The position numbers were made by a program, and so were the translations under genes. The notes beneath the pieces are model-generated. The model saw nothing but the letters and a program-made list of their open reading frames with translations, was not told the origin of the DNA and searched no databases. From the NCBI GenBank assembly GCA_021846285.1, contig JAJZCB010000009.1, positions 1-63,760 on the forward strand: DNA of 63,760 bases. The letters are read 5' to 3'. Origin of the DNA: Bacillota bacterium. GTDB taxonomy: Bacteria; Bacillota; Bacilli; Alicyclobacillales; SLC66. Of the stretch, positions 1-63,760 are shown in pieces. Within the stretch, counting starts at the first letter, position 1. Each line of letters begins with the position of its first letter.

Positions 1-147
1 CAGGTTGCCCACGTGTTACTCACCCGTCCGCCGCTGATGACCCGTCGGCGCAACAAGTTGCGCCTAGCGAAAGTCACCCGCTCGACTTGCATGTATTAGG
101 CACGCCGCCAGCGTTCGTCCTGAGCCAGGATCAAACTCTCAAGCGTT
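1..147 (-). rRNA. rrs: 16S ribosomal RNA, 5' end only
   Basis: Read on the minus strand, positions 140 down to about 121 give the universal 16S 5' motif AGAGTTTGATCCTGGCTCAG, followed by the conserved GACGAACGCTGGCGGC stretch. The mature 5' end is placed about seven bases upstream of this motif by analogy with other bacteria. The gene runs off the left edge, so only about 147 bases are present, too little for taxonomy by eye. The motif TTGAAAACTAAAC just upstream (about 182-194) is typical of rRNA leader regions in Bacillota. Confidence 0.95.
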
Positions 148-272
148 GTGTTTCTGTGCGTTCTCCATCTTCGATACGTGTTTAGTTTTCAAGGATCAAT
201 CCCGCTCCGTTTCCCCTTTTCCAGGGAACCATTTCGGTCTTTCCTCGCCTCTCGTTCGCGGCGACAAAACGT

Positions 273-302
273 AATATAGCACAGCCGACTAACACGAGTC
301 AA
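273..302 (-). promoter_or_regulatory. rRNA operon promoter
   Basis: On the minus strand TTGACT (302-297) and TATATT (278-273) are separated by 18 bases, about 125 bases upstream of the mature 16S end. This is a good match to a housekeeping sigma-A promoter at the position expected for an rrn operon. The stretch 303-404 holds nothing else I can support. Confidence 0.65.
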
Positions 303-404
303 CTCAAAATAGAGCATTTTTCGGCAGGTAATTTATAACACGTTGGAAGTTTATTGAAAGTCGGAAGAAACATTCGCAACGCGGCGTTACATAGCATCCT
401 ATCA

Positions 405-1271
405 TCATGAGGGCTTTCGTCCAAGGGCTACAACCTGTGCGCTGGAGTGAAATTCCCATGTATTCTCCTCGTTGGCATAGGCGGTAAGGCAAAGGTCAAA
501 GTCCTGTTCGGACATAATGCCTTCACGAACGAGATCATCGCGCACTGAGAGAAATCGCCTCACTGCAAACAGGTGCGCGGAATCATTAGGTTGAATGAAC
601 GCATGCTGCGACAGTACTTGGGCCGAGGCCGTGACTTGAGCGAAATTCGCTCGCTGCAGGAACGTCGACAGTTTCCGCCCAATGACACGGTCGCCTCCAC
701 GCATCTGCTGCAGACGTATGAACGCGCCATGCAGATCGACAAACGCACTGGATTCCGGATACGTTACGGTCATGTTTTCGTCAATGTCGATGAGGATGAC
801 ATACCCGCCAGGCCGTAATACTCGCCTCATCTCTTCAATCGCGCGTGTTGCATCAGTGAGGTGCTGCAGCACAAAGCGGGCAATCACGACATCGAATGAT
901 TCATTTGTGTACGGCATGGCGTACACATCGCCTTCATCAAACTTGGGGATACTGTCTGAATGGTATCCTCCTTTATTCCGGATAGCCACTGCGAGTTCGC
1001 GGGCGACGGCAATCTTTCCATCATCGAAGTCAATCCCCCGAATTTGCAGGTCAAGCGGCAAACAGGCCAGATCGAGGGCCAATGCTCCAAATCCGCTCCC
1101 GATATCCAACACTGCGGCGGCAGTCTGAAAGGGCATTTGTCTAAACATGGCCCTCCGCGACGCCCCTGTATAGATTGTCTGCTCCAGGAGCCAGCGATCC
1201 CGAATATCGGGATGGGCCAGAAGATAGTCCGCGAGCGTCTCGTCAACCACCCGCCAATTGAAGTCGTCCAT
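405..1271 (-). CDS. class I SAM-dependent methyltransferase
   Basis: A 288-residue methyltransferase of the Rossmann-fold (UbiE/Methyltransf_11) type. The SAM-binding motif I VLDIGSGFG lies near residues 54-62, an acidic residue ending strand 2 near D81 (GIDFDD), and the post-motif LRPGGYV near 152-158. The ATG at 1271 is preceded by GAGGGAAAGC at good spacing. It lies between bioF and the 16S gene on the same strand, 83 bases after bioF, so it could be cotranscribed. A BioC-like role (malonyl-ACP methylation for biotin) is possible because of bioF next door, but the sequence does not prove it and the substrate is unknown. Confidence 0.85.
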   Translation of the reverse strand: MDDFNWRVVDETLADYLLAHPDIRDRWLLEQTIYTGASRRAMFRQMPFQTAAAVLDIGSGFGALALDLACLPLDLQIRGIDFDDGKIAVARELAVAIRNKGGYHSDSIPKFDEGDVYAMPYTNESFDVVIARFVLQHLTDATRAIEEMRRVLRPGGYVILIDIDENMTVTYPESSAFVDLHGAFIRLQQMRGGDRVIGRKLSTFLQRANFAQVTASAQVLSQHAFIQPNDSAHLFAVRRFLSVRDDLVREGIMSEQDFDLCLTAYANEENTWEFHSSAQVVALGRKPS

Positions 1272-1354
1272 TGCTTTCCCTCTTTCTTTTTAGCCTGGTT
1301 GTATCCATGAGTGAACACGCGAACCCTTTTCGGACAGCCTTTTCCTCCATTTTG

Positions 1355-2515
1355 TTACGGCAGAACTTTACTGCACGCTTCAGCAAAGGCCTCCACAATT
1401 TGTTGAATATCCTCTTTGGAATGCTGAGCAGTAAGTGTCAACCGGATACGCGCACTCCCGGTCGGCACAGTTGGCGGCCGAATCGCAGGAGCGTATACAT
1501 CAGATGCAAGCAGAGATGCGGAAAAAGTCATCGCACGCTTTGCATCGCCCAGCACAACAGGGATAATGGGTGTCACGCCGGGAACTACTGACAGGCCAAG
1601 ACGCTCGAGCCGCCTGCGCAGCAGTATTCCGTTGTATTCCAGAGTTTCTCGGCGTTCCGGTTCGGATGCTGCGATCTCGATACTCGCCACTGCGGCGCCG
1701 ACAGAGGCTGGCGCTAACCCGGTATTGAATATGAATGATCGCGCTCTGTTTGTGAGGAACGCGATCAGCTTCGCGGATCCGGCCACGAATCCCCCCTCCG
1801 CACCGAGAGCTTTGGACAGAGTGCCCATATGCAGATCAACTGCCTCAGAAGGCACTCCAAAATGGTCTGCAGTGCCCGCGCCTCGAGCGCCTATGACACC
1901 CGTGGCGTGGGCGTCGTCGACCATCAACATGGTATGATAGTCATCTCTAAGCCGCACCAGATCCGGTAGACGGGCGATATCGCCATCCATGGAAAATACG
2001 CCGTCAGTGACGATCATGCGTCTTCTGGCGCCCGTCACCTTCCGCAACAGCGACTCCAGGTGATCCATATCCGAATGTCGGTAGACATTTACGCGCGCCC
2101 GTGACAGACGACATCCATCAATAATGCTTGCATGATTGAGTTCATCCGAAAAGATCTCGTCTTCAGGACCAAGCAGCGCGGTTATGGCTCCGAGATTTGC
2201 CAAATAGCCGGAACTGAACAGCAGCGCCGCCGCCGTTCCCTTCAGTTCAGCTATACTTCTCTCCAGATGCGCATGCATGTCCGTATGTCCGGTCGTCAGT
2301 CGCGAGCCTGTAGCGCCTGTTCCATAACGACGCACTGCAGTGATAGCCGCCTTCTGGACACGTTCGTCCGTTGCCAGGCCCAGATAGTTGTTAGAAGCGC
2401 ACAGCAGCAAACGGTGATTTCCAATTGTAACGCGGGTGCTCGTTACATCCGAAAACGCAGTTAAAGCGCGCAGCAGATGTGCGCTCTCCAGGTGCTCAAG
2501 TTCACGCTCAAGCAT
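1355..2515 (-). CDS. bioF: 8-amino-7-oxononanoate synthase (BioF-type)
   Basis: A 386-residue PLP-dependent alpha-oxoamine synthase. It carries the family signatures CASNNYLGL near residue 39, YGTGATGSRLTTG near 64-76, the cofactor-binding DDAHATG near 200-206 and the Schiff-base lysine in GTLSKALGAEGG (K235). BioF joins pimeloyl-ACP/CoA and L-alanine to give 8-amino-7-oxononanoate in biotin synthesis. The close paralogue Kbl (2-amino-3-ketobutyrate CoA ligase) has the same fold. I prefer BioF by general sequence character, but no other bio gene is visible except a possible BioC-like methyltransferase downstream. The ribosome site before the ATG is weak. Confidence 0.8.
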   Translation of the reverse strand: MLERELEHLESAHLLRALTAFSDVTSTRVTIGNHRLLLCASNNYLGLATDERVQKAAITAVRRYGTGATGSRLTTGHTDMHAHLERSIAELKGTAAALLFSSGYLANLGAITALLGPEDEIFSDELNHASIIDGCRLSRARVNVYRHSDMDHLESLLRKVTGARRRMIVTDGVFSMDGDIARLPDLVRLRDDYHTMLMVDDAHATGVIGARGAGTADHFGVPSEAVDLHMGTLSKALGAEGGFVAGSAKLIAFLTNRARSFIFNTGLAPASVGAAVASIEIAASEPERRETLEYNGILLRRRLERLGLSVVPGVTPIIPVVLGDAKRAMTFSASLLASDVYAPAIRPPTVPTGSARIRLTLTAQHSKEDIQQIVEAFAEACSKVLP

Positions 2516-2596
2516 ACAGTCCAGATCGATCGCAACCGCTCCTCTCCCCGTTGAGAAGTGTCAGCAGGTCGTTCTTTTGACCATGCTCATCGGCCA

Positions 2597-3719
2597 TTAC
2601 TGACTCTGCCTCTTTTTGAGCTGCCAGCGCAGATAGGCATTGACGAACCCGTCGAGTTCTCCGTCGACAACCGCCTGAACATTGCCCACCTCATGGTTGG
2701 TCCGATGATCCTTGACAAGAGAATAGGGATGAAACACATACGAGCGAATTTGACTCCCCCACCCGATGTCCTTCTGTTCTCCGCGCAAGGTTGCCAGTTC
2801 TGCCTCCTGCTCTTCACGTTTTTTCTCATAGAGCCTGGCCACCAGCAGTTTCATGGCCACCGCGCGGTTCTGGATTTGCGATCGTTCACTCTGACACGTC
2901 ACAACAATGTTCGTAGACAAGTGTGTAATCCGAACCGCAGAATCTGTTGTATTGACGTGTTGACCGCCTGCGCCAGTGGAACGGTACGTGTCCACCTTGA
3001 TTTCTTCCGGACGGATCTCTACAGCCACATCCTCGTCAATCTCCGGAATGACGTCCACGGAGGCAAAAGAGGTATGTCGGCGTCCTGAACTGTCAAACGG
3101 GGAAATTCTCACCAGACGGTGAACACCTTTCTCCGCCTTCATATACCCATACGCATTGTGGCCTTTGACCAGCAAAGTAACACTCTTCAGGCCAGCCTCA
3201 TCCCCCGGCAGATAATCGAGCGTCTCGACCCTCCAGCCTCTTCGTTCGGCCCACCTTGTGTACATGCGCAACAAAATGAGAGCCCAGTCTTGAGACTCCG
3301 TGCCTCCGGCTCCAGGATGCAATTCTACAATCGCGTTATTCCGATCATACGGCCCATCAAGCAACAGCTCCAGATCGAACGCGTCAAGCTCCTCACGCAG
3401 TCTGTCGCTGCCGCTGTCGGCCTCCGCAAACAATTGCTGATCCTGTTCCTCTTCCGCCAATTCGAGCGCTACTTTCAGATCTTCAAGTTCAGTGATCAAC
3501 TCAGTATAACGTTCCGTCAGATCTTTGATGCCATTCAATTCTGCGATGACCTTCTGAGCGTGTTCCTGATCATCCCAAAAATCGCTGGCCATCATCCAAT
3601 TCTCCAGTTCACGTATGCGAATTACCTTCGCCGATACGTCAAAGAGACCTCCCGATATCCGCCAGTCTTTGGTCCATACTCTGCAATTGTTGCCTTAACT
3701 CTCCGAACGTCTCCGCCAT
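2597..3719 (-). CDS. prfB: peptide chain release factor 2, made by programmed +1 frameshift
   Basis: RF2 releases the peptide at UGA and UAA codons. The zero frame starts at ATG 3719 (AGGGGG seven bases upstream) and runs 26 codons to an in-frame TGA at 3641-3639. The second frame resumes with GAC at 3640 and continues to 2597, giving about 373 residues, normal for RF2. The codon-recognition tripeptide SPF lies near residues 206-208 and the catalytic GGQ near 251-253 of the joined product. It follows secA on the same strand, the standard Bacillota order. Annotation from the first ATG of the long frame (3595) would wrongly remove about 41 residues. Confidence 0.95.
3636..3653 (-). promoter_or_regulatory. 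RF2 programmed frameshift site
   Basis: The minus strand reads GGGAGG TCT CTT TGA C. The slippery CTT, the in-frame TGA followed by C, and a Shine-Dalgarno-like GGGAGG three bases before CTT are the classic elements of RF2 autoregulation. When RF2 is scarce the ribosome slips +1 at CTT and continues with GAC. Confidence 0.93.
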
Positions 3720-3791
3720 CAGACTGCCCCCTATTGCCATAAGAAACTTACAGTGCCAGCCCATCCCCATCCACTCAATCGCATCTGATTG

Positions 3792-6185
3792 TCATGATGA
3801 GGTGAACAATGGTTGCGGCGTTTCAGCCGGCAACTCCTGAAATGCCACTTGCGACTTGAACACGTAGGTCGCAACATCCTCGCGGATACTGTGGATCATC
3901 TGCTCAAACATGTCATAACCTTCTTGTTGATAAGCTGTGAGCGGATCAATCTGCGCATACCCGCGCAAATGAATGCCCTGTCGCAACGTCTCCATGGCAT
4001 CGATGTGGTCCATCCATTTACTGTCTACCGTACGCAACAGCACCATGCGCTCCAGTTCCCGAACAAAGTCGCCAAGCTCGGTTTCCCGCGCCTGATACTC
4101 CGCCTCGACCTGTTCATAAAGATAGTCCCGGAGTTCCTCCCGTTCCAGTCTTCGGAGATCGTCCTCATGAATCCGGCCCGGCGAGAGAAAAAGATGTTCT
4201 CCGTATTCCAGCAGACCGGGCATGTCCCAGTCCTCCGGAATCTGTTCTTCGAGGCAGTACGTCCTGAGCATAAAGTCAACCAAGTCATGGCCCATGCCTG
4301 CCACAATGTCGCGGAGATGATCCTGCTTCAGAATCTGCATCCGCTGGCGGTACACCACCTCGCGTTGCTTGTTCATCACATCGTCATACTTCAACACATG
4401 CTTGCGAATGTCGTAATTGTTGGCCTCCACCTTGCGCTGAGCCCGTTCAATGGCCTTTGTTACCATTTTATTTTCGATCGGCTGATCTTCCTCAATCCCC
4501 AACTTATCCATGAGACCCATGATATTCTCAGCGCCAAACAGTCGCATGAGGTCGTCTTGCAACGACAGGTAGAACTGCGACGATCCGGGATCTCCCTGCC
4601 GGCCCGCCCGTCCGCGCAACTGGTTATCGATGCGCCTGCTCTCATGGCGTTCCGTGCCGATGATGTGCAACCCGCCAAGCTCCACGACTCCGTCGCCAAG
4701 AATGATGTCCGTACCGCGACCCGCCATATTGGTTGCAATAGTCACCAGAGCGTGCTCTCCGGCATGAGACACGATCTCGGCTTCACGCTCATGGTACTTT
4801 GCGTTTAGAACCTGATGCTTAATCCCTCGTTTACGCAACATATCAGACAGTATCTCTGATTTTTCCACCGAGGTGGTGCCAACGAGAACCGGCTGTCCGG
4901 TTTTATTCCGCGCTTCAATCTCATTGACCACGGATTGGAACTTTCCCCGCACCGTTTTATACACGATATCTGACTGATCCCGACGCTGATTCGGTTTGTT
5001 CGGAGGAATCTGCACGACATCCATACCGTAAATGTCGATCAGTTCCTGCTGCTCCGTCTTCGCGGTACCGGTCATACCGGAAAGTTTCTTATACATCCGG
5101 AAGTAGTTCTGCAAAGTAATGGTAGCCAATGTCTTGGATTCGTTTTGTACCTTGACGCCTTCTTTGGCTTCTATCGCCTGATGCAATCCATCACTGTACC
5201 GGCGACCCTGCATCATGCGCCCCGTAAACTCATCAACGATGACAACTTCTTCGCCCTGCACGACGTAGTCCTTGTCCCGCTTCATAAGCGCATGCGCTTT
5301 CAGGGCTTGGGTAATGTGGTGATGAGTGGTCACCTGGTTGGGATCGAACAGATTATCCAGGTGAAAATACCGTTCCGCCTTATGGATTCCAGTGTCCGTA
5401 AGATTGACGCTGCGCGCCTTTTCATCAAACTTGTAATCGTCTTCCACTGTCAGTGAACGCACGAACAGATCCGCCATGAAGTATAGATCGGTGGATTTCT
5501 CTGCCGGCCCGGAAATAATGAGCGGGGTACGCGCCTCGTCAATCAGGATGCTGTCGACTTCGTCAACCACCGCATAGCGAAGTGGACGCTGCACCATCTC
5601 TTCGAGCGTCATCACCATGTTGTCGCGCAGATAATCAAAACCGAATTCGTTGTTCGTTCCGTAAGTAATGTCGGCTCGATACGCTTCCTGCTTTTCAAAA
5701 TGAGACAGGCCGTGCACATTCAGACCCACCGTGAGGCCCAAAAACCGGTGCACCTGGCCCATCCACTCGCTGTCGCGACGCGCCAGGTAATCGTTCACCG
5801 TGACGACATGCACACCCTGCCCTGTCAACGCGTTCAGATACGCCGGCAAGGTGGCCACCAGAGTTTTCCCTTCGCCGGTTTTCATCTCGGCGACACGGCC
5901 ATGATGCAAAACGATACCCCCGACCAGCTGCACGTCAAAATGACGCATGCCCAAAACCCGTTTTGCCGCTTCACGAACTACCGCAAAAGCTTCTGGAAGG
6001 AGAGCGTCAAGTTTTTCTCCGTTTTCGTACCGCTCTTTGAAGATCGCCGTCTTGCCGCGCAGTTCTTCGTCACTCAGCGCTTCCAACTGCGGTTCCATTG
6101 TTCGGATTTTCTCAACAGTCCGGAGCAGTCGCTTGATTTCGCGATCATTACTGCTGCCCACGACGTTCTTAATGAACCCTATCAA
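3792..6185 (-). CDS. secA: preprotein translocase ATPase SecA, without C-terminal zinc motif
   Basis: SecA drives secretory proteins through SecYEG by ATP hydrolysis. From TTG 6185 the product is 797 residues, starting [10 protein letters not shown], the usual SecA N-terminus. GGGGAG lies ten bases upstream, so the longer open frame to 6293 is probably not translated. Walker A GEGKT lies near residues 104-108, the DEAD-type segment [12 protein letters not shown] near 206-217, and the helicase motif GRAGRQGD in NBD2. The chain ends in [11 protein letters not shown] and lacks the CxCxSGxxxxxCC zinc motif found at the end of many SecA proteins. It sits between a small membrane protein gene and prfB. 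Confidence 0.96.
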
Positions 6186-6312
6186 CAGGGTGTCACTCCC
6201 CTCAGACAGACAACAGCTTGCATTCGTCCTAGAGCAATATTGTACCTCTTTCCCATCGCGTATACAATAAAGGGCGGCTCCTGCCGCCCTCATTCATACA
6301 AAATGGCCTGAT

Positions 6313-6579
6313 TTATGAGTTGTGGGAGATACTGCGGTTATACTCGTACTCACCATTTGCGACACCGAGGAGTACGGCCATGGCGATCACAGCGGCCCAC
6401 GGTGTATGGACAGCCCGCGCACAGATCACGCCTACCATACCTATTAAGAGGCTGACCAGTATGGTCACAGCCAGCGAGGTGGCGCCGGACAGCCGCCGGA
6501 GATTCCAGAAGAGCAGATGTACAGCCTTCCAAATGACGAGAAACACGACAACCTGCAAAATCCAGATCAAGACCCCCAT
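6313..6579 (-). CDS. small membrane protein between hpf and secA
   Basis: An 88-residue protein with three or so hydrophobic segments (about residues 3-25, 35-55 and 58-78) and a polar tail, so almost certainly membrane embedded. The start is well supported by AAGGAGG seven bases before ATG. I do not recognise the family. Its place between hpf and secA may mean cotranscription with secA, which begins 128 bases downstream. Confidence 0.75.
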   Translation of the reverse strand: MGVLIWILQVVVFLVIWKAVHLLFWNLRRLSGATSLAVTILVSLLIGMVGVICARAVHTPWAAVIAMAVLLGVANGEYEYNRSISHNS

Positions 6580-6599
6580 CGTTTCACCTCCTTCGGTCA

Positions 6600-6639
6600 G
6601 CGCGCGGAAAATCGCCTATACCTAGCGTATTCCGCGCGC
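6600..6639. repeat. GC-rich inverted repeat between hpf and the small membrane gene
   Basis: GCGCGCGGAA (6600-6609) pairs with TTCCGCGCGC (6630-6639), and CGC/GCG inside the loop can extend the pairing. It lies just before the ribosome site of the 88-residue gene. It could end or attenuate hpf transcripts, but there is no T tract. Confidence 0.55.
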
Positions 6640-6729
6640 CAGTCCATTTTGCCGAAGAAGGTGGGGGAACTCATTCCTTCATTGGTTCATTGCCAAGTCA
6701 CGCTGCTTCCAGCCCGGGCAGGTCAAGGA

Positions 6730-7308
6730 TCAACCGGTTTCGATGAGGCCATACTGGCCATCGTGCCGACGATAGACGACGTTCGTCACTTGCGTTTCTG
6801 CGTTTGCAAATACGAAAAAATCATGTCCAAGCATGTCCATCTGCAGAATCGCTTCGGACAGATGCATAGGTTTCATGTCGAATCGCTTAATGCGAACTAC
6901 CGGATATTCGGAATCCTCGTCCATATCCGACGGAGCGGCAGTATCCACCAATGCGGTGTGACCACGGAATCCTTCCTTGGCTTTGCTCCCCTCCACTTTC
7001 ATGCGATGTCCCACTTTTTGACCTATTTTGTGCTTGTATTTGTCTAGCTGTTTTTCCAACTTGTCCATCATCATGTCAATCGAAGCGTACATATCTCCAG
7101 ACCGCTCTTCCGCCCTCAAAATCATGTGCGACACAGGGATCATGGTTTCCACCGTGTGGACATCCCGCGTTACCGACATCGTCACAGTCGCTTCCTGATC
7201 TGCGGACGCCTCAAAATATCGTTCAATCCGTGCAAACTTCTTCTCCAGATACTCTCTTAAGGCAGGCGTTACATCAAGATGATGGTCTCCACGAACGTGA
7301 ATCTTCAT
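6730..7308 (-). CDS. hpf: long-form ribosome hibernation promoting factor
   Basis: This 192-residue protein is the long HPF that dimerises 70S ribosomes into inactive 100S particles. The N-terminal S30AE domain (about 1-105, starting MKIHVRGDHHL) binds the small-subunit channel. The C-terminal dimerisation domain (about 130-190) contains PVVRIKRFDMKPM. The ATG at 7308 has AAGGGAGG nine bases upstream, so the frame upstream to 7377 is not needed. It lies in the common hpf-secA-prfB order and has a strong sigma-A promoter. Confidence 0.95.
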   Translation of the reverse strand: MKIHVRGDHHLDVTPALREYLEKKFARIERYFEASADQEATVTMSVTRDVHTVETMIPVSHMILRAEERSGDMYASIDMMMDKLEKQLDKYKHKIGQKVGHRMKVEGSKAKEGFRGHTALVDTAAPSDMDEDSEYPVVRIKRFDMKPMHLSEAILQMDMLGHDFFVFANAETQVTNVVYRRHDGQYGLIETG

Positions 7309-7338
7309 CCTTGTGTTCCTCCCTTCGGAATTAACGAG

Positions 7339-7367
7339 ATTATAACACCGTCTCAACGATATCGCAA
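7339..7367 (-). promoter_or_regulatory. hpf promoter
   Basis: Minus strand TTGCGA (7367-7362), 17-base spacer, TATAAT (7344-7339), about 30 bases before the hpf start. The -10 box is a perfect consensus match. Confidence 0.75.
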
Positions 7368-7530
7368 AGGAATTCACAAACTATTGCGATCCTTTTGCGG
7401 CGGTTGGATATCTCCATGCTACGCATCAAAATGTGTTATATGCTAGAGTTGGTTGCCCGAAACACTAATCATATCCAAAATCACACGGACAGGCATGGCA
7501 GGAACATTTTCGAGACAAGGAGGTGACAGT

Positions 7531-8091
7531 GTGGACTACACCGACGCAACGCCTGAACAACAGGCGTACATACGCAGACTGGCCCATCGCCTCGTGCGCT
7601 TGCGCAAAAGCTCCTCCATTGACGCCGATGACCTCGCTTCCGCCGCTGCGATCCGTTGGTGGCGCTATTGTCTCCGGGTTCCCGAAGGCATTGATCCATC
7701 CCTGACCGAGATCTCATTTCGGCAACAGGTCAAATTCGCCATGCGCGATGTCCTTCGCGAATCCGCCCCGGTAAAAACGACTCGCGCCTATCAGGCCAAA
7801 CTAAAGGCCTATGAAACTCCCTACACGGTGAGCCTCGACCACGCGATTGACATCAGCGCGGGCGATGACCATCCGGATTTGGAGTTGTGGCTTGACGTTG
7901 TCGCTGGCGTCAACCTGTTGGCGCCCCGCGAACAGACAATCCTCTCCCTGGCAGTCGAGCACGGTTATTCATTTACTGAAATCGCTTATGCCATGGACGT
8001 ATCTGTATCCACGATTACCAGGGCCTATCAGCGCGCATTGCAGAGCATCCGCGAAAATCTGTCGGACAGCCAAAAAGCGCGCAAAAAATAG
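7531..8091 (+). CDS. compact sigma-70 family factor at the head of the flagellar operon
   Basis: A 186-residue sigma-70 family protein. Region 2 is seen in DADDLASAAAIRWWRY and the following SFRQQVKFAMRDVLRE. Region 4 has a clear helix-turn-helix, LLAPREQTILSLAVEHGYSFTEIAYAMDVSVSTI in part. GTG 7531 is chosen because AAGGAGG lies seven bases upstream; the longer frame from 7453 lacks a site. It is shorter than a normal SigD/FliA (about 250 residues) and seems to have little or no region 3. Being directly upstream of flgM, it is a candidate flagellar sigma, but it is divergent from FliA and could serve another regulon. Confidence 0.8.
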   Translation: MDYTDATPEQQAYIRRLAHRLVRLRKSSSIDADDLASAAAIRWWRYCLRVPEGIDPSLTEISFRQQVKFAMRDVLRESAPVKTTRAYQAKLKAYETPYTVSLDHAIDISAGDDHPDLELWLDVVAGVNLLAPREQTILSLAVEHGYSFTEIAYAMDVSVSTITRAYQRALQSIRENLSDSQKARKK

Positions 8092-8132
8092 TGACTTTTG
8101 ACCGTTTATATAAGTGAGGGGGGTAAAAGAGC

Positions 8133-8360
8133 ATGAGTTCATCGCCCATCGATCCGCCAAACAACGTAAATCCCATCGTCAGAGCACAGAATGACCGCGG
8201 CGCAGGCAAGGCGGCGCACCCCACCGGTCAATCAGGAACGGCAAGCAGATCGCAGCAACTCGAACATATTCGCGCGCAGATCGCCAGCGGCACATTTACC
8301 GTAGACGCGGGAAAGTTGGCGCGCAGCCTTATAGAGAACGGACTGCTCAAGCAGCCCTGA
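8133..8360 (+). CDS. flgM: anti-sigma factor FlgM
   Basis: A 75-residue protein with the FlgM layout: a disordered, polar N-terminal half and a C-terminal helical region of the type QLEHIRAQIASGTF followed by VDAGKLARSLIENGLL. FlgM holds the flagellar sigma factor inactive until the hook-basal body is complete. In B. subtilis the order is yvyF-flgM-flgN-flgK-flgL. Here the gene sits between a compact sigma gene and flgN. Confidence 0.85.
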   Translation: MSSSPIDPPNNVNPIVRAQNDRGAGKAAHPTGQSGTASRSQQLEHIRAQIASGTFTVDAGKLARSLIENGLLKQP

Positions 8361-8441
8361 CAGAGAAGGCAGGGTTCTTGATGTCAGGCAAGCTAGGACT
8401 CGCACGGAAACCAGTCATGACATGATGCAGGGTGGTCGATT

Positions 8442-8768
8442 GTGACAGAACGTTTCCGGAAAGGGCGTGACGACGTGAGTACAGCGAATGCGGACACTCT
8501 GATGACGGAGATCGAGACCGTGACGGAGGATGTTCTTGCCGCACTGACCGATCATCGTCCCGGTGACCTTGAGCCGCTCGTGGTCAAACAGTGTCAACTC
8601 ATGCGTCAGTTGGGATCATTCCCGATTCAGGAGGTCGACCATGGTCGCTTGCGGCGACTTCAGGGCGTGGTCGTGAGACAACAGACGCTGGTCGCACAGG
8701 CGTTGCAGGTCACGGACTCGTTCTTACAGGAACTCAGCCGGATACGCGCCTTCGATCAAGTCGGCTAG
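8442..8768 (+). CDS. flgN: FlgN-like export chaperone for FlgK and FlgL
   Basis: A 108-residue, mostly helical protein, matching the size, helix content and position of FlgN, which escorts the hook-junction proteins FlgK and FlgL. The family is poorly conserved, so the call leans on its place between flgM and flgK. The GTG at 8442 follows AGGGTGG; an internal GTG near 8475 is an alternative start. Confidence 0.7.
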   Translation: MTERFRKGRDDVSTANADTLMTEIETVTEDVLAALTDHRPGDLEPLVVKQCQLMRQLGSFPIQEVDHGRLRRLQGVVVRQQTLVAQALQVTDSFLQELSRIRAFDQVG

Positions 8769-8830
8769 GAAGCGGAAAAACGATCCCGGCGCAGGTTTTT
8801 AGCTTCAGACCGCTGGAAGGGGCCGCAGTG

Positions 8831-10309
8831 ATGAGCATATCCACATTTTCCGTACTGAACATTGGGGTAACTGCCCTTGACGCCATGCAGCAGGCTCAGG
8901 CTGTTGTGGCAAACAATATGGCGAACGCCAATACACCGGGCTATGTCCAGGAAAGCGCCGCTTTTGCGGAGACGCCCCCTTATCCACCGTTGCCGTCAAA
9001 CAATGCGCCGATGATAAGCGGCCAACTCGGCCAGGGCGTCCAGGTGGCGGCGATCAACCGCCAGACCAGCGCGTTTGTCAACCAGCAGGACCGCGCCAAC
9101 CAGGGCGCTTACAACATGTACAAGACACACAGCCAAACCCTCGGCAACATTGAGGCCATCCTGAACGAGCCAAGTTCACAAAGCCTGCAAAATGCTCTCG
9201 ACCAATTTTTTCAGTCCTGGCAGACTTTATCCACCGATCCGTCCAATACGGCGGCTCGTCAGTCCGTGCTGAGCAGCGCACAGACACTCGGTCAAACCTT
9301 TCAGACCGTGACGACTCAGTTACAGCAAACACAGACAAATCTCGGAACGACCATCATAGGCCAGCTTGGCGAACTCAATCAGTATGCCAGCCAAGTGGCG
9401 ACGCTTAACCAACAGATCGCTGGGGTTCTGGCCGCTGGCGAAAACCCGAACCAGTTGTTGGATCAACGCGGCGTCCTGCTGAATCAGATGGCCGGGCTGG
9501 CCGGAGTCAGTTATTCACAGGACGCCAGCATGAACGGCGCAGTGAACGTTTCCATCCAGACGCCAACCGGAGCCATCGCTCTTGTAACTGGATCTACGGC
9601 AGCGACGTATCCACCCGGAGCGCCTGTTTCACCCACTACCATGCAACCACAAACAGCATCGGTTTCAACCCTCAATCCGTACTTGTCCTATATAACATCG
9701 GGTTCCATAGCAGGCAATTTGCAGAGTTATGGCGATACAAGCAATGTACTGAGCAATCTTGACGCCATGCTGACCCAGTTTGCAGGCACTGTCAACAATC
9801 AGCAGCAACAGGGCTACGATTACAACAGCTCGACGCACAGCCCTACGTTGTTTGCCATCAATTATACGTCAGCCAACCATGTATACCTGTCTCTCGCCAG
9901 CGGGCTGACCCCCGATCAGGTGGGAGCGGCGGGATCGCCCAATCAGCCTGGCGACAACGCCAACGCCTTGGCCGTGACTCAACTGCAAAACCAGTCCTAT
10001 AACTTCAGCTATAGCTACAACTCTCTGGCGACAGGCGCGACGGTCAATTCGACTTACTCCGGAACCTTCGATCAAGCGATCAGCCAGACGGTCGCAAACA
10101 TCGGCGTTGAGGCAGCCGCAGTGAATTCCAGTCAAACCACCGCTCAGGCTCTCTCGCAGCAAAGCAGTCTGTTGCGACAGTCGATTTCTGGCGTCGACCA
10201 GAATCAGCAGGCCGCCAATATGGTCGCGTATCAAAACTCGTACAACGCGGCGGCCAAGTTCATCAGTGTCTTCGACCAGATGCTGCAGACTTTGATCAGC
10301 AACGTATAG
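8831..10309 (+). CDS. flgK: flagellar hook-associated protein 1
   Basis: FlgK forms the first junction ring between hook and filament. The 492-residue product begins MSISTFSVLNIGVTALDAMQ and carries the rod/hook-family N-terminal motif ANNMANANTPGYVQ near residues 31-44. The C-terminus ends in the matching coiled region (NSYNAAAKFISVFDQMLQTL). ATG 8831 is chosen because it gives the standard N-terminus and has AAGGGG upstream; the frame remains open to 8591 but that part overlaps flgN. Confidence 0.94.
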   Translation: MSISTFSVLNIGVTALDAMQQAQAVVANNMANANTPGYVQESAAFAETPPYPPLPSNNAPMISGQLGQGVQVAAINRQTSAFVNQQDRANQGAYNMYKTHSQTLGNIEAILNEPSSQSLQNALDQFFQSWQTLSTDPSNTAARQSVLSSAQTLGQTFQTVTTQLQQTQTNLGTTIIGQLGELNQYASQVATLNQQIAGVLAAGENPNQLLDQRGVLLNQMAGLAGVSYSQDASMNGAVNVSIQTPTGAIALVTGSTAATYPPGAPVSPTTMQPQTASVSTLNPYLSYITSGSIAGNLQSYGDTSNVLSNLDAMLTQFAGTVNNQQQQGYDYNSSTHSPTLFAINYTSANHVYLSLASGLTPDQVGAAGSPNQPGDNANALAVTQLQNQSYNFSYSYNSLATGATVNSTYSGTFDQAISQTVANIGVEAAAVNSSQTTAQALSQQSSLLRQSISGVDQNQQAANMVAYQNSYNAAAKFISVFDQMLQTLISNV

Positions 10310-10376
10310 AGCGGCGACCCGCTTTTGATGGATATCGTCCTTGTCTTGGCGCAAACCTGAAATGGTGGTGTGAACG

Positions 10377-11261
10377 ATGAGAATTACACAAACGATGATG
10401 ACTCAACAATTTCTCAACAACATCACGAACGACAACCAGCGCATGTCGCAACTGGAGCAGGAACTGTCTACCGGCAAGCAGTTGAACAGCCCTTCGGACA
10501 ATCCGCTGGCCGTTTCGCAGGACATGGGAATTCGGGCGATCCTGGCTCAGACGCAAGGATATGGGAGCACCATCTCTGCAGGGCTAACCTGGATGAACAA
10601 CACGTCTGGCGCCCTTCAAAATATCATCTCAGGCTTACAGACCATCCGCACCCAGACGGTCGAAGGGGCAAACGGCACCTCCAACACACCCGCGATCCAG
10701 CAGGCGTTGGCGCAATCCGTACAGCAGTTGACCGACGGCATTTATCAGACCCTGGATTCCCAGCAAGGAAATCGGTACCTCTTCGGCGGTACGCAAACCA
10801 GTACCGCTCCGACGACAAGTTTGTCCACAGCGTCCGGCGCCCTGAACTATCAGGTTGCCAATAACACCACCATCCAGGTCAACGTGACTGCGCATTCTTT
10901 GTTTATGACGACGCCTTCCGGGGCATCCAACAACCTGCAGCAAACTCTGAGCAATATCGTCACCGACCTGCAGTCTGGCAACACGCAAGGGTTGCAGTCC
11001 GACCTGGCGGATTTAAGCGCCAACCTTAACAACATTGTCAACATCAACGCTGGCTTGGGAACCAGAATCAATCGATTGACCTCTCTGCAGAACCAGATGA
11101 CCCAGTACAGCACAACCATGACCAACCAGAAGGGGGTGATCGAAGACGCGAACATGGCAAAGGTGATCACGCAGTTCAATACGGATCAGACGGTATATAC
11201 CGCCGCGCTGAAAATGGGCGCCCAAATCCTTTTGCCTACTCTCGTCAGCTTCTTGCCATAG
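10377..11261 (+). CDS. flgL: flagellar hook-associated protein 3
   Basis: FlgL is the second hook-filament junction protein and is flagellin-like. The 294-residue product starts MRITQTMMTQQFLNNI, has the typical LEQELSTGKQLNSPSDNPLAVSQ region in part near residues 27-48 and a C-terminal helix with GVIEDANMAKVITQFN. It lies 67 bases after flgK and 66 bases before the flagellin start. Confidence 0.93.
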   Translation: MRITQTMMTQQFLNNITNDNQRMSQLEQELSTGKQLNSPSDNPLAVSQDMGIRAILAQTQGYGSTISAGLTWMNNTSGALQNIISGLQTIRTQTVEGANGTSNTPAIQQALAQSVQQLTDGIYQTLDSQQGNRYLFGGTQTSTAPTTSLSTASGALNYQVANNTTIQVNVTAHSLFMTTPSGASNNLQQTLSNIVTDLQSGNTQGLQSDLADLSANLNNIVNINAGLGTRINRLTSLQNQMTQYSTTMTNQKGVIEDANMAKVITQFNTDQTVYTAALKMGAQILLPTLVSFLP

Positions 11262-11270
11262 CGGTTGATA

Positions 11271-11289
11271 GCAATGGCTCGACCATTGC
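11271..11289 (+). promoter_or_regulatory. hairpin in the flagellin leader
   Basis: GCAATGG (11271-11277) and CCATTGC (11283-11289) form a 7-bp stem with a 5-base loop, in the short gap between flgL and flagellin. With no T tract, it is more likely a processing or stability element than a terminator. No clear sigma-D promoter is visible here. Confidence 0.45.
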
Positions 11290-11327
11290 CATCGTTTCAA
11301 AAAAAGGTAGAAAGGGTGTTGAACCAT

Positions 11328-12170
11328 ATGTCAACAGCATTTAGTATTAACAATAACTCAGCGGCGTCCGACATTCTCGCCAACCTGAATTACGTTCAAA
11401 ATCAGATCAACTCATCGTATTCGCAGTTGTCGTCCGGCAACCGGATCAACGGCGCGGCGTCCGACCCGGCGGGATACGCCATATCGCAACAGATGACTTC
11501 CCAGGTCAACGGTCTCAACCAGGCGACCCAAAACGCGCAGAATGGCATCAGCCTGATTCAGACCGCTTCAGGCGCCATGAACCAAGTGGAAAACATCTTG
11601 CAAACCATGAACACGCTGGCTGTCGAAGCGTCAAACGGCACCCAAAGCTCGACCGACCTCCAAAATCTCCAGCAGGAGATGACTGCGCTGACTGCACAAA
11701 TCGACAACATCGGTCAGCAGACCCAGTTTAACGGCACCTCGATTCTGAGTGGGAGCACGGCCGTCGCCGTCAGCGGGATCGTATTTCAAGTCGGCGCTCA
11801 AACGGGCCAGACGTTGACACTGACCATTGCCACCATCAGTTCACTTTCTCTCGGGGTAGCCGTTGGTTCTATCGGGATCAGCACCCAAGCGTCCGCCCTG
11901 GCGGCCATCTCCATCGTCCAGCAGGCGATCACCAGCCTGTCGGCCTTCCAGGCGAACATCGGAGCGGTGCAGGATCAGTTGAACTACACGGTCTCCAACC
12001 TGCAAAACTCCGCGCAAAACCTGCAAAATGCTGAATCGGCTATCACCAACACCAATATGGCAAGCGCCTATACGCAATTCACACAGCAACAGGTGCTTTC
12101 CCAGGTCGGTTTGGCCATGCTGGGTCAAGCTCAGCAGCAACCGGCCGCAATCCTGAAATTGCTCAGCTAA
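11328..12170 (+). CDS. hag: flagellin
   Basis: The filament subunit. The 280-residue product has the conserved N-terminal D0/D1 motifs (NQINSSYSQLSSGNRINGA, DPAGYAISQQM) and the C-terminal D1/D0 motifs (QDQLNYTVSNLQNSAQNL, TNMASAYTQFTQQQVL), with a short variable middle at about residues 140-190. It is close in length to B. subtilis Hag. ATG 11328 follows AAAGGGTG. The gene is next to fliD and upstream of a glycosyltransferase that may modify it. Confidence 0.95.
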   Translation: MSTAFSINNNSAASDILANLNYVQNQINSSYSQLSSGNRINGAASDPAGYAISQQMTSQVNGLNQATQNAQNGISLIQTASGAMNQVENILQTMNTLAVEASNGTQSSTDLQNLQQEMTALTAQIDNIGQQTQFNGTSILSGSTAVAVSGIVFQVGAQTGQTLTLTIATISSLSLGVAVGSIGISTQASALAAISIVQQAITSLSAFQANIGAVQDQLNYTVSNLQNSAQNLQNAESAITNTNMASAYTQFTQQQVLSQVGLAMLGQAQQQPAAILKLLS

Positions 12171-12215
12171 CTCTAAATTGCTCGGCCAACTATGAACTAC
12201 AGGCCATGATCACAA

Positions 12216-12247
12216 AGTCCGCCGGATCGGTTTCGGTCCGGCGGACT
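12216..12247 (+). terminator. hairpin between flagellin and fliD
   Basis: AGTCCGCCGGA (12216-12226) and TCCGGCGGACT (12237-12247) form a perfect 11-bp stem with a 10-base loop. It lies 45 bases after the flagellin stop and just before the fliD ribosome site (AGGAGG, 12259 region). No T run follows, so it may act as a partial terminator or mRNA 3' stabiliser that lets flagellin be made in excess. Confidence 0.55.
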
Positions 12248-12272
12248 CCCCAAGCGACAGGAGGCGATTCCT

Positions 12273-13805
12273 TTGTCCGTGAACCTGCTCCAACAGCTCA
12301 ACACCATTTCCAATCCGAACGGGGTTGGCATTCCCGTGAGCACGTACGTTAACGAGATGCAAAAAATCCTTACACAACAATTGACCACAGTGCCCAACAA
12401 TGAACTCAGCAGTTTGAACGCGAGCCAAAGCGCGCTGACTGCCCTGCAGGCGGCTCTCCAGTCATTTCAGACTGCCACCTACACCCTGGCGAGCTCTGCG
12501 AACTGGAACAGCGTGTCCGCGACATCGAGCGATCCGTCAGCGTTTACAGCAACGACAGCCTCCGGCGCGCAACCTGGCATCTACTCGTTGCAGGTGACCG
12601 CTTTGGCGCAAAATCAAACGAACATCCAAAACTCGGATTTCGCATCAAGCGCTTCGGGATCATCCAATTTTACGTCCGGCTCCATCACGATTACCCCGAG
12701 CACGATCAATGGCGGTACAACGCAAACCATTAACGTGGCGGCGAATGAGAGTCTGAACTCGATCGCGTCTGCTGTCAATTCGGACACCACACTAACTGGC
12801 GTGGCAGCGCAGGTCCTTTACAACGGCTCTTCGTATCAGCTCGAATTTTCCTCAACCCAAACAGGCACTGCTTATGCATATACATTGGGAGGCACGCTGA
12901 TCGGAACAGGCGTCGGCCAATTTACGACCACAAACACGAGCGCCGCCAACGCATCCATTAACCTGGGCGGCGTAACCCTGTCGTCTTCCACAAATACATT
13001 CACGAATTCCATACCAAATGTCACGATTAACGTTTCCAACACGATGTCAACAGCAGGCACTCTCAGCATCACTTCAAGCACGTCCAGCACCGTCGCCGCC
13101 GTACAAACCTGGATGTCGTCGTATAACAACCTGATTGACCTGTTGCACAAAGATACATCTTACACTCCTTCGACAAATACCAGCAATCCGAATGCCAGCG
13201 GCACATCGGGACCACTGTTCACCGACACAAACGCCAACAATCTCTTGTCCCAGTTGCCATCCGCCGTCAGTCAGATCGTGTCCGGCGTAAGCTCCAGTAT
13301 GAATTCACTCGCAGCAGTAGGGATCGTCGAGAGTCCGACGACCGGTCACCTGGAATTCCAGTCGTCGACCGGATTCACCGGCACATCCTTCACCGGAACA
13401 TTGCAAGACGGACAGACCATGTTCACCAATGCGCTCACCTCCAATGCGAGCGGTGTTCAGCAGTTGTTTGGCATTGTGCAGAACAATTCCGCGAGTACGG
13501 CCTTTCCAACAACGGGCGTACTGGGAAGTGTGAGCAATCTCCTGACCACGTACCTGACGGGGGCGGGCGGCCAGCCAAGCCCCATTCAGTCGGATCTCAA
13601 TTCGATCTCCGCTCAGGAGACAAATATCAACAACTACCTGACGCAAGTCAATCAACAGATCGCGCAAAATGTCGCCAATTTTACGTCGCAGTTAAACGCC
13701 CTGAATGCCGCGATCCAGCAATCCCAGGCTCAAACCCAGGCTATGAGCGCGCTACTGGGTGGTTCAAGCAGTGGCGGATCCTCATCCGGGAGCTCAATTC
13801 CCTGA
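12273..13805 (+). CDS. fliD: flagellar filament cap protein
   Basis: FliD caps the filament and folds flagellin at the tip. The 510-residue product has the FliD N-terminal pattern (SALTALQAALQSFQTAT), the TTASGAQPGIYSLQVTALA segment and a C-terminal coiled region (QETNINNYLTQVNQQIAQ). The TTG at 12273 has AGGAGG eight bases upstream. The tail is a Gly/Ser-rich run. No fliS follows in this window. Confidence 0.93.
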   Translation: MSVNLLQQLNTISNPNGVGIPVSTYVNEMQKILTQQLTTVPNNELSSLNASQSALTALQAALQSFQTATYTLASSANWNSVSATSSDPSAFTATTASGAQPGIYSLQVTALAQNQTNIQNSDFASSASGSSNFTSGSITITPSTINGGTTQTINVAANESLNSIASAVNSDTTLTGVAAQVLYNGSSYQLEFSSTQTGTAYAYTLGGTLIGTGVGQFTTTNTSAANASINLGGVTLSSSTNTFTNSIPNVTINVSNTMSTAGTLSITSSTSSTVAAVQTWMSSYNNLIDLLHKDTSYTPSTNTSNPNASGTSGPLFTDTNANNLLSQLPSAVSQIVSGVSSSMNSLAAVGIVESPTTGHLEFQSSTGFTGTSFTGTLQDGQTMFTNALTSNASGVQQLFGIVQNNSASTAFPTTGVLGSVSNLLTTYLTGAGGQPSPIQSDLNSISAQETNINNYLTQVNQQIAQNVANFTSQLNALNAAIQQSQAQTQAMSALLGGSSSGGSSSGSSIP

Positions 13806-13853
13806 TAAAAAGGGGCGAGACCACACGATGCCTAGTGATCGCAGGTGAAGACA

Positions 13854-14186
13854 ATGGGTCGCCCGGAATCGGCCAGCGACTGGATGTTTATAGAACGCCT
13901 ATATGAGATGATCATGACCTGCCTCGCGGAAGAACGGTACCATGAGGCCTATGTCTTGATGAGTGACCGAACCAAACGAATCTGCCTGCTTGGCGCCGAA
14001 TCCGGGGCGCCGCGAGAAATCCTCCTGCAAATGGCCGCATCCACCACGAAGCTTGAAGCAGCGATCCATCAGTCGATGCAGGAGGTGCAACAAAAACTGT
14101 ATCACGAGGTGAATTCGACTGTGGCCCGCCGCGCCTACACGGTGTCAAACGCACTCGGACAATATCGTAAACCAGAACACATATAG
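13854..14186 (+). CDS. small helical protein in the fliT position
   Basis: About 110 residues, mainly helical. Its size and its place directly after fliD match the FliT/FliS-type export chaperones, but I see no diagnostic motif. ATG 13854 has AGGTGA five bases upstream; GTG 13845 is an alternative. It probably assists FliD export or is otherwise flagellar; function not established. Confidence 0.65.
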   Translation: MGRPESASDWMFIERLYEMIMTCLAEERYHEAYVLMSDRTKRICLLGAESGAPREILLQMAASTTKLEAAIHQSMQEVQQKLYHEVNSTVARRAYTVSNALGQYRKPEHI

Positions 14187-14202
14187 AAGGGAATGACACT
14201 GT

Positions 14203-16506
14203 TTGTTGCTATCCGCCTGTCTCATCGTAAAAAACGAACAGTGGACCATCCGCAAATGTCTCGAGTCCCTACAGGGAATCGCTGATGAAATCATCGTCGT
14301 GGACACCGGTTCAACCGATGACACAGTCGCCATCGCGCGAGAATTCGGGGCTAAAATCTACAATTTTCTATGGAACGACAACTTCAGCGACGCTCGCAAT
14401 GAATCGCTGCGCCACGCCTCAGGAGAGTTTATCATCGTGATCGACGCCGACGAATATTTGGATTCCACCGAGAAACTGCAGCTGCGCCCATTTCTCGAAC
14501 AAACGAAGGCAGAGGGCGTCACGGTGAGCATCCGCAACTACGTCGGGTCGATGGCGCGCATACAGAGGGCATTATCCCTTACTGTGGTGCGCGTCTTTCG
14601 CAGAGGTCATCAGTATGCCGGCATGGTTCACGAGCAGATTGTTCCCTCTATTCTGTCGTCCGGAGGCTCCATCGAAGACTTGCGGCTCACGTTTCATCAT
14701 GTCGGGTATCTCGATGAATTCGTCTCCATCCGCAAGAAAACAGACCGGAACAAGAAGATATTGGAGAACGAACTCGCCAAGGCTCCCGACGATTTATTCC
14801 ACCGCACAAATTTGCTGGCCGAATATGCGCGCAAGGGCGGATATGAAAAGAGCGTGGAACTTGCGGAAGAGACCTATGCCCACCTCAAGGAAACGCAACC
14901 GATCGAAACCTGGACTCACATAGCCGCACGGCTGATCGTCTATCTTGTCATGTCCCTGGTAGAAACAGGGCGGCTGACCAGGGCTCGTGAAGTAGCGGAG
15001 GAGGGATGCAGTTACTTTCCTTGGTTGACTGACATGAAGATAAGGTATGCAGGCATTTTGTCGGCGCAGGGCGATTGGATCGCGGCTCTGAACGCCCTGA
15101 TGGAGTGTCGTGCCATGGGAGATCCCGAGCATGCGCTGATTGACACCGTCGAAGGCGTGGGAACATACCTGGCGGCCATGGATTTGGGTTTTGTGTGGAC
15201 AAAACTGGGCGACGACTTTATGGCGCGCAAGTGGTACCTTCAGGCGTTTTTCGAGAATCCAAATTTGGATTATGTAACCTTCCCGCTATTGCACCTTCTG
15301 CCGCGAGATCCTGTTGTCTTAAGGAACCACGTCGAATCGCGAATCACCGATTGGCTGGCGCTGGCCAACTACGCCGAAATGTACGCCATAATGGGTTATC
15401 CCGACGCAGCGCAACTCGTCGCCCGAATTGAAGAAAAGACGGGCGGAACGGACGTCACTCACCGGACGCGCATGGCCATTGCCTACTACCACGGTACGGC
15501 ACGATTGCTGGAGGAAGCCACACAGCATCCCTCCGAACAAAAATGGCTGTTATTGGGGTTACATTATCTGGAGCTTGGCGACGAAACACGGGCGAGAGAA
15601 GTGCTCGCACGAGCTGGACTGCGCGGAGAGTTTGTGCTGGCCATCGTCGCCAGGACAACTGATCCGGATGCGGCGGGATGGAATATCGAACCTTGTGTCC
15701 GCGATCTGATTGCCATGCATGCAGAGGGATTGCTGACAAAGTGGCTGCCGCGCGCCGAAGATCGCGACACCGTATGGTCCTTCATCAAATATTCGCCTTT
15801 GGCGTCAGTTTTACAGTCGGTGGAATGGGCTGGAGTCACTGTGCTGGAGTGCGAACAGAACGCGCGGCGCCATTTTGCCGAGAAGCGCTGGACAGAGGTG
15901 CGCGTTTGGCTGGACCGCGCTCTGGCATTTCCGCCCACAGTAACCAAGGTCATTCTCCAGTGCGATCTGGCGCTCGCCGAGCAGGATGCTTCCCGGGCAC
16001 TACGACTTCTGAGCATGGGAGCGGCTTTGTTTCCGGACTCGGAACTCATACGGGGAGCCATGACTCAACTCCAAGACATGGCCCCTGGGCTCGCCGCGCG
16101 TTTACAAGTTAACCGACGAATGGAGGATTTTTTAGTGAACCCCGCAGACGTTTACCGGACTCAGGCCATCAATACGATGCCTTTCAATATTCAGCTTTCG
16201 CAACTGCACGAACGGGGCGCATTGCTGACCAGACAGGTCCTGTCGGACGCTGAAGCCAACCAGTTGCCAGGTATGCGGGCGAACCTTGAGGAGTTGCAAA
16301 ACATCATTACTTTCCTGCGTTCCTCACTGGATCCGTCGCTGGAAGTATCGGCAATGACTGATCAGACATACGCCTACTTCTACAGGGTAACCGTAAAATG
16401 GTATCTTCATCCAGCCGGCATCAAGGAAGAGTACGACTCGATGATACACTTTTGGCAGTCCTGGGCTGAAACGTGGCGCAAAGTGCCGACCAACAATGCA
16501 TTATAG
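14203..16506 (+). CDS. family 2 glycosyltransferase with TPR-like extension, probable flagellin glycosyltransferase
   Basis: A 767-residue protein. The N-terminal 230 residues are a GT-A glycosyltransferase of family 2: the start ACLIVKNEQWTIRKCLESL, the nucleotide-binding VDTGSTDDT near 33-41 and the metal-binding VIDADEYL (DAD at 81-83). The rest is helical and TPR-like (for example MRANLEELQNIITFLRSS near the end). This two-part plan is shared with protein glycosyltransferases such as SunS and with enzymes beside flagellin genes in other Bacillota. Position at the end of the flagellin-fliD operon suggests flagellin as the acceptor. The TTG start follows AAGGGA by ten bases. Confidence 0.85.
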   Translation: MLLSACLIVKNEQWTIRKCLESLQGIADEIIVVDTGSTDDTVAIAREFGAKIYNFLWNDNFSDARNESLRHASGEFIIVIDADEYLDSTEKLQLRPFLEQTKAEGVTVSIRNYVGSMARIQRALSLTVVRVFRRGHQYAGMVHEQIVPSILSSGGSIEDLRLTFHHVGYLDEFVSIRKKTDRNKKILENELAKAPDDLFHRTNLLAEYARKGGYEKSVELAEETYAHLKETQPIETWTHIAARLIVYLVMSLVETGRLTRAREVAEEGCSYFPWLTDMKIRYAGILSAQGDWIAALNALMECRAMGDPEHALIDTVEGVGTYLAAMDLGFVWTKLGDDFMARKWYLQAFFENPNLDYVTFPLLHLLPRDPVVLRNHVESRITDWLALANYAEMYAIMGYPDAAQLVARIEEKTGGTDVTHRTRMAIAYYHGTARLLEEATQHPSEQKWLLLGLHYLELGDETRAREVLARAGLRGEFVLAIVARTTDPDAAGWNIEPCVRDLIAMHAEGLLTKWLPRAEDRDTVWSFIKYSPLASVLQSVEWAGVTVLECEQNARRHFAEKRWTEVRVWLDRALAFPPTVTKVILQCDLALAEQDASRALRLLSMGAALFPDSELIRGAMTQLQDMAPGLAARLQVNRRMEDFLVNPADVYRTQAINTMPFNIQLSQLHERGALLTRQVLSDAEANQLPGMRANLEELQNIITFLRSSLDPSLEVSAMTDQTYAYFYRVTVKWYLHPAGIKEEYDSMIHFWQSWAETWRKVPTNNAL

Positions 16507-16606
16507 AGGTAGTCCGAAAAAGATCAAGGCAAGACGCTTTCCGAACACGCAAATAACGGCAGGCAAGCAGTGCTGGCAAAGTCTGCTCTCATCTATGACT
16601 TTTCCC

Positions 16607-16999
16607 TTATGACTTGTCCCTGTGCTTGTTGGCCAAATACCCACCCTGTTTTCCTGGATCAGCCTTCATCTGCTTGGCTGCATCCTGCAAACTCTGCGAC
16701 ATTCGAACCCGACATGGCGCGCAGAACCTACCCGTATCGATCGGGGTTCCACAGCCCGCGCACGGGTAGGTCGCCGTAGCAGACGCAACCAATCTCCCTT
16801 CACGGAGAAAACTGAGAACTTTCTCCTGAGGCGCCCCTGTCGCGGACGAGATATCTTGAACTGAAGCATGGGAATGATCCATAATATAATCTTTTACTAT
16901 GTCGAATAGGTGCTCTGACTGCTCGCGGCACTCAGGGCACAACTTCCCTACCGTTCCCAAGTACACCCTGCCACACTCCTGGCAATTCGTCAGTGGCAT
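16607..16999 (-). CDS. yvyF: YvyF-type flagellar operon protein
   Basis: A 130-residue protein of the flagellar-operon YvyF family. Two cysteine pairs near the N-terminus (NCQECG and LCPEC) and two near residue 80-100 (YPCAGCG and FCAPC) look like zinc sites, flanking a helix-turn-helix-like middle (SVQDISSATGAPQEKVLSFL). The ATG at 16999 has AGGGG seven bases upstream. In B. subtilis it lies between comFC and flgM; here it is on the opposite strand to the flagellar operon, convergent with the glycosyltransferase, and separated from comFC by a TnpB-related gene. Confidence 0.8.
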   Translation of the reverse strand: MPLTNCQECGRVYLGTVGKLCPECREQSEHLFDIVKDYIMDHSHASVQDISSATGAPQEKVLSFLREGRLVASATATYPCAGCGTPIDTGRFCAPCRVRMSQSLQDAAKQMKADPGKQGGYLANKHRDKS

Positions 17000-17177
17000 T
17001 GTAAGCCCCTGGTTCAAAAAACCTACTATGATCTCTCATAGGTCCTTTCGACTCTTCCGAGTCCGCGGTCTTACAGGATTCATCCGCTTGGAGGCTGCTC
17101 TCGCACCACCGAAGATGAGCCGGACCAGAGGACAGAAAAGTTGCCTTTTCCTATGTCTGATTCGTGTTGCCATCTTC

Positions 17178-17192
17178 CCGGGTGTTACCCGG
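17178..17192. repeat. short hairpin downstream of the TnpB-related gene
   Basis: CCGGGT (17178-17183) and ACCCGG (17187-17192) form a 6-bp stem with a 3-base loop, about 57 bases beyond the stop of the TnpB-related gene. It could be part of an IS200/IS605 right-end palindrome, the scaffold of a reRNA, or a terminator. The stretch 17000-17249 holds nothing else I can assign. Confidence 0.4.
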
Positions 17193-17249
17193 TCCCGATA
17201 AGATCCCCCGCCGCGCCTTTCTCCACGTGTACGCGGCAGGAGCCTTTCG

Positions 17250-18737
17250 TTATCCTTGAAGCAACCCCTTGCGTTGATCCAACCACGAAACCAGGCTGCC
17301 TCCTTTCCCCTGCAAGGTTTTTTCAATCAGCTTCTTCGCTTGATTCCAAATACCCCAATCTGTTTTTCGGTACGCTGTCTCGTTGAACGTTTGCTTGGCA
17401 ACCAACCAATCCTTGATTGGTTTTGGAACGTTTTCCCGGCGAATCTTTAACCCCCCGCGCCTTGCAATCACCAGCGCCGCCGACTCGTGCACGCTGATGC
17501 CGTACTGTGGCTGATATTTCAATCGTCCAATCACCGACGTGTACGCGGGATGCACTTTCCTAACCTCCACGCCTTCCCGCTTAGCTTCGCGTTCCACCGC
17601 GACCAATACCTTGCGATACACAAACTGATGGGTGATTCGGCGAAACTTCGTACTCACTTCCTTGTCCTTTACAAATCTCAGATCTTCCATGACCAGTCCG
17701 GCGCCGCGTTCCTTCGCGTACCCGACGACTTGCCGTGCCAGATTCCCGGTCAACCAATCGCGGCGCTGACTTCGCGTATCGTACAGTTGCCCTTCTCGAT
17801 AGCACTGAAATGCTTGCGGGTTTCCATCGGTTCGAACATGGCACAGGGCTAAGAGCGTCGGGTTCGTATCCATCCCGACCCATCCGTCGACCGGATACGT
17901 CACCAGCTTGGCAGGCATTTCCTCAACCGTGACGTGAACGCGATAAACCCCGCGCTTTCGCAGGATCTCCACCTGATACGGATCACCCCGTTCGATCGCC
18001 TGGCGTAATAGCGCCACGTAATCCCGCCCGTTAATGGCCCCCGTCGTCTTCGACACTTTCCGCGGCACATACAGGGGAACCGTCAGTTTGTCGTATCGAA
18101 CGCTTTTGCCGTGCGCTTCACCGTGATCCAGCGAAATGTCCAGCCACCACGCGCCGTCTTGTTCGTGAATGCGAAGGAGTGGGTTTCCTTTCTTTGTACG
18201 ATCTCCTCTTGCGACCAGGCGCCCGTTTCTGGCGTCATCCCACTCTTGTCGCCACGCTGCCTGATTGACACCCTCTTTGAACTGCGAAAGATACAGTTCG
18301 CGGCTTCCGAAAATCACCGGAGGAAACGTACTTTGCTCTGCATGTTGTTGGTAAAACGCCACCTTGCGTTGCTGCTTCTCCAGTTTGCTTCGAAGTCCCG
18401 GCAACTTGCGTGAGGTTGGATCCTGTCTCGCGATCTTGTGTATCTTCGCCGCCGTCTTTTTCTCGCGTCGTTGCCAAATTTGCAAATGCTCCTTGACGAG
18501 TGCCTTTTGGCTAGCGATCAGTTGCCCGGCTTCGGCCGCGGCGTCTTTTGCGTAACGAAGCGGCAATCCGGTTTCCGCGGCCAAGATGCGTTCCAATTCG
18601 CCCACTTTTGTGCCTGACTCCAATAACCGCTTAAAGGCGTAGCGCACCATAAAACCGTATTTCCTCATCAGGCGGTCTAAGCCTTGCGCGATCTCCTCGC
18701 CAACTTCAAGCAATACGCCTTGAAACGTCGTTTTCAT
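17250..18737 (-). CDS. IS200/IS605 TnpB-related protein without zinc finger
   Basis: A 495-residue TnpB-like protein. RuvC-I is visible as GWVGMDTNPTLLAL (D near 290) and RuvC-II as GLVMEDLRFVKD (E near 355). After VHPAYTSVIG the usual CxxC zinc finger is absent, and the RuvC-III region reads GISVHESAALVIARRG, with no aspartate where canonical TnpB has DxNAA. From memory, this SxHxAA form recurs in a subfamily called TnpB-related protein, so it is probably a family trait rather than decay. No tnpA is present. The gene interrupts the comFC-yvyF neighbourhood. RNA-guided cleavage cannot be assumed. Confidence 0.85.
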   Translation of the reverse strand: MKTTFQGVLLEVGEEIAQGLDRLMRKYGFMVRYAFKRLLESGTKVGELERILAAETGLPLRYAKDAAAEAGQLIASQKALVKEHLQIWQRREKKTAAKIHKIARQDPTSRKLPGLRSKLEKQQRKVAFYQQHAEQSTFPPVIFGSRELYLSQFKEGVNQAAWRQEWDDARNGRLVARGDRTKKGNPLLRIHEQDGAWWLDISLDHGEAHGKSVRYDKLTVPLYVPRKVSKTTGAINGRDYVALLRQAIERGDPYQVEILRKRGVYRVHVTVEEMPAKLVTYPVDGWVGMDTNPTLLALCHVRTDGNPQAFQCYREGQLYDTRSQRRDWLTGNLARQVVGYAKERGAGLVMEDLRFVKDKEVSTKFRRITHQFVYRKVLVAVEREAKREGVEVRKVHPAYTSVIGRLKYQPQYGISVHESAALVIARRGGLKIRRENVPKPIKDWLVAKQTFNETAYRKTDWGIWNQAKKLIEKTLQGKGGSLVSWLDQRKGLLQG

Positions 18738-18918
18738 TCCGATTCCACTCCCGTCACGGGGTCTTGTAATGTGGATCGAACGACTTCAACGAGCTTTTTG
18801 CCTCCGCGTGTGCCGTGGAAATCCGGGCCATTCTGTAGTGTCGCATGATCCGCGTTCCGACCGACTCAGATATTCGAGTTTCACCGGCGCTTGAGCCCGG
18901 CAGACGTCAATCATGCGA

Positions 18919-18942
18919 GTGCTACCGTGCTACCGTGCTACC
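18919..18942. repeat. 8-bp tandem repeat
   Basis: Three perfect copies of GTGCTACC followed by degenerate copies (to about 18954). Similar CGCTACC/CGCTACTG units recur just before the comFC stop codon at 18987-19012. The array lies between comFC and the TnpB-related gene. The 262-base gap (18738-18999) holds nothing else I can support. Confidence 0.8.
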
Positions 18943-18999
18943 GTACCGCCGTACTGTTCTGGCTCTGCCATGGGGCTGCGCCTCAACTGCCCAGGACCG

Positions 19000-19875
19000 C
19001 TACCGCGCTACTGTCAGCACGCATACTGACACAGCCTGTGCTGAGAACAGAACCTCGGCGCACGCATCTGCCGTCGCTCCGGTGGTAATCACATCATCAA
19101 CTAAAATCACATGTTGACCTGTTACCAGATTGGCGCCTGGCACTCGCTGCTGCCGCATAATTTGATTATACCTCATGGTTTTTCGGTATGCCGCCAGACT
19201 GTAGAACTTCATCCGCATAGCAGCGTTCAACGTGAACGCCCCGTGCAACGCCTGTTTTCTCTCCGACCGCGTGTGCGTGGTTTGGCTGCTGCCTATATCG
19301 ACCCTTGTCAAGGCATGCAGCAGGGGCAGCTTCAGCCTTCGGCACAAGTAAACCGCCAGATCTTCTGCCTGGTTGTACCCTCTTCGCGCCTGTTTGTTCG
19401 GATGCATCGGCACAGGCACAATGACCACATGACCATCATCCCCATAATGACGTTCATGCGCCTCTACCAACCAGTTCCCAAGGATTGGCGTCGCGCGCAT
19501 ATCCCCTTGGTACTTGAGGGCCTTGATCAATTTCTCGACACTCCCGTCGTACGTCGCAAAAGCCCTCGCCGCAAAGAACACATGCGGTTCCAGTTCGCAT
19601 TCAGGACACACAGCACCCTGACCCGTTCGTCCACAGACTCTGCAAAGTCCGAACGTCAGCTCAGAGACGTCTCTCGCGCAATTCGAACACAGCCGAGGTT
19701 TCGCAATCCCCTGAGAAAGATGTCGAAAAGCATAACCGCATAGTGGACAGCGCACCGGTTCAGGAAACAGCAGAGACAACGCGTGTTCCTTGACGTGCTG
19801 TCTGAAGTTGGCCTTTCTCGCATGTCTCATCCCGCGAACGACGCTCCTCGATCTCAGACTCGCCGACTTAAGCAA
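19000..19875 (-). CDS. comFC: ComFC-family phosphoribosyltransferase-like competence protein
   Basis: A protein of up to 291 residues. Four cysteine pairs or knuckles in the first 100 residues (RCPLCG, LCSNC, LCRVCG, VCPECE) bind zinc. The C-terminal half is phosphoribosyltransferase-like, with VILVDDVITTGATADAC near 254-270. ComFC is needed for DNA uptake in transformation. The nominal TTG at 19875 has no good ribosome site; ATG 19830 (about 276 residues) is an alternative. It starts seven bases after the degV stop. The last codons merge into a region rich in GGTAGC repeats. Confidence 0.9.
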   Translation of the reverse strand: MLKSASLRSRSVVRGMRHARKANFRQHVKEHALSLLFPEPVRCPLCGYAFRHLSQGIAKPRLCSNCARDVSELTFGLCRVCGRTGQGAVCPECELEPHVFFAARAFATYDGSVEKLIKALKYQGDMRATPILGNWLVEAHERHYGDDGHVVIVPVPMHPNKQARRGYNQAEDLAVYLCRRLKLPLLHALTRVDIGSSQTTHTRSERKQALHGAFTLNAAMRMKFYSLAAYRKTMRYNQIMRQQRVPGANLVTGQHVILVDDVITTGATADACAEVLFSAQAVSVCVLTVAR

Positions 19876-19881
19876 CGCCGA

Positions 19882-20721
19882 CTACTCTGCAAAGTAGATC
19901 AGCGACAGCACACGAGGCCCTACGTGTACACCAACGACCGGATCAAGTTCGATGACTCGCCACTCAGCCTGGGGCGCCAGAACCTGCAACCGCTCCTTAA
20001 ACCCTTCCGCCTGTCCTTGCACGGCGGAGTGAATGACGCCGGCCACAATTCGATTTTTTCCCTGCACGTCAGCCACAAAACGGTCCGCAATCGTCTCCAG
20101 CGCGCGTCTTTGCGTACGCACCTTCTCATAGATCGCGATCGTCTTGTCGCGAATCATCAATACCGGTTTGATCTGCAACATCGCGCCAATAATGGCTGAC
20201 GCGCTCCCCAACCGTCCTCCGCGACGCAAATGATCCAGTGAATCGACAACAAAGTACGCATGAGTCCGTTCCTGTACAAAGGCGACCCTGGCGAGAATAT
20301 CCGCCGCCGTGGCGCCCTCCGCCGCCAACGTTGCCGCTTCCAGGACTACGATGCCAAGCGCATAGGCAACCAGTCCAGAGTCGACCACCGTGACCGCACC
20401 GCCTACCAGATCTCTGGCCGTTTCGGCCGAGCGCACGGTTCCACTCAGTTCCGAACTGATAAATAGGCCAATGACTTCATCGTACTCCTCTAACAAGCGT
20501 TCAAATATCTCAACAAACGTTCCCGCAGACGGTTGTGATGTGGTCGGCAAATCACTGTGGGCAGCCATCATCGGATAGAATTCGGACGCTTTGATGTCGA
20601 TGCCGTCACGAAACGTCCGCTCTCCGAACATCACTTGTAAAGGAACGACGGTGATGTCCAACTTTTCCGCATCTTGCGCCGAGATATCCGCAGTACTGTC
20701 CGTAACGATCGCCACGCGCAT
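19882..20721 (-). CDS. degV: DegV family fatty-acid-binding protein
   Basis: A 279-residue DegV protein, which binds long-chain fatty acids and supplies them to fatty acid kinase in Gram-positive bacteria. It starts with the signature VAIVTDSTADIS, has the DLPTTSQPSAG lipid-contact segment near 58-68 and the SSELSGTVRSAETA region near 88-101. ATG 20721 follows TTAGGGGG. A strong promoter lies 44 bases upstream, and comFC follows immediately, so the two are probably cotranscribed. Confidence 0.93.
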   Translation of the reverse strand: MRVAIVTDSTADISAQDAEKLDITVVPLQVMFGERTFRDGIDIKASEFYPMMAAHSDLPTTSQPSAGTFVEIFERLLEEYDEVIGLFISSELSGTVRSAETARDLVGGAVTVVDSGLVAYALGIVVLEAATLAAEGATAADILARVAFVQERTHAYFVVDSLDHLRRGGRLGSASAIIGAMLQIKPVLMIRDKTIAIYEKVRTQRRALETIADRFVADVQGKNRIVAGVIHSAVQGQAEGFKERLQVLAPQAEWRVIELDPVVGVHVGPRVLSLIYFAE

Positions 20722-20764
20722 AGAACACGCCCCCTAACCGCTAATCAGAGTGGAAGACGGGATA

Positions 20765-20793
20765 ATCATACCCACAGCAGTCGATGCGGTCAA
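20765..20793 (-). promoter_or_regulatory. degV-comFC promoter
   Basis: Minus strand TTGACC (20793-20788), 17-base spacer, TATGAT (20770-20765). The remainder of the 325-base gap up to phoR (20794-21046) contains a small hairpin GATGCC/GGCATC near 20850-20870 and otherwise nothing I can assign. Confidence 0.75.
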
Positions 20794-21046
20794 TCAAGCG
20801 GTTTCGTCCGCTCGCTCCGTATGTGGGTTTAACCAGTCAACGCCCCACGATGCCTCTCTGATGGCATCGTACCGAAACACCCTGTCCACTGTCCATAAAA
20901 AAAAGCATAAGAGTTCTCCCATGCCACGGTTTCATGCCCTTTTCTATTCTTATGTTGCATGTCTGCTTCCCGCACGTCGGCTCCGTGCCTGTCAGTTGCC
21001 CTGCCCCTTTGCCCTCTCACCCTTCCTCGGCGGTCACGCCACGCAG

Positions 21047-22345
21047 CTACTCGTCGCTGTCCGTTTCAGCGCTGGCCACGTCGAAAAAGAACCGACTCCC
21101 TTTCCCGACCTCCGAGTACACGCCCACATGGCCCCCATGCGCTTCGACGATATGCTTGACAATGGCGAGACCCAACCCCGTTCCTCCCGAACGCCTGCTG
21201 CGGGTCTTGTCGACGCGATAGAACCGTTCGAATACGCGTCCGACATCCGCCGCCGGTATCCCGACACCAGAATCCTGCACCGCAAATACGATCCTGCCCC
21301 CCACTCGTTCTGCAGAGAGCACAATGCTGCCCTCAGCAGGGGTAAACTGCAACGCGTTGCTGACCAAATTGATCAGCACCTGCTGCAACCGATCGACGTC
21401 GCCCAACGCCACGCAATCGGCGCTCAGCACCTCGCTCGAAAGCGTCACGCCAGCGTCAGCCGCCTGTCCAAAAAACGTATCCACCACCTTTTGCAGCAAT
21501 GACGAAGCGGTTACCGGATGGGGATGAAGTTGGACCTGTTTGGCTTCAATGCGCGAGAGATCAAGCAAGTCCTCTACCAGCCGACCGATCCGATCGGCTT
21601 CATCCTTCATGATCTGCACGAATTGCCGTGTAGTTTCCTTGTCATCAAGAGCCCCGTCAAGGAGCGTCTCCGCAAACCCTTTGAGCGCCGTAATCGGTGT
21701 GCGCAGCTCATGTGACACGTTGGCCACAAAATCGCTGCGCATGCGTTCCACCCGCCGCCATTCACTAATATCGTGCAGCAGCACTACCGCGCCCGCAATG
21801 CCGCCGCTCGATTCTCTAATAGGAGTGATGTACGCCTCCACAGTCAATTCGTGAGGTTTATGGAGCTGCACCTCCCGTTTTTGGACGATGCCAAACGCGA
21901 TCGCTTCATCCACCAAAGAGGCGAGGCCGTAATGATGGCCCGCCTCCCAATGCCACCGTCCGACCATATCTGCCTCGGAAAGCCCAAATAGTCTCTCTGT
22001 TGCGGCATTGACAAGAACGACCCGACCCGCGCTGTCGATAATGATGACCCCGCTTACGAGAGGATTCATGATGCCTTCCAGTTTTCTGCGTTCCTGAATC
22101 ATCTCTTCCCGAACATCACGAAGCAGCTCCACGACATCGTAGATCCTTCCAACCAGTGGACCTGATATCCGGTCATCCAGAACGCGAGGCGCCTTTTCAT
22201 TCCCTGCAACAGCACCCTCCAGAACACCAATGAGACCCCGCTGCGTCTTGCGTACCCTCATATAGCGCACCATGAGCCAACTGAAGGCGACAATGCAAAT
22301 GAGTGTTACTCCCGCAAACCCCTTGGCGATCATCTGCCATTGCAC
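21047..22345 (-). CDS. phoR: PhoR-type sensor histidine kinase with a single membrane segment
   Basis: A 432-residue histidine kinase. One transmembrane helix (about 5-27) is followed by a linker, a PAS domain (about 90-195, MNPLVSGVIIIDSAGRV in part), the HisKA helix with phospho-acceptor H212 in NVSHELRTP, and the ATPase domain with NLVSNALQFT, DSGVGIPAAD and GGTGLGLAIV. It lacks the second membrane helix and outside sensor domain of B. subtilis PhoR, so it probably senses inside the cell or through partners. It follows phoP by six bases. Pairing with phoU supports a phosphate-starvation role. Confidence 0.9.
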   Translation of the reverse strand: MQWQMIAKGFAGVTLICIVAFSWLMVRYMRVRKTQRGLIGVLEGAVAGNEKAPRVLDDRISGPLVGRIYDVVELLRDVREEMIQERRKLEGIMNPLVSGVIIIDSAGRVVLVNAATERLFGLSEADMVGRWHWEAGHHYGLASLVDEAIAFGIVQKREVQLHKPHELTVEAYITPIRESSGGIAGAVVLLHDISEWRRVERMRSDFVANVSHELRTPITALKGFAETLLDGALDDKETTRQFVQIMKDEADRIGRLVEDLLDLSRIEAKQVQLHPHPVTASSLLQKVVDTFFGQAADAGVTLSSEVLSADCVALGDVDRLQQVLINLVSNALQFTPAEGSIVLSAERVGGRIVFAVQDSGVGIPAADVGRVFERFYRVDKTRSRRSGGTGLGLAIVKHIVEAHGGHVGVYSEVGKGSRFFFDVASAETDSDE

Positions 22346-22351
22346 AGATTC

Positions 22352-23050
22352 TTACTCCCCTTTGACAAACTTGTAGCCCACGCCCCGGACCGTTTTGATA
22401 TATCGCGGGGCGCGCGGATCGTCTTCGATCTTATCGCGCAGGTGGCTGATGTGGACGTCGACCAACCGTGTATCTCCCGCGTACTCATACCCCCATACCC
22501 GATCCAGCAGTTGATCGCGACTGACAACGCGGTCCAGATTCTTCAACAGATAATGCAACAGTTCAAACTCCCGCGGAGTGAGTTCGATGACCTCTCCGCG
22601 CACGGTTAACTCGTACCGTTCGGGATCGAGGCGAACATCGCCGACGACAAATGCCGCATCACCCGTCGCAGGCGCCATTTCATCCACTTTTCTGCGCAAC
22701 ACCGCCCTGACGCGCGCCACGAGTTCCCTTGGACTAAATGGTTTGGTGACATAATCGTCCGCTCCCATTTCCAGTCCCAAAACCCTGTCGATTTCTTCAC
22801 CCCGCGCCGTCAGCATGATGATCGGAATTTGCGACTGTTCCTGACGAAGCCTCTTGCAGAGTTCAAGACCGTTTAATCCGGGCAGCATCAGATCGAGAAC
22901 AAGCAGATCCACGCCGCGCTGGGATACGATGGATAGGGCAGTTTGTCCATCCTCCGCCACGAGCACATCGTACCCTGCCTGACGCAAATTGTATTCTACC
23001 AATGTTCGAATCGATTCTTCATCGTCGACTACAAGTACTCTTTCTGCCAC
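22352..23050 (-). CDS. phoP: PhoP-type response regulator
   Basis: A 232-residue OmpR/PhoB-family regulator. The receiver domain has the acidic pair DDEE near 9-12, phospho-acceptor D53 in LVLDLMLPG and K near 102 in VTKPFSPREL. The C-terminal winged helix contains LTPREFELLHYLLKN and the recognition-helix region TRLVDVHISHLRDKIE. It would bind Pho boxes as a dimer or tandem. It starts ten bases after recD2 ends and is followed by its kinase gene. Confidence 0.92.
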   Translation of the reverse strand: MAERVLVVDDEESIRTLVEYNLRQAGYDVLVAEDGQTALSIVSQRGVDLLVLDLMLPGLNGLELCKRLRQEQSQIPIIMLTARGEEIDRVLGLEMGADDYVTKPFSPRELVARVRAVLRRKVDEMAPATGDAAFVVGDVRLDPERYELTVRGEVIELTPREFELLHYLLKNLDRVVSRDQLLDRVWGYEYAGDTRLVDVHISHLRDKIEDDPRAPRYIKTVRGVGYKFVKGE

Positions 23051-23059
23051 GTCGCAGCC

Positions 23060-25321
23060 CTACCTCTCGTCAAATGAAATATCGTTCAGTACTTGGGCAG
23101 ACTCCTGTATACGCTCAGCCAAACGAGTATAGCGCCTTGAGACATCTGTTTTACGCACCGCCGCCTCGTAGACAGACTTCGCGCCCACGATCACGAGCAG
23201 CCTTTTGGCCCTGGTCATGGCCGTATACACCAGTTGCCGGTATAGCATGATCGTGTGCTCGCTGACAATGGGCAGAACGACGCACGGGTACTCGCTGCCC
23301 TGACTCTTGTGCACAGAGATTGCGTACGCATGGACCAGCCCCCCGCAATCGGCCTTCGCAAAACGCACCTCCCGCGTATCTTTGTCAAAGCCGAAACGCA
23401 CCGTCAAAGCATCGGAGTCGATGCCGCTTACCAGTCCGATGTCACCGTTATAAATGTCGCGATCATAATCGTTCTTACTATTCATCACCTTGTCCCACAT
23501 GCGAAACACTCTTTCTCCAACCTGCCATTGTGGACTCGACTGGGTGGCCAGTCGGGCGCTGAGCAACTCGTTGAGACGATCAGTGCCGCACCGTCCTTTG
23601 CGCATGGGGCACAGCACCTGAATACTCTCCTTCGCATCCACGCCCAGATAGGCAGGAAGTCGTGCAGCAGCCAGGTCGACCGTCAGTTGAGCCACTTGCG
23701 CGGGGTCATTTTGCTCTATAAAATAGTAGTCCATGTCCCTCGCTGTTCCGACAGTCGGTAACCGACCAGTGCGGACAGCGTGCGCCGCAAGCACAATGGC
23801 GCTCTGCTCCGCCTGTCTGAACACCAGTTCCAGTTCATATACGGCAGCTATGCCAGAATCGATGACATCTCGTAAGACCTGTCCCGGACCGACCGCGGGA
23901 AGCTGCTCGGGATCGCCGACCAGCAGCAACCGGGCCCCCTCCGGCAAAGCGTCCAAAAAGTGCGAGAATAGCGGCATATCCACCATAGACGCTTCGTCGA
24001 CGATAAAAACGTCGCCCTCAAGCCGATGTCTGCGATTACGACCGAAGCCGTAGCGCCCCCCCGACTGCTGGCCCACCTCCAGCAGTCGATGCAACGTCAC
24101 TGCGGGATGTCCGGTGCTTTCGGAGAGTCGTTTGGCGGCGCGCCCCGTCGGAGCGGCCAGAACGACTGTGAGACCAGACGCCTCAGCTTGCCCCACAACA
24201 GCGCAGACGGCTGTCGTCTTTCCTGTTCCCGGACCGCCCGTGAGCAGGACCAGTGGATGACGCCGGATCCCGGCCGCGGCCTCCCTTTGCAGCGAAGTAA
24301 GCGTGATGTTCCAAGAACCCCGATCGGCAGTCCGGGCGTTCACGGCTTCATCGTCCAAAAAGGAATCCAATCCGTCGCCGGGGGCCATGTCGTGGCTGTC
24401 GTCGGTTACAGTGACCGCGCGGCCCGACTTTACGAGATCCCTCAATCGCTCGGCGACGTTCATCTCCACCTGATGCATCCGCGCACTGTACGCGACAAGT
24501 CCCTCGCCACTGCGCTCATAGACGACTGCGCCGCGGGCCGCAAGCCGCGCCGCCATGACAGCCGTATCGGAAGCTGACAGCGCCAACAGCTTTCCCGCTC
24601 TCTGCGTCCACTCCTCCACCGGCAAATGCATGTGCCCATCTTCCTGCGCTTGCGTGAGCACATGCAGGAGCGCGGCGGCCACGCGCTCAGGCGCGTGTTC
24701 CGATATTCCAACCGCGCGCGCCAGTTCATCGGCCGTTTTGAACCCAACGCCGTGCACGTCCTCAATCAACTGGAATGGATTTTCCTGAAGCATCTGCATG
24801 GCGGCGGATCCACTGCCATAGTGCGCAGCCAGCTTTTCCGCCAGATGAAGCGGCAGGCCATGGCCGCGCAGGAACGCGCCCAGGCGCGCCACATCCTCCT
24901 GATTTTGAAACGCCTGCACGATCTCACGGGCCCGAGTCTCGGAGATGCCCCGAACTTCTGTCAGCGCCGAAGGTCGCTCTCTAAGCACATCCAGTGTCTG
25001 AGCTCCAAAATGGTTGACCAGACGTTTCGCCGTCTTCGGTCCCACACCCTTAAAATGGCGGCTCGCCAGAAAGCGTTCCAACCCGACCGTGGTCGTCGGC
25101 AAATCCGCGCGCGCAGAATCCACCTGAAATTGTCTGCCGAATGTTGGATGGTACTCGTAGCGACCGATCAGTTCACACTCCGCGCCGATCGGGATTTCAT
25201 GCAGCCTCCCCACCGCCCGCACCGTTTCGCCGCTTAACAGCCTAACCCGCAGGACGGCAAAGCCATCGTCTGCCTGAAGCAGGAACTTCTCTGCACTGGC
25301 GCGGATCCGCTGCGTCGCCAT
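23060..25321 (-). CDS. recD2: RecD2-type SF1B DNA helicase
   Basis: A 753-residue 5'-3' helicase of the RecD2 (RecBC-independent) kind. It has an OB-like N-terminus, helix-hairpin-helix repeats (KGVGPKTAKR near 91-100, TEVRGISETRAREI near 121, VHGVGFKTADEL near 189), Walker A TGGPGTGKTT near 361-370, Walker B FIVDEASMVD, the VGDPEQLPAVGPG motif and the C-terminal motif VHKSQGSEYP with YTAMTRAK. RecD2 acts in DNA repair. It is inserted between phoU and phoP with gaps of two and nine bases, which implies cotranscription with the Pho genes. Confidence 0.95.
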   Translation of the reverse strand: MATQRIRASAEKFLLQADDGFAVLRVRLLSGETVRAVGRLHEIPIGAECELIGRYEYHPTFGRQFQVDSARADLPTTTVGLERFLASRHFKGVGPKTAKRLVNHFGAQTLDVLRERPSALTEVRGISETRAREIVQAFQNQEDVARLGAFLRGHGLPLHLAEKLAAHYGSGSAAMQMLQENPFQLIEDVHGVGFKTADELARAVGISEHAPERVAAALLHVLTQAQEDGHMHLPVEEWTQRAGKLLALSASDTAVMAARLAARGAVVYERSGEGLVAYSARMHQVEMNVAERLRDLVKSGRAVTVTDDSHDMAPGDGLDSFLDDEAVNARTADRGSWNITLTSLQREAAAGIRRHPLVLLTGGPGTGKTTAVCAVVGQAEASGLTVVLAAPTGRAAKRLSESTGHPAVTLHRLLEVGQQSGGRYGFGRNRRHRLEGDVFIVDEASMVDMPLFSHFLDALPEGARLLLVGDPEQLPAVGPGQVLRDVIDSGIAAVYELELVFRQAEQSAIVLAAHAVRTGRLPTVGTARDMDYYFIEQNDPAQVAQLTVDLAAARLPAYLGVDAKESIQVLCPMRKGRCGTDRLNELLSARLATQSSPQWQVGERVFRMWDKVMNSKNDYDRDIYNGDIGLVSGIDSDALTVRFGFDKDTREVRFAKADCGGLVHAYAISVHKSQGSEYPCVVLPIVSEHTIMLYRQLVYTAMTRAKRLLVIVGAKSVYEAAVRKTDVSRRYTRLAERIQESAQVLNDISFDER

Positions 25322-25323
25322 GG

Positions 25324-25983
25324 TCAGATATTGAGATCACGCCGTACGCCATCGACCATATAAATCACCCATTCGCCGATGTTCGTAGCGTGGTCCCCAA
25401 TCCGTTCCAGGTTCTGCGCCGCAATCAACAATTGAGTAGCCTGTTCCACCGATGCGGGTGTGGAAATCATCAGGATCAGCAGTTCCCGAAAAATCTGCCC
25501 GTATAGTCCGTCCACTTCATCGTCGCACGCGGCAAGGGTTTCCGCAAGCGCGACATCGCCCCGTATGAACGCAGTCAGGCCATCCTTGACCATCCCTTCG
25601 ACGATTTTCGCCATGCGCGGGATATCGATCAGCGGTTTGATCCACGGTTGCCGATTCATGCGCAGCACCACTTTGGCGATATCGACAGAGTGATCCGCCA
25701 TCCGTTCAAGATCTGTGACTGCCTTGAGCGTCGTACCCAGAATGCGCAGGTCGCCCGCCATCGGTTGCTGCAGGGCAATCAATTGCAGAGACCGAGTCTC
25801 TATGTCAATCTCCATCTCATCAATCAGATCATCTCCAGCCAAAACCTGCTCAGCCAGACGCAGGTCCTGTTCGGTCAGGGAGCGGACCGCCTTGAATATG
25901 GACTCTTCGACTAGCGTACCCATTTTGAGCAAGTCCTGCTGCAATACCTGCAGATCCCCGTGAAACTGACGCCTCGCATCCAA
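25324..25983 (-). CDS. phoU: PhoU phosphate-signalling regulator
   Basis: A 219-residue all-helical PhoU protein with the two repeated three-helix bundles. Each repeat carries the metal-binding E/DxxxD pattern, ERMADHSVDIAK near 95 and ERIGDHATNIGEW near 197. PhoU links Pst transport to PhoR signalling. No pst genes are in the window. A candidate Pho box sits about 55-80 bases upstream of its start, and recD2-phoP-phoR follow on the same strand. Confidence 0.93.
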   Translation of the reverse strand: MDARRQFHGDLQVLQQDLLKMGTLVEESIFKAVRSLTEQDLRLAEQVLAGDDLIDEMEIDIETRSLQLIALQQPMAGDLRILGTTLKAVTDLERMADHSVDIAKVVLRMNRQPWIKPLIDIPRMAKIVEGMVKDGLTAFIRGDVALAETLAACDDEVDGLYGQIFRELLILMISTPASVEQATQLLIAAQNLERIGDHATNIGEWVIYMVDGVRRDLNI

Positions 25984-26036
25984 AGCGAAGTCCCCCTGTT
26001 ACGACCCTGTGGATTGTCACCAATATATCGCAGTCG

Positions 26037-26064
26037 TGTTAAGATATTGTCAAACGAACATAAA
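26037..26064 (-). promoter_or_regulatory. candidate Pho box upstream of phoU
   Basis: On the minus strand TTTATG (26064-26059), TTGACA (26053-26048) and TTAACA (26042-26037) repeat every 11 bases. TT(A/T/C)A(A/C/T)A repeats with about 5-base gaps are the PhoP-binding pattern of Bacillus. TTGACA could also serve as a -35 element. Two repeats fit well and the third only in part. Confidence 0.55.
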
Positions 26065-26163
26065 GAATGGCCCCGTGACTTACGTCGCATTTTCCTGTAT
26101 TATGACGCAAAAAAGAAGAGAAGCATAGTGCTGCTCTCCTTCCCCGGAAAATCGATTGCTGCT

Positions 26164-26267
26164 GCCCGCCAGAACCGTATGCTGTGCCGCTTCTCAAACA
26201 CGGCTGCGCCGAACTCGCCTCGGCACAGCATACGGTTCTGGCCAAGGAGCTTTCATTCCTCCGATGG
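26164..26267. repeat. hairpin repeat, copy 1
   Basis: A perfect 21-bp inverted repeat, CCAGAACCGTATGCTGTGCCG (26169-26189) with its complement at 26221-26241. The loop carries the inner hairpin CGGC-TGC-GCCG, and a tail contains CTTTCATTCC and CGATGG. A second copy lies at 36585-36690 with the same loop, inner stem and tail but different paired bases in the outer stem. It sits between phoU and a 64-residue gene. It resembles a mobile hairpin or structured RNA; I do not recognise the family. Confidence 0.85.
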
Positions 26268-26285
26268 CGAAGCGAAGCGCCATGT

Positions 26286-26480
26286 TTATTGCGCTGGACG
26301 CACGGCAAATGTGCGGATTCTGTCTTGTGGCAGCCGGGCCTTCCTGGCCTTCTCGCCCAATTCATGCTCAACGATTCGCAACTCGGTTAGAATGGCGAAG
26401 CGCGCTTCCCCGTTCTCTGCATCCAGCCATGCATGCAGCAAGTGCGTCTGACATTCCTGGAGACTCCTTATCTCATCCAT
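26286..26480 (-). CDS. 64-residue protein, divergent from the HTH-TPR regulator
   Basis: A small, charged, probably all-helical protein (MDEIRSLQECQTHLLH at the start). ATG 26480 has GGAGG eight bases upstream, and a possible promoter TTATTA-17-TACACT lies about 20 bases further up. No signal peptide or membrane segment is seen. I do not recognise it. It faces away from the HTH-TPR gene across a shared palindrome, so it may be its target. Confidence 0.6.
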   Translation of the reverse strand: MDEIRSLQECQTHLLHAWLDAENGEARFAILTELRIVEHELGEKARKARLPQDRIRTFAVRPAQ

Positions 26481-26568
26481 CAAGTCAACCTCCGTTCCCT
26501 TCGCTGTATCAAGTGTACTCCAACGCGCAGCTCATAATAAGGCGCTCAGGTAAGCGTTTTGTGAAGAA

Positions 26569-26596
26569 TTGCGCAATATCTTTTCATATTGCGCAA
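26569..26596. promoter_or_regulatory. palindromic operator in the divergent control region
   Basis: TTGCGCAATAT (26569-26579) and ATATTGCGCAA (26586-26596) form a perfect 11-bp inverted repeat with a 6-base spacer. The right arm contains the -35 box of the HTH-TPR promoter, so a bound protein would block transcription. Confidence 0.65.
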
Positions 26597-26617
26597 AGCA
26601 ATTGCTTGGCATATGAT
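26589..26617 (+). promoter_or_regulatory. promoter of the HTH-TPR gene
   Basis: TTGCGC (26589-26594), 17-base spacer, TATGAT (26612-26617), about 40 bases before the start codon and overlapping the palindrome. Confidence 0.65.
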
Positions 26618-26655
26618 TGATTTGTCTCAAATTTATTTAGAAAATGAGGGCAGGC

Positions 26656-27918
26656 ATGATGTCGTCTCTGAGTGGTCAACGTATTCGCGAGTTGCGTCAG
26701 GAACGCGGTCTCACCCAAACAGAACTGGCCAAGGGAATAGTAACCCCTAGCATGATCAGCCAGATCGAGGCTGGCAAGGCGCATCCCTCTGACGCTCTTT
26801 TAAGGCAACTCGCCAAGCGACTGGACGTCTCAGAAGAGGCCCTGTCATTGGCTCCCGCCAAAGATGAAGCTGTATTCGCACGCATGGAGATAATCAGTGC
26901 GTGTATTGCGCTTGGGCGTTTGCAGGAAGCGGAGGATCTTCTCAAATCCGTGTTCGACCCGCCGTCCGGCACTTTGGAGCTGCATTACCTGCATGGCAAG
27001 CTTCTCCTGATGCGCAGACAGTTCGCCGAAGCATGGACGGCTCTGGAACAGGCCTTACAGTTGGCCCGCGATCAACACCGATCCGAGTTCATGCCTGAAC
27101 TGTTAATGCTTCAGGGTGATGTATTGTTTGCGATAGGTGATGTTGACGTAGCCATTCACTTGTTTGAACAGGCTCTCCTCATTTGGCGTCAACGGGTTGC
27201 GGCTGGAGGAATCCTCGAGGCTCATGTCGCCATGCGCCTGAGTGAGGCGTACAGGGCAAAACGCGACTCCGCGAACGCCCGGATGTTCGCGGAGCAGGCG
27301 GAAGAGCGCCTCTCCATAGGCGACAGATCCCGCCACATCGCTCAGCAGCAACTATCGCAAGCGATCAGAACTCTTAACGAAGGGCGGGGTGCGGAAGCGC
27401 GACGGCTGGCGGTCGACGCCCGTTCCATATTTGACGTCTATCATTCGTTAGAATCCTCGATCGAAGCAGAACTCCTGCTCGCCCGGCAAGCTCGCGACGA
27501 TGGCGATCTCGCACGCGCACACGGCATCGTCGATGAGTGGAAAGCTCGCGGAACGTGGTTCGCTTCTGATCGGTTCAAAGCGCGTATGTATCTCTTGAAG
27601 AGTGAACTATGGACAGCAGAATCGCGGATTGAGGACGCGGTTGCCACTGCCCGCGAAGCGCTCCAGTTGATCGACGAACCCAGTCAGGAACGCATCGACG
27701 CCTTGTCGGGCCTGGCCATGGCAATCGCTGAGCGCGGACTGGCGCTGGAAGAAGCCATCGCCTTTGCCCAGATCGCGCATCGCGATGCCATCGAGTTACA
27801 AAAATTTGCGGACGCGGCACACATCAGCACAGTCCTGGCACAGTTATACATGCGAAACGGGCAACCGGAACTGGCCCGCAAGAGCGTCGAGCCTGTGCAA
27901 CTTAGCGTGTCGCCTTGA
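26656..27918 (+). CDS. XRE-type HTH regulator with TPR domain
   Basis: About 420 residues. The N-terminal HTH (GQRIRELRQERGLTQTELAK, then TPSMISQIEAGKAHPS) is of the XRE/Cro type. The remainder is a chain of TPR-like helical repeats, for example the segments around ALEQALQLARDQH and LFEQALLIWRQRV. The architecture is that of peptide- or protein-sensing regulators of Bacillota. Starts at 26644, 26656 and 26659 are all possible; GAGGGC favours 26656. The palindrome over its own promoter suggests autorepression. The ligand is unknown. Confidence 0.85.
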   Translation: MMSSLSGQRIRELRQERGLTQTELAKGIVTPSMISQIEAGKAHPSDALLRQLAKRLDVSEEALSLAPAKDEAVFARMEIISACIALGRLQEAEDLLKSVFDPPSGTLELHYLHGKLLLMRRQFAEAWTALEQALQLARDQHRSEFMPELLMLQGDVLFAIGDVDVAIHLFEQALLIWRQRVAAGGILEAHVAMRLSEAYRAKRDSANARMFAEQAEERLSIGDRSRHIAQQQLSQAIRTLNEGRGAEARRLAVDARSIFDVYHSLESSIEAELLLARQARDDGDLARAHGIVDEWKARGTWFASDRFKARMYLLKSELWTAESRIEDAVATAREALQLIDEPSQERIDALSGLAMAIAERGLALEEAIAFAQIAHRDAIELQKFADAAHISTVLAQLYMRNGQPELARKSVEPVQLSVSP

Positions 27919-28048
27919 CGCCCGCGCCTATGTATCGCCCAAACGATCGGTCAGGTCTGCCGGTATAGTCGCCCAGGTCTGCCGGTGTGGCGACTGCCGG
28001 CAACCCGGGCCATGAACCCCCCGCCGGCGCCGCCTCCAAACAGGCCCT

Positions 28049-29821
28049 CTACTGCTCGTAGACCGCCACCCTGTTACGCCCACGTTGCTTCGACCCTACA
28101 TACATGGCGCGATCTGCGTGACGAAGGAGAGTCAACGCGGAGTCCGCCATGTCTGGATAAACGGCCGCGCCCAGACTGGCTGTAATGTGGATAGGAAGCA
28201 CGGCCATTTTACCGTTCGAAGCCAAGGTAATCGGGGATTCCGCGATTACCTTGCGCAAACGTTCCGCAATCTGCAACGCAACATCGATTGTCGCATGAGG
28301 TAAGATGACGGTAAATTCTTCACCGCCATAGCGGCAGACGATATCTCCCTCCCGAACTCCTTCCCTTATGATTTGGGCCACCCGTTTAAGGACTTCATTC
28401 CCGACCAGATGTCCGTAAATGTCATTGATACGCTTAAAGTGATCCAAATCAATGACTAACAGGGCCAAAGATGAACCGCCCCGATCTGCTTCAACGCAGG
28501 CATGCTCGATAGTTGCCTCAAAATATCGGTAGTTATAAACGCCTGTCAGTTGATCAACGTAACTCTGTTCCTCCGTCCGCGCAAATCGCCGCGCGTTCCA
28601 CAACGTGATCGCCGCCTGGTTCGCCAGAATCTGGACCATCTCCAGATCACGGTGAGAATACGCGCGTTTTTCAACGTGAGTCAACGTTAGCACACCCAAA
28701 GACTGATCCCGATAATGCAGCGGCACAGCCAATATAGATGTTCCTTGTGTGGGGGCCTTGGCGGCGCTCTCCTTTTCGATCTTCAATTCCTGAAGACGAT
28801 TTTGGACGAGAGTCGTGCCGAGCGCATAGGCGGTTCCTGTCACGTCTACTCCGCGCTCCACGCGCACGCGCAACATCTGCTCTTCGATTTCACGCGAGGC
28901 GCCTCGCACTGCATAAGGAACCAACACATCTTGCGCGTCGGGTATAAAAATATAACACGCCGTCATCTTGAACAATCGAGAGATACCATCCAGAAGCTCC
29001 CTAAAAACCTCATCTTCCCGCAGCTGAGTACTGAGCTTCATGGTCAAGTCGCTGATAATGGTGAGTTGCCTGTTGGCCAGCACCAAATTGGAATATAAAT
29101 TGAATATGTAGATCAGGCCGGCAAATGGAATCGAAATAACCACAAACGCTGCAGCCCCGTAAAGATGCTGCAACAAAATAAACAGTCCGGCAATCACGCA
29201 CTCGCCGATCAGAGACGCAATGTCCCATTGCAGTCCCAGATACCATAGACTCCCCGATCCATGCAGACGAGTCAGTAACATGGCGACCAGATAGTTGACA
29301 GCGAAATGGACAATGACGAACACCAGCAACGGCATCATCAACGGCAGCAGATTGTACGACAGATGAACGGGTACGCGAGCTCCAAACAGACCGTATGCAT
29401 TGGCGGCCAGTGTAGTCATCAGTACAAACATGATGGTATTGCCGACAAGTCGTCGACTGGTGAAGGTCTTGCCTGTGATCACGTTGCCAAGAATCCAGGT
29501 GGCAGAGACCAGAATGGCAGTAACCACAGCCCCAAACTGCAAAAACAGCGGCAGTTCAATGCCAAATGAGAATGAAAAAGAAAGGCTGCTGGTCTGATCG
29601 CCAAATCGGACTGGAAACACCTGAGCCAGCGTCAGCAATGCAGCATAGACAAGAAGCGGCAATAGTCTCATGCCGCCAAAACTGGGGAAGGGCTCCGAAA
29701 CCCCTGCCCACACAAGCGAGATCACTGCCAACATTCCCAACAGCGACAAGACTGTCCAGTAACGGTTCTTTTCGGCGAGCAACGTGATGAGCCCCCTCGG
29801 TACACGGAACACCGAACACAT
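28049..29821 (-). CDS. membrane diguanylate cyclase with GAF and GGDEF domains
   Basis: A 590-residue protein (577 if it starts at TTG 29782, which has AGGGGG nine bases upstream, unlike ATG 29821). About seven hydrophobic helices fill residues 20-245, followed by a GAF domain (about 265-420) and a C-terminal GGDEF domain. The active-site motif GGEEF is intact and is preceded by REGD five residues upstream, the RxxD product-inhibition site. It should make c-di-GMP from two GTP. The c-di-GMP riboswitch at 35.3 kb gives it a plausible local target. Confidence 0.9.
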   Translation of the reverse strand: MCSVFRVPRGLITLLAEKNRYWTVLSLLGMLAVISLVWAGVSEPFPSFGGMRLLPLLVYAALLTLAQVFPVRFGDQTSSLSFSFSFGIELPLFLQFGAVVTAILVSATWILGNVITGKTFTSRRLVGNTIMFVLMTTLAANAYGLFGARVPVHLSYNLLPLMMPLLVFVIVHFAVNYLVAMLLTRLHGSGSLWYLGLQWDIASLIGECVIAGLFILLQHLYGAAAFVVISIPFAGLIYIFNLYSNLVLANRQLTIISDLTMKLSTQLREDEVFRELLDGISRLFKMTACYIFIPDAQDVLVPYAVRGASREIEEQMLRVRVERGVDVTGTAYALGTTLVQNRLQELKIEKESAAKAPTQGTSILAVPLHYRDQSLGVLTLTHVEKRAYSHRDLEMVQILANQAAITLWNARRFARTEEQSYVDQLTGVYNYRYFEATIEHACVEADRGGSSLALLVIDLDHFKRINDIYGHLVGNEVLKRVAQIIREGVREGDIVCRYGGEEFTVILPHATIDVALQIAERLRKVIAESPITLASNGKMAVLPIHITASLGAAVYPDMADSALTLLRHADRAMYVGSKQRGRNRVAVYEQ

Positions 29822-29890
29822 CTTAACTGTGACTTATTTCGCTATTTTGATCATATTCCCTGCTAACAATTGAATTTTTTAAACGGGATT

Positions 29891-30319
29891 TCAAAATCGG
29901 AACCGTTGCAGCATACCGAGAAGCATCCTGACATCCTGTTCCGTCTTGACATCGACCACCACTGTGGGCGCCTGCTGCCCTGATTGCAGCAGATTCACCA
30001 CATCTGCCCAACAACGTTCCTGGGAACTGGCGACATACGTCACAAAGTGATGTTTAGATTCCAGTCTTGAGACAATGGCCGATGTTTCTCCTGAGGAACT
30101 GAGGTCGACAATAAAAAAATTGCGAAATTCTTGCCCGTCTGCGTAGCTTTGCACAGTGAGTTGCCGAATAAACCATTCAATCCATTCCTGCGCCTGTCCG
30201 ACCATCACAATGACAGTCGGCAGTGTTGGGTTATATCCACGTTTCCATTTTTTATTTAATTGCCAAAGCAACATGAGCAGACCGTATACGGCCAACAGGA
30301 CGAGAATTAGAATGATCAC
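29891..30319 (-). CDS. short membrane-anchored protein of unknown function
   Basis: A 142-residue protein with one N-terminal hydrophobic helix (about 2-20) and a soluble alpha/beta-like domain (PTVIVMVGQAQEWIEWF, NFFIVDLSSSGET). The pattern faintly recalls the start of a nucleotide-sugar fold, but there is no catalytic motif and I do not recognise the family. GTG 30319 has GGGGGG eight bases upstream. Confidence 0.6.
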   Translation of the reverse strand: MIILILVLLAVYGLLMLLWQLNKKWKRGYNPTLPTVIVMVGQAQEWIEWFIRQLTVQSYADGQEFRNFFIVDLSSSGETSAIVSRLESKHHFVTYVASSQERCWADVVNLLQSGQQAPTVVVDVKTEQDVRMLLGMLQRFRF

Positions 30320-30379
30320 TGACGCCGCCCCCCGAGAGTCACATGGCTAACAGTCTATGCGCTGCCACGGGGATGGGTT

Positions 30380-30407
30380 AAAAAAAGCGCGTAGACATTT
30401 ACGCGCT
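30380..30407 (-). terminator. metK terminator
   Basis: On the minus strand AGCGCGTA, a 6-base loop and TACGCGCT are followed by a run of T. It lies about 60 bases after the metK stop and is a textbook intrinsic terminator. Confidence 0.9.
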
Positions 30408-30467
30408 ATGGAATGGGGTTAGGGTGTTCCTTTCAGTCTTTCGCACATGACACAAATTTTCTGGGGG

Positions 30468-31661
30468 TTACAGCCCCGATTCCTGTCGCAAGACTTGCGC
30501 CCGATCGGTGCGTTCCCACGGCAAATCGAGATCAGGCCTGCCAAAATGCCCGTATGCCGCTGTCTGATGGTAAATCGGCCGTCGCAAATCCAGCGTCCGG
30601 ATAATGCCGGCGGGTCGCAGATCAAAATGTTTTCCAATGAGAAGTTCGATTTTATCGTCGGCAATGCGTCCGGTTCCAAAAGTGTCAACCATGACCGAAA
30701 CCGGGCGCGCAACGCCGATGGCGTATGCGATCTGCACTTCACACTTGTCAGCCAGTCCGGCCGCAACTATATTCTTTGCCACATAGCGCGCCGCGTATGC
30801 GCCAGAGCGATCCACCTTGGTGGGATCCTTTCCCGAGAACGCTCCCCCGCCATGCCGCGCGTACCCACCATACGTGTCGACGATAATCTTGCGTCCTGTG
30901 AGCCCCGCATCTCCCTGAGGCCCGCCAATCACAAATCGACCCGTTGGATTGATCAGATAACGCGTATTCTGGTCGATCAAATGGGCAGGCACAACCTGAT
31001 TGATCACCAGATCGCGCAGATCTCGTTCAATGGTCTCGCTATCGACCAGTGGATGATGCTGTGTTGAAATGACGATCGTATCCACGCGAACCGGTTTGTT
31101 CCCTTCGTACTCCACGGTCACCTGGGTCTTCCCATCCGGACGCAGATAACTCACCAGACGCTCTTTGCGCACCTGGGCGAGGCGCCGCGCCAGGCCATGC
31201 GCCAATGAAATGGGCAACGGCATCAGGTCGTCAGTTTCATTCACTGCAAATCCAAACATGAGCCCCTGATCGCCCGCCCCAATGGCCTCGATCTGCTCGT
31301 CAACACTTTCTCCGCGTCGCGCTTCAAGCGCTTTGTTGACACCCATGGCGATATCTGGCGATTGCTCGTCAATCGAGGTGATCACGGCGCAGGTGTCCGC
31401 GTCAAAGCCAAATTTGGCGCGAGTATAGCCCAACGTGCGAATGGTTTCTCTCACCACGCGCGGAATGTCAACGTACCCCTCCGTCGTAACCTCGCCCGCC
31501 ACAAGCACCAGGCCCGTTGTAACAGAAGTCTCGCAGGCGACGCGGGAGTTTGGATCCTGGATCAAAAATGCGTCCAGGAGCGCATCGGATATCTGGTCGC
31601 AAATTTTGTCAGGATGCCCTTCAGTCACAGATTCAGACGTAAACAACCGCCGGCTAGCCAT
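30468..31661 (-). CDS. metK: S-adenosylmethionine synthetase
   Basis: A 397-residue MetK, which makes SAM from methionine and ATP. All family signatures are present: [20 protein letters not shown] at the start, [10 protein letters not shown] near 116-125 and [16 protein letters not shown] near 261-276. GGGGGTGG precedes the ATG. It has its own sigma-A promoter and terminator, so it is monocistronic. No S-box riboswitch is visible in the 170-base leader, although one often controls metK in Bacillota. Confidence 0.97.
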
Positions 31662-31722
31662 ATCCGTCCACCCCCATACCGTTGCACTCTACCCAACTGA
31701 ATTCTGAGCAGAGACCACTGCT

Positions 31723-31751
31723 ACTGTATTACAGACAGCGGATGGTGTCAA
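31723..31751 (-). promoter_or_regulatory. metK promoter
   Basis: Minus strand TTGACA (31751-31746), 17-base spacer, TACAGT (31728-31723), about 62 bases upstream of the metK ATG. Confidence 0.75.
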
Positions 31752-31787
31752 TGAATGAACCGGACAGGAAGAACCGGATCAGGTGAA

Positions 31788-31821
31788 CAGGAGACGGATC
31801 AAAATCTGCGTCCGCCTCCTG
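31788..31821 (-). terminator. hairpin downstream of the spore protein gene
   Basis: CAGGAGGCGGA and TCCGTCTCCTG on the minus strand form an 11-bp stem with one G-T pair, ten bases after the stop codon. There is no clear T run, so termination is likely but not certain. Confidence 0.55.
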
Positions 31822-31831
31822 CCTGGCACAA

Positions 31832-32050
31832 TTAGGACTGCGACCCCTGACGAAGAGCCATTTCTCCGAACGCCACCAGTCTTCGGGTCATATGCCCGCC
31901 TACAGCGCCCGCATCTTTAGTCATGATATGGCCCCAGTAGTCTTCGCTGCCCTGATAAACGGGAAGGCCCAGTTCAGCGGCAATCTCATACTTCATATCA
32001 TCCAGCGCCTTGTGAGCACCCTTTACAACTTGCGTAAACCCGCTTGCCAT
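31832..32050 (-). CDS. alpha/beta-type small acid-soluble spore protein
   Basis: A 72-residue SASP, which coats and protects spore DNA. The germination-protease site is seen in KYEIAAELGL, and the second conserved block GAVGGHMTRRLVAFGE is present. The start has a very strong GGGGGAGGAG site. This gene shows that the organism forms endospores. I could not find a convincing sigma-G promoter. Confidence 0.93.
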   Translation of the reverse strand: MASGFTQVVKGAHKALDDMKYEIAAELGLPVYQGSEDYWGHIMTKDAGAVGGHMTRRLVAFGEMALRQGSQS

Positions 32051-32154
32051 GATGAAACTCCTCCCCCGTGTTGCAGCTTCCTGTCTACATCCGATAGCTT
32101 GCGCAACCGGGGGAGGATTAGGCCGTTACATATTGGCGCCTTATGTATGAGCCG

Positions 32155-33078
32155 TCAGAGGGAACGATCCCGGCCATCGTCAGCGTCACGGTTGGCAAAG
32201 TTGTTCTGCCACCGTGCCGATGCGGGTAACGCATCGGATCTGCCCACCACCAATCCGGCAATCGTCTTTAAACCAAGTTGGTCAGGAAGCCAATAGCTCG
32301 CACCAGGACCAGTGCTGAAATTGCCTGGAACGGAATGGGCCCGATACTTGACAAGTGGATGAACCATCGCGTAGGCCACCGCGATGTCTCGGTCAGACAC
32401 ATGCGCATCCAGCGTCCGCATCACCTGTGTGAACAGAGCGAACGGCAAGTGCGAAGCGATGGTGACTGCGCTTCTCAGAAAGCGCTCCTGGCGATGAACC
32501 CGCCCAATGTCCCCAAGCGGTTCATGCCGAAAGCGAACGACCGCGAGAGCCTGCCGCGGGTTAAGTCGTCGCCAGCCTGCCGGCAATGTCACATCGCCCT
32601 CAGGAGCCCATATCGCCTTGTCCACGTTAAACGGAACAGATCCCACCAATGCAACGGCCCGACGGAAACGGTCGAAATCCAAAAGCAGCACGGCATTTAC
32701 GGATAGTCCCGTCAACGTCTCCACAGCTCTGCTCAGCGCCTGCCTGTTCCCGTTCATATATATTCCATTGATCTTCATAAATCCAGTTCCAGTTTCAAAC
32801 ACTCTTGTATCCCGTGGTATATGCAGTGCGTCAACCACACCGGAACCACTCTGCGAAGTAAGCAGAACAAGCGTATCGGTATGGGCATCTGTTCGCCGAT
32901 CCCGACTGGAGCTTTCGGGGTCGCTGTCCAACCCGGCAATGAGCAACCCATAGCGAGGTTGCCCGTATGGACTGCGCATGTTGTCCGCCTGCGCCTGGGT
33001 ACTGTGGGGAAAATACAGCAAACACAACACGGCGACGACCGTCGGAACGGCGAAGCGCCGTCTGGGTGACGCAGACAT
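32155..33078 (-). CDS. LCP (LytR-CpsA-Psr) family wall-polymer ligase, second of the operon
   Basis: LCP proteins move lipid-linked polymers such as teichoic acid onto peptidoglycan. From ATG 33078 (AAGGAG eight bases upstream) the product is 307 residues with an N-terminal signal anchor (about 8-25). The catalytic domain shows DTLVLLTSQ, HIPRDTRVF, the KINGIYMNGN loop and VVRFRHEPLGDIGRVHRQER with the conserved arginines. It lies 43 bases after tagA, so LCP-tagA-LCP probably form one operon. Note that it differs clearly from the LCP gene at 33.9 kb. Confidence 0.9.
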   Translation of the reverse strand: MSASPRRRFAVPTVVAVLCLLYFPHSTQAQADNMRSPYGQPRYGLLIAGLDSDPESSSRDRRTDAHTDTLVLLTSQSGSGVVDALHIPRDTRVFETGTGFMKINGIYMNGNRQALSRAVETLTGLSVNAVLLLDFDRFRRAVALVGSVPFNVDKAIWAPEGDVTLPAGWRRLNPRQALAVVRFRHEPLGDIGRVHRQERFLRSAVTIASHLPFALFTQVMRTLDAHVSDRDIAVAYAMVHPLVKYRAHSVPGNFSTGPGASYWLPDQLGLKTIAGLVVGRSDALPASARWQNNFANRDADDGRDRSL

Positions 33079-33121
33079 CCATGCAACTCCTTTTCCTTTG
33101 CATGTCTGAGCAGGGCGCTGT

Positions 33122-33862
33122 TCAGTGCACCGAACGTGTCGAGTGGCGCGCCTCCATCCATGCTTCCCAGGCAAAGCGCGGCAGCGCCAGTTGGCGCCTC
33201 CACCGCCTTGGTTCTCTAATCAGCCTGTAGAGCCACTCCAGGCGGGCCCTCTGAAAGAGCACGGGAGCGCGTTTGACAGCGCCGCCGATCACATCGATAG
33301 CGCCGCCAACGCCGATCGCAAGCGGTACGCCAAGAATATCTTTATGCGTTGAAATAAACACTTCCTGACGCGGTTGCCCCAACCCGACCAGCAGAAGATG
33401 CGGACGGGCGGCCTGAATCTCCGCAATGACAGAAGCAGTCTGCTCATCTGTAAAGTACCCATGTGTCCCGACGATATACAGTTGCGGATAGCGGTTTTTC
33501 GATTTTTGCAAAGCCTGATCCAGCGATGTCTGCGATGCACCCAGCAAAAATACGCGCAGATTCCGTTCAGCGGCGTAGCCAATGAGCCGTTCCGCCAACT
33601 CAACGCCGGTGATTCGCTGGGCAACTGCCTGTCCATACCATTTCGACGCAATGACGATTCCCACGCCATCAGGCGTTATAAAATCCGCGCGCGCCAAAAC
33701 GGGGAGCAAGTTTGGTGTTCGACGGATGTTCATGACAAATTCAGGTCCTGCCGTAATGATCATATGCGGCTCGGCGTCAGCCAGAAACGAAATACACTGA
33801 TTATAAACCCACTTTTCGTCATTTGTTATAAAAGGAACACCCAGAACGGAAACTGTATTCAC
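33122..33862 (-). CDS. tagA: TagA/WecG-type N-acetylmannosaminyltransferase
   Basis: A 246-residue GT26 enzyme that adds ManNAc to undecaprenyl-linked GlcNAc, the second step of teichoic-acid linkage-unit synthesis. It has FITPDGVGIVIASK near 61-74, VELAERL near 86, the VFLLGAS strand and LLLVGLGQPRQEVFI with the GQPRQE signature. GTG 33862 follows AAGGGTG by about six bases; the frame also opens at 33871. It is flanked on both sides by LCP genes, which attach the finished polymer. Confidence 0.92.
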   Translation of the reverse strand: MNTVSVLGVPFITNDEKWVYNQCISFLADAEPHMIITAGPEFVMNIRRTPNLLPVLARADFITPDGVGIVIASKWYGQAVAQRITGVELAERLIGYAAERNLRVFLLGASQTSLDQALQKSKNRYPQLYIVGTHGYFTDEQTASVIAEIQAARPHLLLVGLGQPRQEVFISTHKDILGVPLAIGVGGAIDVIGGAVKRAPVLFQRARLEWLYRLIREPRRWRRQLALPRFAWEAWMEARHSTRSVH

Positions 33863-33914
33863 GCACAACACCCTTACTTACATAGGTTCAGACACCCGGT
33901 TGCAGAAATTCCCG

Positions 33915-34937
33915 TCAACCGCCGATTCCCTGGAAATCACGGCGCAAGCGGACTACGTCTCTTGCATCGACGTAAAAATACCACAGTCCGTCGCGCGGGT
34001 CTATACGATTTATACCATGCAGTGTGCGCATGTGCATCGAAAGATGCGCGACAAGGGCAATCCGGGCCACCGCTGAAAGCAACTCCCACTCAGACAAATC
34101 GCTGTGAATATGCGCAGGAAGGTGCATGACCGCATTGCCTACCCGCCACCACCGGGAAAATGGTACGGAGTTAACCGCCACAGCCCTGAGAAATTGCTGC
34201 TGACGTTCCATTCTCCCTGTGTCTGCCAATGTATCATGGCGAAATCGCACAAAATCCAGAGCTGTCTTGCCATTCAGCCGCTGCCATCCTGGTCGCAGAT
34301 GAATATGAGTGCCATCCGTCGCGTCATCGTAGTCAATCGCTTTTTTCAAATGGATGACAACTCCCCCGAGCGCATCGACCAGTTCCGTGAATCCCTGAAA
34401 ATCAACGGATACGATATGATCGACAGGAATGCCGAACGCCGTTTGGACCGTAGTCTTCAGAAGAGGCAAATCACCATAGACCAACGCATGATTGACCTTC
34501 GTATAACCATGATGGCGAATGTACAGACGCGTGTCGCGGGGAATAGAGTAGATGAGCGCCGTTTTTTGCCGTACCCTGAGGCGGACAAGCATCAGCGTAT
34601 CTGATCTTGCGACTTCTCCTTTACGTGAATCCGACCCCACCAACAGCCATGTCGCAGGGTCACGGTCCGGATATTGGATGGCTAGATCCTCCAGCGCGCT
34701 TCGCATCCACCGCTCATTGATTCGCGGCCCGCGCCGCAGGCTCGCGGCGCCTGTACGCACGTCACTCGCCGAGGCAGGCGACGCGGCAAAAGAAACAGAC
34801 TCTCTCTGAAAAGTCGCCTCCAGTTCCCTCTGCACATTGACGGACCCTGTTTCGACTGCCAGACATACCCTCCATGCGCCGACCGCAGCGAGTACAACCA
34901 AAGTCGCCACCCAGGAGTTCCAAGGACCAACCCGCAT
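33915..34937 (-). CDS. LCP family wall-polymer ligase, first of the operon
   Basis: A 340-residue LCP protein. ATG 34937 has GGAGGG eight bases upstream. A membrane anchor covers about 8-27, then a linker, then the LCP domain with LLVGSDSRKGEVARSDTLML, YSIPRDTRLYI, YTKVNHALVYG and FVRFRHDTLADTGRMERQQQ, including the conserved Arg and Asp residues. It is the first gene after the c-di-GMP riboswitch leader. Confidence 0.92.
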   Translation of the reverse strand: MRVGPWNSWVATLVVLAAVGAWRVCLAVETGSVNVQRELEATFQRESVSFAASPASASDVRTGAASLRRGPRINERWMRSALEDLAIQYPDRDPATWLLVGSDSRKGEVARSDTLMLVRLRVRQKTALIYSIPRDTRLYIRHHGYTKVNHALVYGDLPLLKTTVQTAFGIPVDHIVSVDFQGFTELVDALGGVVIHLKKAIDYDDATDGTHIHLRPGWQRLNGKTALDFVRFRHDTLADTGRMERQQQFLRAVAVNSVPFSRWWRVGNAVMHLPAHIHSDLSEWELLSAVARIALVAHLSMHMRTLHGINRIDPRDGLWYFYVDARDVVRLRRDFQGIGG

Positions 34938-35017
34938 AGCGCGCTCCCTCCGGCACCATAATCTCACGGGCTAGGATAACCAATAGGACGCCTGCACATG
35001 CCAGGGACGCAATGGAT

Positions 35018-35052
35018 CAAAACGCAAAGAAGCTGCCATTCTCGGCAGCTTC
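35018..35052 (-). terminator. second intrinsic terminator in the LCP operon leader
   Basis: Minus strand GAAGCTGCC, loop GAGAAT, GGCAGCTTC, then TTTGCGTTTT. It is a good intrinsic terminator 81 bases upstream of the LCP start codon, and well downstream of the riboswitch terminator. Confidence 0.75.
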
Positions 35053-35126
35053 GGGCAGTTTCCATATGGCGAATGTATCAGGCGAAACATATAGTGGCAC
35101 CTATCACTTGCGCAACTATATAAATG

Positions 35127-35195
35127 CGTAGAGTGGGCAAGTCTCGGGGGATTGAAATCCTAGGGGGGACTAGGGTTACACTCGCCCACTCTACG
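35127..35195. repeat. 69-base structured inverted repeat in the leader
   Basis: CGTAGAGTGGGC (35127-35138) pairs perfectly with GCCCACTCTACG (35184-35195). Inside, GGATT-GA-AATCC and CCTAG/CTAGG can form smaller stems. It starts four bases after the T run of the riboswitch terminator. It could be a second RNA element or a small inserted hairpin; I do not recognise it. Confidence 0.75.
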
Positions 35196-35198
35196 ATT

Positions 35199-35236
35199 GA
35201 AAAACGAGGGACTGGTTCCCTCCCGAACTATCCCTC
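35199..35236 (-). terminator. riboswitch expression-platform terminator
   Basis: Minus strand GAGGGA, inner GTTC/GAAC stem, TCCCTC, then GTTTTTC, starting about 15 bases after the aptamer. The loop sequence TTCGGGAGG (35227-35219) is exactly complementary to CCTCCCGAA (35350-35342) at the 5' edge of the aptamer, giving an alternative antiterminator pairing. Confidence 0.8.
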
Positions 35237-35250
35237 AACCGTCCGTGTTT

Positions 35251-35352
35251 GACCACTACCGGCAGCCCGGCCATCATAAACGCCATAGCGTCTTTAGATC
35301 CGGCGGCTTTGCGTCCGCATCTTTCGGTGCGTTTGCCTTGTTTCGGGAGGTC
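35251..35352 (-). ncRNA. c-di-GMP-I (GEMM) riboswitch
   Basis: The minus strand carries the core of the class I c-di-GMP aptamer in order: GGCAAAC, a hairpin with a GAAA loop (GCACCGAAAGATGC), GGACGCAAAGCC, CCGG, CTAAA, a variable hairpin (GACGC/GCGTT), ATGG and the tail CCGGGCTGCCGG, which matches the tetraloop-receptor and P3 pattern of known GEMM RNAs. GACC (35352-35349) and GGTC (35254-35251) can close the base. A strong promoter lies just upstream and a terminator just downstream. The next genes on this strand are LCP, tagA and LCP. Confidence 0.9.
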
Positions 35353-35363
35353 TATCTATACCC

Positions 35364-35392
35364 ATTGTATTCAATTCGACACAGATTGACAA
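35364..35392 (-). promoter_or_regulatory. promoter of the riboswitch transcript
   Basis: Minus strand TTGTCA (35392-35387), 17-base spacer, TACAAT (35369-35364). Transcription would begin near 35357, a few bases before the aptamer. Confidence 0.8.
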
Positions 35393-35419
35393 GCCCTAAA
35401 CAAAAGAAATTTTAGTTAT

Positions 35420-36523
35420 CTAATTGGTTGAAGTGTTCGACGGACCGGCTGGGGTCGTTGTACCCGTTGCGCCATTCCCGGAACCGGGCGCGGTCGATCC
35501 GTTTGCCCCGCTCGTGGAACCCGCGCCAGCGGTGCCGCCTGAGGTGGACGAAGGTTGCAAGACCGCATTCATAAGGTCCGTAACTACGATCGGATCCGTG
35601 GTTCCATCCGGATTCTTGGCTGGCGCCTGGTACGTCTGGCCCATCGTATACACCGTTCCTTGCGGACCTTTGAGTTCATACTGAATCTCCAGTGTCTGAA
35701 TCCCCGCGACATTGACGGTAAACGGCATTGGAGCCGCGCCTCCCTGGATCCAGCCTGTCGAACCAAGCGTATTTCCATCGCCTATGAACACCAGTTGCAC
35801 GGAGCCCGTAAAGTTGCGTGACAGATCGTCGACTGCGAATTGACCTGTAAGCGTCTGGTATTGACCATTAAGGGCATAGTCCGCACCGGGCAGTCGGGCC
35901 GTTTGACCCGCGCCGACGCCCCATTGGATCGAAAACTGCCCTGGGTATAACTGTCCCAGGACGGCCGGGGCCCAGTACCCTGTCAACTGCCCCTTCGGAT
36001 ACAGCGTGGTGTTTTTGAAATCGCCGTGCAGTGCGCTCGGAGTCAGCGTAAACAGTGGCATCCCGGATGAAATCGCCGGCGCCGTCGTCGCCTGAAAATT
36101 AACATTACCCTGACTGTCGATGCTTGGAATCAGATTTGTGGCGCCCTCATACTGCGCGTTATTGGCGGGTATTCCATAGAGTGCCTTGCCGTTTGTCAGG
36201 CCTGTTGGCATCTGGTGACCATTCAGGTACACGGAGAAAGGCTGCAGGCTCGCCCCTGCCCCCTGAACCTGCACCTCGGCCGGGCTGTTGACCCACTTCA
36301 CCGTGGCGCCCAAAGCGTGTCCGATCGTGCTGATCGGTACATACACGTTATCATTATAGATGAAGGGTTCTGCGCTGGCGGCCACACTCTTCCCATTGAT
36401 CACGAGACCAATGTTGTCATAGGACGCCTTAATTTGGCGGATGCCCACGCTGGCATAGGAAGCGCCGCCAAAGACCATCGCGCTGGTCGCAACCCCCAAG
36501 ATCATGCCCAGATACTTTTTCAA
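35420..36523 (-). CDS. secreted stalk-domain (copper amine oxidase N-terminal-like) protein 1
   Basis: A 367-residue secreted protein. A signal peptide (about 1-24, ending ASYAS) is followed by a stalk domain with VINGKSVAASAEPFIYNDNVYVPIS in parts, a type often linked to the surface of Bacillota. The middle has an NPCBM-like beta pattern (LTGQFAVDDLSRN). The tail is a Gly/Ser/Thr-rich low-complexity run from about residue 325. It follows a paralogue on the same strand, with a hairpin repeat between them. Ligand unknown. Confidence 0.85.
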   Translation of the reverse strand: MKKYLGMILGVATSAMVFGGASYASVGIRQIKASYDNIGLVINGKSVAASAEPFIYNDNVYVPISTIGHALGATVKWVNSPAEVQVQGAGASLQPFSVYLNGHQMPTGLTNGKALYGIPANNAQYEGATNLIPSIDSQGNVNFQATTAPAISSGMPLFTLTPSALHGDFKNTTLYPKGQLTGYWAPAVLGQLYPGQFSIQWGVGAGQTARLPGADYALNGQYQTLTGQFAVDDLSRNFTGSVQLVFIGDGNTLGSTGWIQGGAAPMPFTVNVAGIQTLEIQYELKGPQGTVYTMGQTYQAPAKNPDGTTDPIVVTDLMNAVLQPSSTSGGTAGAGSTSGANGSTAPGSGNGATGTTTPAGPSNTSTN

Positions 36524-36584
36524 CCTGTCGTCCTCCCGTTTGGTCCGTCCTGATAAAATACCCCAAAATACGATCCGTTCCTGC

Positions 36585-36690
36585 CAGCCGGATTCCTATG
36601 CTGTGCCTCTGCTCAGACACGGCTGCGCCGAACTCGCGACGGGCACAGCATAGGAATCCTGACGAGCGGGCTCTTTCATTCCACTGATGG
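36585..36690. repeat. hairpin repeat, copy 2
   Basis: A perfect 18-bp inverted repeat, GGATTCCTATGCTGTGCC (36590-36607) with its complement at 36642-36659. The loop holds CTCAGACACGGCTGCGCCG and the tail CTTTCATTCC and TGATGG, as in copy 1. In the outer stem, copy 1 has AACCG/CGGTT where copy 2 has ATTCC/GGAAT, so pairing is kept while sequence changes. It lies between the two stalk-domain genes. Confidence 0.85.
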
Positions 36691-36708
36691 TGTCTGTTCA
36701 CGGAACGA

Positions 36709-37671
36709 TCAGTGCACCAGAACGTCGACAAAATCAGCGTCCACAGTGGTTCCAGCGGGCACTGCCTGACCCATCGTATATACGGCGCCAGACGAGGTTT
36801 TCACAGAAAACGCAACAGTCAGGAGATGGACATTGCTGACATTAACCTCAACCGGAGTGGCGGTTTCACCCTTGGACATCCAGGGCGACTGGTACAGTTG
36901 CTGACCGTCGCCTGTAATCGTCAATTGCAACTGGTCGCTCGATCCAGATGCGTCATCGACGCCGAACAGGCCTGTCAGGGATGTATACTTGCCGTTCAGA
37001 TTGTAAGTGACACCGGGAACCTGCGCGTTACTGTTCGCCGGCGACCACAAGATAGATTTTCCGTTGCTGTTGGGATACGTCTGGCCGTTGATCTTCGACG
37101 GCCCATTGCTCCATCCCGTTATGGCTCCTGTGTAGCCGTTGCTTGCCAGAGCGTAGTCTCCATAATCGCGCACGTCCGGGAAGTTGACGAGCGGCATGCC
37201 AGATGCGGGGCCTTGTCCGATATAGGCGGTAAGCGTCGTGGGATTAATGTACAAAGGCTCATCGAGAACTGTTGCCAGAGCGACGGGCGACACATAGGAT
37301 TGACCCTTGTAGGAAAACGTATGTGTAGTGCCGTACCACAGGATCGGCGATCCGTAATAGACCAGGGAGCCCGATTGCGTTTGCAACTGTGCCGTTCGCA
37401 CGATGACAACCTCGTGCTTGCTCCCCACCCAGCTCACTTGGGCGCCCAGTCCATGCCCGATCGCACTGATCGGAACATACACGTTAGAGTTATAGATAAA
37501 CGGTTCCGCATTGGTGGGAATGACTTTCCCGTTCACATCGATCTTGATATTTGCGTAGTGGGCTTGTATGGGTTTGAGGCCTGTACTGGCCAATGTGATG
37601 CCGCCAAACACCATGCCGCCAATGAGCAGCCCCACTCCATAACTTGACACATAACGCAGTATGGGTTTCAC
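36709..37671 (-). CDS. secreted stalk-domain protein 2
   Basis: A 320-residue paralogue of the downstream stalk protein: IKIDVNGKVIPTNAEPF then NSNVYVPISAIGHGLGAQV. GTG 37671 (AAGGAAG upstream) gives a normal signal peptide (about 1-28); the longer frame to 37749 does not. An NPCBM-like segment (LTGLFGVDDASGSS) follows. It lacks the low-complexity tail of its neighbour. Confidence 0.85.
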   Translation of the reverse strand: MKPILRYVSSYGVGLLIGGMVFGGITLASTGLKPIQAHYANIKIDVNGKVIPTNAEPFIYNSNVYVPISAIGHGLGAQVSWVGSKHEVVIVRTAQLQTQSGSLVYYGSPILWYGTTHTFSYKGQSYVSPVALATVLDEPLYINPTTLTAYIGQGPASGMPLVNFPDVRDYGDYALASNGYTGAITGWSNGPSKINGQTYPNSNGKSILWSPANSNAQVPGVTYNLNGKYTSLTGLFGVDDASGSSDQLQLTITGDGQQLYQSPWMSKGETATPVEVNVSNVHLLTVAFSVKTSSGAVYTMGQAVPAGTTVDADFVDVLVH

Positions 37672-37818
37672 AGGCTTCTTCCTTTCTCCACAATACAGTT
37701 GGACGAATGCTATCATCATACTTGATAGACCATACGGCCACAATGGCAATAAAAAGCTTCAATCCCGCCGATTCCCCTGAACTGCAGCTATTTAGCAGTC
37801 ATTAAAAGTAGAAATCGT

Positions 37819-37847
37819 TTGACATCTTAATTCTGCAATGATATGCT
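37819..37847 (+). promoter_or_regulatory. cold-shock gene promoter
   Basis: TTGACA (37819-37824), 17-base spacer, TATGCT (37842-37847). A leader of roughly 50 bases follows before the GTG start. Confidence 0.8.
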
Positions 37848-37904
37848 AGAAATGCAAGCAAATTAAGTAAGTACGTTTGTACTTTCTGTAGGGGGACTTC
37901 TCCG

Positions 37905-38102
37905 GTGCAAGGAACAGTCAAGTGGTTTAACAGTGAGAAAGGCTACGGTTTTATCCGAGTAGATGGCGGCAACGACGTCTTTGTCCATTATACAGCGATC
38001 AATGGCGAAGGTTACCGTACGCTTGAAGAAGGTCAACAGGTTGAATTTGACATCGTAGAAGGTCAGCGCGGCCCTCAAGCTGCTAATGTGAATAAGCTGT
38101 AA
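37905..38102 (+). CDS. csp: cold-shock protein
   Basis: A 65-residue CspA-family RNA chaperone. RNP1 (KGYGFIRV, near 12-19) and RNP2 (VFVHYTAI, near 25-32) are both intact. The GTG start has AGGGGGA eight bases upstream. It has its own promoter and terminator. Confidence 0.95.
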
Positions 38103-38131
38103 GATTGTTTGAACCACTAAGCGATTTCGGC

Positions 38132-38160
38132 TCCTCCCATTTTTGGGGGGATATTTTTTT
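38132..38160 (+). terminator. cold-shock gene terminator
   Basis: TCCTCCC, loop ATTTTT, GGGGGGA, then a run of seven T. It lies about 30 bases after the stop codon. Confidence 0.9.
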
Positions 38161-38253
38161 GCCAATAATTTGTGCGTTCTTCTCTAAAAGTGAGCGTGTT
38201 ATACTTAGAATCAACGAAATCATTCACGCCATACTAGAAGAGGACCTTTACCT

Positions 38254-40167
38254 ATGAAACGCTCTCATAAATTCCGATTCACGGCAAAGGTCTCTCCCTT
38301 TGCCATGGCGACACTCATAGTAAGCTCCCAAATTATGCTTGGACCATCGACGACTGTGCATGCCGCAACCGCGACTGCTGCCACTCGCCTGAGCGCGGCT
38401 CATGGACATGGAACGGCAATGCTTCTTGAAGGAGCAGGTAAACGAACGACGCCGTCTCCCCTGCTCGCTTATGAAACTAAAGGATCATTTGCGCAATGGG
38501 CTATGGCTACATTTACGCGCCAGAGACCAGACAGCGTACTGCCCAAAAACCAGTACCGCGACGTATCCGGAAAGCTGTTGCTTCCGCTTGGTCAGGCGGT
38601 CGCTCTTGGAGTCGTGCAACCAGACGCCAGTCATTACTTCGGCGTGCAGGACCGTTTGTCGCGTGGGGTGGCAGCGCAGGGAATCATCCATCTGTTACAC
38701 CTGAACACTCACGGATTATCCCCTTACCTCTACGCCGTCGCGCAAGGCTGGTTCAAGGACATGCCTCAGGCAGTCTGGCTCAACCGGGCGGAGATGTTTA
38801 CGCTGGCGGCGCATGTGAGACAAAGTCTGTCTGCACAGCGGACTGCAGGCAGCGGCGGCGTCAAGGGTCAGACCGGCACGGGACAAAACGCCAAAGGAAC
38901 AGCAGGCAGCGGTACACCACCGAGCACAACGTCCGGAGGCAGTTCGACCGGTAGCCAGCCTGCAACTCCGGGAACTTCCGGAAACGGCGCCACGGGAACT
39001 TCCAGCAGCGGCGCCGCGGGCAGCGCCACGGGCAATTCGGGAACCCCTGCCACCGGATCAAGCTCGTCTGGTATAAGCGCAAACGGCGCAGGCGCTGCTC
39101 CGAGCACCAACTCAGGCTCCACAACTACGGTTCCGTCCGGTTCCATCACGCCATTCGTCATCCCATCTGTACCCGCGAGCGGCGAACTGCCTCTCTCTGC
39201 CGCGCCCACGGCAGCGGATGTCGCAGCCAATTCAACATTGCAAACCGTCACCCAAATACAGGCATTTTCATCCGCCAATGCTCCCGTACAATTGCAGGAT
39301 GTCATTTACAGTCCGAGCGACCCCAACATCGTTGTCTCCGGTGTGGTGAAGGAACCGAATGGAACCCCAATGCCCAGTGTCGCGTGGATCCAGATCAATG
39401 ATCTCGGCCTGACCTCCGGAAGTCCAAACCAGTGGGACTACGCGGTGCCTGTGTCTGCCTCTGGAACTTTCGCGGATGCCCTGCACATCCCTTTTGCCGC
39501 CGATTCGTATGAAGTGCAGGCAGCCCCGCCGCTGACGACCGCGCAGACCAGTCTCAACTATATGTTTGCGACCAAGCAGCAAACTGTATCGAGCCAGTTT
39601 ATCATGACATTTCAGGGCCAGGACAACAACCAGCAACTCGGTATGCTGACCTCCGTGTGGGCCAATTGGACGGATCCGACGATTCAGGCTCTCGCAAAGC
39701 GGATTACAAAGGGAATCACCTCGCCGCTCGCCCAGGCACAGGCGATCTATGATTGGGAGGGCCAGAACATTGGGTATAATGGCGCCCTGTTAGCCAACGG
39801 CGGCTATGGCTGGAGCACCACGGAAGAGACGCTTGCCTCTGGAATCGGCATATGCGTCGACTACGCCAATGTAGCGGACGCCCTCATGAGATCGTTGGGC
39901 GTTCCAACACAAATGGTTGTGGGCTACGCCAACAACGGATCTCCCGTTCAAGTCGATAACCCCAATGAAGGGCACGCCTGGAATCGATCCTGGATCGGAG
40001 GCCAATGGATTTACTGGGATCCGACCTGGTCGCGTCTTTACTTCGTAACGTCTGCAACACAAGTTCCCGGACCTGGCGATCCGTGGGTGTTTCAACCTCA
40101 GTGGTTCAACCCATCGGCGCAAGTGTTCAACTCCACGCATCAGAAGGTCGGGATTCAGTATCAATAG
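38254..40167 (+). CDS. secreted transglutaminase-like cysteine protease
   Basis: A 637-residue exported protein. A signal peptide (about 1-38, ending TVHAATA) is followed by an SLH-like region (FKDMPQAVWLNRAEMFTLAA near 170) and a long Gly/Ser/Thr-rich linker (about 200-300). A beta-domain precedes the C-terminal transglutaminase-like domain with the catalytic triad C534 (GIGICVDYA), H574 (NEGHAWN) and D589 (IYWDPTW). Such domains cut or cross-link proteins or peptidoglycan. It has a weak promoter (TATACT at 38200-38205). Role likely at the cell surface; substrate unknown. Confidence 0.88.
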   Translation: MKRSHKFRFTAKVSPFAMATLIVSSQIMLGPSTTVHAATATAATRLSAAHGHGTAMLLEGAGKRTTPSPLLAYETKGSFAQWAMATFTRQRPDSVLPKNQYRDVSGKLLLPLGQAVALGVVQPDASHYFGVQDRLSRGVAAQGIIHLLHLNTHGLSPYLYAVAQGWFKDMPQAVWLNRAEMFTLAAHVRQSLSAQRTAGSGGVKGQTGTGQNAKGTAGSGTPPSTTSGGSSTGSQPATPGTSGNGATGTSSSGAAGSATGNSGTPATGSSSSGISANGAGAAPSTNSGSTTTVPSGSITPFVIPSVPASGELPLSAAPTAADVAANSTLQTVTQIQAFSSANAPVQLQDVIYSPSDPNIVVSGVVKEPNGTPMPSVAWIQINDLGLTSGSPNQWDYAVPVSASGTFADALHIPFAADSYEVQAAPPLTTAQTSLNYMFATKQQTVSSQFIMTFQGQDNNQQLGMLTSVWANWTDPTIQALAKRITKGITSPLAQAQAIYDWEGQNIGYNGALLANGGYGWSTTEETLASGIGICVDYANVADALMRSLGVPTQMVVGYANNGSPVQVDNPNEGHAWNRSWIGGQWIYWDPTWSRLYFVTSATQVPGPGDPWVFQPQWFNPSAQVFNSTHQKVGIQYQ

Positions 40168-40246
40168 CCGTAGACCGGTCGCCGCGCAACAGGATTCCCG
40201 CGGCAAGCTCGATTCGGCGCGGGAAGCAGGCGCAGCAAAGCGGCGC

Positions 40247-40282
40247 GACAGGCAGGCGCGGCAAATCGCTGCGCTGCCTGTC
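40247..40282. terminator. bidirectional hairpin between convergent genes
   Basis: GACAGGCAG (40247-40255) and CTGCCTGTC (40274-40282), with partial inner pairing, between the transglutaminase-like gene and the aminotransferase. No T tract, so termination is inferred from position. Confidence 0.55.
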
Positions 40283-40302
40283 TTACTGCGATGTAACGAG
40301 TC

Positions 40303-41667
40303 TTATCGCCCGTTTTCTTCCGCAATGGCTGTCGTCAGCGCCTCCGCGATCTGATCAATCTCATTCTCCGCTACGGTGAGTGGCGGCGACACCGTTACGA
40401 CGTTGTTCAAACCCGCGACGGTGTCGCCATTTTTTCCAACTATGACTCCCAGCGACTTGGTTCGGGCGACGATCGTCTGGACGCGAAGAAGCGACAGCGG
40501 CTCCTTTGTTTCGCGGTTTGCAACCAATTCGATGCCTGCGAGCAAACCCCTTCCCCGCACATCGCCCACGATCTCATAGGTCTCCAGCTCTTTCAACCGA
40601 CGCAAAAGAACATCGCCGAGAGCGGCCGAACGCGCCACCAAATCCAGTTCTTCCATAATCTCCAGATTTTCAATCGCGACTGCGCAACTGACGGGATGAC
40701 CGCCAAATGTGTTGACTTGCCGCAGGTGCGCACTGGGATCCGATGTATCCTTGAACGCCTCGTAGAGGTGAGCCGCCACCGCCGTCGCGGAAAGGGGGGC
40801 GTAACCGCTCGTCATCCCCTTGGCCATCGTCACGATATCGGGCATCACGCCGCTATGCTGAAAACCAAAACGCTTCCCGGTGCGGCCAAATCCCGATATC
40901 ACTTCATCCACGATCAGCAATACTCCGTGACGCCTGCAAACATCAGCCACTTCTGGCAGGTAATTGTCTGGGGGCACAAGAATTCCCCCGCCCGTGATGA
41001 TGGGTTCCATAATAAACGCCGATATTGTTTCCGAACCTTCCCACTGAATCACCCGGTCCAGTTCGCGTGCGCACGCCTTTCCATACTCGTCGAGAGACAG
41101 TCCTCCTGACAGCCGATACGGGTCGGGCGGTTGAATATGGAGGAAACCGGCCGCCAGCGGCTCATACAGATACTTGCGCTGATGCTGCCCGGTCGCAGAC
41201 AGGGCGCCCATGGTGCTTCCGTGATACGCTCTATACCGGGAAATTACCTTGTAGCGTCCGTGCTGTCCCATTTGCGCATGATATTGCCGGGCCACTTTGA
41301 TGGCCGTCTCGTTGGCTTCCGAACCGCTGTTGTTGAAGAAGAACCGATAGTCGCCTCCCAGCCAACGCGACAGCGTTGCAGCCAGCTTTGTCGCCGGAAC
41401 ATGCGCAGCCGAAAGAGGATAAAACGGCATGGCGCGCATCTGTTCATAGGCTGCTTTCGCGATGCGTTCGTGCCCGTATCCGACGTTGACACACCAGAGA
41501 CCCGCCATCGCATCGAGATATGTATGCCCTTCCAAATCCGTGACGTAGACGCCCTGTGCGCTCTCCACAACCCATGGATTCCCTTCGCTGTGCGGTGCGA
41601 GCGCATGCCAGACTCGTTCCTTGTCCGTCTCATAAATCTGTTCCCTGGAGTCTTCTACTTGCCTCAT
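40303..41667 (-). CDS. class III (omega) aminotransferase
   Basis: A 454-residue PLP enzyme. It shows NNSGSEANETAIKVARQY near 112-129, YHGSTMGALSATG near 148, the cofactor-contacting IVDEVISGFGRTGK near 252 and the Schiff-base K283 in TMAKGMTSGYAPL. It resembles beta-alanine/taurine/putrescine-pyruvate aminotransferases, which transfer an omega amino group to pyruvate. Exact substrate cannot be read from sequence. ATG 41667 has AAGGAAGG nine bases upstream. It stands alone between surface-protein genes. Confidence 0.9.
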   Translation of the reverse strand: MRQVEDSREQIYETDKERVWHALAPHSEGNPWVVESAQGVYVTDLEGHTYLDAMAGLWCVNVGYGHERIAKAAYEQMRAMPFYPLSAAHVPATKLAATLSRWLGGDYRFFFNNSGSEANETAIKVARQYHAQMGQHGRYKVISRYRAYHGSTMGALSATGQHQRKYLYEPLAAGFLHIQPPDPYRLSGGLSLDEYGKACARELDRVIQWEGSETISAFIMEPIITGGGILVPPDNYLPEVADVCRRHGVLLIVDEVISGFGRTGKRFGFQHSGVMPDIVTMAKGMTSGYAPLSATAVAAHLYEAFKDTSDPSAHLRQVNTFGGHPVSCAVAIENLEIMEELDLVARSAALGDVLLRRLKELETYEIVGDVRGRGLLAGIELVANRETKEPLSLLRVQTIVARTKSLGVIVGKNGDTVAGLNNVVTVSPPLTVAENEIDQIAEALTTAIAEENGR

Positions 41668-41771
41668 CCTGACCAACCTTCCTTACGGATCTTGAGTCAC
41701 AGCTTACTATCAGCATACGCCATCACAGGGAATTGGCAAGTCCCTGCGCCTCTGTCCATTGACACCCGTAT

Positions 41772-41820
41772 AAAGCTGCAGCGCGCATCCGTGAGCGACC
41801 ACGATGCGCGCTGCAGCTTT
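41772..41820 (-). terminator. long hairpin downstream of the S-layer-like gene
   Basis: AAAGCTGCAGCGCGCATC (41772-41789) and its exact complement (41803-41820) form an 18-bp stem with a 13-base loop that can pair three more bases. It lies about 115 bases after the stop, as expected for a terminator and mRNA stabiliser of a highly expressed gene. Confidence 0.8.
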
Positions 41821-41932
41821 CCCTGTTTCTGTCGCAACTGCTCTCCATGTTGCTGCGCCAATCGGCAGAGGATGCTCCCACCGTCCTGTCGCGATGCAAA
41901 ACGGGAACTCGAACTGCTGGATCCTGACATCC

Positions 41933-44869
41933 TTACGTCAATGGCGCCGCCTGAGCCGTCAATACATAGCTGCCCGCGGTGCCATTGACGTAATACAACA
42001 TCATTTCACTTGCCCCGGCAGGAACCTGGATGGAGGTGATATTCGCGCCATCCTGCGTCAGCCTGAAGGCGCCGCCCTTGCCGCCGTCACTCAGGTTCAG
42101 ACTCAGCGGCTGCTGACCCTGCACTACAGGATTCCCCTCGATATCGACCGGTTTCACCCACAGTAGAATCGGCGTGTTCGCCTGAACCACGAGCGGATTT
42201 GTGGCATTGATGATCCCGGCGCTGCTAAAGAGAGCGGCCCCGACAGCCGGACCCGGAACAATATCCATGGATCCAGTGCCAGTCAACGTCGTTGAACCCA
42301 CACTGAGATCGGTCACCTGTACAGTCGCGTACCCTTCCGCGGCTGCCGTCGCTGTGAAGGTTGTCTGACCGGACGAGGGAAGCGTCACGGTGTACACACC
42401 GGGCGTAGTCGTCGCCGTAAGTCCGACGGGATTGCCCAGGCCGGCCGGCAACGTCACTTGCAGCACATCGCCGTTCGGGCTGGCATTGCCAAACGCGTCT
42501 GTAGCGCTGAGCGTCACCGTGACAGTGTCGCCAGCCTGAGCGTACCCCGTGCTGTGCAGATAGTTCGGATTGTTGCTCGCAAGCGAAGCGGTGTCTTGCA
42601 GACCAACGTGAATCTGAGTCGGCACTTGCGCGACCATCTTCACGTAAACGGGAGCCACCGTCGTGCTGATCCCGTTGACCTGCGTTACGCTGATCGTCCA
42701 CGCGTCGCCAACCATGTGACTGCCAACGAACGGAACGCTGATGACACCGTTGGCTCCAGTGACTGCCGTATACTGGCCGCTCGAAGATCCGCCCAGAGTC
42801 GCGGCGTCCTGTCCAGAGCGCTCAGCGACCGAGAAGGTCACCGGAAGCCCGGCGGTGTTAACCGCATTGCCATAGGCGTCCTGCAATTCCGCCTGAATGT
42901 TCATGGCGTCGTTTTGAATGGGCAGATCCACCGAGGCGCTCGGGGAGATGAAGACCACTTTGGCGGCAGATCCAGCCGTCACCTGGAAGTTCACCGCACC
43001 CGCAGCCAGATTGTCGCTGGACGCTACTTTCAGCGTATAATTGCCTGCCGCGGTTCCCGAAACGACCACTTGACTGCCCGTAACAGCCGCTGTGACTCCC
43101 GACGTGATTTGCGTGTTCCCCTGCCAAACAGCAGCGGTGAACGTGGGGTTGCTCGTATCTGTCACCGTGTTGCCGTTGGAGTCCACAGTGGTGATGTCAA
43201 AAACTCCACCGGACGAACCTGCCGCAAACACGCTGCTGGAGTTCTTGTCCGCAGCCACCTTAATGGCTGCGGGACTTCCCACGACGATCGACTGAATGGT
43301 GGCGGAACCCGAGGTGAGACCAGGCGATGTCGCGGTAATGACAATGGCCCCCGAAGCCCCCTGTTCCGAAGTCACACTGCCGGTAACCCCTGCGTTCACA
43401 CTGCCGTTCCCCACATATGCCGTTGAGGATTGAGTCGTCGAGGACAGTTGGCCTACGCCTGTGACGGTGAGATTGACCAGGTATGCGTTGCTCAGCATCG
43501 GCACACCCGCCTGATCCAGCACCTGTACGGTAAACGCAGCTGTACTCGGCGTGTTGTTTTCTACGGTTGGAGCGGTCGGTGTCACGGAGATCGATGTGGC
43601 GACCTGCTGTGTCTGGGCCATGGTCAGATTGGCAGACAGAGCTCCTCCGTTATTCGTAACCGGCGTCGTTGTTCCAGACTGAACCAGGTTATCGGCCGTA
43701 ATGGCGTCCGTCGTACCCGGAGTAGCCGTCGCTTTCACCTGAATGGTTGCCACTCCGTTGGTCACCGGCACTCCGGTCACGTCGTTGGAAGGCGCGCCGT
43801 TCGCATTGACCAGTTGGCCATTCGTGTCCTTGAATTCGATTGTGCCGTTAAAGTTGGTCACCGGATTGCCGTTTGCATCGACGACAGCCGCAGTAATCGT
43901 ATCCGTCGATGCACCGTCAGCCACTAACGACGGCGTCGCAGCGCTCAGTTTCAACGCGGCGGGCGCTCCCGGTACAACCACCTCCAGCGCCGCCGAACTG
44001 ACATTATCCACGGTCGCTGTAATGATATAGGTTCCCGGCGCGGTTACAACCAACTGGCCATTCGAACTGACAAACGCGCCCGAACTGCTCGTAGCGCCGC
44101 TGCCGCTGACATTGTAGGAAATCTGTGAAGAGTTCACGTTCACGATGTTGCCGCTCGCATCCTTGGCCACCACCGTCAACTGCTCGGCGGTATTGGACGC
44201 CAGCGACGTTCCGCCACTCAATGTGACTGACGCCACTGTCGGCGTCTGGGTAATCGAACCCCCATTTTTAACGTAAGACAGAATGTTGTAGAGCACAACC
44301 GCCGCGCTGGCGCGGTTTAGATAAATCTGGTTTTGTGAAGACGGAATGCCCTGAAACAGCCCAATCGACTTGGCATAAGCCAGCGGCGCCGCTCCACCGG
44401 TTGAAGTCAGTTTGCCGGCCTTCTCCATGGCGGCCACGAAAAATGAGGCGGCGTCACCCCAGGATGCCTGGTAGTTTTCATTAAAGGCGCCGCCCACTTT
44501 GACGCCAATCCAGTTCGGTACGATCCACCCTGCCGCCTCGGCCGGGCCCACATAGTTGTAATCCCAGTTTTTCGGCGGAATATCCGAAAAATACTGTTTG
44601 TGCGCACCCGGTTTGACACCAGTGGCGGCCTCGACAACGTTCATGAAATAGGCCAGAAACTGTCCACGCGTAACCAGTTGATTCGGCCGAAACTGACCGT
44701 CGCTGTACCCGTGTATATAACCCTGCTGCGACAGGGCTATGATATCCTGCTCCGCGAAGTTCCCGTTTATATCTGTGTACGAGACTGCGCCCGACGCGGC
44801 AAACGCTGCCGGCGCAATGGCGCCTACCACCAATGCGGCCGCAGCCAGACTCGTCAGCATTCGTTTCAA
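41933..44869 (-). CDS. SLH-anchored surface (S-layer-like) protein with Ig-like repeats
   Basis: A 978-residue exported protein. A signal peptide (about 1-25, ending AAFAAS) is followed by three SLH domains (about 28-200; for example GYSDGQFRPNQLVTRGQ, YFSDIPPKNWDYNYVGPAE, NRASAAVVLYNIL) which bind secondary wall polymer. The rest is a series of beta-sandwich Big_1/invasin-like repeats (LTVVAKDASGNIV, ITAAVVDANGNPVT, VTLSATDAFGNAS). A long leader, strong GGAGGGGG site, TTG start and long 3' hairpin suggest high expression, so it may be the main S-layer protein. Confidence 0.88.
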   Translation of the reverse strand: MKRMLTSLAAAALVVGAIAPAAFAASGAVSYTDINGNFAEQDIIALSQQGYIHGYSDGQFRPNQLVTRGQFLAYFMNVVEAATGVKPGAHKQYFSDIPPKNWDYNYVGPAEAAGWIVPNWIGVKVGGAFNENYQASWGDAASFFVAAMEKAGKLTSTGGAAPLAYAKSIGLFQGIPSSQNQIYLNRASAAVVLYNILSYVKNGGSITQTPTVASVTLSGGTSLASNTAEQLTVVAKDASGNIVNVNSSQISYNVSGSGATSSSGAFVSSNGQLVVTAPGTYIITATVDNVSSAALEVVVPGAPAALKLSAATPSLVADGASTDTITAAVVDANGNPVTNFNGTIEFKDTNGQLVNANGAPSNDVTGVPVTNGVATIQVKATATPGTTDAITADNLVQSGTTTPVTNNGGALSANLTMAQTQQVATSISVTPTAPTVENNTPSTAAFTVQVLDQAGVPMLSNAYLVNLTVTGVGQLSSTTQSSTAYVGNGSVNAGVTGSVTSEQGASGAIVITATSPGLTSGSATIQSIVVGSPAAIKVAADKNSSSVFAAGSSGGVFDITTVDSNGNTVTDTSNPTFTAAVWQGNTQITSGVTAAVTGSQVVVSGTAAGNYTLKVASSDNLAAGAVNFQVTAGSAAKVVFISPSASVDLPIQNDAMNIQAELQDAYGNAVNTAGLPVTFSVAERSGQDAATLGGSSSGQYTAVTGANGVISVPFVGSHMVGDAWTISVTQVNGISTTVAPVYVKMVAQVPTQIHVGLQDTASLASNNPNYLHSTGYAQAGDTVTVTLSATDAFGNASPNGDVLQVTLPAGLGNPVGLTATTTPGVYTVTLPSSGQTTFTATAAAEGYATVQVTDLSVGSTTLTGTGSMDIVPGPAVGAALFSSAGIINATNPLVVQANTPILLWVKPVDIEGNPVVQGQQPLSLNLSDGGKGGAFRLTQDGANITSIQVPAGASEMMLYYVNGTAGSYVLTAQAAPLT

Positions 44870-44948
44870 GACGGCTCCCCCTCCACTAACTGCGCCACTT
44901 TGCCGTGACTGTGCCTTGGCAAAGTCAGCAATCTATGTATCAGTCTCA

Positions 44949-44976
44949 AGTATAGCAGAAACCAGCCTGAATTTAA
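44949..44976 (-). promoter_or_regulatory. S-layer-like gene promoter
   Basis: Minus strand TTAAAT (44976-44971), 16-base spacer, TATACT (44954-44949), leaving a leader of about 75 bases. The -35 match is modest. Confidence 0.55.
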
Positions 44977-45080
44977 GAGCCCCTGTACGACAAAACAGAG
45001 ATTCTCAGGATCGTCGGACGTCTGCGCGCCCTGTTGAGTCGCGGTTTCTACCCGGAAACTACGAGATCGCTTGTGCCATC

Positions 45081-45148
45081 GCATGATCGTCTTCCTCATC
45101 AACTCGGATTTTCATGTTTTGCTGGTGATCGGAAGAAGACGATCATGC
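45081..45148. repeat. 14-bp inverted repeat with 40-base loop
   Basis: GCATGATCGTCTTC (45081-45094) and GAAGACGATCATGC (45135-45148). It lies after the stop of the secreted-protein gene at 45.2 kb and before the S-layer promoter. It may terminate the upstream gene or be a regulatory hairpin. Nothing else is seen in 44977-45192. Confidence 0.7.
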
Positions 45149-45192
45149 GGGTCTAACACCGGGTTCTGACTGACGATCGCTGAGTTTTGGTC

Positions 45193-45915
45193 TTACCTCG
45201 CTTTAAAAGTGACAGTGGTTGGTCGCAGCTTTAAGAGATTCTGCAACTGAACGTTCATCTGCTGCAGCTCCAACCCCCATTCCTGCTCCATGGCAAGCCG
45301 CGCGCGATCCTCCAGAAGCGCCTGCTGCTGATCAGCGCCCATCCGAGACGCGACGTGGTCCCTTGCGCTTGCGCCCAAGAGACTTAGGTCATGGTTCATG
45401 AGCAGGGAGGTTTGGGAGACGCTGTGCGAAAACATGGCATTGACTGACTGCGATGTCCGGAACAAAACAGTGGCTTTTTGAAGCCAAAACCCGCTCAGCT
45501 TCAGAGACGCCATGGTGGATTCCGGCTGTGGATGCGGTCCGGATCCCGAGCGGGCGAGCATCTGAAGATATTGCTCGAAGATCTGATACTCATAAGCGAT
45601 GGAAGTTTTGGTTCCCGGAGCGCCTGTACGCGCATACACGGAATTGGTCGCCCCCACATGTGTGCTGTGAATGGCCGCAAGCAAATTTCCTCTCGTTTCC
45701 GCCACGAAGTCCTGTTGCAGTCTGCCCTGCAGAGCTTCAGCCGCGCGAACGCGGGTGAACGCCTTGACGCACTGCGCGTTGATCGCGTGCAATTCCGCAT
45801 TAAACACTGCCATCGTCTCCGGATGAACGTATGCAGTGGCCGCGTCTGCCCGAGGCGTTATCATCACTGCCCCGGCTATAACTATAGCCCCTGCCAGTCT
45901 GGTCATTCGCTTCAC
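45193..45915 (-). CDS. secreted helical protein of unknown function
   Basis: A 240-residue exported protein. GTG 45915 with AGGGGG nine bases upstream gives a normal signal peptide ending PRADAATA near residue 26. The mature part is predicted mainly helical (for example MASLKLSGFWLQKATVLF, MGADQQQALLEDRARLAM). I do not recognise it. It lies upstream of the S-layer-like gene on the same strand, separated by an inverted repeat. Confidence 0.7.
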   Translation of the reverse strand: MKRMTRLAGAIVIAGAVMITPRADAATAYVHPETMAVFNAELHAINAQCVKAFTRVRAAEALQGRLQQDFVAETRGNLLAAIHSTHVGATNSVYARTGAPGTKTSIAYEYQIFEQYLQMLARSGSGPHPQPESTMASLKLSGFWLQKATVLFRTSQSVNAMFSHSVSQTSLLMNHDLSLLGASARDHVASRMGADQQQALLEDRARLAMEQEWGLELQQMNVQLQNLLKLRPTTVTFKAR

Positions 45916-46005
45916 GATCAGAATCCCCCTCTCAATCGCTCTGTATGTTAGCCAGCCATGATTGCAGGGTTCGAGAATCACAGCATTTTTGTGAGGGTCC
46001 GGGTC

Positions 46006-46983
<978 letters not shown>

Positions 46984-47106
46984 CTATTTCACCCCAAATA
47001 TTCATCGTCCTATCGGCCTATGCACTTTTATCCACTGTCGCCAGTGGTAGGGTGCACAATTTCTCCCCATCCTCCATATACATGATACGTCGTATGACCG
47101 GACCTA

Positions 47107-49044
47107 TCAAATTTTTTTCAGTTTCCGATAGAGCGTGTTGCGGCCTATTCCAAGCAGTTTTGCCGCCTGAGAGATGTTGCCGTCCGTTTCCCTCATCGCA
47201 TCGAGCACAGCCTGAACCTCTACCTGCCGAAGTCGCTGGCGATCGACCTGCGTTTCCGGAGGCGTTTCCAGATGCGGCTGCTGCTGCGGTTGCGTTGCTT
47301 GCTTCGACGCCATGCGGGCTGGGAAGTGCTGCGCGCGCAGGGTGTTGTCCACCGCAAGAAAAGCCGCTTGGCGCAATACTGTCTCGAGCTCACGGACGTT
47401 TCCGGGCCAATCGTACTGTTGCAGCAGCCTGTGGGCGTCTGGAGCGAGCAGCAACGGATGTTTCTGAAGTTCCTCTCCAATCACCGCCAGAAAATGAGAA
47501 GCCAAGTCCATCAGGTCAGCGCGCGCGCGCAGCGGCGGCAGCGCGATCTGTATCCCTTGCAGGCGAAAAAACAGATCCTGGCGAAAATGTCCCGCTTGCG
47601 CTTCTTGCCACAAATCCTTGTGTGTCGCTCCAATAATCCGTATATCCACAGGAACCGGCTTTGTTCCGCCCACCCGCACAATCGTCCGTTCCTGAAGCAC
47701 CCGCAACAGAGCCGTCTGCATGTCGGATGGCATTTCGGCAATTTCGTCCAAAAACAGGGTTCCTTCATGCGCCAATTCAATTTTTCCCGGTTGCCCGGAT
47801 GCTTTGGCGCCGGTAAACGAACCTGCCTCATAGCCGAAAAGCTCGCTCTCCATCAGCGACTTTGAGACCACGCTGCAGTTGATCGCAATAAACGCTTGTT
47901 TCCCTCGCGGACTGGCATGATGCATCGCCTGACTGACCATTTCTTTGCCTGTTCCCGTTTCGCCGGTAATCAGCACATTGTAATCGGTCACGGCCGCCCG
48001 GCGCGCCAACTGCAACGCCGCTGCGAGATTGGCGTCGCCAGCGCAGATGTCTGAAAAGCTGTATCTCGTCGACCAAGCGGTTTGAGGGTTCGAGGGTTGA
48101 GAATGGGCGGATTGTGAATTGGTTTTTTGAGATTCGTGTTTTGTACGCACGGAACTGCTGAACGCCACGACGGGATCGCGTCGATCCAGAAACACCTCTG
48201 CATGCCACGTGGCAGTGTGGTCTCCAGAGCTGCGCACGGATACTTCCTGAGCCAAATGTCGCGAAGTCCGTGCGAGCAGCGGTTGGCACCCCATCAGCAG
48301 ATCTGACAGCAAAACAGGGCGGCGAAACGATTCCTGAATACCCAGAACCATACGCGCCTCACGATTGGCGCCAACGAGGACGCCGTCCTCATCCACCGCC
48401 AGCAGCGCCTGATGCTGACCATGATCGTTTGCGTCCGACGACAGCGACACGATGAGGTGACTGCCCACATCGCCAATAATCATCCAGTCCTCGATATTTC
48501 GGGCCACCACATCCACCATCGCAAGGATGGAGGGATGGTATTGCTCATGGTAGCCGCTGATATCCAGAACTGCCGTCAATCGTCCCGCCTTATCGAAGAT
48601 GGGGGCCGCTGCACAGCACAAAAACTGATTCTGGACGCAGAAGTGTTCTTGACCGACAATCGCAATCGGCTTTTGTTCTACAATAACCGTGCCGATGGCG
48701 TTGGTTCCTTTCACCTGTTCCGTCCAACAGGCTCCTTTCATCAGATGGATTCTATCGGCTGAGCTTAAAAATGCGGGATCGCCGATACTTTCCAGGATAT
48801 ATCCGTTCGTGTCCGCCACAATCACGGACGACTGGGTGTGTCGAATCCAGGTGTACAGCCGCATCAGCGAAGGTTCCATCTGCTGGAGCAGCGACTGCTT
48901 CTCCTGTCGGTGCTGCCGCAGCATGCCCGCGTCGAGAATGGCGGCGTCGCGGTTCTCCAGCGGGTCCACGCCGTATGCGCTGCTGCGTTCCCACGACGAT
49001 TGCAGGAAAGGGCTCGTGAATTCCGATTTCATTTCCTCTGTCAC
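47107..49044 (-). CDS. AcoR-type sigma-54-dependent activator
   Basis: A 645-residue bacterial enhancer-binding protein. A GAF sensor (about 50-200, SVIVADTNGYILESIGDPAF in part) and a PAS-like part precede the AAA+ domain with Walker A GETGTGKEM, the sigma-54 contact loop ESELFGYEAGSFTGA (GSFTGA in place of GAFTGA), Walker B GTLFLDEIAEM and the R-finger region. The C-terminal Fis-type HTH reads GNISQAAKLLGIGRNTLYRK. It is divergent from an aldehyde dehydrogenase with a perfect sigma-54 promoter, so it very likely activates that gene in response to an aldehyde, alcohol or acetoin-like signal. Confidence 0.93.
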   Translation of the reverse strand: MTEEMKSEFTSPFLQSSWERSSAYGVDPLENRDAAILDAGMLRQHRQEKQSLLQQMEPSLMRLYTWIRHTQSSVIVADTNGYILESIGDPAFLSSADRIHLMKGACWTEQVKGTNAIGTVIVEQKPIAIVGQEHFCVQNQFLCCAAAPIFDKAGRLTAVLDISGYHEQYHPSILAMVDVVARNIEDWMIIGDVGSHLIVSLSSDANDHGQHQALLAVDEDGVLVGANREARMVLGIQESFRRPVLLSDLLMGCQPLLARTSRHLAQEVSVRSSGDHTATWHAEVFLDRRDPVVAFSSSVRTKHESQKTNSQSAHSQPSNPQTAWSTRYSFSDICAGDANLAAALQLARRAAVTDYNVLITGETGTGKEMVSQAMHHASPRGKQAFIAINCSVVSKSLMESELFGYEAGSFTGAKASGQPGKIELAHEGTLFLDEIAEMPSDMQTALLRVLQERTIVRVGGTKPVPVDIRIIGATHKDLWQEAQAGHFRQDLFFRLQGIQIALPPLRARADLMDLASHFLAVIGEELQKHPLLLAPDAHRLLQQYDWPGNVRELETVLRQAAFLAVDNTLRAQHFPARMASKQATQPQQQPHLETPPETQVDRQRLRQVEVQAVLDAMRETDGNISQAAKLLGIGRNTLYRKLKKI

Positions 49045-49134
49045 CTCGCCAACAATTGGTACATCGTGCTCGAAATGCGCTCATCGCGTGCCATCACATG
49101 CGCATCACGTGCTCATAACTCGCCGCGCTATGAC

Positions 49135-49171
49135 GGAACAGTTGTATCGGTTTGGAACACCTGTTGGAACA
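49135..49171 (+). promoter_or_regulatory. candidate activator-binding repeats
   Basis: GGAACA occurs at 49135, 49154 and 49166, the last within the palindrome CTGTT-GG-AACAG (49161-49172). They lie 45-80 bases upstream of the sigma-54 promoter, where an enhancer-binding protein would bind. Confidence 0.5.
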
Positions 49172-49213
49172 GCGTGAAAGAACCAAAACCAGGTCAGTAA
49201 GCGCTCTCATAGT

Positions 49214-49228
49214 TGGCACGAATATTGC
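49214..49228 (+). promoter_or_regulatory. sigma-54 promoter of the aldehyde dehydrogenase gene
   Basis: TGGCACG (49214-49220), four bases, TTGC (49225-49228): a perfect -24/-12 element with the invariant GG and GC. It lies about 65 bases upstream of the start codon. Confidence 0.9.
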
Positions 49229-49294
49229 GTATCTATTAATTGCAATATCTATCAAGAGTGCAGACACCATTAATCGAAGAGGAGGAATTTTCGG

Positions 49295-50815
49295 ATGATT
49301 TACGAACAACCGGGGCAGCCCGGCAGCAAGGTGACTTTTAAGTCGAGATACAACAATTATATCAACGGTGAGTGGACGGCGCCAGTCAGGGGGAACTACT
49401 TTGAAAACCCGTCGCCCGTCAACGGCAAGGTGTTTTGTGAAGTCGCGAGATCGACGGCGGAAGATATTGAACTGGCCATCGACGCCGGGCACAAGGCAAA
49501 AGACGCATGGGGTCGGACCTCGGTGACACAGCGGTCGCTGATCCTCAACCGGATCGCCGACAGAATGGAAGAAAATTTGGAAGTACTTGCAGTCGCGGAG
49601 ACTTGGGATAATGGAAAACCGATTCGCGAGACGTTGGCGGCGGATCTGCCTCTGGCCATTGATCACTTCCGTTATTTCGCAGGCGTCATTCGCGCTCAGG
49701 AGGGAAGTCTGGGCGAACTCAACGACGACACGGTCGCCTATCACTTTCATGAGCCGCTTGGTGTGGTGGGCCAAATTATTCCGTGGAATTTCCCGATTTT
49801 GATGGCGGTCTGGAAGCTGGCCCCGGCACTGGCCGCGGGCAACTGTGTGATATTGAAACCCGCAGAGCAAACGCCGGCGAGCATCATGGTGCTCATGGAA
49901 CTGATTGGCGACCTGCTGCCGCCGGGCGTGGTCAATGTGGTCAATGGATTCGGCGTGGAGGCGGGCAAACCTCTCGCCAGCAACAAGCGTATCGCGAAAA
50001 TCGCCTTCACCGGCGAGACGACGACTGGTCGGCTGATCATGCAGTATGCGTCCGAGAACATCATTCCCGTAAGCCTGGAACTCGGCGGCAAGTCGCCCAA
50101 TGTGTTCTTCGCCGACGTATTTGCACAAAATGACGATTTCGCCGACAAGGCCCTGGAGGGTTTTACGATGTTTGCCCTCAACCAGGGTGAAGTGTGCACC
50201 TGTCCTTCACGCGCGTTGATCCAGGAGAGTTTCTATGACGACTTTCTCCAGAAGGCCATCGAGCGCACCCGCAAGGTGAAACAGGGAAATCCGCTTGACC
50301 TGTCAACCATGATTGGCGCGCAGGCCTCCACCGAACAGATGGAGAAAATACTGACTTACATTGACCTCGGAAAACAGGAGAAAGCCAATCTGCTGACAGG
50401 CGGGGAGCGCAATTCCCTTCCGGGCGATCTGGCGGACGGCTATTACATTCAGCCGACGGTTTTTGCAGGCAATAACAAGATGCGCATTTTCCAGGAGGAG
50501 ATTTTCGGGCCCGTTCTCTCGGTCACAAGCTTCACCGACATGGCCGACGCGCTCAGCATCGCCAATGACACCCTCTACGGACTCGGCGCCGGGGTCTGGA
50601 CACGGGATATGAATACGGCCTATCGCATGGGCCGGGGCATTCAGGCGGGGCGCGTGTGGACCAACTGCTACCACGATTACCCTGCGCACGCGGCGTTTGG
50701 CGGATACAAGCAATCCGGCATCGGCAGGGAAACCCATAAGATGATGCTTGAACATTACCAACAGACGAAGAATTTGTTGGTCAGTTACAGCCCCAAAGCG
50801 CTCGGATTCTTCTAA
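49295..50815 (+). CDS. NAD-dependent aldehyde dehydrogenase (ExaC/AldB type)
   Basis: A 506-residue aldehyde dehydrogenase. It has [19 protein letters not shown] near 161-179, E262 in LELGGKSPN and the catalytic cysteine C301 in [11 protein letters not shown]. Acetaldehyde dehydrogenases of ethanol and acetoin metabolism share this form and the sigma-54/AcoR control seen here. A strong AGAGGAGGA site precedes ATG 49295. The DUF779 gene follows, an arrangement common for this enzyme. Confidence 0.95.
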
Positions 50816-50867
50816 ATCAGTGAACTGCGAAAAAAACCGCTGAGTTCAGCGACCTAATCAGTGAACT
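50815..50867. repeat. 12-bp direct repeat after the aldehyde dehydrogenase gene
   Basis: AATCAGTGAACT occurs at 50815-50826 and 50856-50867. Between them TGAACTGCG and CGCTGAGTTCA can form a hairpin around an A-rich loop. It may be a processing or attenuation element between the two cotranscribed genes. Confidence 0.6.
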
Positions 50868-50925
50868 TCGTAAAGTACGGGTGGACCACTCGACAACATC
50901 GATCCAAAGGAGGCGACAGGGGAAG

Positions 50926-51294
50926 ATGGACACGCGCAAAGTCATCGCCACGGACAAGGCCATTGCGTTGATACAAAAACTGCAGGGTCTGCATGGACCC
51001 CTCATGTTCCATCAGTCGGGCGGCTGTTGTGACGGCAGCGCGCCGATGTGCTATCCGGCGGGCGAGTTTCGAGTCGGCGGTCAGGACGTCTTGCTCGGTG
51101 AAATCGGCGAGTGCCAGTTTTACATCGGCGCCGCGCAGTACGAATACTGGAAACACACGCAACTGGTGATCGACGCGATCCCAGGGCGCGGCGGCGGATT
51201 CTCCCTCGAAGCGCCGGAAGGGATGCGCTTTATCACAAGATCGCGCCCGTTCACAGACGAAGAGTCCGCGGCGCTCTGGCCGCTGGAATCTTAG
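50926..51294 (+). CDS. DUF779 family aldehyde dehydrogenase partner
   Basis: A 122-residue protein of the DUF779 family, often next to acetaldehyde dehydrogenase genes. It has the cysteine-rich segment HQSGGCCDGSAPMC near 27-40 and CQFYIGAAQYEYWKHTQ. The role is not established; linkage suggests helping or protecting the dehydrogenase. ATG 50926 is preferred, with AAAGGAGG and AGGGGAAG upstream. Confidence 0.88.
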   Translation: MDTRKVIATDKAIALIQKLQGLHGPLMFHQSGGCCDGSAPMCYPAGEFRVGGQDVLLGEIGECQFYIGAAQYEYWKHTQLVIDAIPGRGGGFSLEAPEGMRFITRSRPFTDEESAALWPLES

Positions 51295-51380
51295 GATTTT
51301 CTGCGCAGTCCACGCCGTTTGCGCAGGCTGGCACGTCCAGGGGAGCAGTGATAAACCTGATTCCGGCAGGCGTTCAGCGG

Positions 51381-51420
51381 CACATATAGTGTTTAACCAA
51401 TGCCTCAAACACTATATGTG
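51381..51420. repeat. 14-bp inverted repeat
   Basis: CACATATAGTGTTT (51381-51394) and AAACACTATATGTG (51407-51420) with a 12-base loop, 87 bases after the DUF779 stop. No T run follows. It may end the aldehyde dehydrogenase transcript or mark the edge of the accessory patch. The region 51421-51604 holds nothing else I can assign. Confidence 0.7.
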
Positions 51421-51604
51421 GAATTAGGTCGTCTGCACAGCGGACTTTGTCACTGCTCCGCCTGCTCCCCTCTCGAAGTTGCTCCGCCGCCCTGACTGCG
51501 CGCATGCCCGCGCCAGTCGACCGTCGGGGCGAACCCGGGAGGGGAGTTCTGTGTCCGTGTCCGTCTCCGCGTGTCGGTCGGAGCATCCCCGCTACAGACC
51601 GAGC

Positions 51605-52310
51605 ATGGCCACAGATTATCGAAATCTGCGATTGAATGAACTACCATTGAAGCGGATCAACATCCTGATCGGTCCAAACAATTCCGGGAAAACCAACTTG
51701 ATCGACGCGGTTGGATTCCTTTCACATGTATTGCTCAGCGAACGAAAACACTCTGGATTCTTGTCAGAAATAGCACTAAGAGGATGGCACAATATTTTGC
51801 GCCGCTCTTCGGATCGTCCTGCGCAGATCAATCTACGGAGACGAAGACCAATATGAAAGTTGGAAGTTGGAATTGTCGGACCAGGTGAATAAAGCTCTTG
51901 AACGAGAGACGAATACCGAGGTGCTATTTGCCTCACCAGAGATTGAGGCATGGTTCGTCGCTGATTGGGAAAACAGCTTTGGAAAGGAATACCGTACGCT
52001 ATCTCATCCACTGAAAAGCAAACTGAAAATCGAACAAGGAAGGAACTTCTGGAACTCGCCAGAGAGTTACGGCGGAGCACTGATCAACGGAAGCTGCGAG
52101 TTTAAGCTCAGCGAAACGATTCAACGTGCCCTTTCAGGTGCACCCAACAACCAGACTTTCAGATATTCCAAGAGGACCAACGGCGCAGCCATGCTAGGCC
52201 GCATTGAACCGGGCAATGTGGCGCACGTATGCCGTCTTTACTTCGCCCCCGTCTACCAGAAATTGAAGGGATTGAGAGACCAAGAATCGGACACTGTCCA
52301 TAGTCTATAA
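51605..52310 (+). pseudogene. remnant of an AAA ATPase fused to a DUF4276-like TOPRIM protein
   Basis: From ATG 51605 about 80 residues match the start of an AAA/SMC-like ATPase, with LPLKRINILIGPNNSGKTN as Walker A. Around 51830 the reading frame shifts, and the next frame continues ATPase-like for a few codons (YGDEDQYESWKLEL) and then becomes the C-terminal part of a DUF4276-type protein (FASPEIEAWFVADWE, YSKRTNGAAMLGRIEP). AAA plus DUF4276 pairs occur as putative defence modules. Here a deletion seems to have joined the ends of the two genes, so no function is expected. Confidence 0.7.
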
Positions 52311-52387
52311 TCGTCATTTGGATAGACAGTGACGAAAGGATGGCGAGAATACCCGCAATCCCATGCCGCAGTCAACCGAAATAACAG

Positions 52388-53458
52388 CTATGCCTGCGAA
52401 GCAACCCCGCCGCCATCGTTCTCCATCCGCTCAATCCACTGCTGCACGAGCTCCAGCCGCGACGTGAGTTCCTCTTCTTCCCCCGTATCCAGCGCATCCG
52501 CCGTTCGTGACGCCGCCCGCGCCTCGGATACGGCCGCGAGGCCCCGTTGATACAATTCCCTGGCCCTGCGCGCCGCCTGCAATGGTTGCGGCCGTTCGTT
52601 GTTATTCCATTTTACAAATTCCGGATTGTACTGGTCGCCCCAGCCGATATACACCCATCCATCATGCGGAAAGCGTTCCGCCAGCGCTTCGAACGCCGCA
52701 TCTCCCTCCTCCGCCCGGCCGAGGAGAAACAGCGCTTCGCCTTCTGCGCACCCCATATTGACCAGAATTGAATCCTCCGACTTCGGGAAACGCTCTGCGA
52801 ATGATCGTGTATAGTCAAGCCGCATGTGCGCGAACTCTGCGCTCCCTATCGCCGCATTGCCCAACTCCATCTCGAAATCCTGGCACCAATTATAGAGACT
52901 GCATCCCAGCGGCCCGCCCAGGGCGGCCTCAAGATCGTCCACAGAGCGGATTGCAGAATCCGAACCGCCCGTTTCCTCCAGCACTCGCTCCCAAAACCTC
53001 ATCCAGACACGACAGGTCTCCGACAATCGCCCACCTTCAAGGTGTCGATACCCCTCGTCAAACCAGTTGCGCATCTCCAGCAGCCGCGGGTCCTCCGGCC
53101 GCATATCGCCCGCAACATACCGTTTCCACAGCACAGGCGCCGCGACGCCCGCAAACTCGACATCCTGAGTACTCGCTGACGCGAGTGACTCGCCCCATGA
53201 GCTTACGACCTCACTCAGGATTCTTTGCGAACCCATACGGCGCATAAACGCAGTCTGTGAATCGACGATGCCCATCCCCTGAAGTCTCTGCCATATCTCC
53301 TCCGTCGAAAACTGGGCGACACGCTTCTCGGTCCATTCGCCGGTCGTGCGCAGCGGCGCTACAACGGCCGTGCGGTACTCCGGCTTATCGATGCAGCACT
53401 TCTTGAATTTCTTCCCGCTCCCGCACGGGCACGGATCGTTGCGTCCAATCTTCGACAT
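52388..53458 (-). CDS. SEC-C zinc-motif protein with helical repeats
   Basis: A 356-residue protein. It opens with the SEC-C zinc motif [18 protein letters not shown] followed by KKCC. The rest is helical and TPR-like ([21 protein letters not shown] near 265). SEC-C is the motif found at the end of many SecA proteins and binds zinc and ribosome or SecB partners there; as a separate protein its role is unclear. ATG 53458 has GGAGG six bases upstream. The SecA in this window lacks this motif. Confidence 0.8.
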
Positions 53459-53569
53459 CCAAAGCCTCCGTTCTTTCGCTTTCACTGCGACTCGAATTCT
53501 ACCACAAGCGTGGTGAAAGATGACACTGTCTGTTGCCACGCATACTATACATGCGTTTCCATCCAACGT

Positions 53570-53794
53570 TCAAAGAAGGGATTGCAAGTCCTCAATGGAG
53601 AGGCCGGATTGTCCCAAAATCGAGCGCAACGTTCCCAGCGGCAAATCGCGGTTTCCATGGACAGGTACGCAGACCAACCCACTCCCAGGCATCCTCAAGT
53701 AATGATGACTGCCCCGTACATGGATGATTTCAAAACCAGCGCGTTCAAGGGCGCGCAACGCATCTTTTCCGCTGATTCTTGGCAGTCTTGTCAA
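53570..53794 (-). CDS. hicA: HicA-type mRNA interferase toxin
   Basis: A 74-residue HicA toxin. It has the double-stranded-RNA-binding-like fold motifs SGKDALRALERAGFE, the catalytic histidine segment RGSHHYLRMPG and VPVHGNRDLPLGTLRSIL. TTG 53794 overlaps the hicB stop by four bases, the usual translational coupling. Complete and apparently intact. Confidence 0.9.
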   Translation of the reverse strand: MTRLPRISGKDALRALERAGFEIIHVRGSHHYLRMPGSGLVCVPVHGNRDLPLGTLRSILGQSGLSIEDLQSLL

Positions 53795-54039
53795 GGAATC
53801 TCGACCTCAACCAATTCGGCAGTATCTGCATCAGGTACAGAAATGCCTTCTCTCTCTGCCGTTTCAAGATAACCCAAAATTGCCTCCTGTGTGTTCTGTA
53901 AAGCCTCCTCTTTGGTCTCACCATAAGTGGACAGGTGATCAAGCGACGGCACGTAGGTCACCCACACGCGCTCATCCCGATCCCATTCCAACAGCACCTT
54001 AAATCGGTGGGGGTAAACCTGTCCGTCATGCGTTCGCAT
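53791..54039 (-). CDS. hicB: HicB-type antitoxin
   Basis: An 82-residue HicB (105 residues if read from 54108). The core is KVLLEWDRDERVWVTYVPSL then STYGETKEEALQNTQEAI, the standard HicB partial RNase-H-like fold. ATG 54039 gives a typical N-terminus, although AAAGGGGA is 11 bases away. The antitoxin gene precedes the toxin gene. No ribbon-helix-helix tail is seen. Confidence 0.88.
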   Translation of the reverse strand: MRTHDGQVYPHRFKVLLEWDRDERVWVTYVPSLDHLSTYGETKEEALQNTQEAILGYLETAEREGISVPDADTAELVEVEIP

Positions 54040-54264
54040 AGGTATCCAAATCCCCTTTGTTCGGATATTCGACCGATGTCGAGATCCAAAATTCGTTCTC
54101 ATATTCACGAAGAATGTCCATGACCGCAGCGGGAACCCCTATCTAAATCTCCATCTTCATTATAGCATGCGTGGTCGGCAGCGATATAAATCACAATCCC
54201 AGTTCATCGCGATTCGCAGATGACCTTATACTTCGCATTCAGTGTCCTCGATCTTCATATCCGG

Positions 54265-54819
54265 TCAAAGCACCGGAATCGCCAGCGGCACACTTACAGC
54301 ATACAGGACATCGGGATCGAGATCCACGCCGTTTTCCCATTCAATCGTATGGAACTCGCCCACTCGAACGGTCCTAAAAAGTTCTTGGTTCCACAGTGGC
54401 GCAAACACGCCGCCCTTCTCGATAAAAGGCCGAATGCTGACCACTCGGTACCCGTCTTCATCAAATTCCAGGATCACCCGATATTCCGATAAAGGATAGA
54501 CGCTGCGAATTCGGTGCAGAAGTCCCTTCATCTCAGAAAACTCCATCATACAGTCCCTCCAAGTTATAGCTCGATCCTTTGAAATGGCTCTGAGTTTTGA
54601 CCGCGTTCCAAAGTTCACTCGCAATTCGACCATGTGCTGCTGCCACCATCCACGCACGGTACGGAAAGTGGCCGGGGAAAGTTTCCCCGCGAGAATGTCG
54701 CACGACGCTATCAACACCAATGCCTCTTCGCCTCCTTTATGAATATGGAAGTGCGGGGGCATGTGATCGGACCAATACATATACACTTTAATCCCATTGA
54801 ATTCGCCAATCAGCGGCAC
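54265..54819 (-). CDS. DUF4160-DUF2442 protein, possibly two genes fused
   Basis: GTG 54819 (GAGGT six bases upstream) opens a frame whose first 85 residues are DUF4160 (VYMYWSDHMPPHFHIHKGG) and whose last 90 are DUF2442 (YRVVSIRPFIEKGGVFAPLW, IEWENGVDLDPDVLYA). These are usually two adjacent genes of a toxin-antitoxin-like pair. An internal ATG at 54549 has GGAGG six bases upstream, so the second protein may still be made alone. The joining segment does not look like either family and may come from a frameshift. Confidence 0.7.
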   Translation of the reverse strand: MPLIGEFNGIKVYMYWSDHMPPHFHIHKGGEEALVLIASCDILAGKLSPATFRTVRGWWQQHMVELRVNFGTRSKLRAISKDRAITWRDCMMEFSEMKGLLHRIRSVYPLSEYRVILEFDEDGYRVVSIRPFIEKGGVFAPLWNQELFRTVRVGEFHTIEWENGVDLDPDVLYAVSVPLAIPVL

Positions 54820-54825
54820 ATTCAC

Positions 54826-55245
54826 ACCTCATTATTATACGCAATAATGGCGTATTATCGTACAGTGTAACGCGTGCTTTACCGAGGCTCCGTCCACCAG
54901 ATACTCAGCCCATAGTTTCAGTTCCTTTTCCCCAACTGCTGATATCGGCCTATCAGCAGCTTATCACAAGGAAAATACGAACTCTATTTCCAATACCATC
55001 AACTTATATACACATTGAAGGACAGCTTAGCAGTAGACGTCTCGGCATACACCGTGCATCCTCAGAACCTTCACCTTCTCCGGTAAGATTTACGTATGCG
55101 GCGTCATCGTGTTGAACTGATGTCCAATGTGCACCAGAGAATTCTCCCGACACGGAAGTGGAGAGAGAGAGACGATCAGCGCCTGCGCAAGCCGGCTGCA
55201 ACAAATAAACAGCCAGATCAGCAAGACCGTTGAGAGCAGTGAAAT
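54826..55245. other. non-coding stretch in the accessory patch
   Basis: No convincing gene on either strand. It holds a 9-bp hairpin CTGCTGATA/TATCAGCAG (54936-54959, loop TCGGCC). Confidence 0.5.
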
Positions 55246-55275
55246 CGGAGTGGTCGGGCGCTCCGGCGTTTTTTT
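55246..55275 (+). terminator. plus-strand terminator-like hairpin
   Basis: CGGAG (55246-55250) and CTCCG (55261-55265) with a GC-rich loop, followed by GCG and seven T. There is no obvious gene upstream on this strand. Confidence 0.45.
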
Positions 55276-55346
55276 GTCACCCACAGACATATTGCTTGTA
55301 TGGCAGGCACGATTTGCAGATATAATGGGAAGCAGAGGGGATCACT

Positions 55347-55698
55347 ATGGGCTCAACAACTTTCGGACTACCGCCGTGGATCGAATTATACAGAGAAGAA
55401 ATCAACCGCGTTGTCGCGAAGCGTCATGCGGAAAATATCCGATTGTTCGGATCACAGGCGCGTGGAGGAGCAGGCCCGGATAGCGATGTGGGCTTGCTGG
55501 TGTCTTTCGACGAAACAGTAAGTCTGTTGGATCAGGTTGCTCTGATGTACGATTTGGACTCATTTCCTTGTCGGCCGCCAGCACCCCGTCTGGCGTGAAG
55601 AAGGCGTTAGCCTCAATCAGTACGTGGTGTACCAACTGTCCAAGAGCATCGGAATGCCCGTGGGAGCCAATGAGCAGGCGGCTGCTTCCGTGAGATGA
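55347..55698 (+). pseudogene. broken nucleotidyltransferase (MNT-type) with antitoxin fragment
   Basis: ATG 55347 (AGAGGGG upstream) opens an MNT-type minimal nucleotidyltransferase with RLFGSQARGGAGPDSDVGLL. The second catalytic aspartate of the family pattern SDxDLL is glycine here. After about 75 residues the frame changes, and a second frame encodes VWREEGVSLNQYVVYQLS, which resembles the C-terminal end of HicB-type or ribbon-helix-helix antitoxins. The two parts come from different families, so this is a fusion of gene remnants. Confidence 0.6.
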
Positions 55699-55737
55699 AA
55701 AAGACATCCTCCATTGTTGCGCAAGTCAAATGGCAGA

Positions 55738-56124
55738 TCATTGTCTTTCGTGGAGGTTCAGTCGCCGATATATATCATCCGGAAGCCACCGATGGCCAAA
55801 TCCGCGAACCCGAATGGCCGCGCCGGTATCCTGATACACAATGCGCAGGTCGGCCGGGTGTTTGGCGGTGCGTCGACTTTGAAAATGAAAGCATCGCCAT
55901 GCGCTCAAATTGGATTTGAGTTCTGCACCCATATCTCTTTTCTTCACAATGAGATTGAGAGAGTTGACGATTTGAGACATGGCAGTTTCAAACCTCTGTG
56001 GATCATCAAAAACATGAGCGACCAACACAATATCATCGACAAGCGCATCTCCGTCCATCTCAATGCCCGGAACAGCAGAGACGATTTGAATCCATTCCCT
56101 CAATCGTTCATCATTGATCGCCAT
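55738..56124 (-). CDS. putative toxin of a Phd-type pair
   Basis: A 128-residue protein. ATG 56124 has AGGAG eight bases upstream and overlaps the antitoxin gene by 14 bases. The C-terminal segment HPADLRIVYQDTGAAIRVRG resembles the beta-sheet core of RelE/ParE toxins, but the N-terminal half (MAINDERLREWIQIVSAVPG) is not familiar. The toxin role is inferred from gene order and partner. Confidence 0.55.
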   Translation of the reverse strand: MAINDERLREWIQIVSAVPGIEMDGDALVDDIVLVAHVFDDPQRFETAMSQIVNSLNLIVKKRDMGAELKSNLSAWRCFHFQSRRTAKHPADLRIVYQDTGAAIRVRGFGHRWLPDDIYRRLNLHERQ

Positions 56125-56506
56125 CCAGAAATCTCCTGATCTTGTTCCGTCGCTCCGTGAAATTGGCGGTTGCTCTGGCGGACAAATCGTCTCCGGACGC
56201 CCAATTGTCCATTTTTCCCCGACGGAACAACAACATTTCAATCTGTATGTGCTCCAGTTCTGACTCCATTTCCTGAAGATACGCCCAAATCGCCTTGTAT
56301 GTCTCTGGTTTTAGCAATACGGCCGCAGTTTGATTGCGGTCGACAACTTCTAAAGCCGACATTTCTTTTAGAGTTTCGCGCCACTCGGTGGAACGTCCCA
56401 ACTGGGTAACACTAACACGGCCACCAAGTTGGAATCCGCCGCGAACGATCTCAATCTCCTGCAACGTGTTCATGGAACTGTTCAGTCCCTTCCTGTCCTC
56501 CGACAC
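56111..56506 (-). CDS. putative Phd/YefM-like antitoxin
   Basis: A 131-residue protein (117 or so if it begins at the internal ATG of MNTLQEIEIV). The segment ALEVVDRNQTAAVLLKPETY is the Phd/YefM pattern, in which the antitoxin binds its operator through the N-terminus and the toxin through the C-terminus. GTG 56506 follows GGGGGTGAA. It overlaps the downstream gene, typical of toxin-antitoxin operons. Confidence 0.6.
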   Translation of the reverse strand: MSEDRKGLNSSMNTLQEIEIVRGGFQLGGRVSVTQLGRSTEWRETLKEMSALEVVDRNQTAAVLLKPETYKAIWAYLQEMESELEHIQIEMLLFRRGKMDNWASGDDLSARATANFTERRNKIRRFLDGDQ

Positions 56507-56576
56507 ATATTCACCCCCATTCTAACACTGATATATGCACCAGTACACATATAAGTGTGTTGTTGCGCGCATAGTT

Positions 56577-56804
56577 TTATGCAATCAAACGCATGACCGC
56601 CAAAGTTATGTTTCGATTTTTTATAAATACGGGATCTTGTTGCAGAAGTTTCAGCATCGCCGCCGCCACTTCTGCAATATCCTCTGGCTACATCAATTGT
56701 GCAATGGCCATTCTCATCGTGGTCATGACGCTGTTTATACCTATCATCTTTCGAGCGAGACCTTTGTTTAGCGACAGTACATTCTTCCAGACATTCTTCA
56801 ACAT
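56577..56804 (-). pseudogene. possible small gene with an in-frame TAG
   Basis: From ATG 56804 (GGAG six bases upstream) a frame runs MLKNVWKNVLSLNKGLARKM, hits TAG at 56690-56688 and continues as PEDIAEVAAAMLKLLQQDPV to TAA at 56577. Both halves look like one helical protein of about 75 residues. I do not recognise the family, and this could be chance. Confidence 0.3.
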
Positions 56805-57072
56805 CGCCGTCTCCGCCCGAAGATGAACACGCCCCTGCGCGGCCGGAGCAACAGTGATGGGTATACACACTGACGACGAATTGCATCGCTCTTTCAGCCA
56901 TCGGACCCATTGTTGCATGCCTGAACACGAAATTCCGCTTGGGAAGCGGTGGCGCGATCAGTGCTGACGCATGAAGTCGAGAGCCCTTGGCGGGCTTGGT
57001 TTGTCGGAGGGTGCCAAGAAAATTTTGGCTCTTACTAAACGAGTGATATGTTCGGTTGAAGGGTCGGCTTTT

Positions 57073-57492
57073 TCAAACCACAAGGAAACGATGCGCCGAT
57101 GTTTTCTGTACCTCGTTATTTTTATCCCTATCTCTGAAGTACCAGGGAAGAACGGCAAGTGCATTGATTAATTCAATGCCCGCGCGTCCATAGCCTCTTC
57201 TTCGCACCATTTTGATCTTGTTGTTGGTTCCTTCCATGGGGCCATTGCTGATGTCTGGGTATAGTAGGCTGTTCTTTACTGCGTCGTAGTCTTTCTTAAG
57301 TCCGGAGGCGAATGTGGCGATTGCCTCAATGGAATCGTTCTGGTATGTCCGGATGAATTCATCCAGTTTATCCATGTCTGCAGTCAGCATCAGTTCATAA
57401 AACGCCACCAGAATCATCACAAGACGAGGAATGACCTCATACACTTTTCCAAGGCGGTCGAAGGCTTGCTCATTCAGTTTTTTTGTAACTTC
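57073..57492 (-). pseudogene. ISL3-family transposase, C-terminal fragment
   Basis: About 139 codons match the C-terminal part of ISL3 (IS204/IS1001) transposases, with the catalytic-glutamate region SNGPMEGTNNKIKMVRRRGYG and the ending NALAVLPWY. The frame is closed by a stop at 57493-57495, just before the manC region, and the rest of the transposase is missing. The manC end lies 42 bases away, so the element was cut at this junction. The stretch 56807-57072 shows nothing else certain. Confidence 0.85.
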
Positions 57493-57533
57493 TCAGGTAC
57501 CCTATGTTCCACGCCCTCGCACACTCTCTCCGA

Positions 57534-58967
57534 CTACGCCGGCGTCACGGAACCGGCCTTCATCGACGCCGCCGCGTCCACACTCCGCAGGCCCCCGGTC
57601 ACGGCAAGATAATCAACGATCTCCGCCCATGTATGATAGCGTCGGACGATGTCGTGCTCCACGACCTCCGCCCCCCGCTGAACCTCTATGAAGGCGAGCT
57701 TGTCGTGTGCGCGGATCGCATGCCACTGCTCAGGGTAGATCCTGACAACATCGCCGGCCGCCACTTGAACCAGGCGCCCATCGACGGCCACTTCGCCGCT
57801 TCCCTCAAGGATTGTCCACATCTCCGCACGCCTCTCATGTTTATGGTAGCTGAGATTGTGCCCCGGCAAGAGTTCGATCCAGCGTGTCAGAACCTCCGTG
57901 CCGTCAGACAACTCCTGATAGTCCATGACGCGATACATTCCCCAAAGGCGTTCCTCGAACATCGGTCGCCCCTCAAACGGAGCCACGAGTTCTTTAATGT
58001 GAGGGCTCATTTCCTTGTCGGCCACCAGTATCCCGTCAGGCGTGGCCACAACGATCGCGTCGCGCAACCCGATTGTCAGAAGCGGGATTCCCAGTTCATT
58101 GATGACATGCGTGTCCTCACACTGAAATTGTCGTCCCTTGCCGATGAATCTATCCGTGATCCGTTGCGACAACGACCCCCAGGTGCCCAGATCTGTCCAC
58201 AGACCCGAAAACGGATGGACAACGATGGAGGACGCCTGCTCGACGACCTCGTAGTCAAAACTCCGTTTAGGCAGCGAGGAGAACGCCTCAGAGAGCTTTC
58301 GGTACGACAGCGGCAGCCCCCGCTCATTCAGCACGCGCTTCATGTAGCCCAGTCGAAAACAAAACACACCGCAGTTCCAGAGAGATCCTTCCGCTGCCAA
58401 TTGTTCCGCCGCGTCTCGGGCTGGTTTTTCGACAAACGACGTGACCCTCTTCCACCCGCGGGCGCTGTCCGCCTGGAATCCGGGCTCAACGCATATGTAG
58501 CCATACTTGCTGCTGGGCTCAGTGGGCCGCACGCCCATCAAGACCATCTCGGCGTCCGACTCCATCAACACCCGAGGAAGGATCTTGAGACTTGAAAAGA
58601 ACTCACTATCCACGTAGGGGTCTATAGGCATAATAACAACGATGTCATCGTCAGCAGCCATCTCCACATCCCACAAATACGCGGATGCCAAAGAAATGGC
58701 AGGAAAGGTGTCCCGGCGCGCAGGCTCCTCAATGAACGAAGCTTGTCCGATCTGCGCCTCAATCACGTCAAGCTGAGTCCGAGAAGCACAGATGTACGCG
58801 TTCTCTCGCAGGCCTGCCTCGTCGAGTTGAGTCCAGACACGTTGCAACATGGACATGGGTTCTCCAACCTCAGTCGGTAGGACTCGCAGAAATTGCTTGG
58901 ATCGGATATCGTTTGACATCGGCCAAAGGCGCTTCCCTGATCCGCCCGATAGAAGCACAAGCTTCAC
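57534..58967 (-). CDS. manC: mannose-1-phosphate guanylyltransferase / mannose-6-phosphate isomerase
   Basis: A 477-residue bifunctional-type ManC. The N-terminal nucleotidyltransferase has LLSGGSGKRLWPMS near 4-17 and FVEKPARD. The C-terminal cupin with ELLPGHNLSYHKHERRAE is the isomerase-type domain. It makes GDP-mannose, the substrate of Gmd. GTG 58967 has GGGGGA six bases upstream. A probable first enzyme for the polysaccharide genes to its right. Confidence 0.93.
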   Translation of the reverse strand: MKLVLLSGGSGKRLWPMSNDIRSKQFLRVLPTEVGEPMSMLQRVWTQLDEAGLRENAYICASRTQLDVIEAQIGQASFIEEPARRDTFPAISLASAYLWDVEMAADDDIVVIMPIDPYVDSEFFSSLKILPRVLMESDAEMVLMGVRPTEPSSKYGYICVEPGFQADSARGWKRVTSFVEKPARDAAEQLAAEGSLWNCGVFCFRLGYMKRVLNERGLPLSYRKLSEAFSSLPKRSFDYEVVEQASSIVVHPFSGLWTDLGTWGSLSQRITDRFIGKGRQFQCEDTHVINELGIPLLTIGLRDAIVVATPDGILVADKEMSPHIKELVAPFEGRPMFEERLWGMYRVMDYQELSDGTEVLTRWIELLPGHNLSYHKHERRAEMWTILEGSGEVAVDGRLVQVAAGDVVRIYPEQWHAIRAHDKLAFIEVQRGAEVVEHDIVRRYHTWAEIVDYLAVTGGLRSVDAAASMKAGSVTPA

Positions 58968-59110
58968 CGCCACTCCCCCTCCCGACGAGTTCACGATTCC
59001 ATAATTTCATAGTTCCACTATACCATATTTTAACCGCACGGTTGCGAGACTGCGCCCGCTATTCCTTCGCTCAGCGGTTCTCCGTCTTCCAATCAATGGC
59101 GATGCTCGGA

Positions 59111-59580
59111 TCATTCCATGGAATCCTTCTCTAACATTAACTCTCTCTGCTCACGGCAGAGGCCTTGCGCAACTTCCGGGAAGAAACTACCTCTGTGGCA
59201 TAGCCGTGAGACAAGACTTTTAACAAGAGCAGGGTAGAATGATTCTTCTCCGCGCACCGAGCGCCTGGCTGCTATCGCAGTGAGATCCTGTTGATCAACA
59301 GCATCGCCGACTACCCGAGTCACATGGTCCTCATACAAATCGATCCCCTGAACATGGAACGATATCGATCGCCATGCGACATTATCACCTTGACTCTTGC
59401 AAAAATGGCGCCGTCGAATCTTGTCGAGGCTGACTGATGCGTAGAATTGATTGTCGAATGCCCCGAAGGAATTTGGGATGCCGGCAAGAAATTAATCGAT
59501 GCCTGCGTATGAATGGGTCGACCGATCATGTCGCCGCTGGTGAACCGAGCTAGGACGATACCCATACAATGCGTCGGCAC
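59111..59580 (-). pseudogene. frameshifted remnant of unknown gene
   Basis: A frame from GTG 59580 (MPTHCMGIVLARFTSGDMIG, then RPIHTQASINFLPA) and a second frame (GIPNSFGAFDNQFYASVSLD, through YEDHVTRVVGDAVDQQDLTA to LMLEKDSME) read like one protein of about 155 residues joined near 59480. The second frame has no start codon of its own until far downstream. A sequencing error could also cause this. Family not recognised. Confidence 0.45.
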
Positions 59581-59587
59581 ATTCTAT

Positions 59588-60166
59588 CTAAGGCATCGGG
59601 AAGATAATCAGGAGTTGACCCTCGGTCTTAGCGTTCATCGACTTCGCGCTCGCAGCAGAAAACACATGTGGATAAGGAAAGTAGATCCTATTCGCGATGT
59701 GTTTGTAGTGATCGAAGATTGGTGTAGCGCCAGCTACAGTCGTGACATAGCCAATCCCGTATTGAAGTTGTTTTCCTGGCCATGGACCCACCCATCCGCC
59801 ATTTTTTGTCCAGTTGAATTTGGGCGACGATTTCGCAAAACCTCCAAAGTGGGTGGACAGATATCCATGCTGCTCAAGATAAAGAGGGTAAAGATTGGAG
59901 AGATTCCCTTTGTGCTTGGTCACATACTGATTGGCAGCGTCGTATAACGTGTTAAAGTTCAGCATTGCGCTGGCAACACTTGATGTATTGTTCTGACCTG
60001 TTCCTGCGTGCTGCGTATGTGAGTGGGGATTATTGCCACGGGTGGTGCTTGTTGTCGCAGACGCCGGAGCAGGGCCGGACGTCGCCGAAGTCGTTCCACA
60101 TCCCGTTATGGCGCCGAACGCCGTTAGCCCTACCACCGCGACAACCAGGATCATTTTTTTGCTCAT
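59588..60166 (-). CDS. putative lipoprotein
   Basis: A 192-residue exported protein. The N-terminus MSKKMILVVAVVGLTAFGA followed by ITGC is a lipoprotein signal with the cleavage cysteine near residue 23. A Thr/Ser-rich linker precedes a C-terminal domain (GGWVGPWPGKQLQYGIGYVT). AAGGGCAGG precedes the ATG. Function unknown; it lies among surface-polysaccharide genes. Confidence 0.8.
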   Translation of the reverse strand: MSKKMILVVAVVGLTAFGAITGCGTTSATSGPAPASATTSTTRGNNPHSHTQHAGTGQNNTSSVASAMLNFNTLYDAANQYVTKHKGNLSNLYPLYLEQHGYLSTHFGGFAKSSPKFNWTKNGGWVGPWPGKQLQYGIGYVTTVAGATPIFDHYKHIANRIYFPYPHVFSAASAKSMNAKTEGQLLIIFPMP

Positions 60167-60230
60167 GCTCAGTCAGCCTGCCCTTCACAGATAGTGTGCT
60201 CAACAACGAGCTTAGTCTATCACAGCCCGC

Positions 60231-61493
60231 CTAGATTGTCTCCATCAGGCCTTCCATATTCAAGATTATGTCCGTCAGGCCTTCACTCTGGTTAATAGCC
60301 TCGATATATCCCTTTGCTGCCTTGACAATGCCCAACTCTGCTTCGGCAAACTCGGTCGCTCTGGCGCCCAGTTGCACCCTGTAGGAAGAATCGAACAGTA
60401 ACTTACGCAGTGCCTGTCGCAGTTCAACATGGCCAGCATCATCGATCGGCACCTTATGAACAACGCCATCCGGAAACTCCGCAAAACTGCCAATCCGGCT
60501 GACAATCACAGCCTTTCCCATTCCGAGCATTCTGGCTAACGTGCCTGACGACTCACCGTAGGTAGGGTACCGCAAATTGATACACACATCCGTAATCCGC
60601 AGATACCTGTTGAACGCCGCCATGTCCACGTAATCAGTGAATACCACTCGTTCCTCTAGGTGCAGATCCGCCACAAGCGCCCTTAAGGGATAATCCGGCG
60701 CTACCTCCCCAACGATCAGATAGCGCCAGGAAATCCCACTGTCCCGAAGTTCCGAGTCCATGAGACGCAACGTCGTCAGGACCCCCTCAATCTGTTTTGC
60801 TCTTGTCATAAAACCAAAGGACGCCAAAACCAGTTCATATTCGGACAAACCAATCTGTTCTCTCAAATGATCTTCGTCCGCAACATCATCGGGTTGTATG
60901 GCATAATGCGGCACGACGAACACAGGCTTTACATAACCGTTCTTTCTTACCAGATCGGCGACAAACTCCGAATGGGTGATGACAGCGGTTGCGTGCTCCA
61001 GGACGCGTGCATTGGCCGGATACTGCAGCGGTTCATTCCATAGGGTCTTATTGGTTCGACCCAGCATCGCAAGGAGAGCGCGGTATGCTGCCGGCAATCC
61101 GTATTGACGTTCAAGTTCTCGCAGATAGTCGTCGTGCAAATTTCGCTCAACCGTCAACGCGGCCATCAAGTGATGCACAGAGTAATCGTGGAACACTACA
61201 ATCCCTGGAAAGGCAGCGAGAGTGCTCACCATATACTCATGATAAGTTGCATTGTTCCCTATGTGATACAGTATGGCGTCGTACTTCACCATACGTTCAG
61301 TCGTACAAAGGCTGTGAGGACATAGCTCACTCGTTTCCTCAAGAGCAGCCGCCTGTTCCTCCAATGAATAACCGGGAGGAACGAACACGTCCACGGCGAC
61401 GCCCAGAGTTCGCAATGCTGGCAAAAGATCGGCGTTATAATCCGCGATCCCTGATTTTAGAGGAGGCAACGGAGAAAATACGGCGATTTTCAT
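60231..61493 (-). CDS. GT4-family glycosyltransferase A
   Basis: A 420-residue GT-B glycosyltransferase of family 4. The N-terminal glycine loop is in SPLPPLKSGIADYNADLL. The C-terminal domain has DVCINLRYPTYGESSGTLAR, the Glu-rich donor-sugar motif expected of GT4 retaining enzymes, and a KAVIVSRIGSFAEFPDGV segment. It likely adds a sugar to a surface polysaccharide. It lies 11 bases after the next glycosyltransferase gene, so these form an operon. Confidence 0.88.
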   Translation of the reverse strand: MKIAVFSPLPPLKSGIADYNADLLPALRTLGVAVDVFVPPGYSLEEQAAALEETSELCPHSLCTTERMVKYDAILYHIGNNATYHEYMVSTLAAFPGIVVFHDYSVHHLMAALTVERNLHDDYLRELERQYGLPAAYRALLAMLGRTNKTLWNEPLQYPANARVLEHATAVITHSEFVADLVRKNGYVKPVFVVPHYAIQPDDVADEDHLREQIGLSEYELVLASFGFMTRAKQIEGVLTTLRLMDSELRDSGISWRYLIVGEVAPDYPLRALVADLHLEERVVFTDYVDMAAFNRYLRITDVCINLRYPTYGESSGTLARMLGMGKAVIVSRIGSFAEFPDGVVHKVPIDDAGHVELRQALRKLLFDSSYRVQLGARATEFAEAELGIVKAAKGYIEAINQSEGLTDIILNMEGLMETI

Positions 61494-61504
61494 GATCGTT
61501 CCCC

Positions 61505-62542
61505 CTACGGTTTCATGAGCTCTGCGATCGTGTTATCCCAAGACAGCCCTTGTACGAGTTTATACGCCCGTCTCCCGTATGCCGTCATTTCTTCTGGATG
61601 ACTCGCAGCATAGTCAATCATGTCTGCCACGCTTCGTGGATCGGGAGTACCAACTAAACCAGTCTCCTGATCCCTGACGAATTCAAGAACTCCTCCCGCA
61701 TCGTGAGTCGTTATGACAGGCTTTCCTGACAACATCGCCTCTACAGTGGCATATCCGTAGTCCTCGTCCAAAGGCGCGTAATAGACGGCGGCGGCATGGG
61801 CGTAGTACCGAATCACGCTGTCGTCGTCCACGAATCCCACAAACTTGACGCGATCGGTTATGCCTAACTCCTTGGCTTTGCTCTCGAGCATTCTCCTTTG
61901 TTTCCCTTCGCCCGCGATAATACACTGTACCCTACTCTGGCCCAAGGCAAGCGCATCAAGCAGCAGATCAATCCTCTTAAGAGCGTCCAGCCGACCCACA
62001 TACAAAATGTAACCTTCCGAAGTCTTGCAGTCATACCTTCCGACGAACTGCGGCGGCGGATACAGCGTAACACTCTCCAGGCCGTTGTACTGTCGTAGAC
62101 GTTTGGCGACATTATCGGAAATGGCGTAAACATGGCGTGATTCACTTAACGTACGTGTGTCGTAGGCCATAATGGCATCGCGTACTTTTCTGCCCTCAGG
62201 GTCATCCCTAAAATCGCTGAGTTCCCCTCCAAACAGATCGTAGGCAGGTCTGTGTTGATGAACAAGCCATGTTACCTTATTTGGATGTTTGACTCCGTAT
62301 GATGGGAATTTCGTGCATATAACCCTGTCAATCCTTCTCCCATCGCTCTCGGTCAAATCCACCATTCGCCAGGCTATGGCGTGTGACATGATGCCATCAA
62401 TTGGGTACCATTTAAATGGAAGTTGTACCAACACTGGATCAAATCCGCGCACCTTCAATTCTGATACCAGGGCATCGGCCAGAACTTCCGCTCCGCCCCG
62501 CATAAAAGGAACCTGCGCAGTACATACAGCCACCCGTTCCAC
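61505..62542 (-). CDS. GT4-family glycosyltransferase B
   Basis: A 345-residue GT4 enzyme. It begins VAVCTAQVPFMRGGAEVLAD, has YILYVGRLDALKRIDLLLDA near 175 and the donor-site motif PLDEDYGYATVEAMLSGKPV near 254-273 with VITTHDAGG. The acceptor is unknown. It starts two bases after the methyltransferase stop, so translation is probably coupled. Confidence 0.9.
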   Translation of the reverse strand: MERVAVCTAQVPFMRGGAEVLADALVSELKVRGFDPVLVQLPFKWYPIDGIMSHAIAWRMVDLTESDGRRIDRVICTKFPSYGVKHPNKVTWLVHQHRPAYDLFGGELSDFRDDPEGRKVRDAIMAYDTRTLSESRHVYAISDNVAKRLRQYNGLESVTLYPPPQFVGRYDCKTSEGYILYVGRLDALKRIDLLLDALALGQSRVQCIIAGEGKQRRMLESKAKELGITDRVKFVGFVDDDSVIRYYAHAAAVYYAPLDEDYGYATVEAMLSGKPVITTHDAGGVLEFVRDQETGLVGTPDPRSVADMIDYAASHPEEMTAYGRRAYKLVQGLSWDNTIAELMKP

Positions 62543-62544
62543 GG

Positions 62545-63741
62545 CTACGCCCCCATACGTTTCTTTGCGACAAGCACATAATCCTGATAGCCGTACAGCC
62601 GTTCATTGATACGTTGCAGGCCTTCATTAAACTGGTCAATATTTGGCCCTTCAATCCTTAGACGCGGCACGTGGTCATCATCGTTTATCTTCGAGATGAA
62701 GTGAACGACCACTTCCGAAAATCCTTTGGACTTGCAGAGAAATTCAAGGCTCTGCGGGTGGACAGGCCGCACGTGAGTAAAATCCATATAAAAGGCGCCA
62801 TAAAAAATCGACAATGATGTGGGGTTTGGTGTTTCGATCAATAGCACACCATCGCGATGAAGTTTCCTGTAACATGTCTCAATCAGTTCAAACAGCATCT
62901 CACTGGGCAGATGTTCAACCACCTGACAGATTGTGATTACCGCAACTGAACGATCATCAAGTGATTCCAGATACTGAATCATATCTTCCTGAAGGACCGG
63001 GAGACCTTGCTCGACGCACGTTTGAATCATATCGGGATTGGCATCGACACCCACAGCATCCAACCCGTGTTCCAGCAGCAGGGTCAGCATTTCCCCCCGA
63101 CCGCAACCGAGGTCAATCGCCCGTCCGTACGATGGCAGGTAATCCAGATGGGCCCGTTGACGTTCCCGAATTAGTTCGATCGAACCGCGAAACATGTTTT
63201 CAAATCCGAGATAATCAAATACATCGGACGAACGGACCGCAGAATCGACGGCGGTATCCGGAGAAACGCTGTCGACTCGTCCATCATGACTGTGATGCAG
63301 CTCCCGCACCTCACGAATCTCCAACTGCATCTCCTGTACGGTATCCGTCAGTTGACCGACCTGCATGGCATGCAACTGCTCCGTTGCAGCAAATCGATGT
63401 TGCAACCCGTCTTCCCGCCGCTCCAATCCGTCGAGTCGTTCAGCGATGTCGCGCAACGCTTGTTCCATGTCTCGTCGCCAAACCGGAAGATCACGCTTTA
63501 TTCCGCCCAAGTCTTTGACAAACTCCACCATAGCGATACGCAACTGACGTGAACTTTTGACGAGATCGTTTTCCCAATTCTCTTCGGCCCTCGCGAATCG
63601 CCCCTGAACATCGAGAGTAAACTCACCTAACTGGTTCAATGTTCGTACCACAGCCCCGTTAAAGTCACTCTGCTGTCCCCATACCGCCCGTTCCCGCCAA
63701 AACACCGCCTTGCGAACAATGCGTTTGAGCAAGTGACGCAA
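62545..63741 (-). CDS. coiled-coil methyltransferase of a polysaccharide cluster
   Basis: At least 398 residues. The N-terminal 160 residues are helical and rich in heptad-like segments (AERLDGLERREDGLQHRF, VQEMQLEIREVRELHH), a likely coiled coil. The C-terminal part is a class I SAM methyltransferase with AIDLGCGRGEMLTLLLE near 209 and the post-motif VVEHLPSEMLFELIE. This plan recalls WbdD-type chain-terminating enzymes, where a coiled coil sets polymer length. The frame stays open to the right edge, so the true start may lie outside the window. Confidence 0.85.
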   Translation of the reverse strand: MRHLLKRIVRKAVFWRERAVWGQQSDFNGAVVRTLNQLGEFTLDVQGRFARAEENWENDLVKSSRQLRIAMVEFVKDLGGIKRDLPVWRRDMEQALRDIAERLDGLERREDGLQHRFAATEQLHAMQVGQLTDTVQEMQLEIREVRELHHSHDGRVDSVSPDTAVDSAVRSSDVFDYLGFENMFRGSIELIRERQRAHLDYLPSYGRAIDLGCGRGEMLTLLLEHGLDAVGVDANPDMIQTCVEQGLPVLQEDMIQYLESLDDRSVAVITICQVVEHLPSEMLFELIETCYRKLHRDGVLLIETPNPTSLSIFYGAFYMDFTHVRPVHPQSLEFLCKSKGFSEVVVHFISKINDDDHVPRLRIEGPNIDQFNEGLQRINERLYGYQDYVLVAKKRMGA

Positions 63742-63760
63742 GCCGCCGCTAAGGCCCCGT

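Follow-up and report, generated by a model that had tools for sequence, protein, structure and literature searches.

The leader of a wall-polymer operon in an acid-loving spore-former of the Bacillota combines two RNA elements. At its 5' end is a c-di-GMP-I (GEMM-I) aptamer, genuine by its covariance-model match and predicted to bind c-di-GMP. Downstream of it the leader carries a second RNA motif, a C-rich hairpin, which is strongly conserved, previously undescribed and overlooked in the preliminary description of this DNA. What is new is a member of the c-di-GMP-I class with an undescribed RNA motif attached, placed ahead of LCP (LytR-CpsA-Psr) and TagA genes.

A c-di-GMP-I aptamer at a conserved wall-polymer locus

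The window, by which we mean the whole stretch of 63,760 nucleotides that was analysed, contains the following genes and upstream signals:

28049-29821, minus strand: diguanylate cyclase, GAF-GGDEF (PF00990, E 5e-45)
32155-33174, minus strand: LCP protein 2, LCP2 (PF03816, E 3e-25)
33122-33871, minus strand: TagA/WecG/CpsF glycosyltransferase (PF03808, E 2e-58)
33915-34967, minus strand: LCP protein 1, LCP1 (PF03816, E 7e-40)
35258-35347, minus strand: c-di-GMP-I (GEMM-I) aptamer (RF01051)
35364-35392, minus strand: promoter P1, TTGTCA-17-TACAAT, 10 of 12 consensus positions
35420-36523, minus strand: CuA1 (Cu_amine_oxidN1 + NPCBM), a conserved upstream neighbour by Pfam and gene order

The preliminary description had reported a recognisable GEMM aptamer on the minus strand, a promoter at 35392-35364 and LCP-tagA-LCP genes downstream, and had proposed running the Rfam RF01051 model on this strand and searching relatives for GEMM ahead of LCP/tagA. 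These claims are borne out. The RF01051 match at 35347-35258 (minus strand) reaches 69.5 bits, with E 1.5e-11 and a gathering score of 35, and is full length, covering model positions 1-87 of 87; the promoter is present as TTGTCA-17-TACAAT, and Pfam confirms the three genes. LCP1 more likely starts at the ATG at 34937, which follows GGAGGGAG, than at the GTG at 34967. The RF01051 consensus aligns with AAGGCAAA, GACGCAAAG, GCTGCC, CGAAAG and TCTAA..TATGA in the window aptamer, which has the GNRA tetraloop with its receptor as well as the bases corresponding to G20, A47 and C92 of Vc2, which we take to be the numbering of the ligand-contact positions.

In this lineage the aptamer by itself is nothing unusual: 86 of the 101 genomes searched carry at least one GEMM-I aptamer, and the window's own genome has seven. 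Another of these seven (L006, G000:C156:7115-7200, minus strand) is preceded by TATATGTCGAAATATGTCGAAATATG, in which two perfect 0A-box cores lie at a distance of 11 bp, and has a PAS-GGDEF gene downstream. Among the aptamers at tagA loci, L103 (G006) and L107 (G009) have low scores (59 and 63 bits) and an A in place of the G at ligand-contacting position 20, like the cGAMP-type GEMM variants. L106 (G008), L108 (G010) and L001 were called as the variant c-di-GMP-I-GGC (RF03167) and not as RF01051.

The window's family consists of acid-loving spore-formers and includes Ferroacidibacillus organovorans and Sulfoacidibacillus thermotolerans. The gene order CuA2-CuA1-[leader]-(LCP1)-tagA, usually followed by LCP2, is kept in the 17 informative family genomes, the eighteenth locus being cut by a contig end; the exceptions are G006, whose locus is split over two contigs, and G002, where the CuA2 copy lies elsewhere. 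The tandem Cu_amine_oxidN1/NPCBM proteins (35420-37749 in the window, minus strand) stand ahead of the leader in nearly all of these genomes. The proposed search of relatives showed 11 of the 17 leaders to contain a GEMM aptamer, spread over 6 of 9 genera; five of these 11 carriers lack LCP1, so that the aptamer directly precedes tagA. No GEMM adjoined tagA at 34 loci of other Firmicutes; a single weak GEMM match in Tumebacillus flagellatus lies 3 kb ahead of tagA. The association is thus genuine, though restricted to this lineage. A literature search, from whose reach subscription papers mostly fell outside, found neither a paper on a c-di-GMP riboswitch with LCP/TagA genes nor a report of the C-rich RNA described below.

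The core of promoter P1 is probably a Spo0A site, judging from the known box. The 0A-box core TGTCGAA (35381-35375) lies 10 bp from, and in phase with, TGTCAAT (35391-35385) in the -35 region. This promoter layout is common to all 17 informative family genomes, with the 0A core perfect in 15 and TGTCGTA in the other two, and a Spo0A_C gene is found in 12 of 12 near-complete family genomes. The 7-mer TGTCGAA alone is common, occurring 13 times in the window.

A second RNA motif in the leader

The leader itself contains the following elements:

35342-35350, minus strand: 5' edge CCTCCCGAA, the putative switching strand
35251-35352, minus strand: candidate P1 stem that would close the aptamer, pairing GACC 35352-35349 with GGTC 35254-35251 and CCG 35346-35344 with CGG 35261-35259
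35219-35227, minus strand: anti-edge TTCGGGAGG, inside the T1 hairpin
35200-35236, minus strand: T1 hairpin, a candidate terminator with a U-run at 35204-35200
35127-35195, minus strand: C-rich hairpin with a 16-bp stem, apical CCTAG-TCCCCC-CTAGG at 35174-35159 and a second C-run (CCCCC) at 35150-35146
35088-35115, minus strand: tentative promoter P2, TTGCGC-16-TATATG, picked by eye
35019-35052, minus strand: intrinsic terminator T2 (hairpin 35052-35029, z -3.9)

The C-rich hairpin folds with a z of -7.5. A covariance model trained on 13 copies found the hairpin once, and once only, in 15 of the 18 family genomes, always ahead of LCP1/tagA; the copy in G011 was found even though it lay outside the training set. 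The same search returned none in 83 genomes outside the family, and no further copies were found elsewhere in the window's own genome. The covariation score is 0.550, compared with 0.263 +/- 0.026 for shuffled and at most 0.207 for slid controls, in an alignment fitted to the structure, which favours the score. Both sides had changed in 19 of 20 pairs of the aligned copies; the stem varies, and the invariant positions fall nearly all within the C-runs. Rfam 15 has no family for this hairpin, the only match being a chance one to mir-182 (16.7 bits, cut-off 71).

The hairpin and the aptamer do not always travel together. Three genomes (G004, G007 and G014) have the hairpin without a GEMM, and in G004 the hairpin follows directly on the promoter and ends in a U-tract, an arrangement like that of a stand-alone small-RNA gene. 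The three genomes of genus g4 are without both elements. A short way past the same promoter, their leaders (L102, L110 and L114) have a different short hairpin whose end reads AAGCTTTT or GGCTTTT.

Gram-positive bacteria have C-rich small RNAs, among them the staphylococcal RsaA and IsrR, whose C-runs could pair with Shine-Dalgarno sequences. The hairpin described here resembles them in having C-runs possibly capable of such pairing; it differs in having no Rfam family match, in being confined to the tagA operon and in being a predicted RNA. That its C-loops could pair with G-rich ribosome-binding sites is suggested by the sites themselves. Of 15 hairpin carriers, 8 have a GGGGG ribosome-binding site ahead of the first gene, compared with 15 such sites among 113 other genes (Fisher p 0.001, a value that ignores kinship and depends on first-gene starts picked by eye). 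The link is only suggestive, because GGGGG sites are common in the window's own genome (9 of 37 window genes) and because in the window species GGAGGGAG, which is not a perfect match to the C-run, takes the place of GGGGG before LCP1.

These data also bear on the possibility that the hairpin binds a protein or acts in cis on translation instead of being a trans-acting RNA, for example by pairing with the first gene's ribosome-binding site on read-through transcripts. The constant position of the hairpin beside the wall operon, at one copy per genome, and the higher frequency of GGGGG sites among its carriers both fit such a role. Against it, T2 separates the hairpin from the gene, the hairpin itself is followed by a U-tract in G004 and G009, and the ribosome-binding site of the window species is not a perfect match. 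We consider a cis role unlikely on balance; the probabilities that we attach to the various readings are, however, not mutually exclusive, and this one overlaps the others.

Possible routes from the aptamer to gene expression

The preliminary description had proposed that c-di-GMP acts through an alternative pairing between the 5' edge and the T1 hairpin. The exact complementarity on which this proposal was built, nine nucleotides between CCTCCCGAA (35350-35342) and TTCGGGAGG (35227-35219), is present in the sequence. Among the 11 homologues the 5' edge CCTCCCGA hardly varies, even though the P1 stem, whose pairs are likewise available in the homologues, uses only part of it; the 5' edges of the other GEMMs in the window's own genome are unrelated to it. 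A complement of the edge recurs about 24-34 nt past the aptamer, in the form CGGGAGG in six genomes and GGGA(N)GG in three g2 genomes and G009. G010, with GAGAGG opposite CCTCTC, provides the one clear compensatory change. The duplex reaches p 0.06 in the window sequence alone, and the duplexes taken singly give p 0.01-0.47 against shuffles (the G013 value used the wrong edge). These values are weak singly, so that the weight of the argument comes from the conservation of place and sequence. Constrained folding gave -49.0 kcal/mol for the 5'-edge:anti-edge structure and -45.3 kcal/mol for aptamer, P1 stem and T1 together, before any ligand energy; two folds within about 4 kcal/mol of each other fit a switch. 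The unconstrained leader fold, at -52.4 kcal/mol, also has T1 formed.

The other half of the proposal, that T1 is an intrinsic terminator, stands less firmly. T1 (GAGGGA...TCCCTC followed by GTTTTT, -15.9 kcal/mol) has its hairpin and U-run where they had been reported, but its fold reaches only z -1.5 against shuffles and its U-run is convincing in the window species only: GTTTTTC there corresponds to GTCTTTC in G001 and to GTCTAGC in G002, and the remaining carriers have no such run. Since the U-run is lost in these carriers, T1 is not a conserved terminator, and the putative ligand-dependent switch retains its conserved strands and near-balanced folds without a conserved T1 U-run to act through.

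A second terminator, T2, which the preliminary description had overlooked, lies between the C-rich hairpin and LCP1 and is stronger than T1. Some terminator stands ahead of the first gene in all 18 family genomes. It is a separate one in 16, three of whose stems were recognised by eye after the tail rule of the script had missed them; in G004 and G009 the C-rich hairpin has its own U-tract instead. A search for an anti-T2 pairing in the leaders of 15 genomes found nothing better than chance (p 0.18-0.94). A leader peptide over T2 was also considered and rejected: a short open frame starting near 35090 is present in G000 and G001 but broken in G002. A promoter past the hairpin would account for expression of the genes, but no sigma-A-like second promoter downstream of the hairpin rose above shuffles in any genome tested. 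One such candidate, P2, lies between the hairpin and T2 and appears conserved by eye, yet it did not beat shuffles (p 0.07-0.85).

One account of these elements is the one originally proposed, an ordinary cis-acting c-di-GMP-I OFF switch in which the ligand frees T1, transcription stops and LCP-tagA-LCP mRNA falls, with T2 now taken as leaky and the hairpin as a secondary cis element; the cis reading of the hairpin discussed above can hold together with it. No strong promoter other than P1 was found ahead of the operon, the aptamer remains beside tagA where LCP1 is absent, and in the window species T1 does have a U-run and the two alternative folds are nearly balanced. On the other hand, the T1 U-run is lost even among relatives of the same genus, and in nearly all genomes T2 stands between switch and genes with no visible anti-T2. 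For these two reasons control of the wall-gene mRNA by the switch counts as a candidate role only: a simple OFF switch is plausible, yet not the conserved output. As an explanation of the locus, we rate it as possible though rather less than probable.

The presence of two intrinsic terminators after the aptamer raises another possibility, namely that the aptamer is real but has little regulatory output. Such a case is described for Bc1 of Bacillus thuringiensis (PMC11218506): the second terminator masks the first, and the genes are unresponsive to c-di-GMP. Bc1 and the window leader both have a class-I aptamer whose long expression platform holds two intrinsic terminators in succession; the Bc1 terminators are 28 bp apart, whereas those of the window leader are about 150 nt apart with the covarying C-rich hairpin between them. 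Besides the common aptamer-T1-T2 layout and the precedent that an intact T2 hides the unwinding of T1 (PMC11218506), the absence of the aptamer from 6 of 17 family loci and the two carriers with A for G at position 20 would be in keeping with an aptamer of weak output. However, most carriers, in 6 genera, have kept the 5' edge and the ligand-site bases, which a non-functional aptamer would not keep. We regard this outcome as distinctly improbable.

Discussion

The reading that we favour, while holding it somewhat short of probable, is that the locus makes a leader RNA gated by Spo0A and c-di-GMP and carrying the C-rich hairpin, the wall genes being expressed by read-through or from another promoter. 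The promoter with the Spo0A-box core (35392-35364) would start a leader RNA of about 335 nt. When c-di-GMP is bound, the P1 stem would hold the 5' edge and T1 would form, making an early stop of transcription possible in the window species. When c-di-GMP is low, the 5' edge would pair with the T1 anti-edge and transcription would proceed through the C-rich hairpin to T2. The main regulated product would then be a C-rich, T2-terminated leader RNA exposing its C-runs, which might base-pair with ribosome-binding sites rich in G, in many relatives also with the site of the wall-gene operon itself; the LCP-tagA-LCP genes would be transcribed when polymerase reads through T2, or else from another promoter. 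This reading draws on the aptamer and its kept place ahead of tagA or LCP1, the conserved edge and anti-edge with their near-balanced folds, the covarying hairpin that only the family carries, the layout in G004, the terminator ahead of every first gene with no anti-T2 pairing found, and the GGGGG sites of the hairpin carriers.

The aptamer, the covarying hairpin, the terminator-like hairpins and their conservation are observed features of this locus. From them we infer which way the switch would act, that the C-rich RNA would be its output, that this RNA may pair with ribosome-binding sites and that Spo0A probably exerts control. Several observations weigh against a gated leader RNA. The T1 U-run is not conserved in sister species, so the aptamer's means of downstream control is uncertain in most carriers. 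As no second promoter rises above chance, P1 may be the only promoter of the operon. The C-rich hairpin is never found away from the wall operon, which a cis element would fit too, and the aptamer-less homologues show that it does not need c-di-GMP. Finally, the window species has GGAGGGAG rather than GGGGG before LCP1.

It is tempting to go one step further and suppose that a c-di-GMP riboswitch under a Spo0A-controlled promoter gates a new class of C-rich small RNA, which pairs with G-rich ribosome-binding sites and tunes wall-polymer attachment along with other genes, so joining c-di-GMP, the control of sporulation and the cell wall; in this strong form the idea is doubtful.

Compared with RF01051 riboswitches in general, the window leader is alike in aptamer sequence and fold, in its promoter-proximal place and in the alternative pairing with a downstream hairpin. 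It differs in its length, in the conserved C-rich hairpin and second terminator, in the wall-polymer attachment genes downstream and in the Spo0A-box core of its promoter. Another analogy may be found in EutX and Rli55, small RNAs controlled by B12 riboswitches that sequester the ANTAR protein EutV (PMC7602753). There, as possibly here, a riboswitch decides the synthesis of a downstream regulatory RNA; the predicted terminator T2 and the covarying hairpin are both present in the window leader. The ligand differs, and the RNA of the window has C-rich loops and a putative role. If the hairpin is the output of the switch, c-di-GMP would act via a regulatory RNA and not via an mRNA that encodes protein, as has so far been described for B12 riboswitches (PMC7602753). 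In acidophilic spore-formers c-di-GMP would then also be connected with Spo0A and with wall-polymer attachment.

The diguanylate cyclase said in the preliminary description to lie about 5 kb away is indeed there as a GGDEF gene, but its proximity is no evidence of linkage to the switch. The encoded GAF-GGDEF protein (28049-29821) retains its GGEEF motif intact and has an RxxD stretch resembling an I-site.
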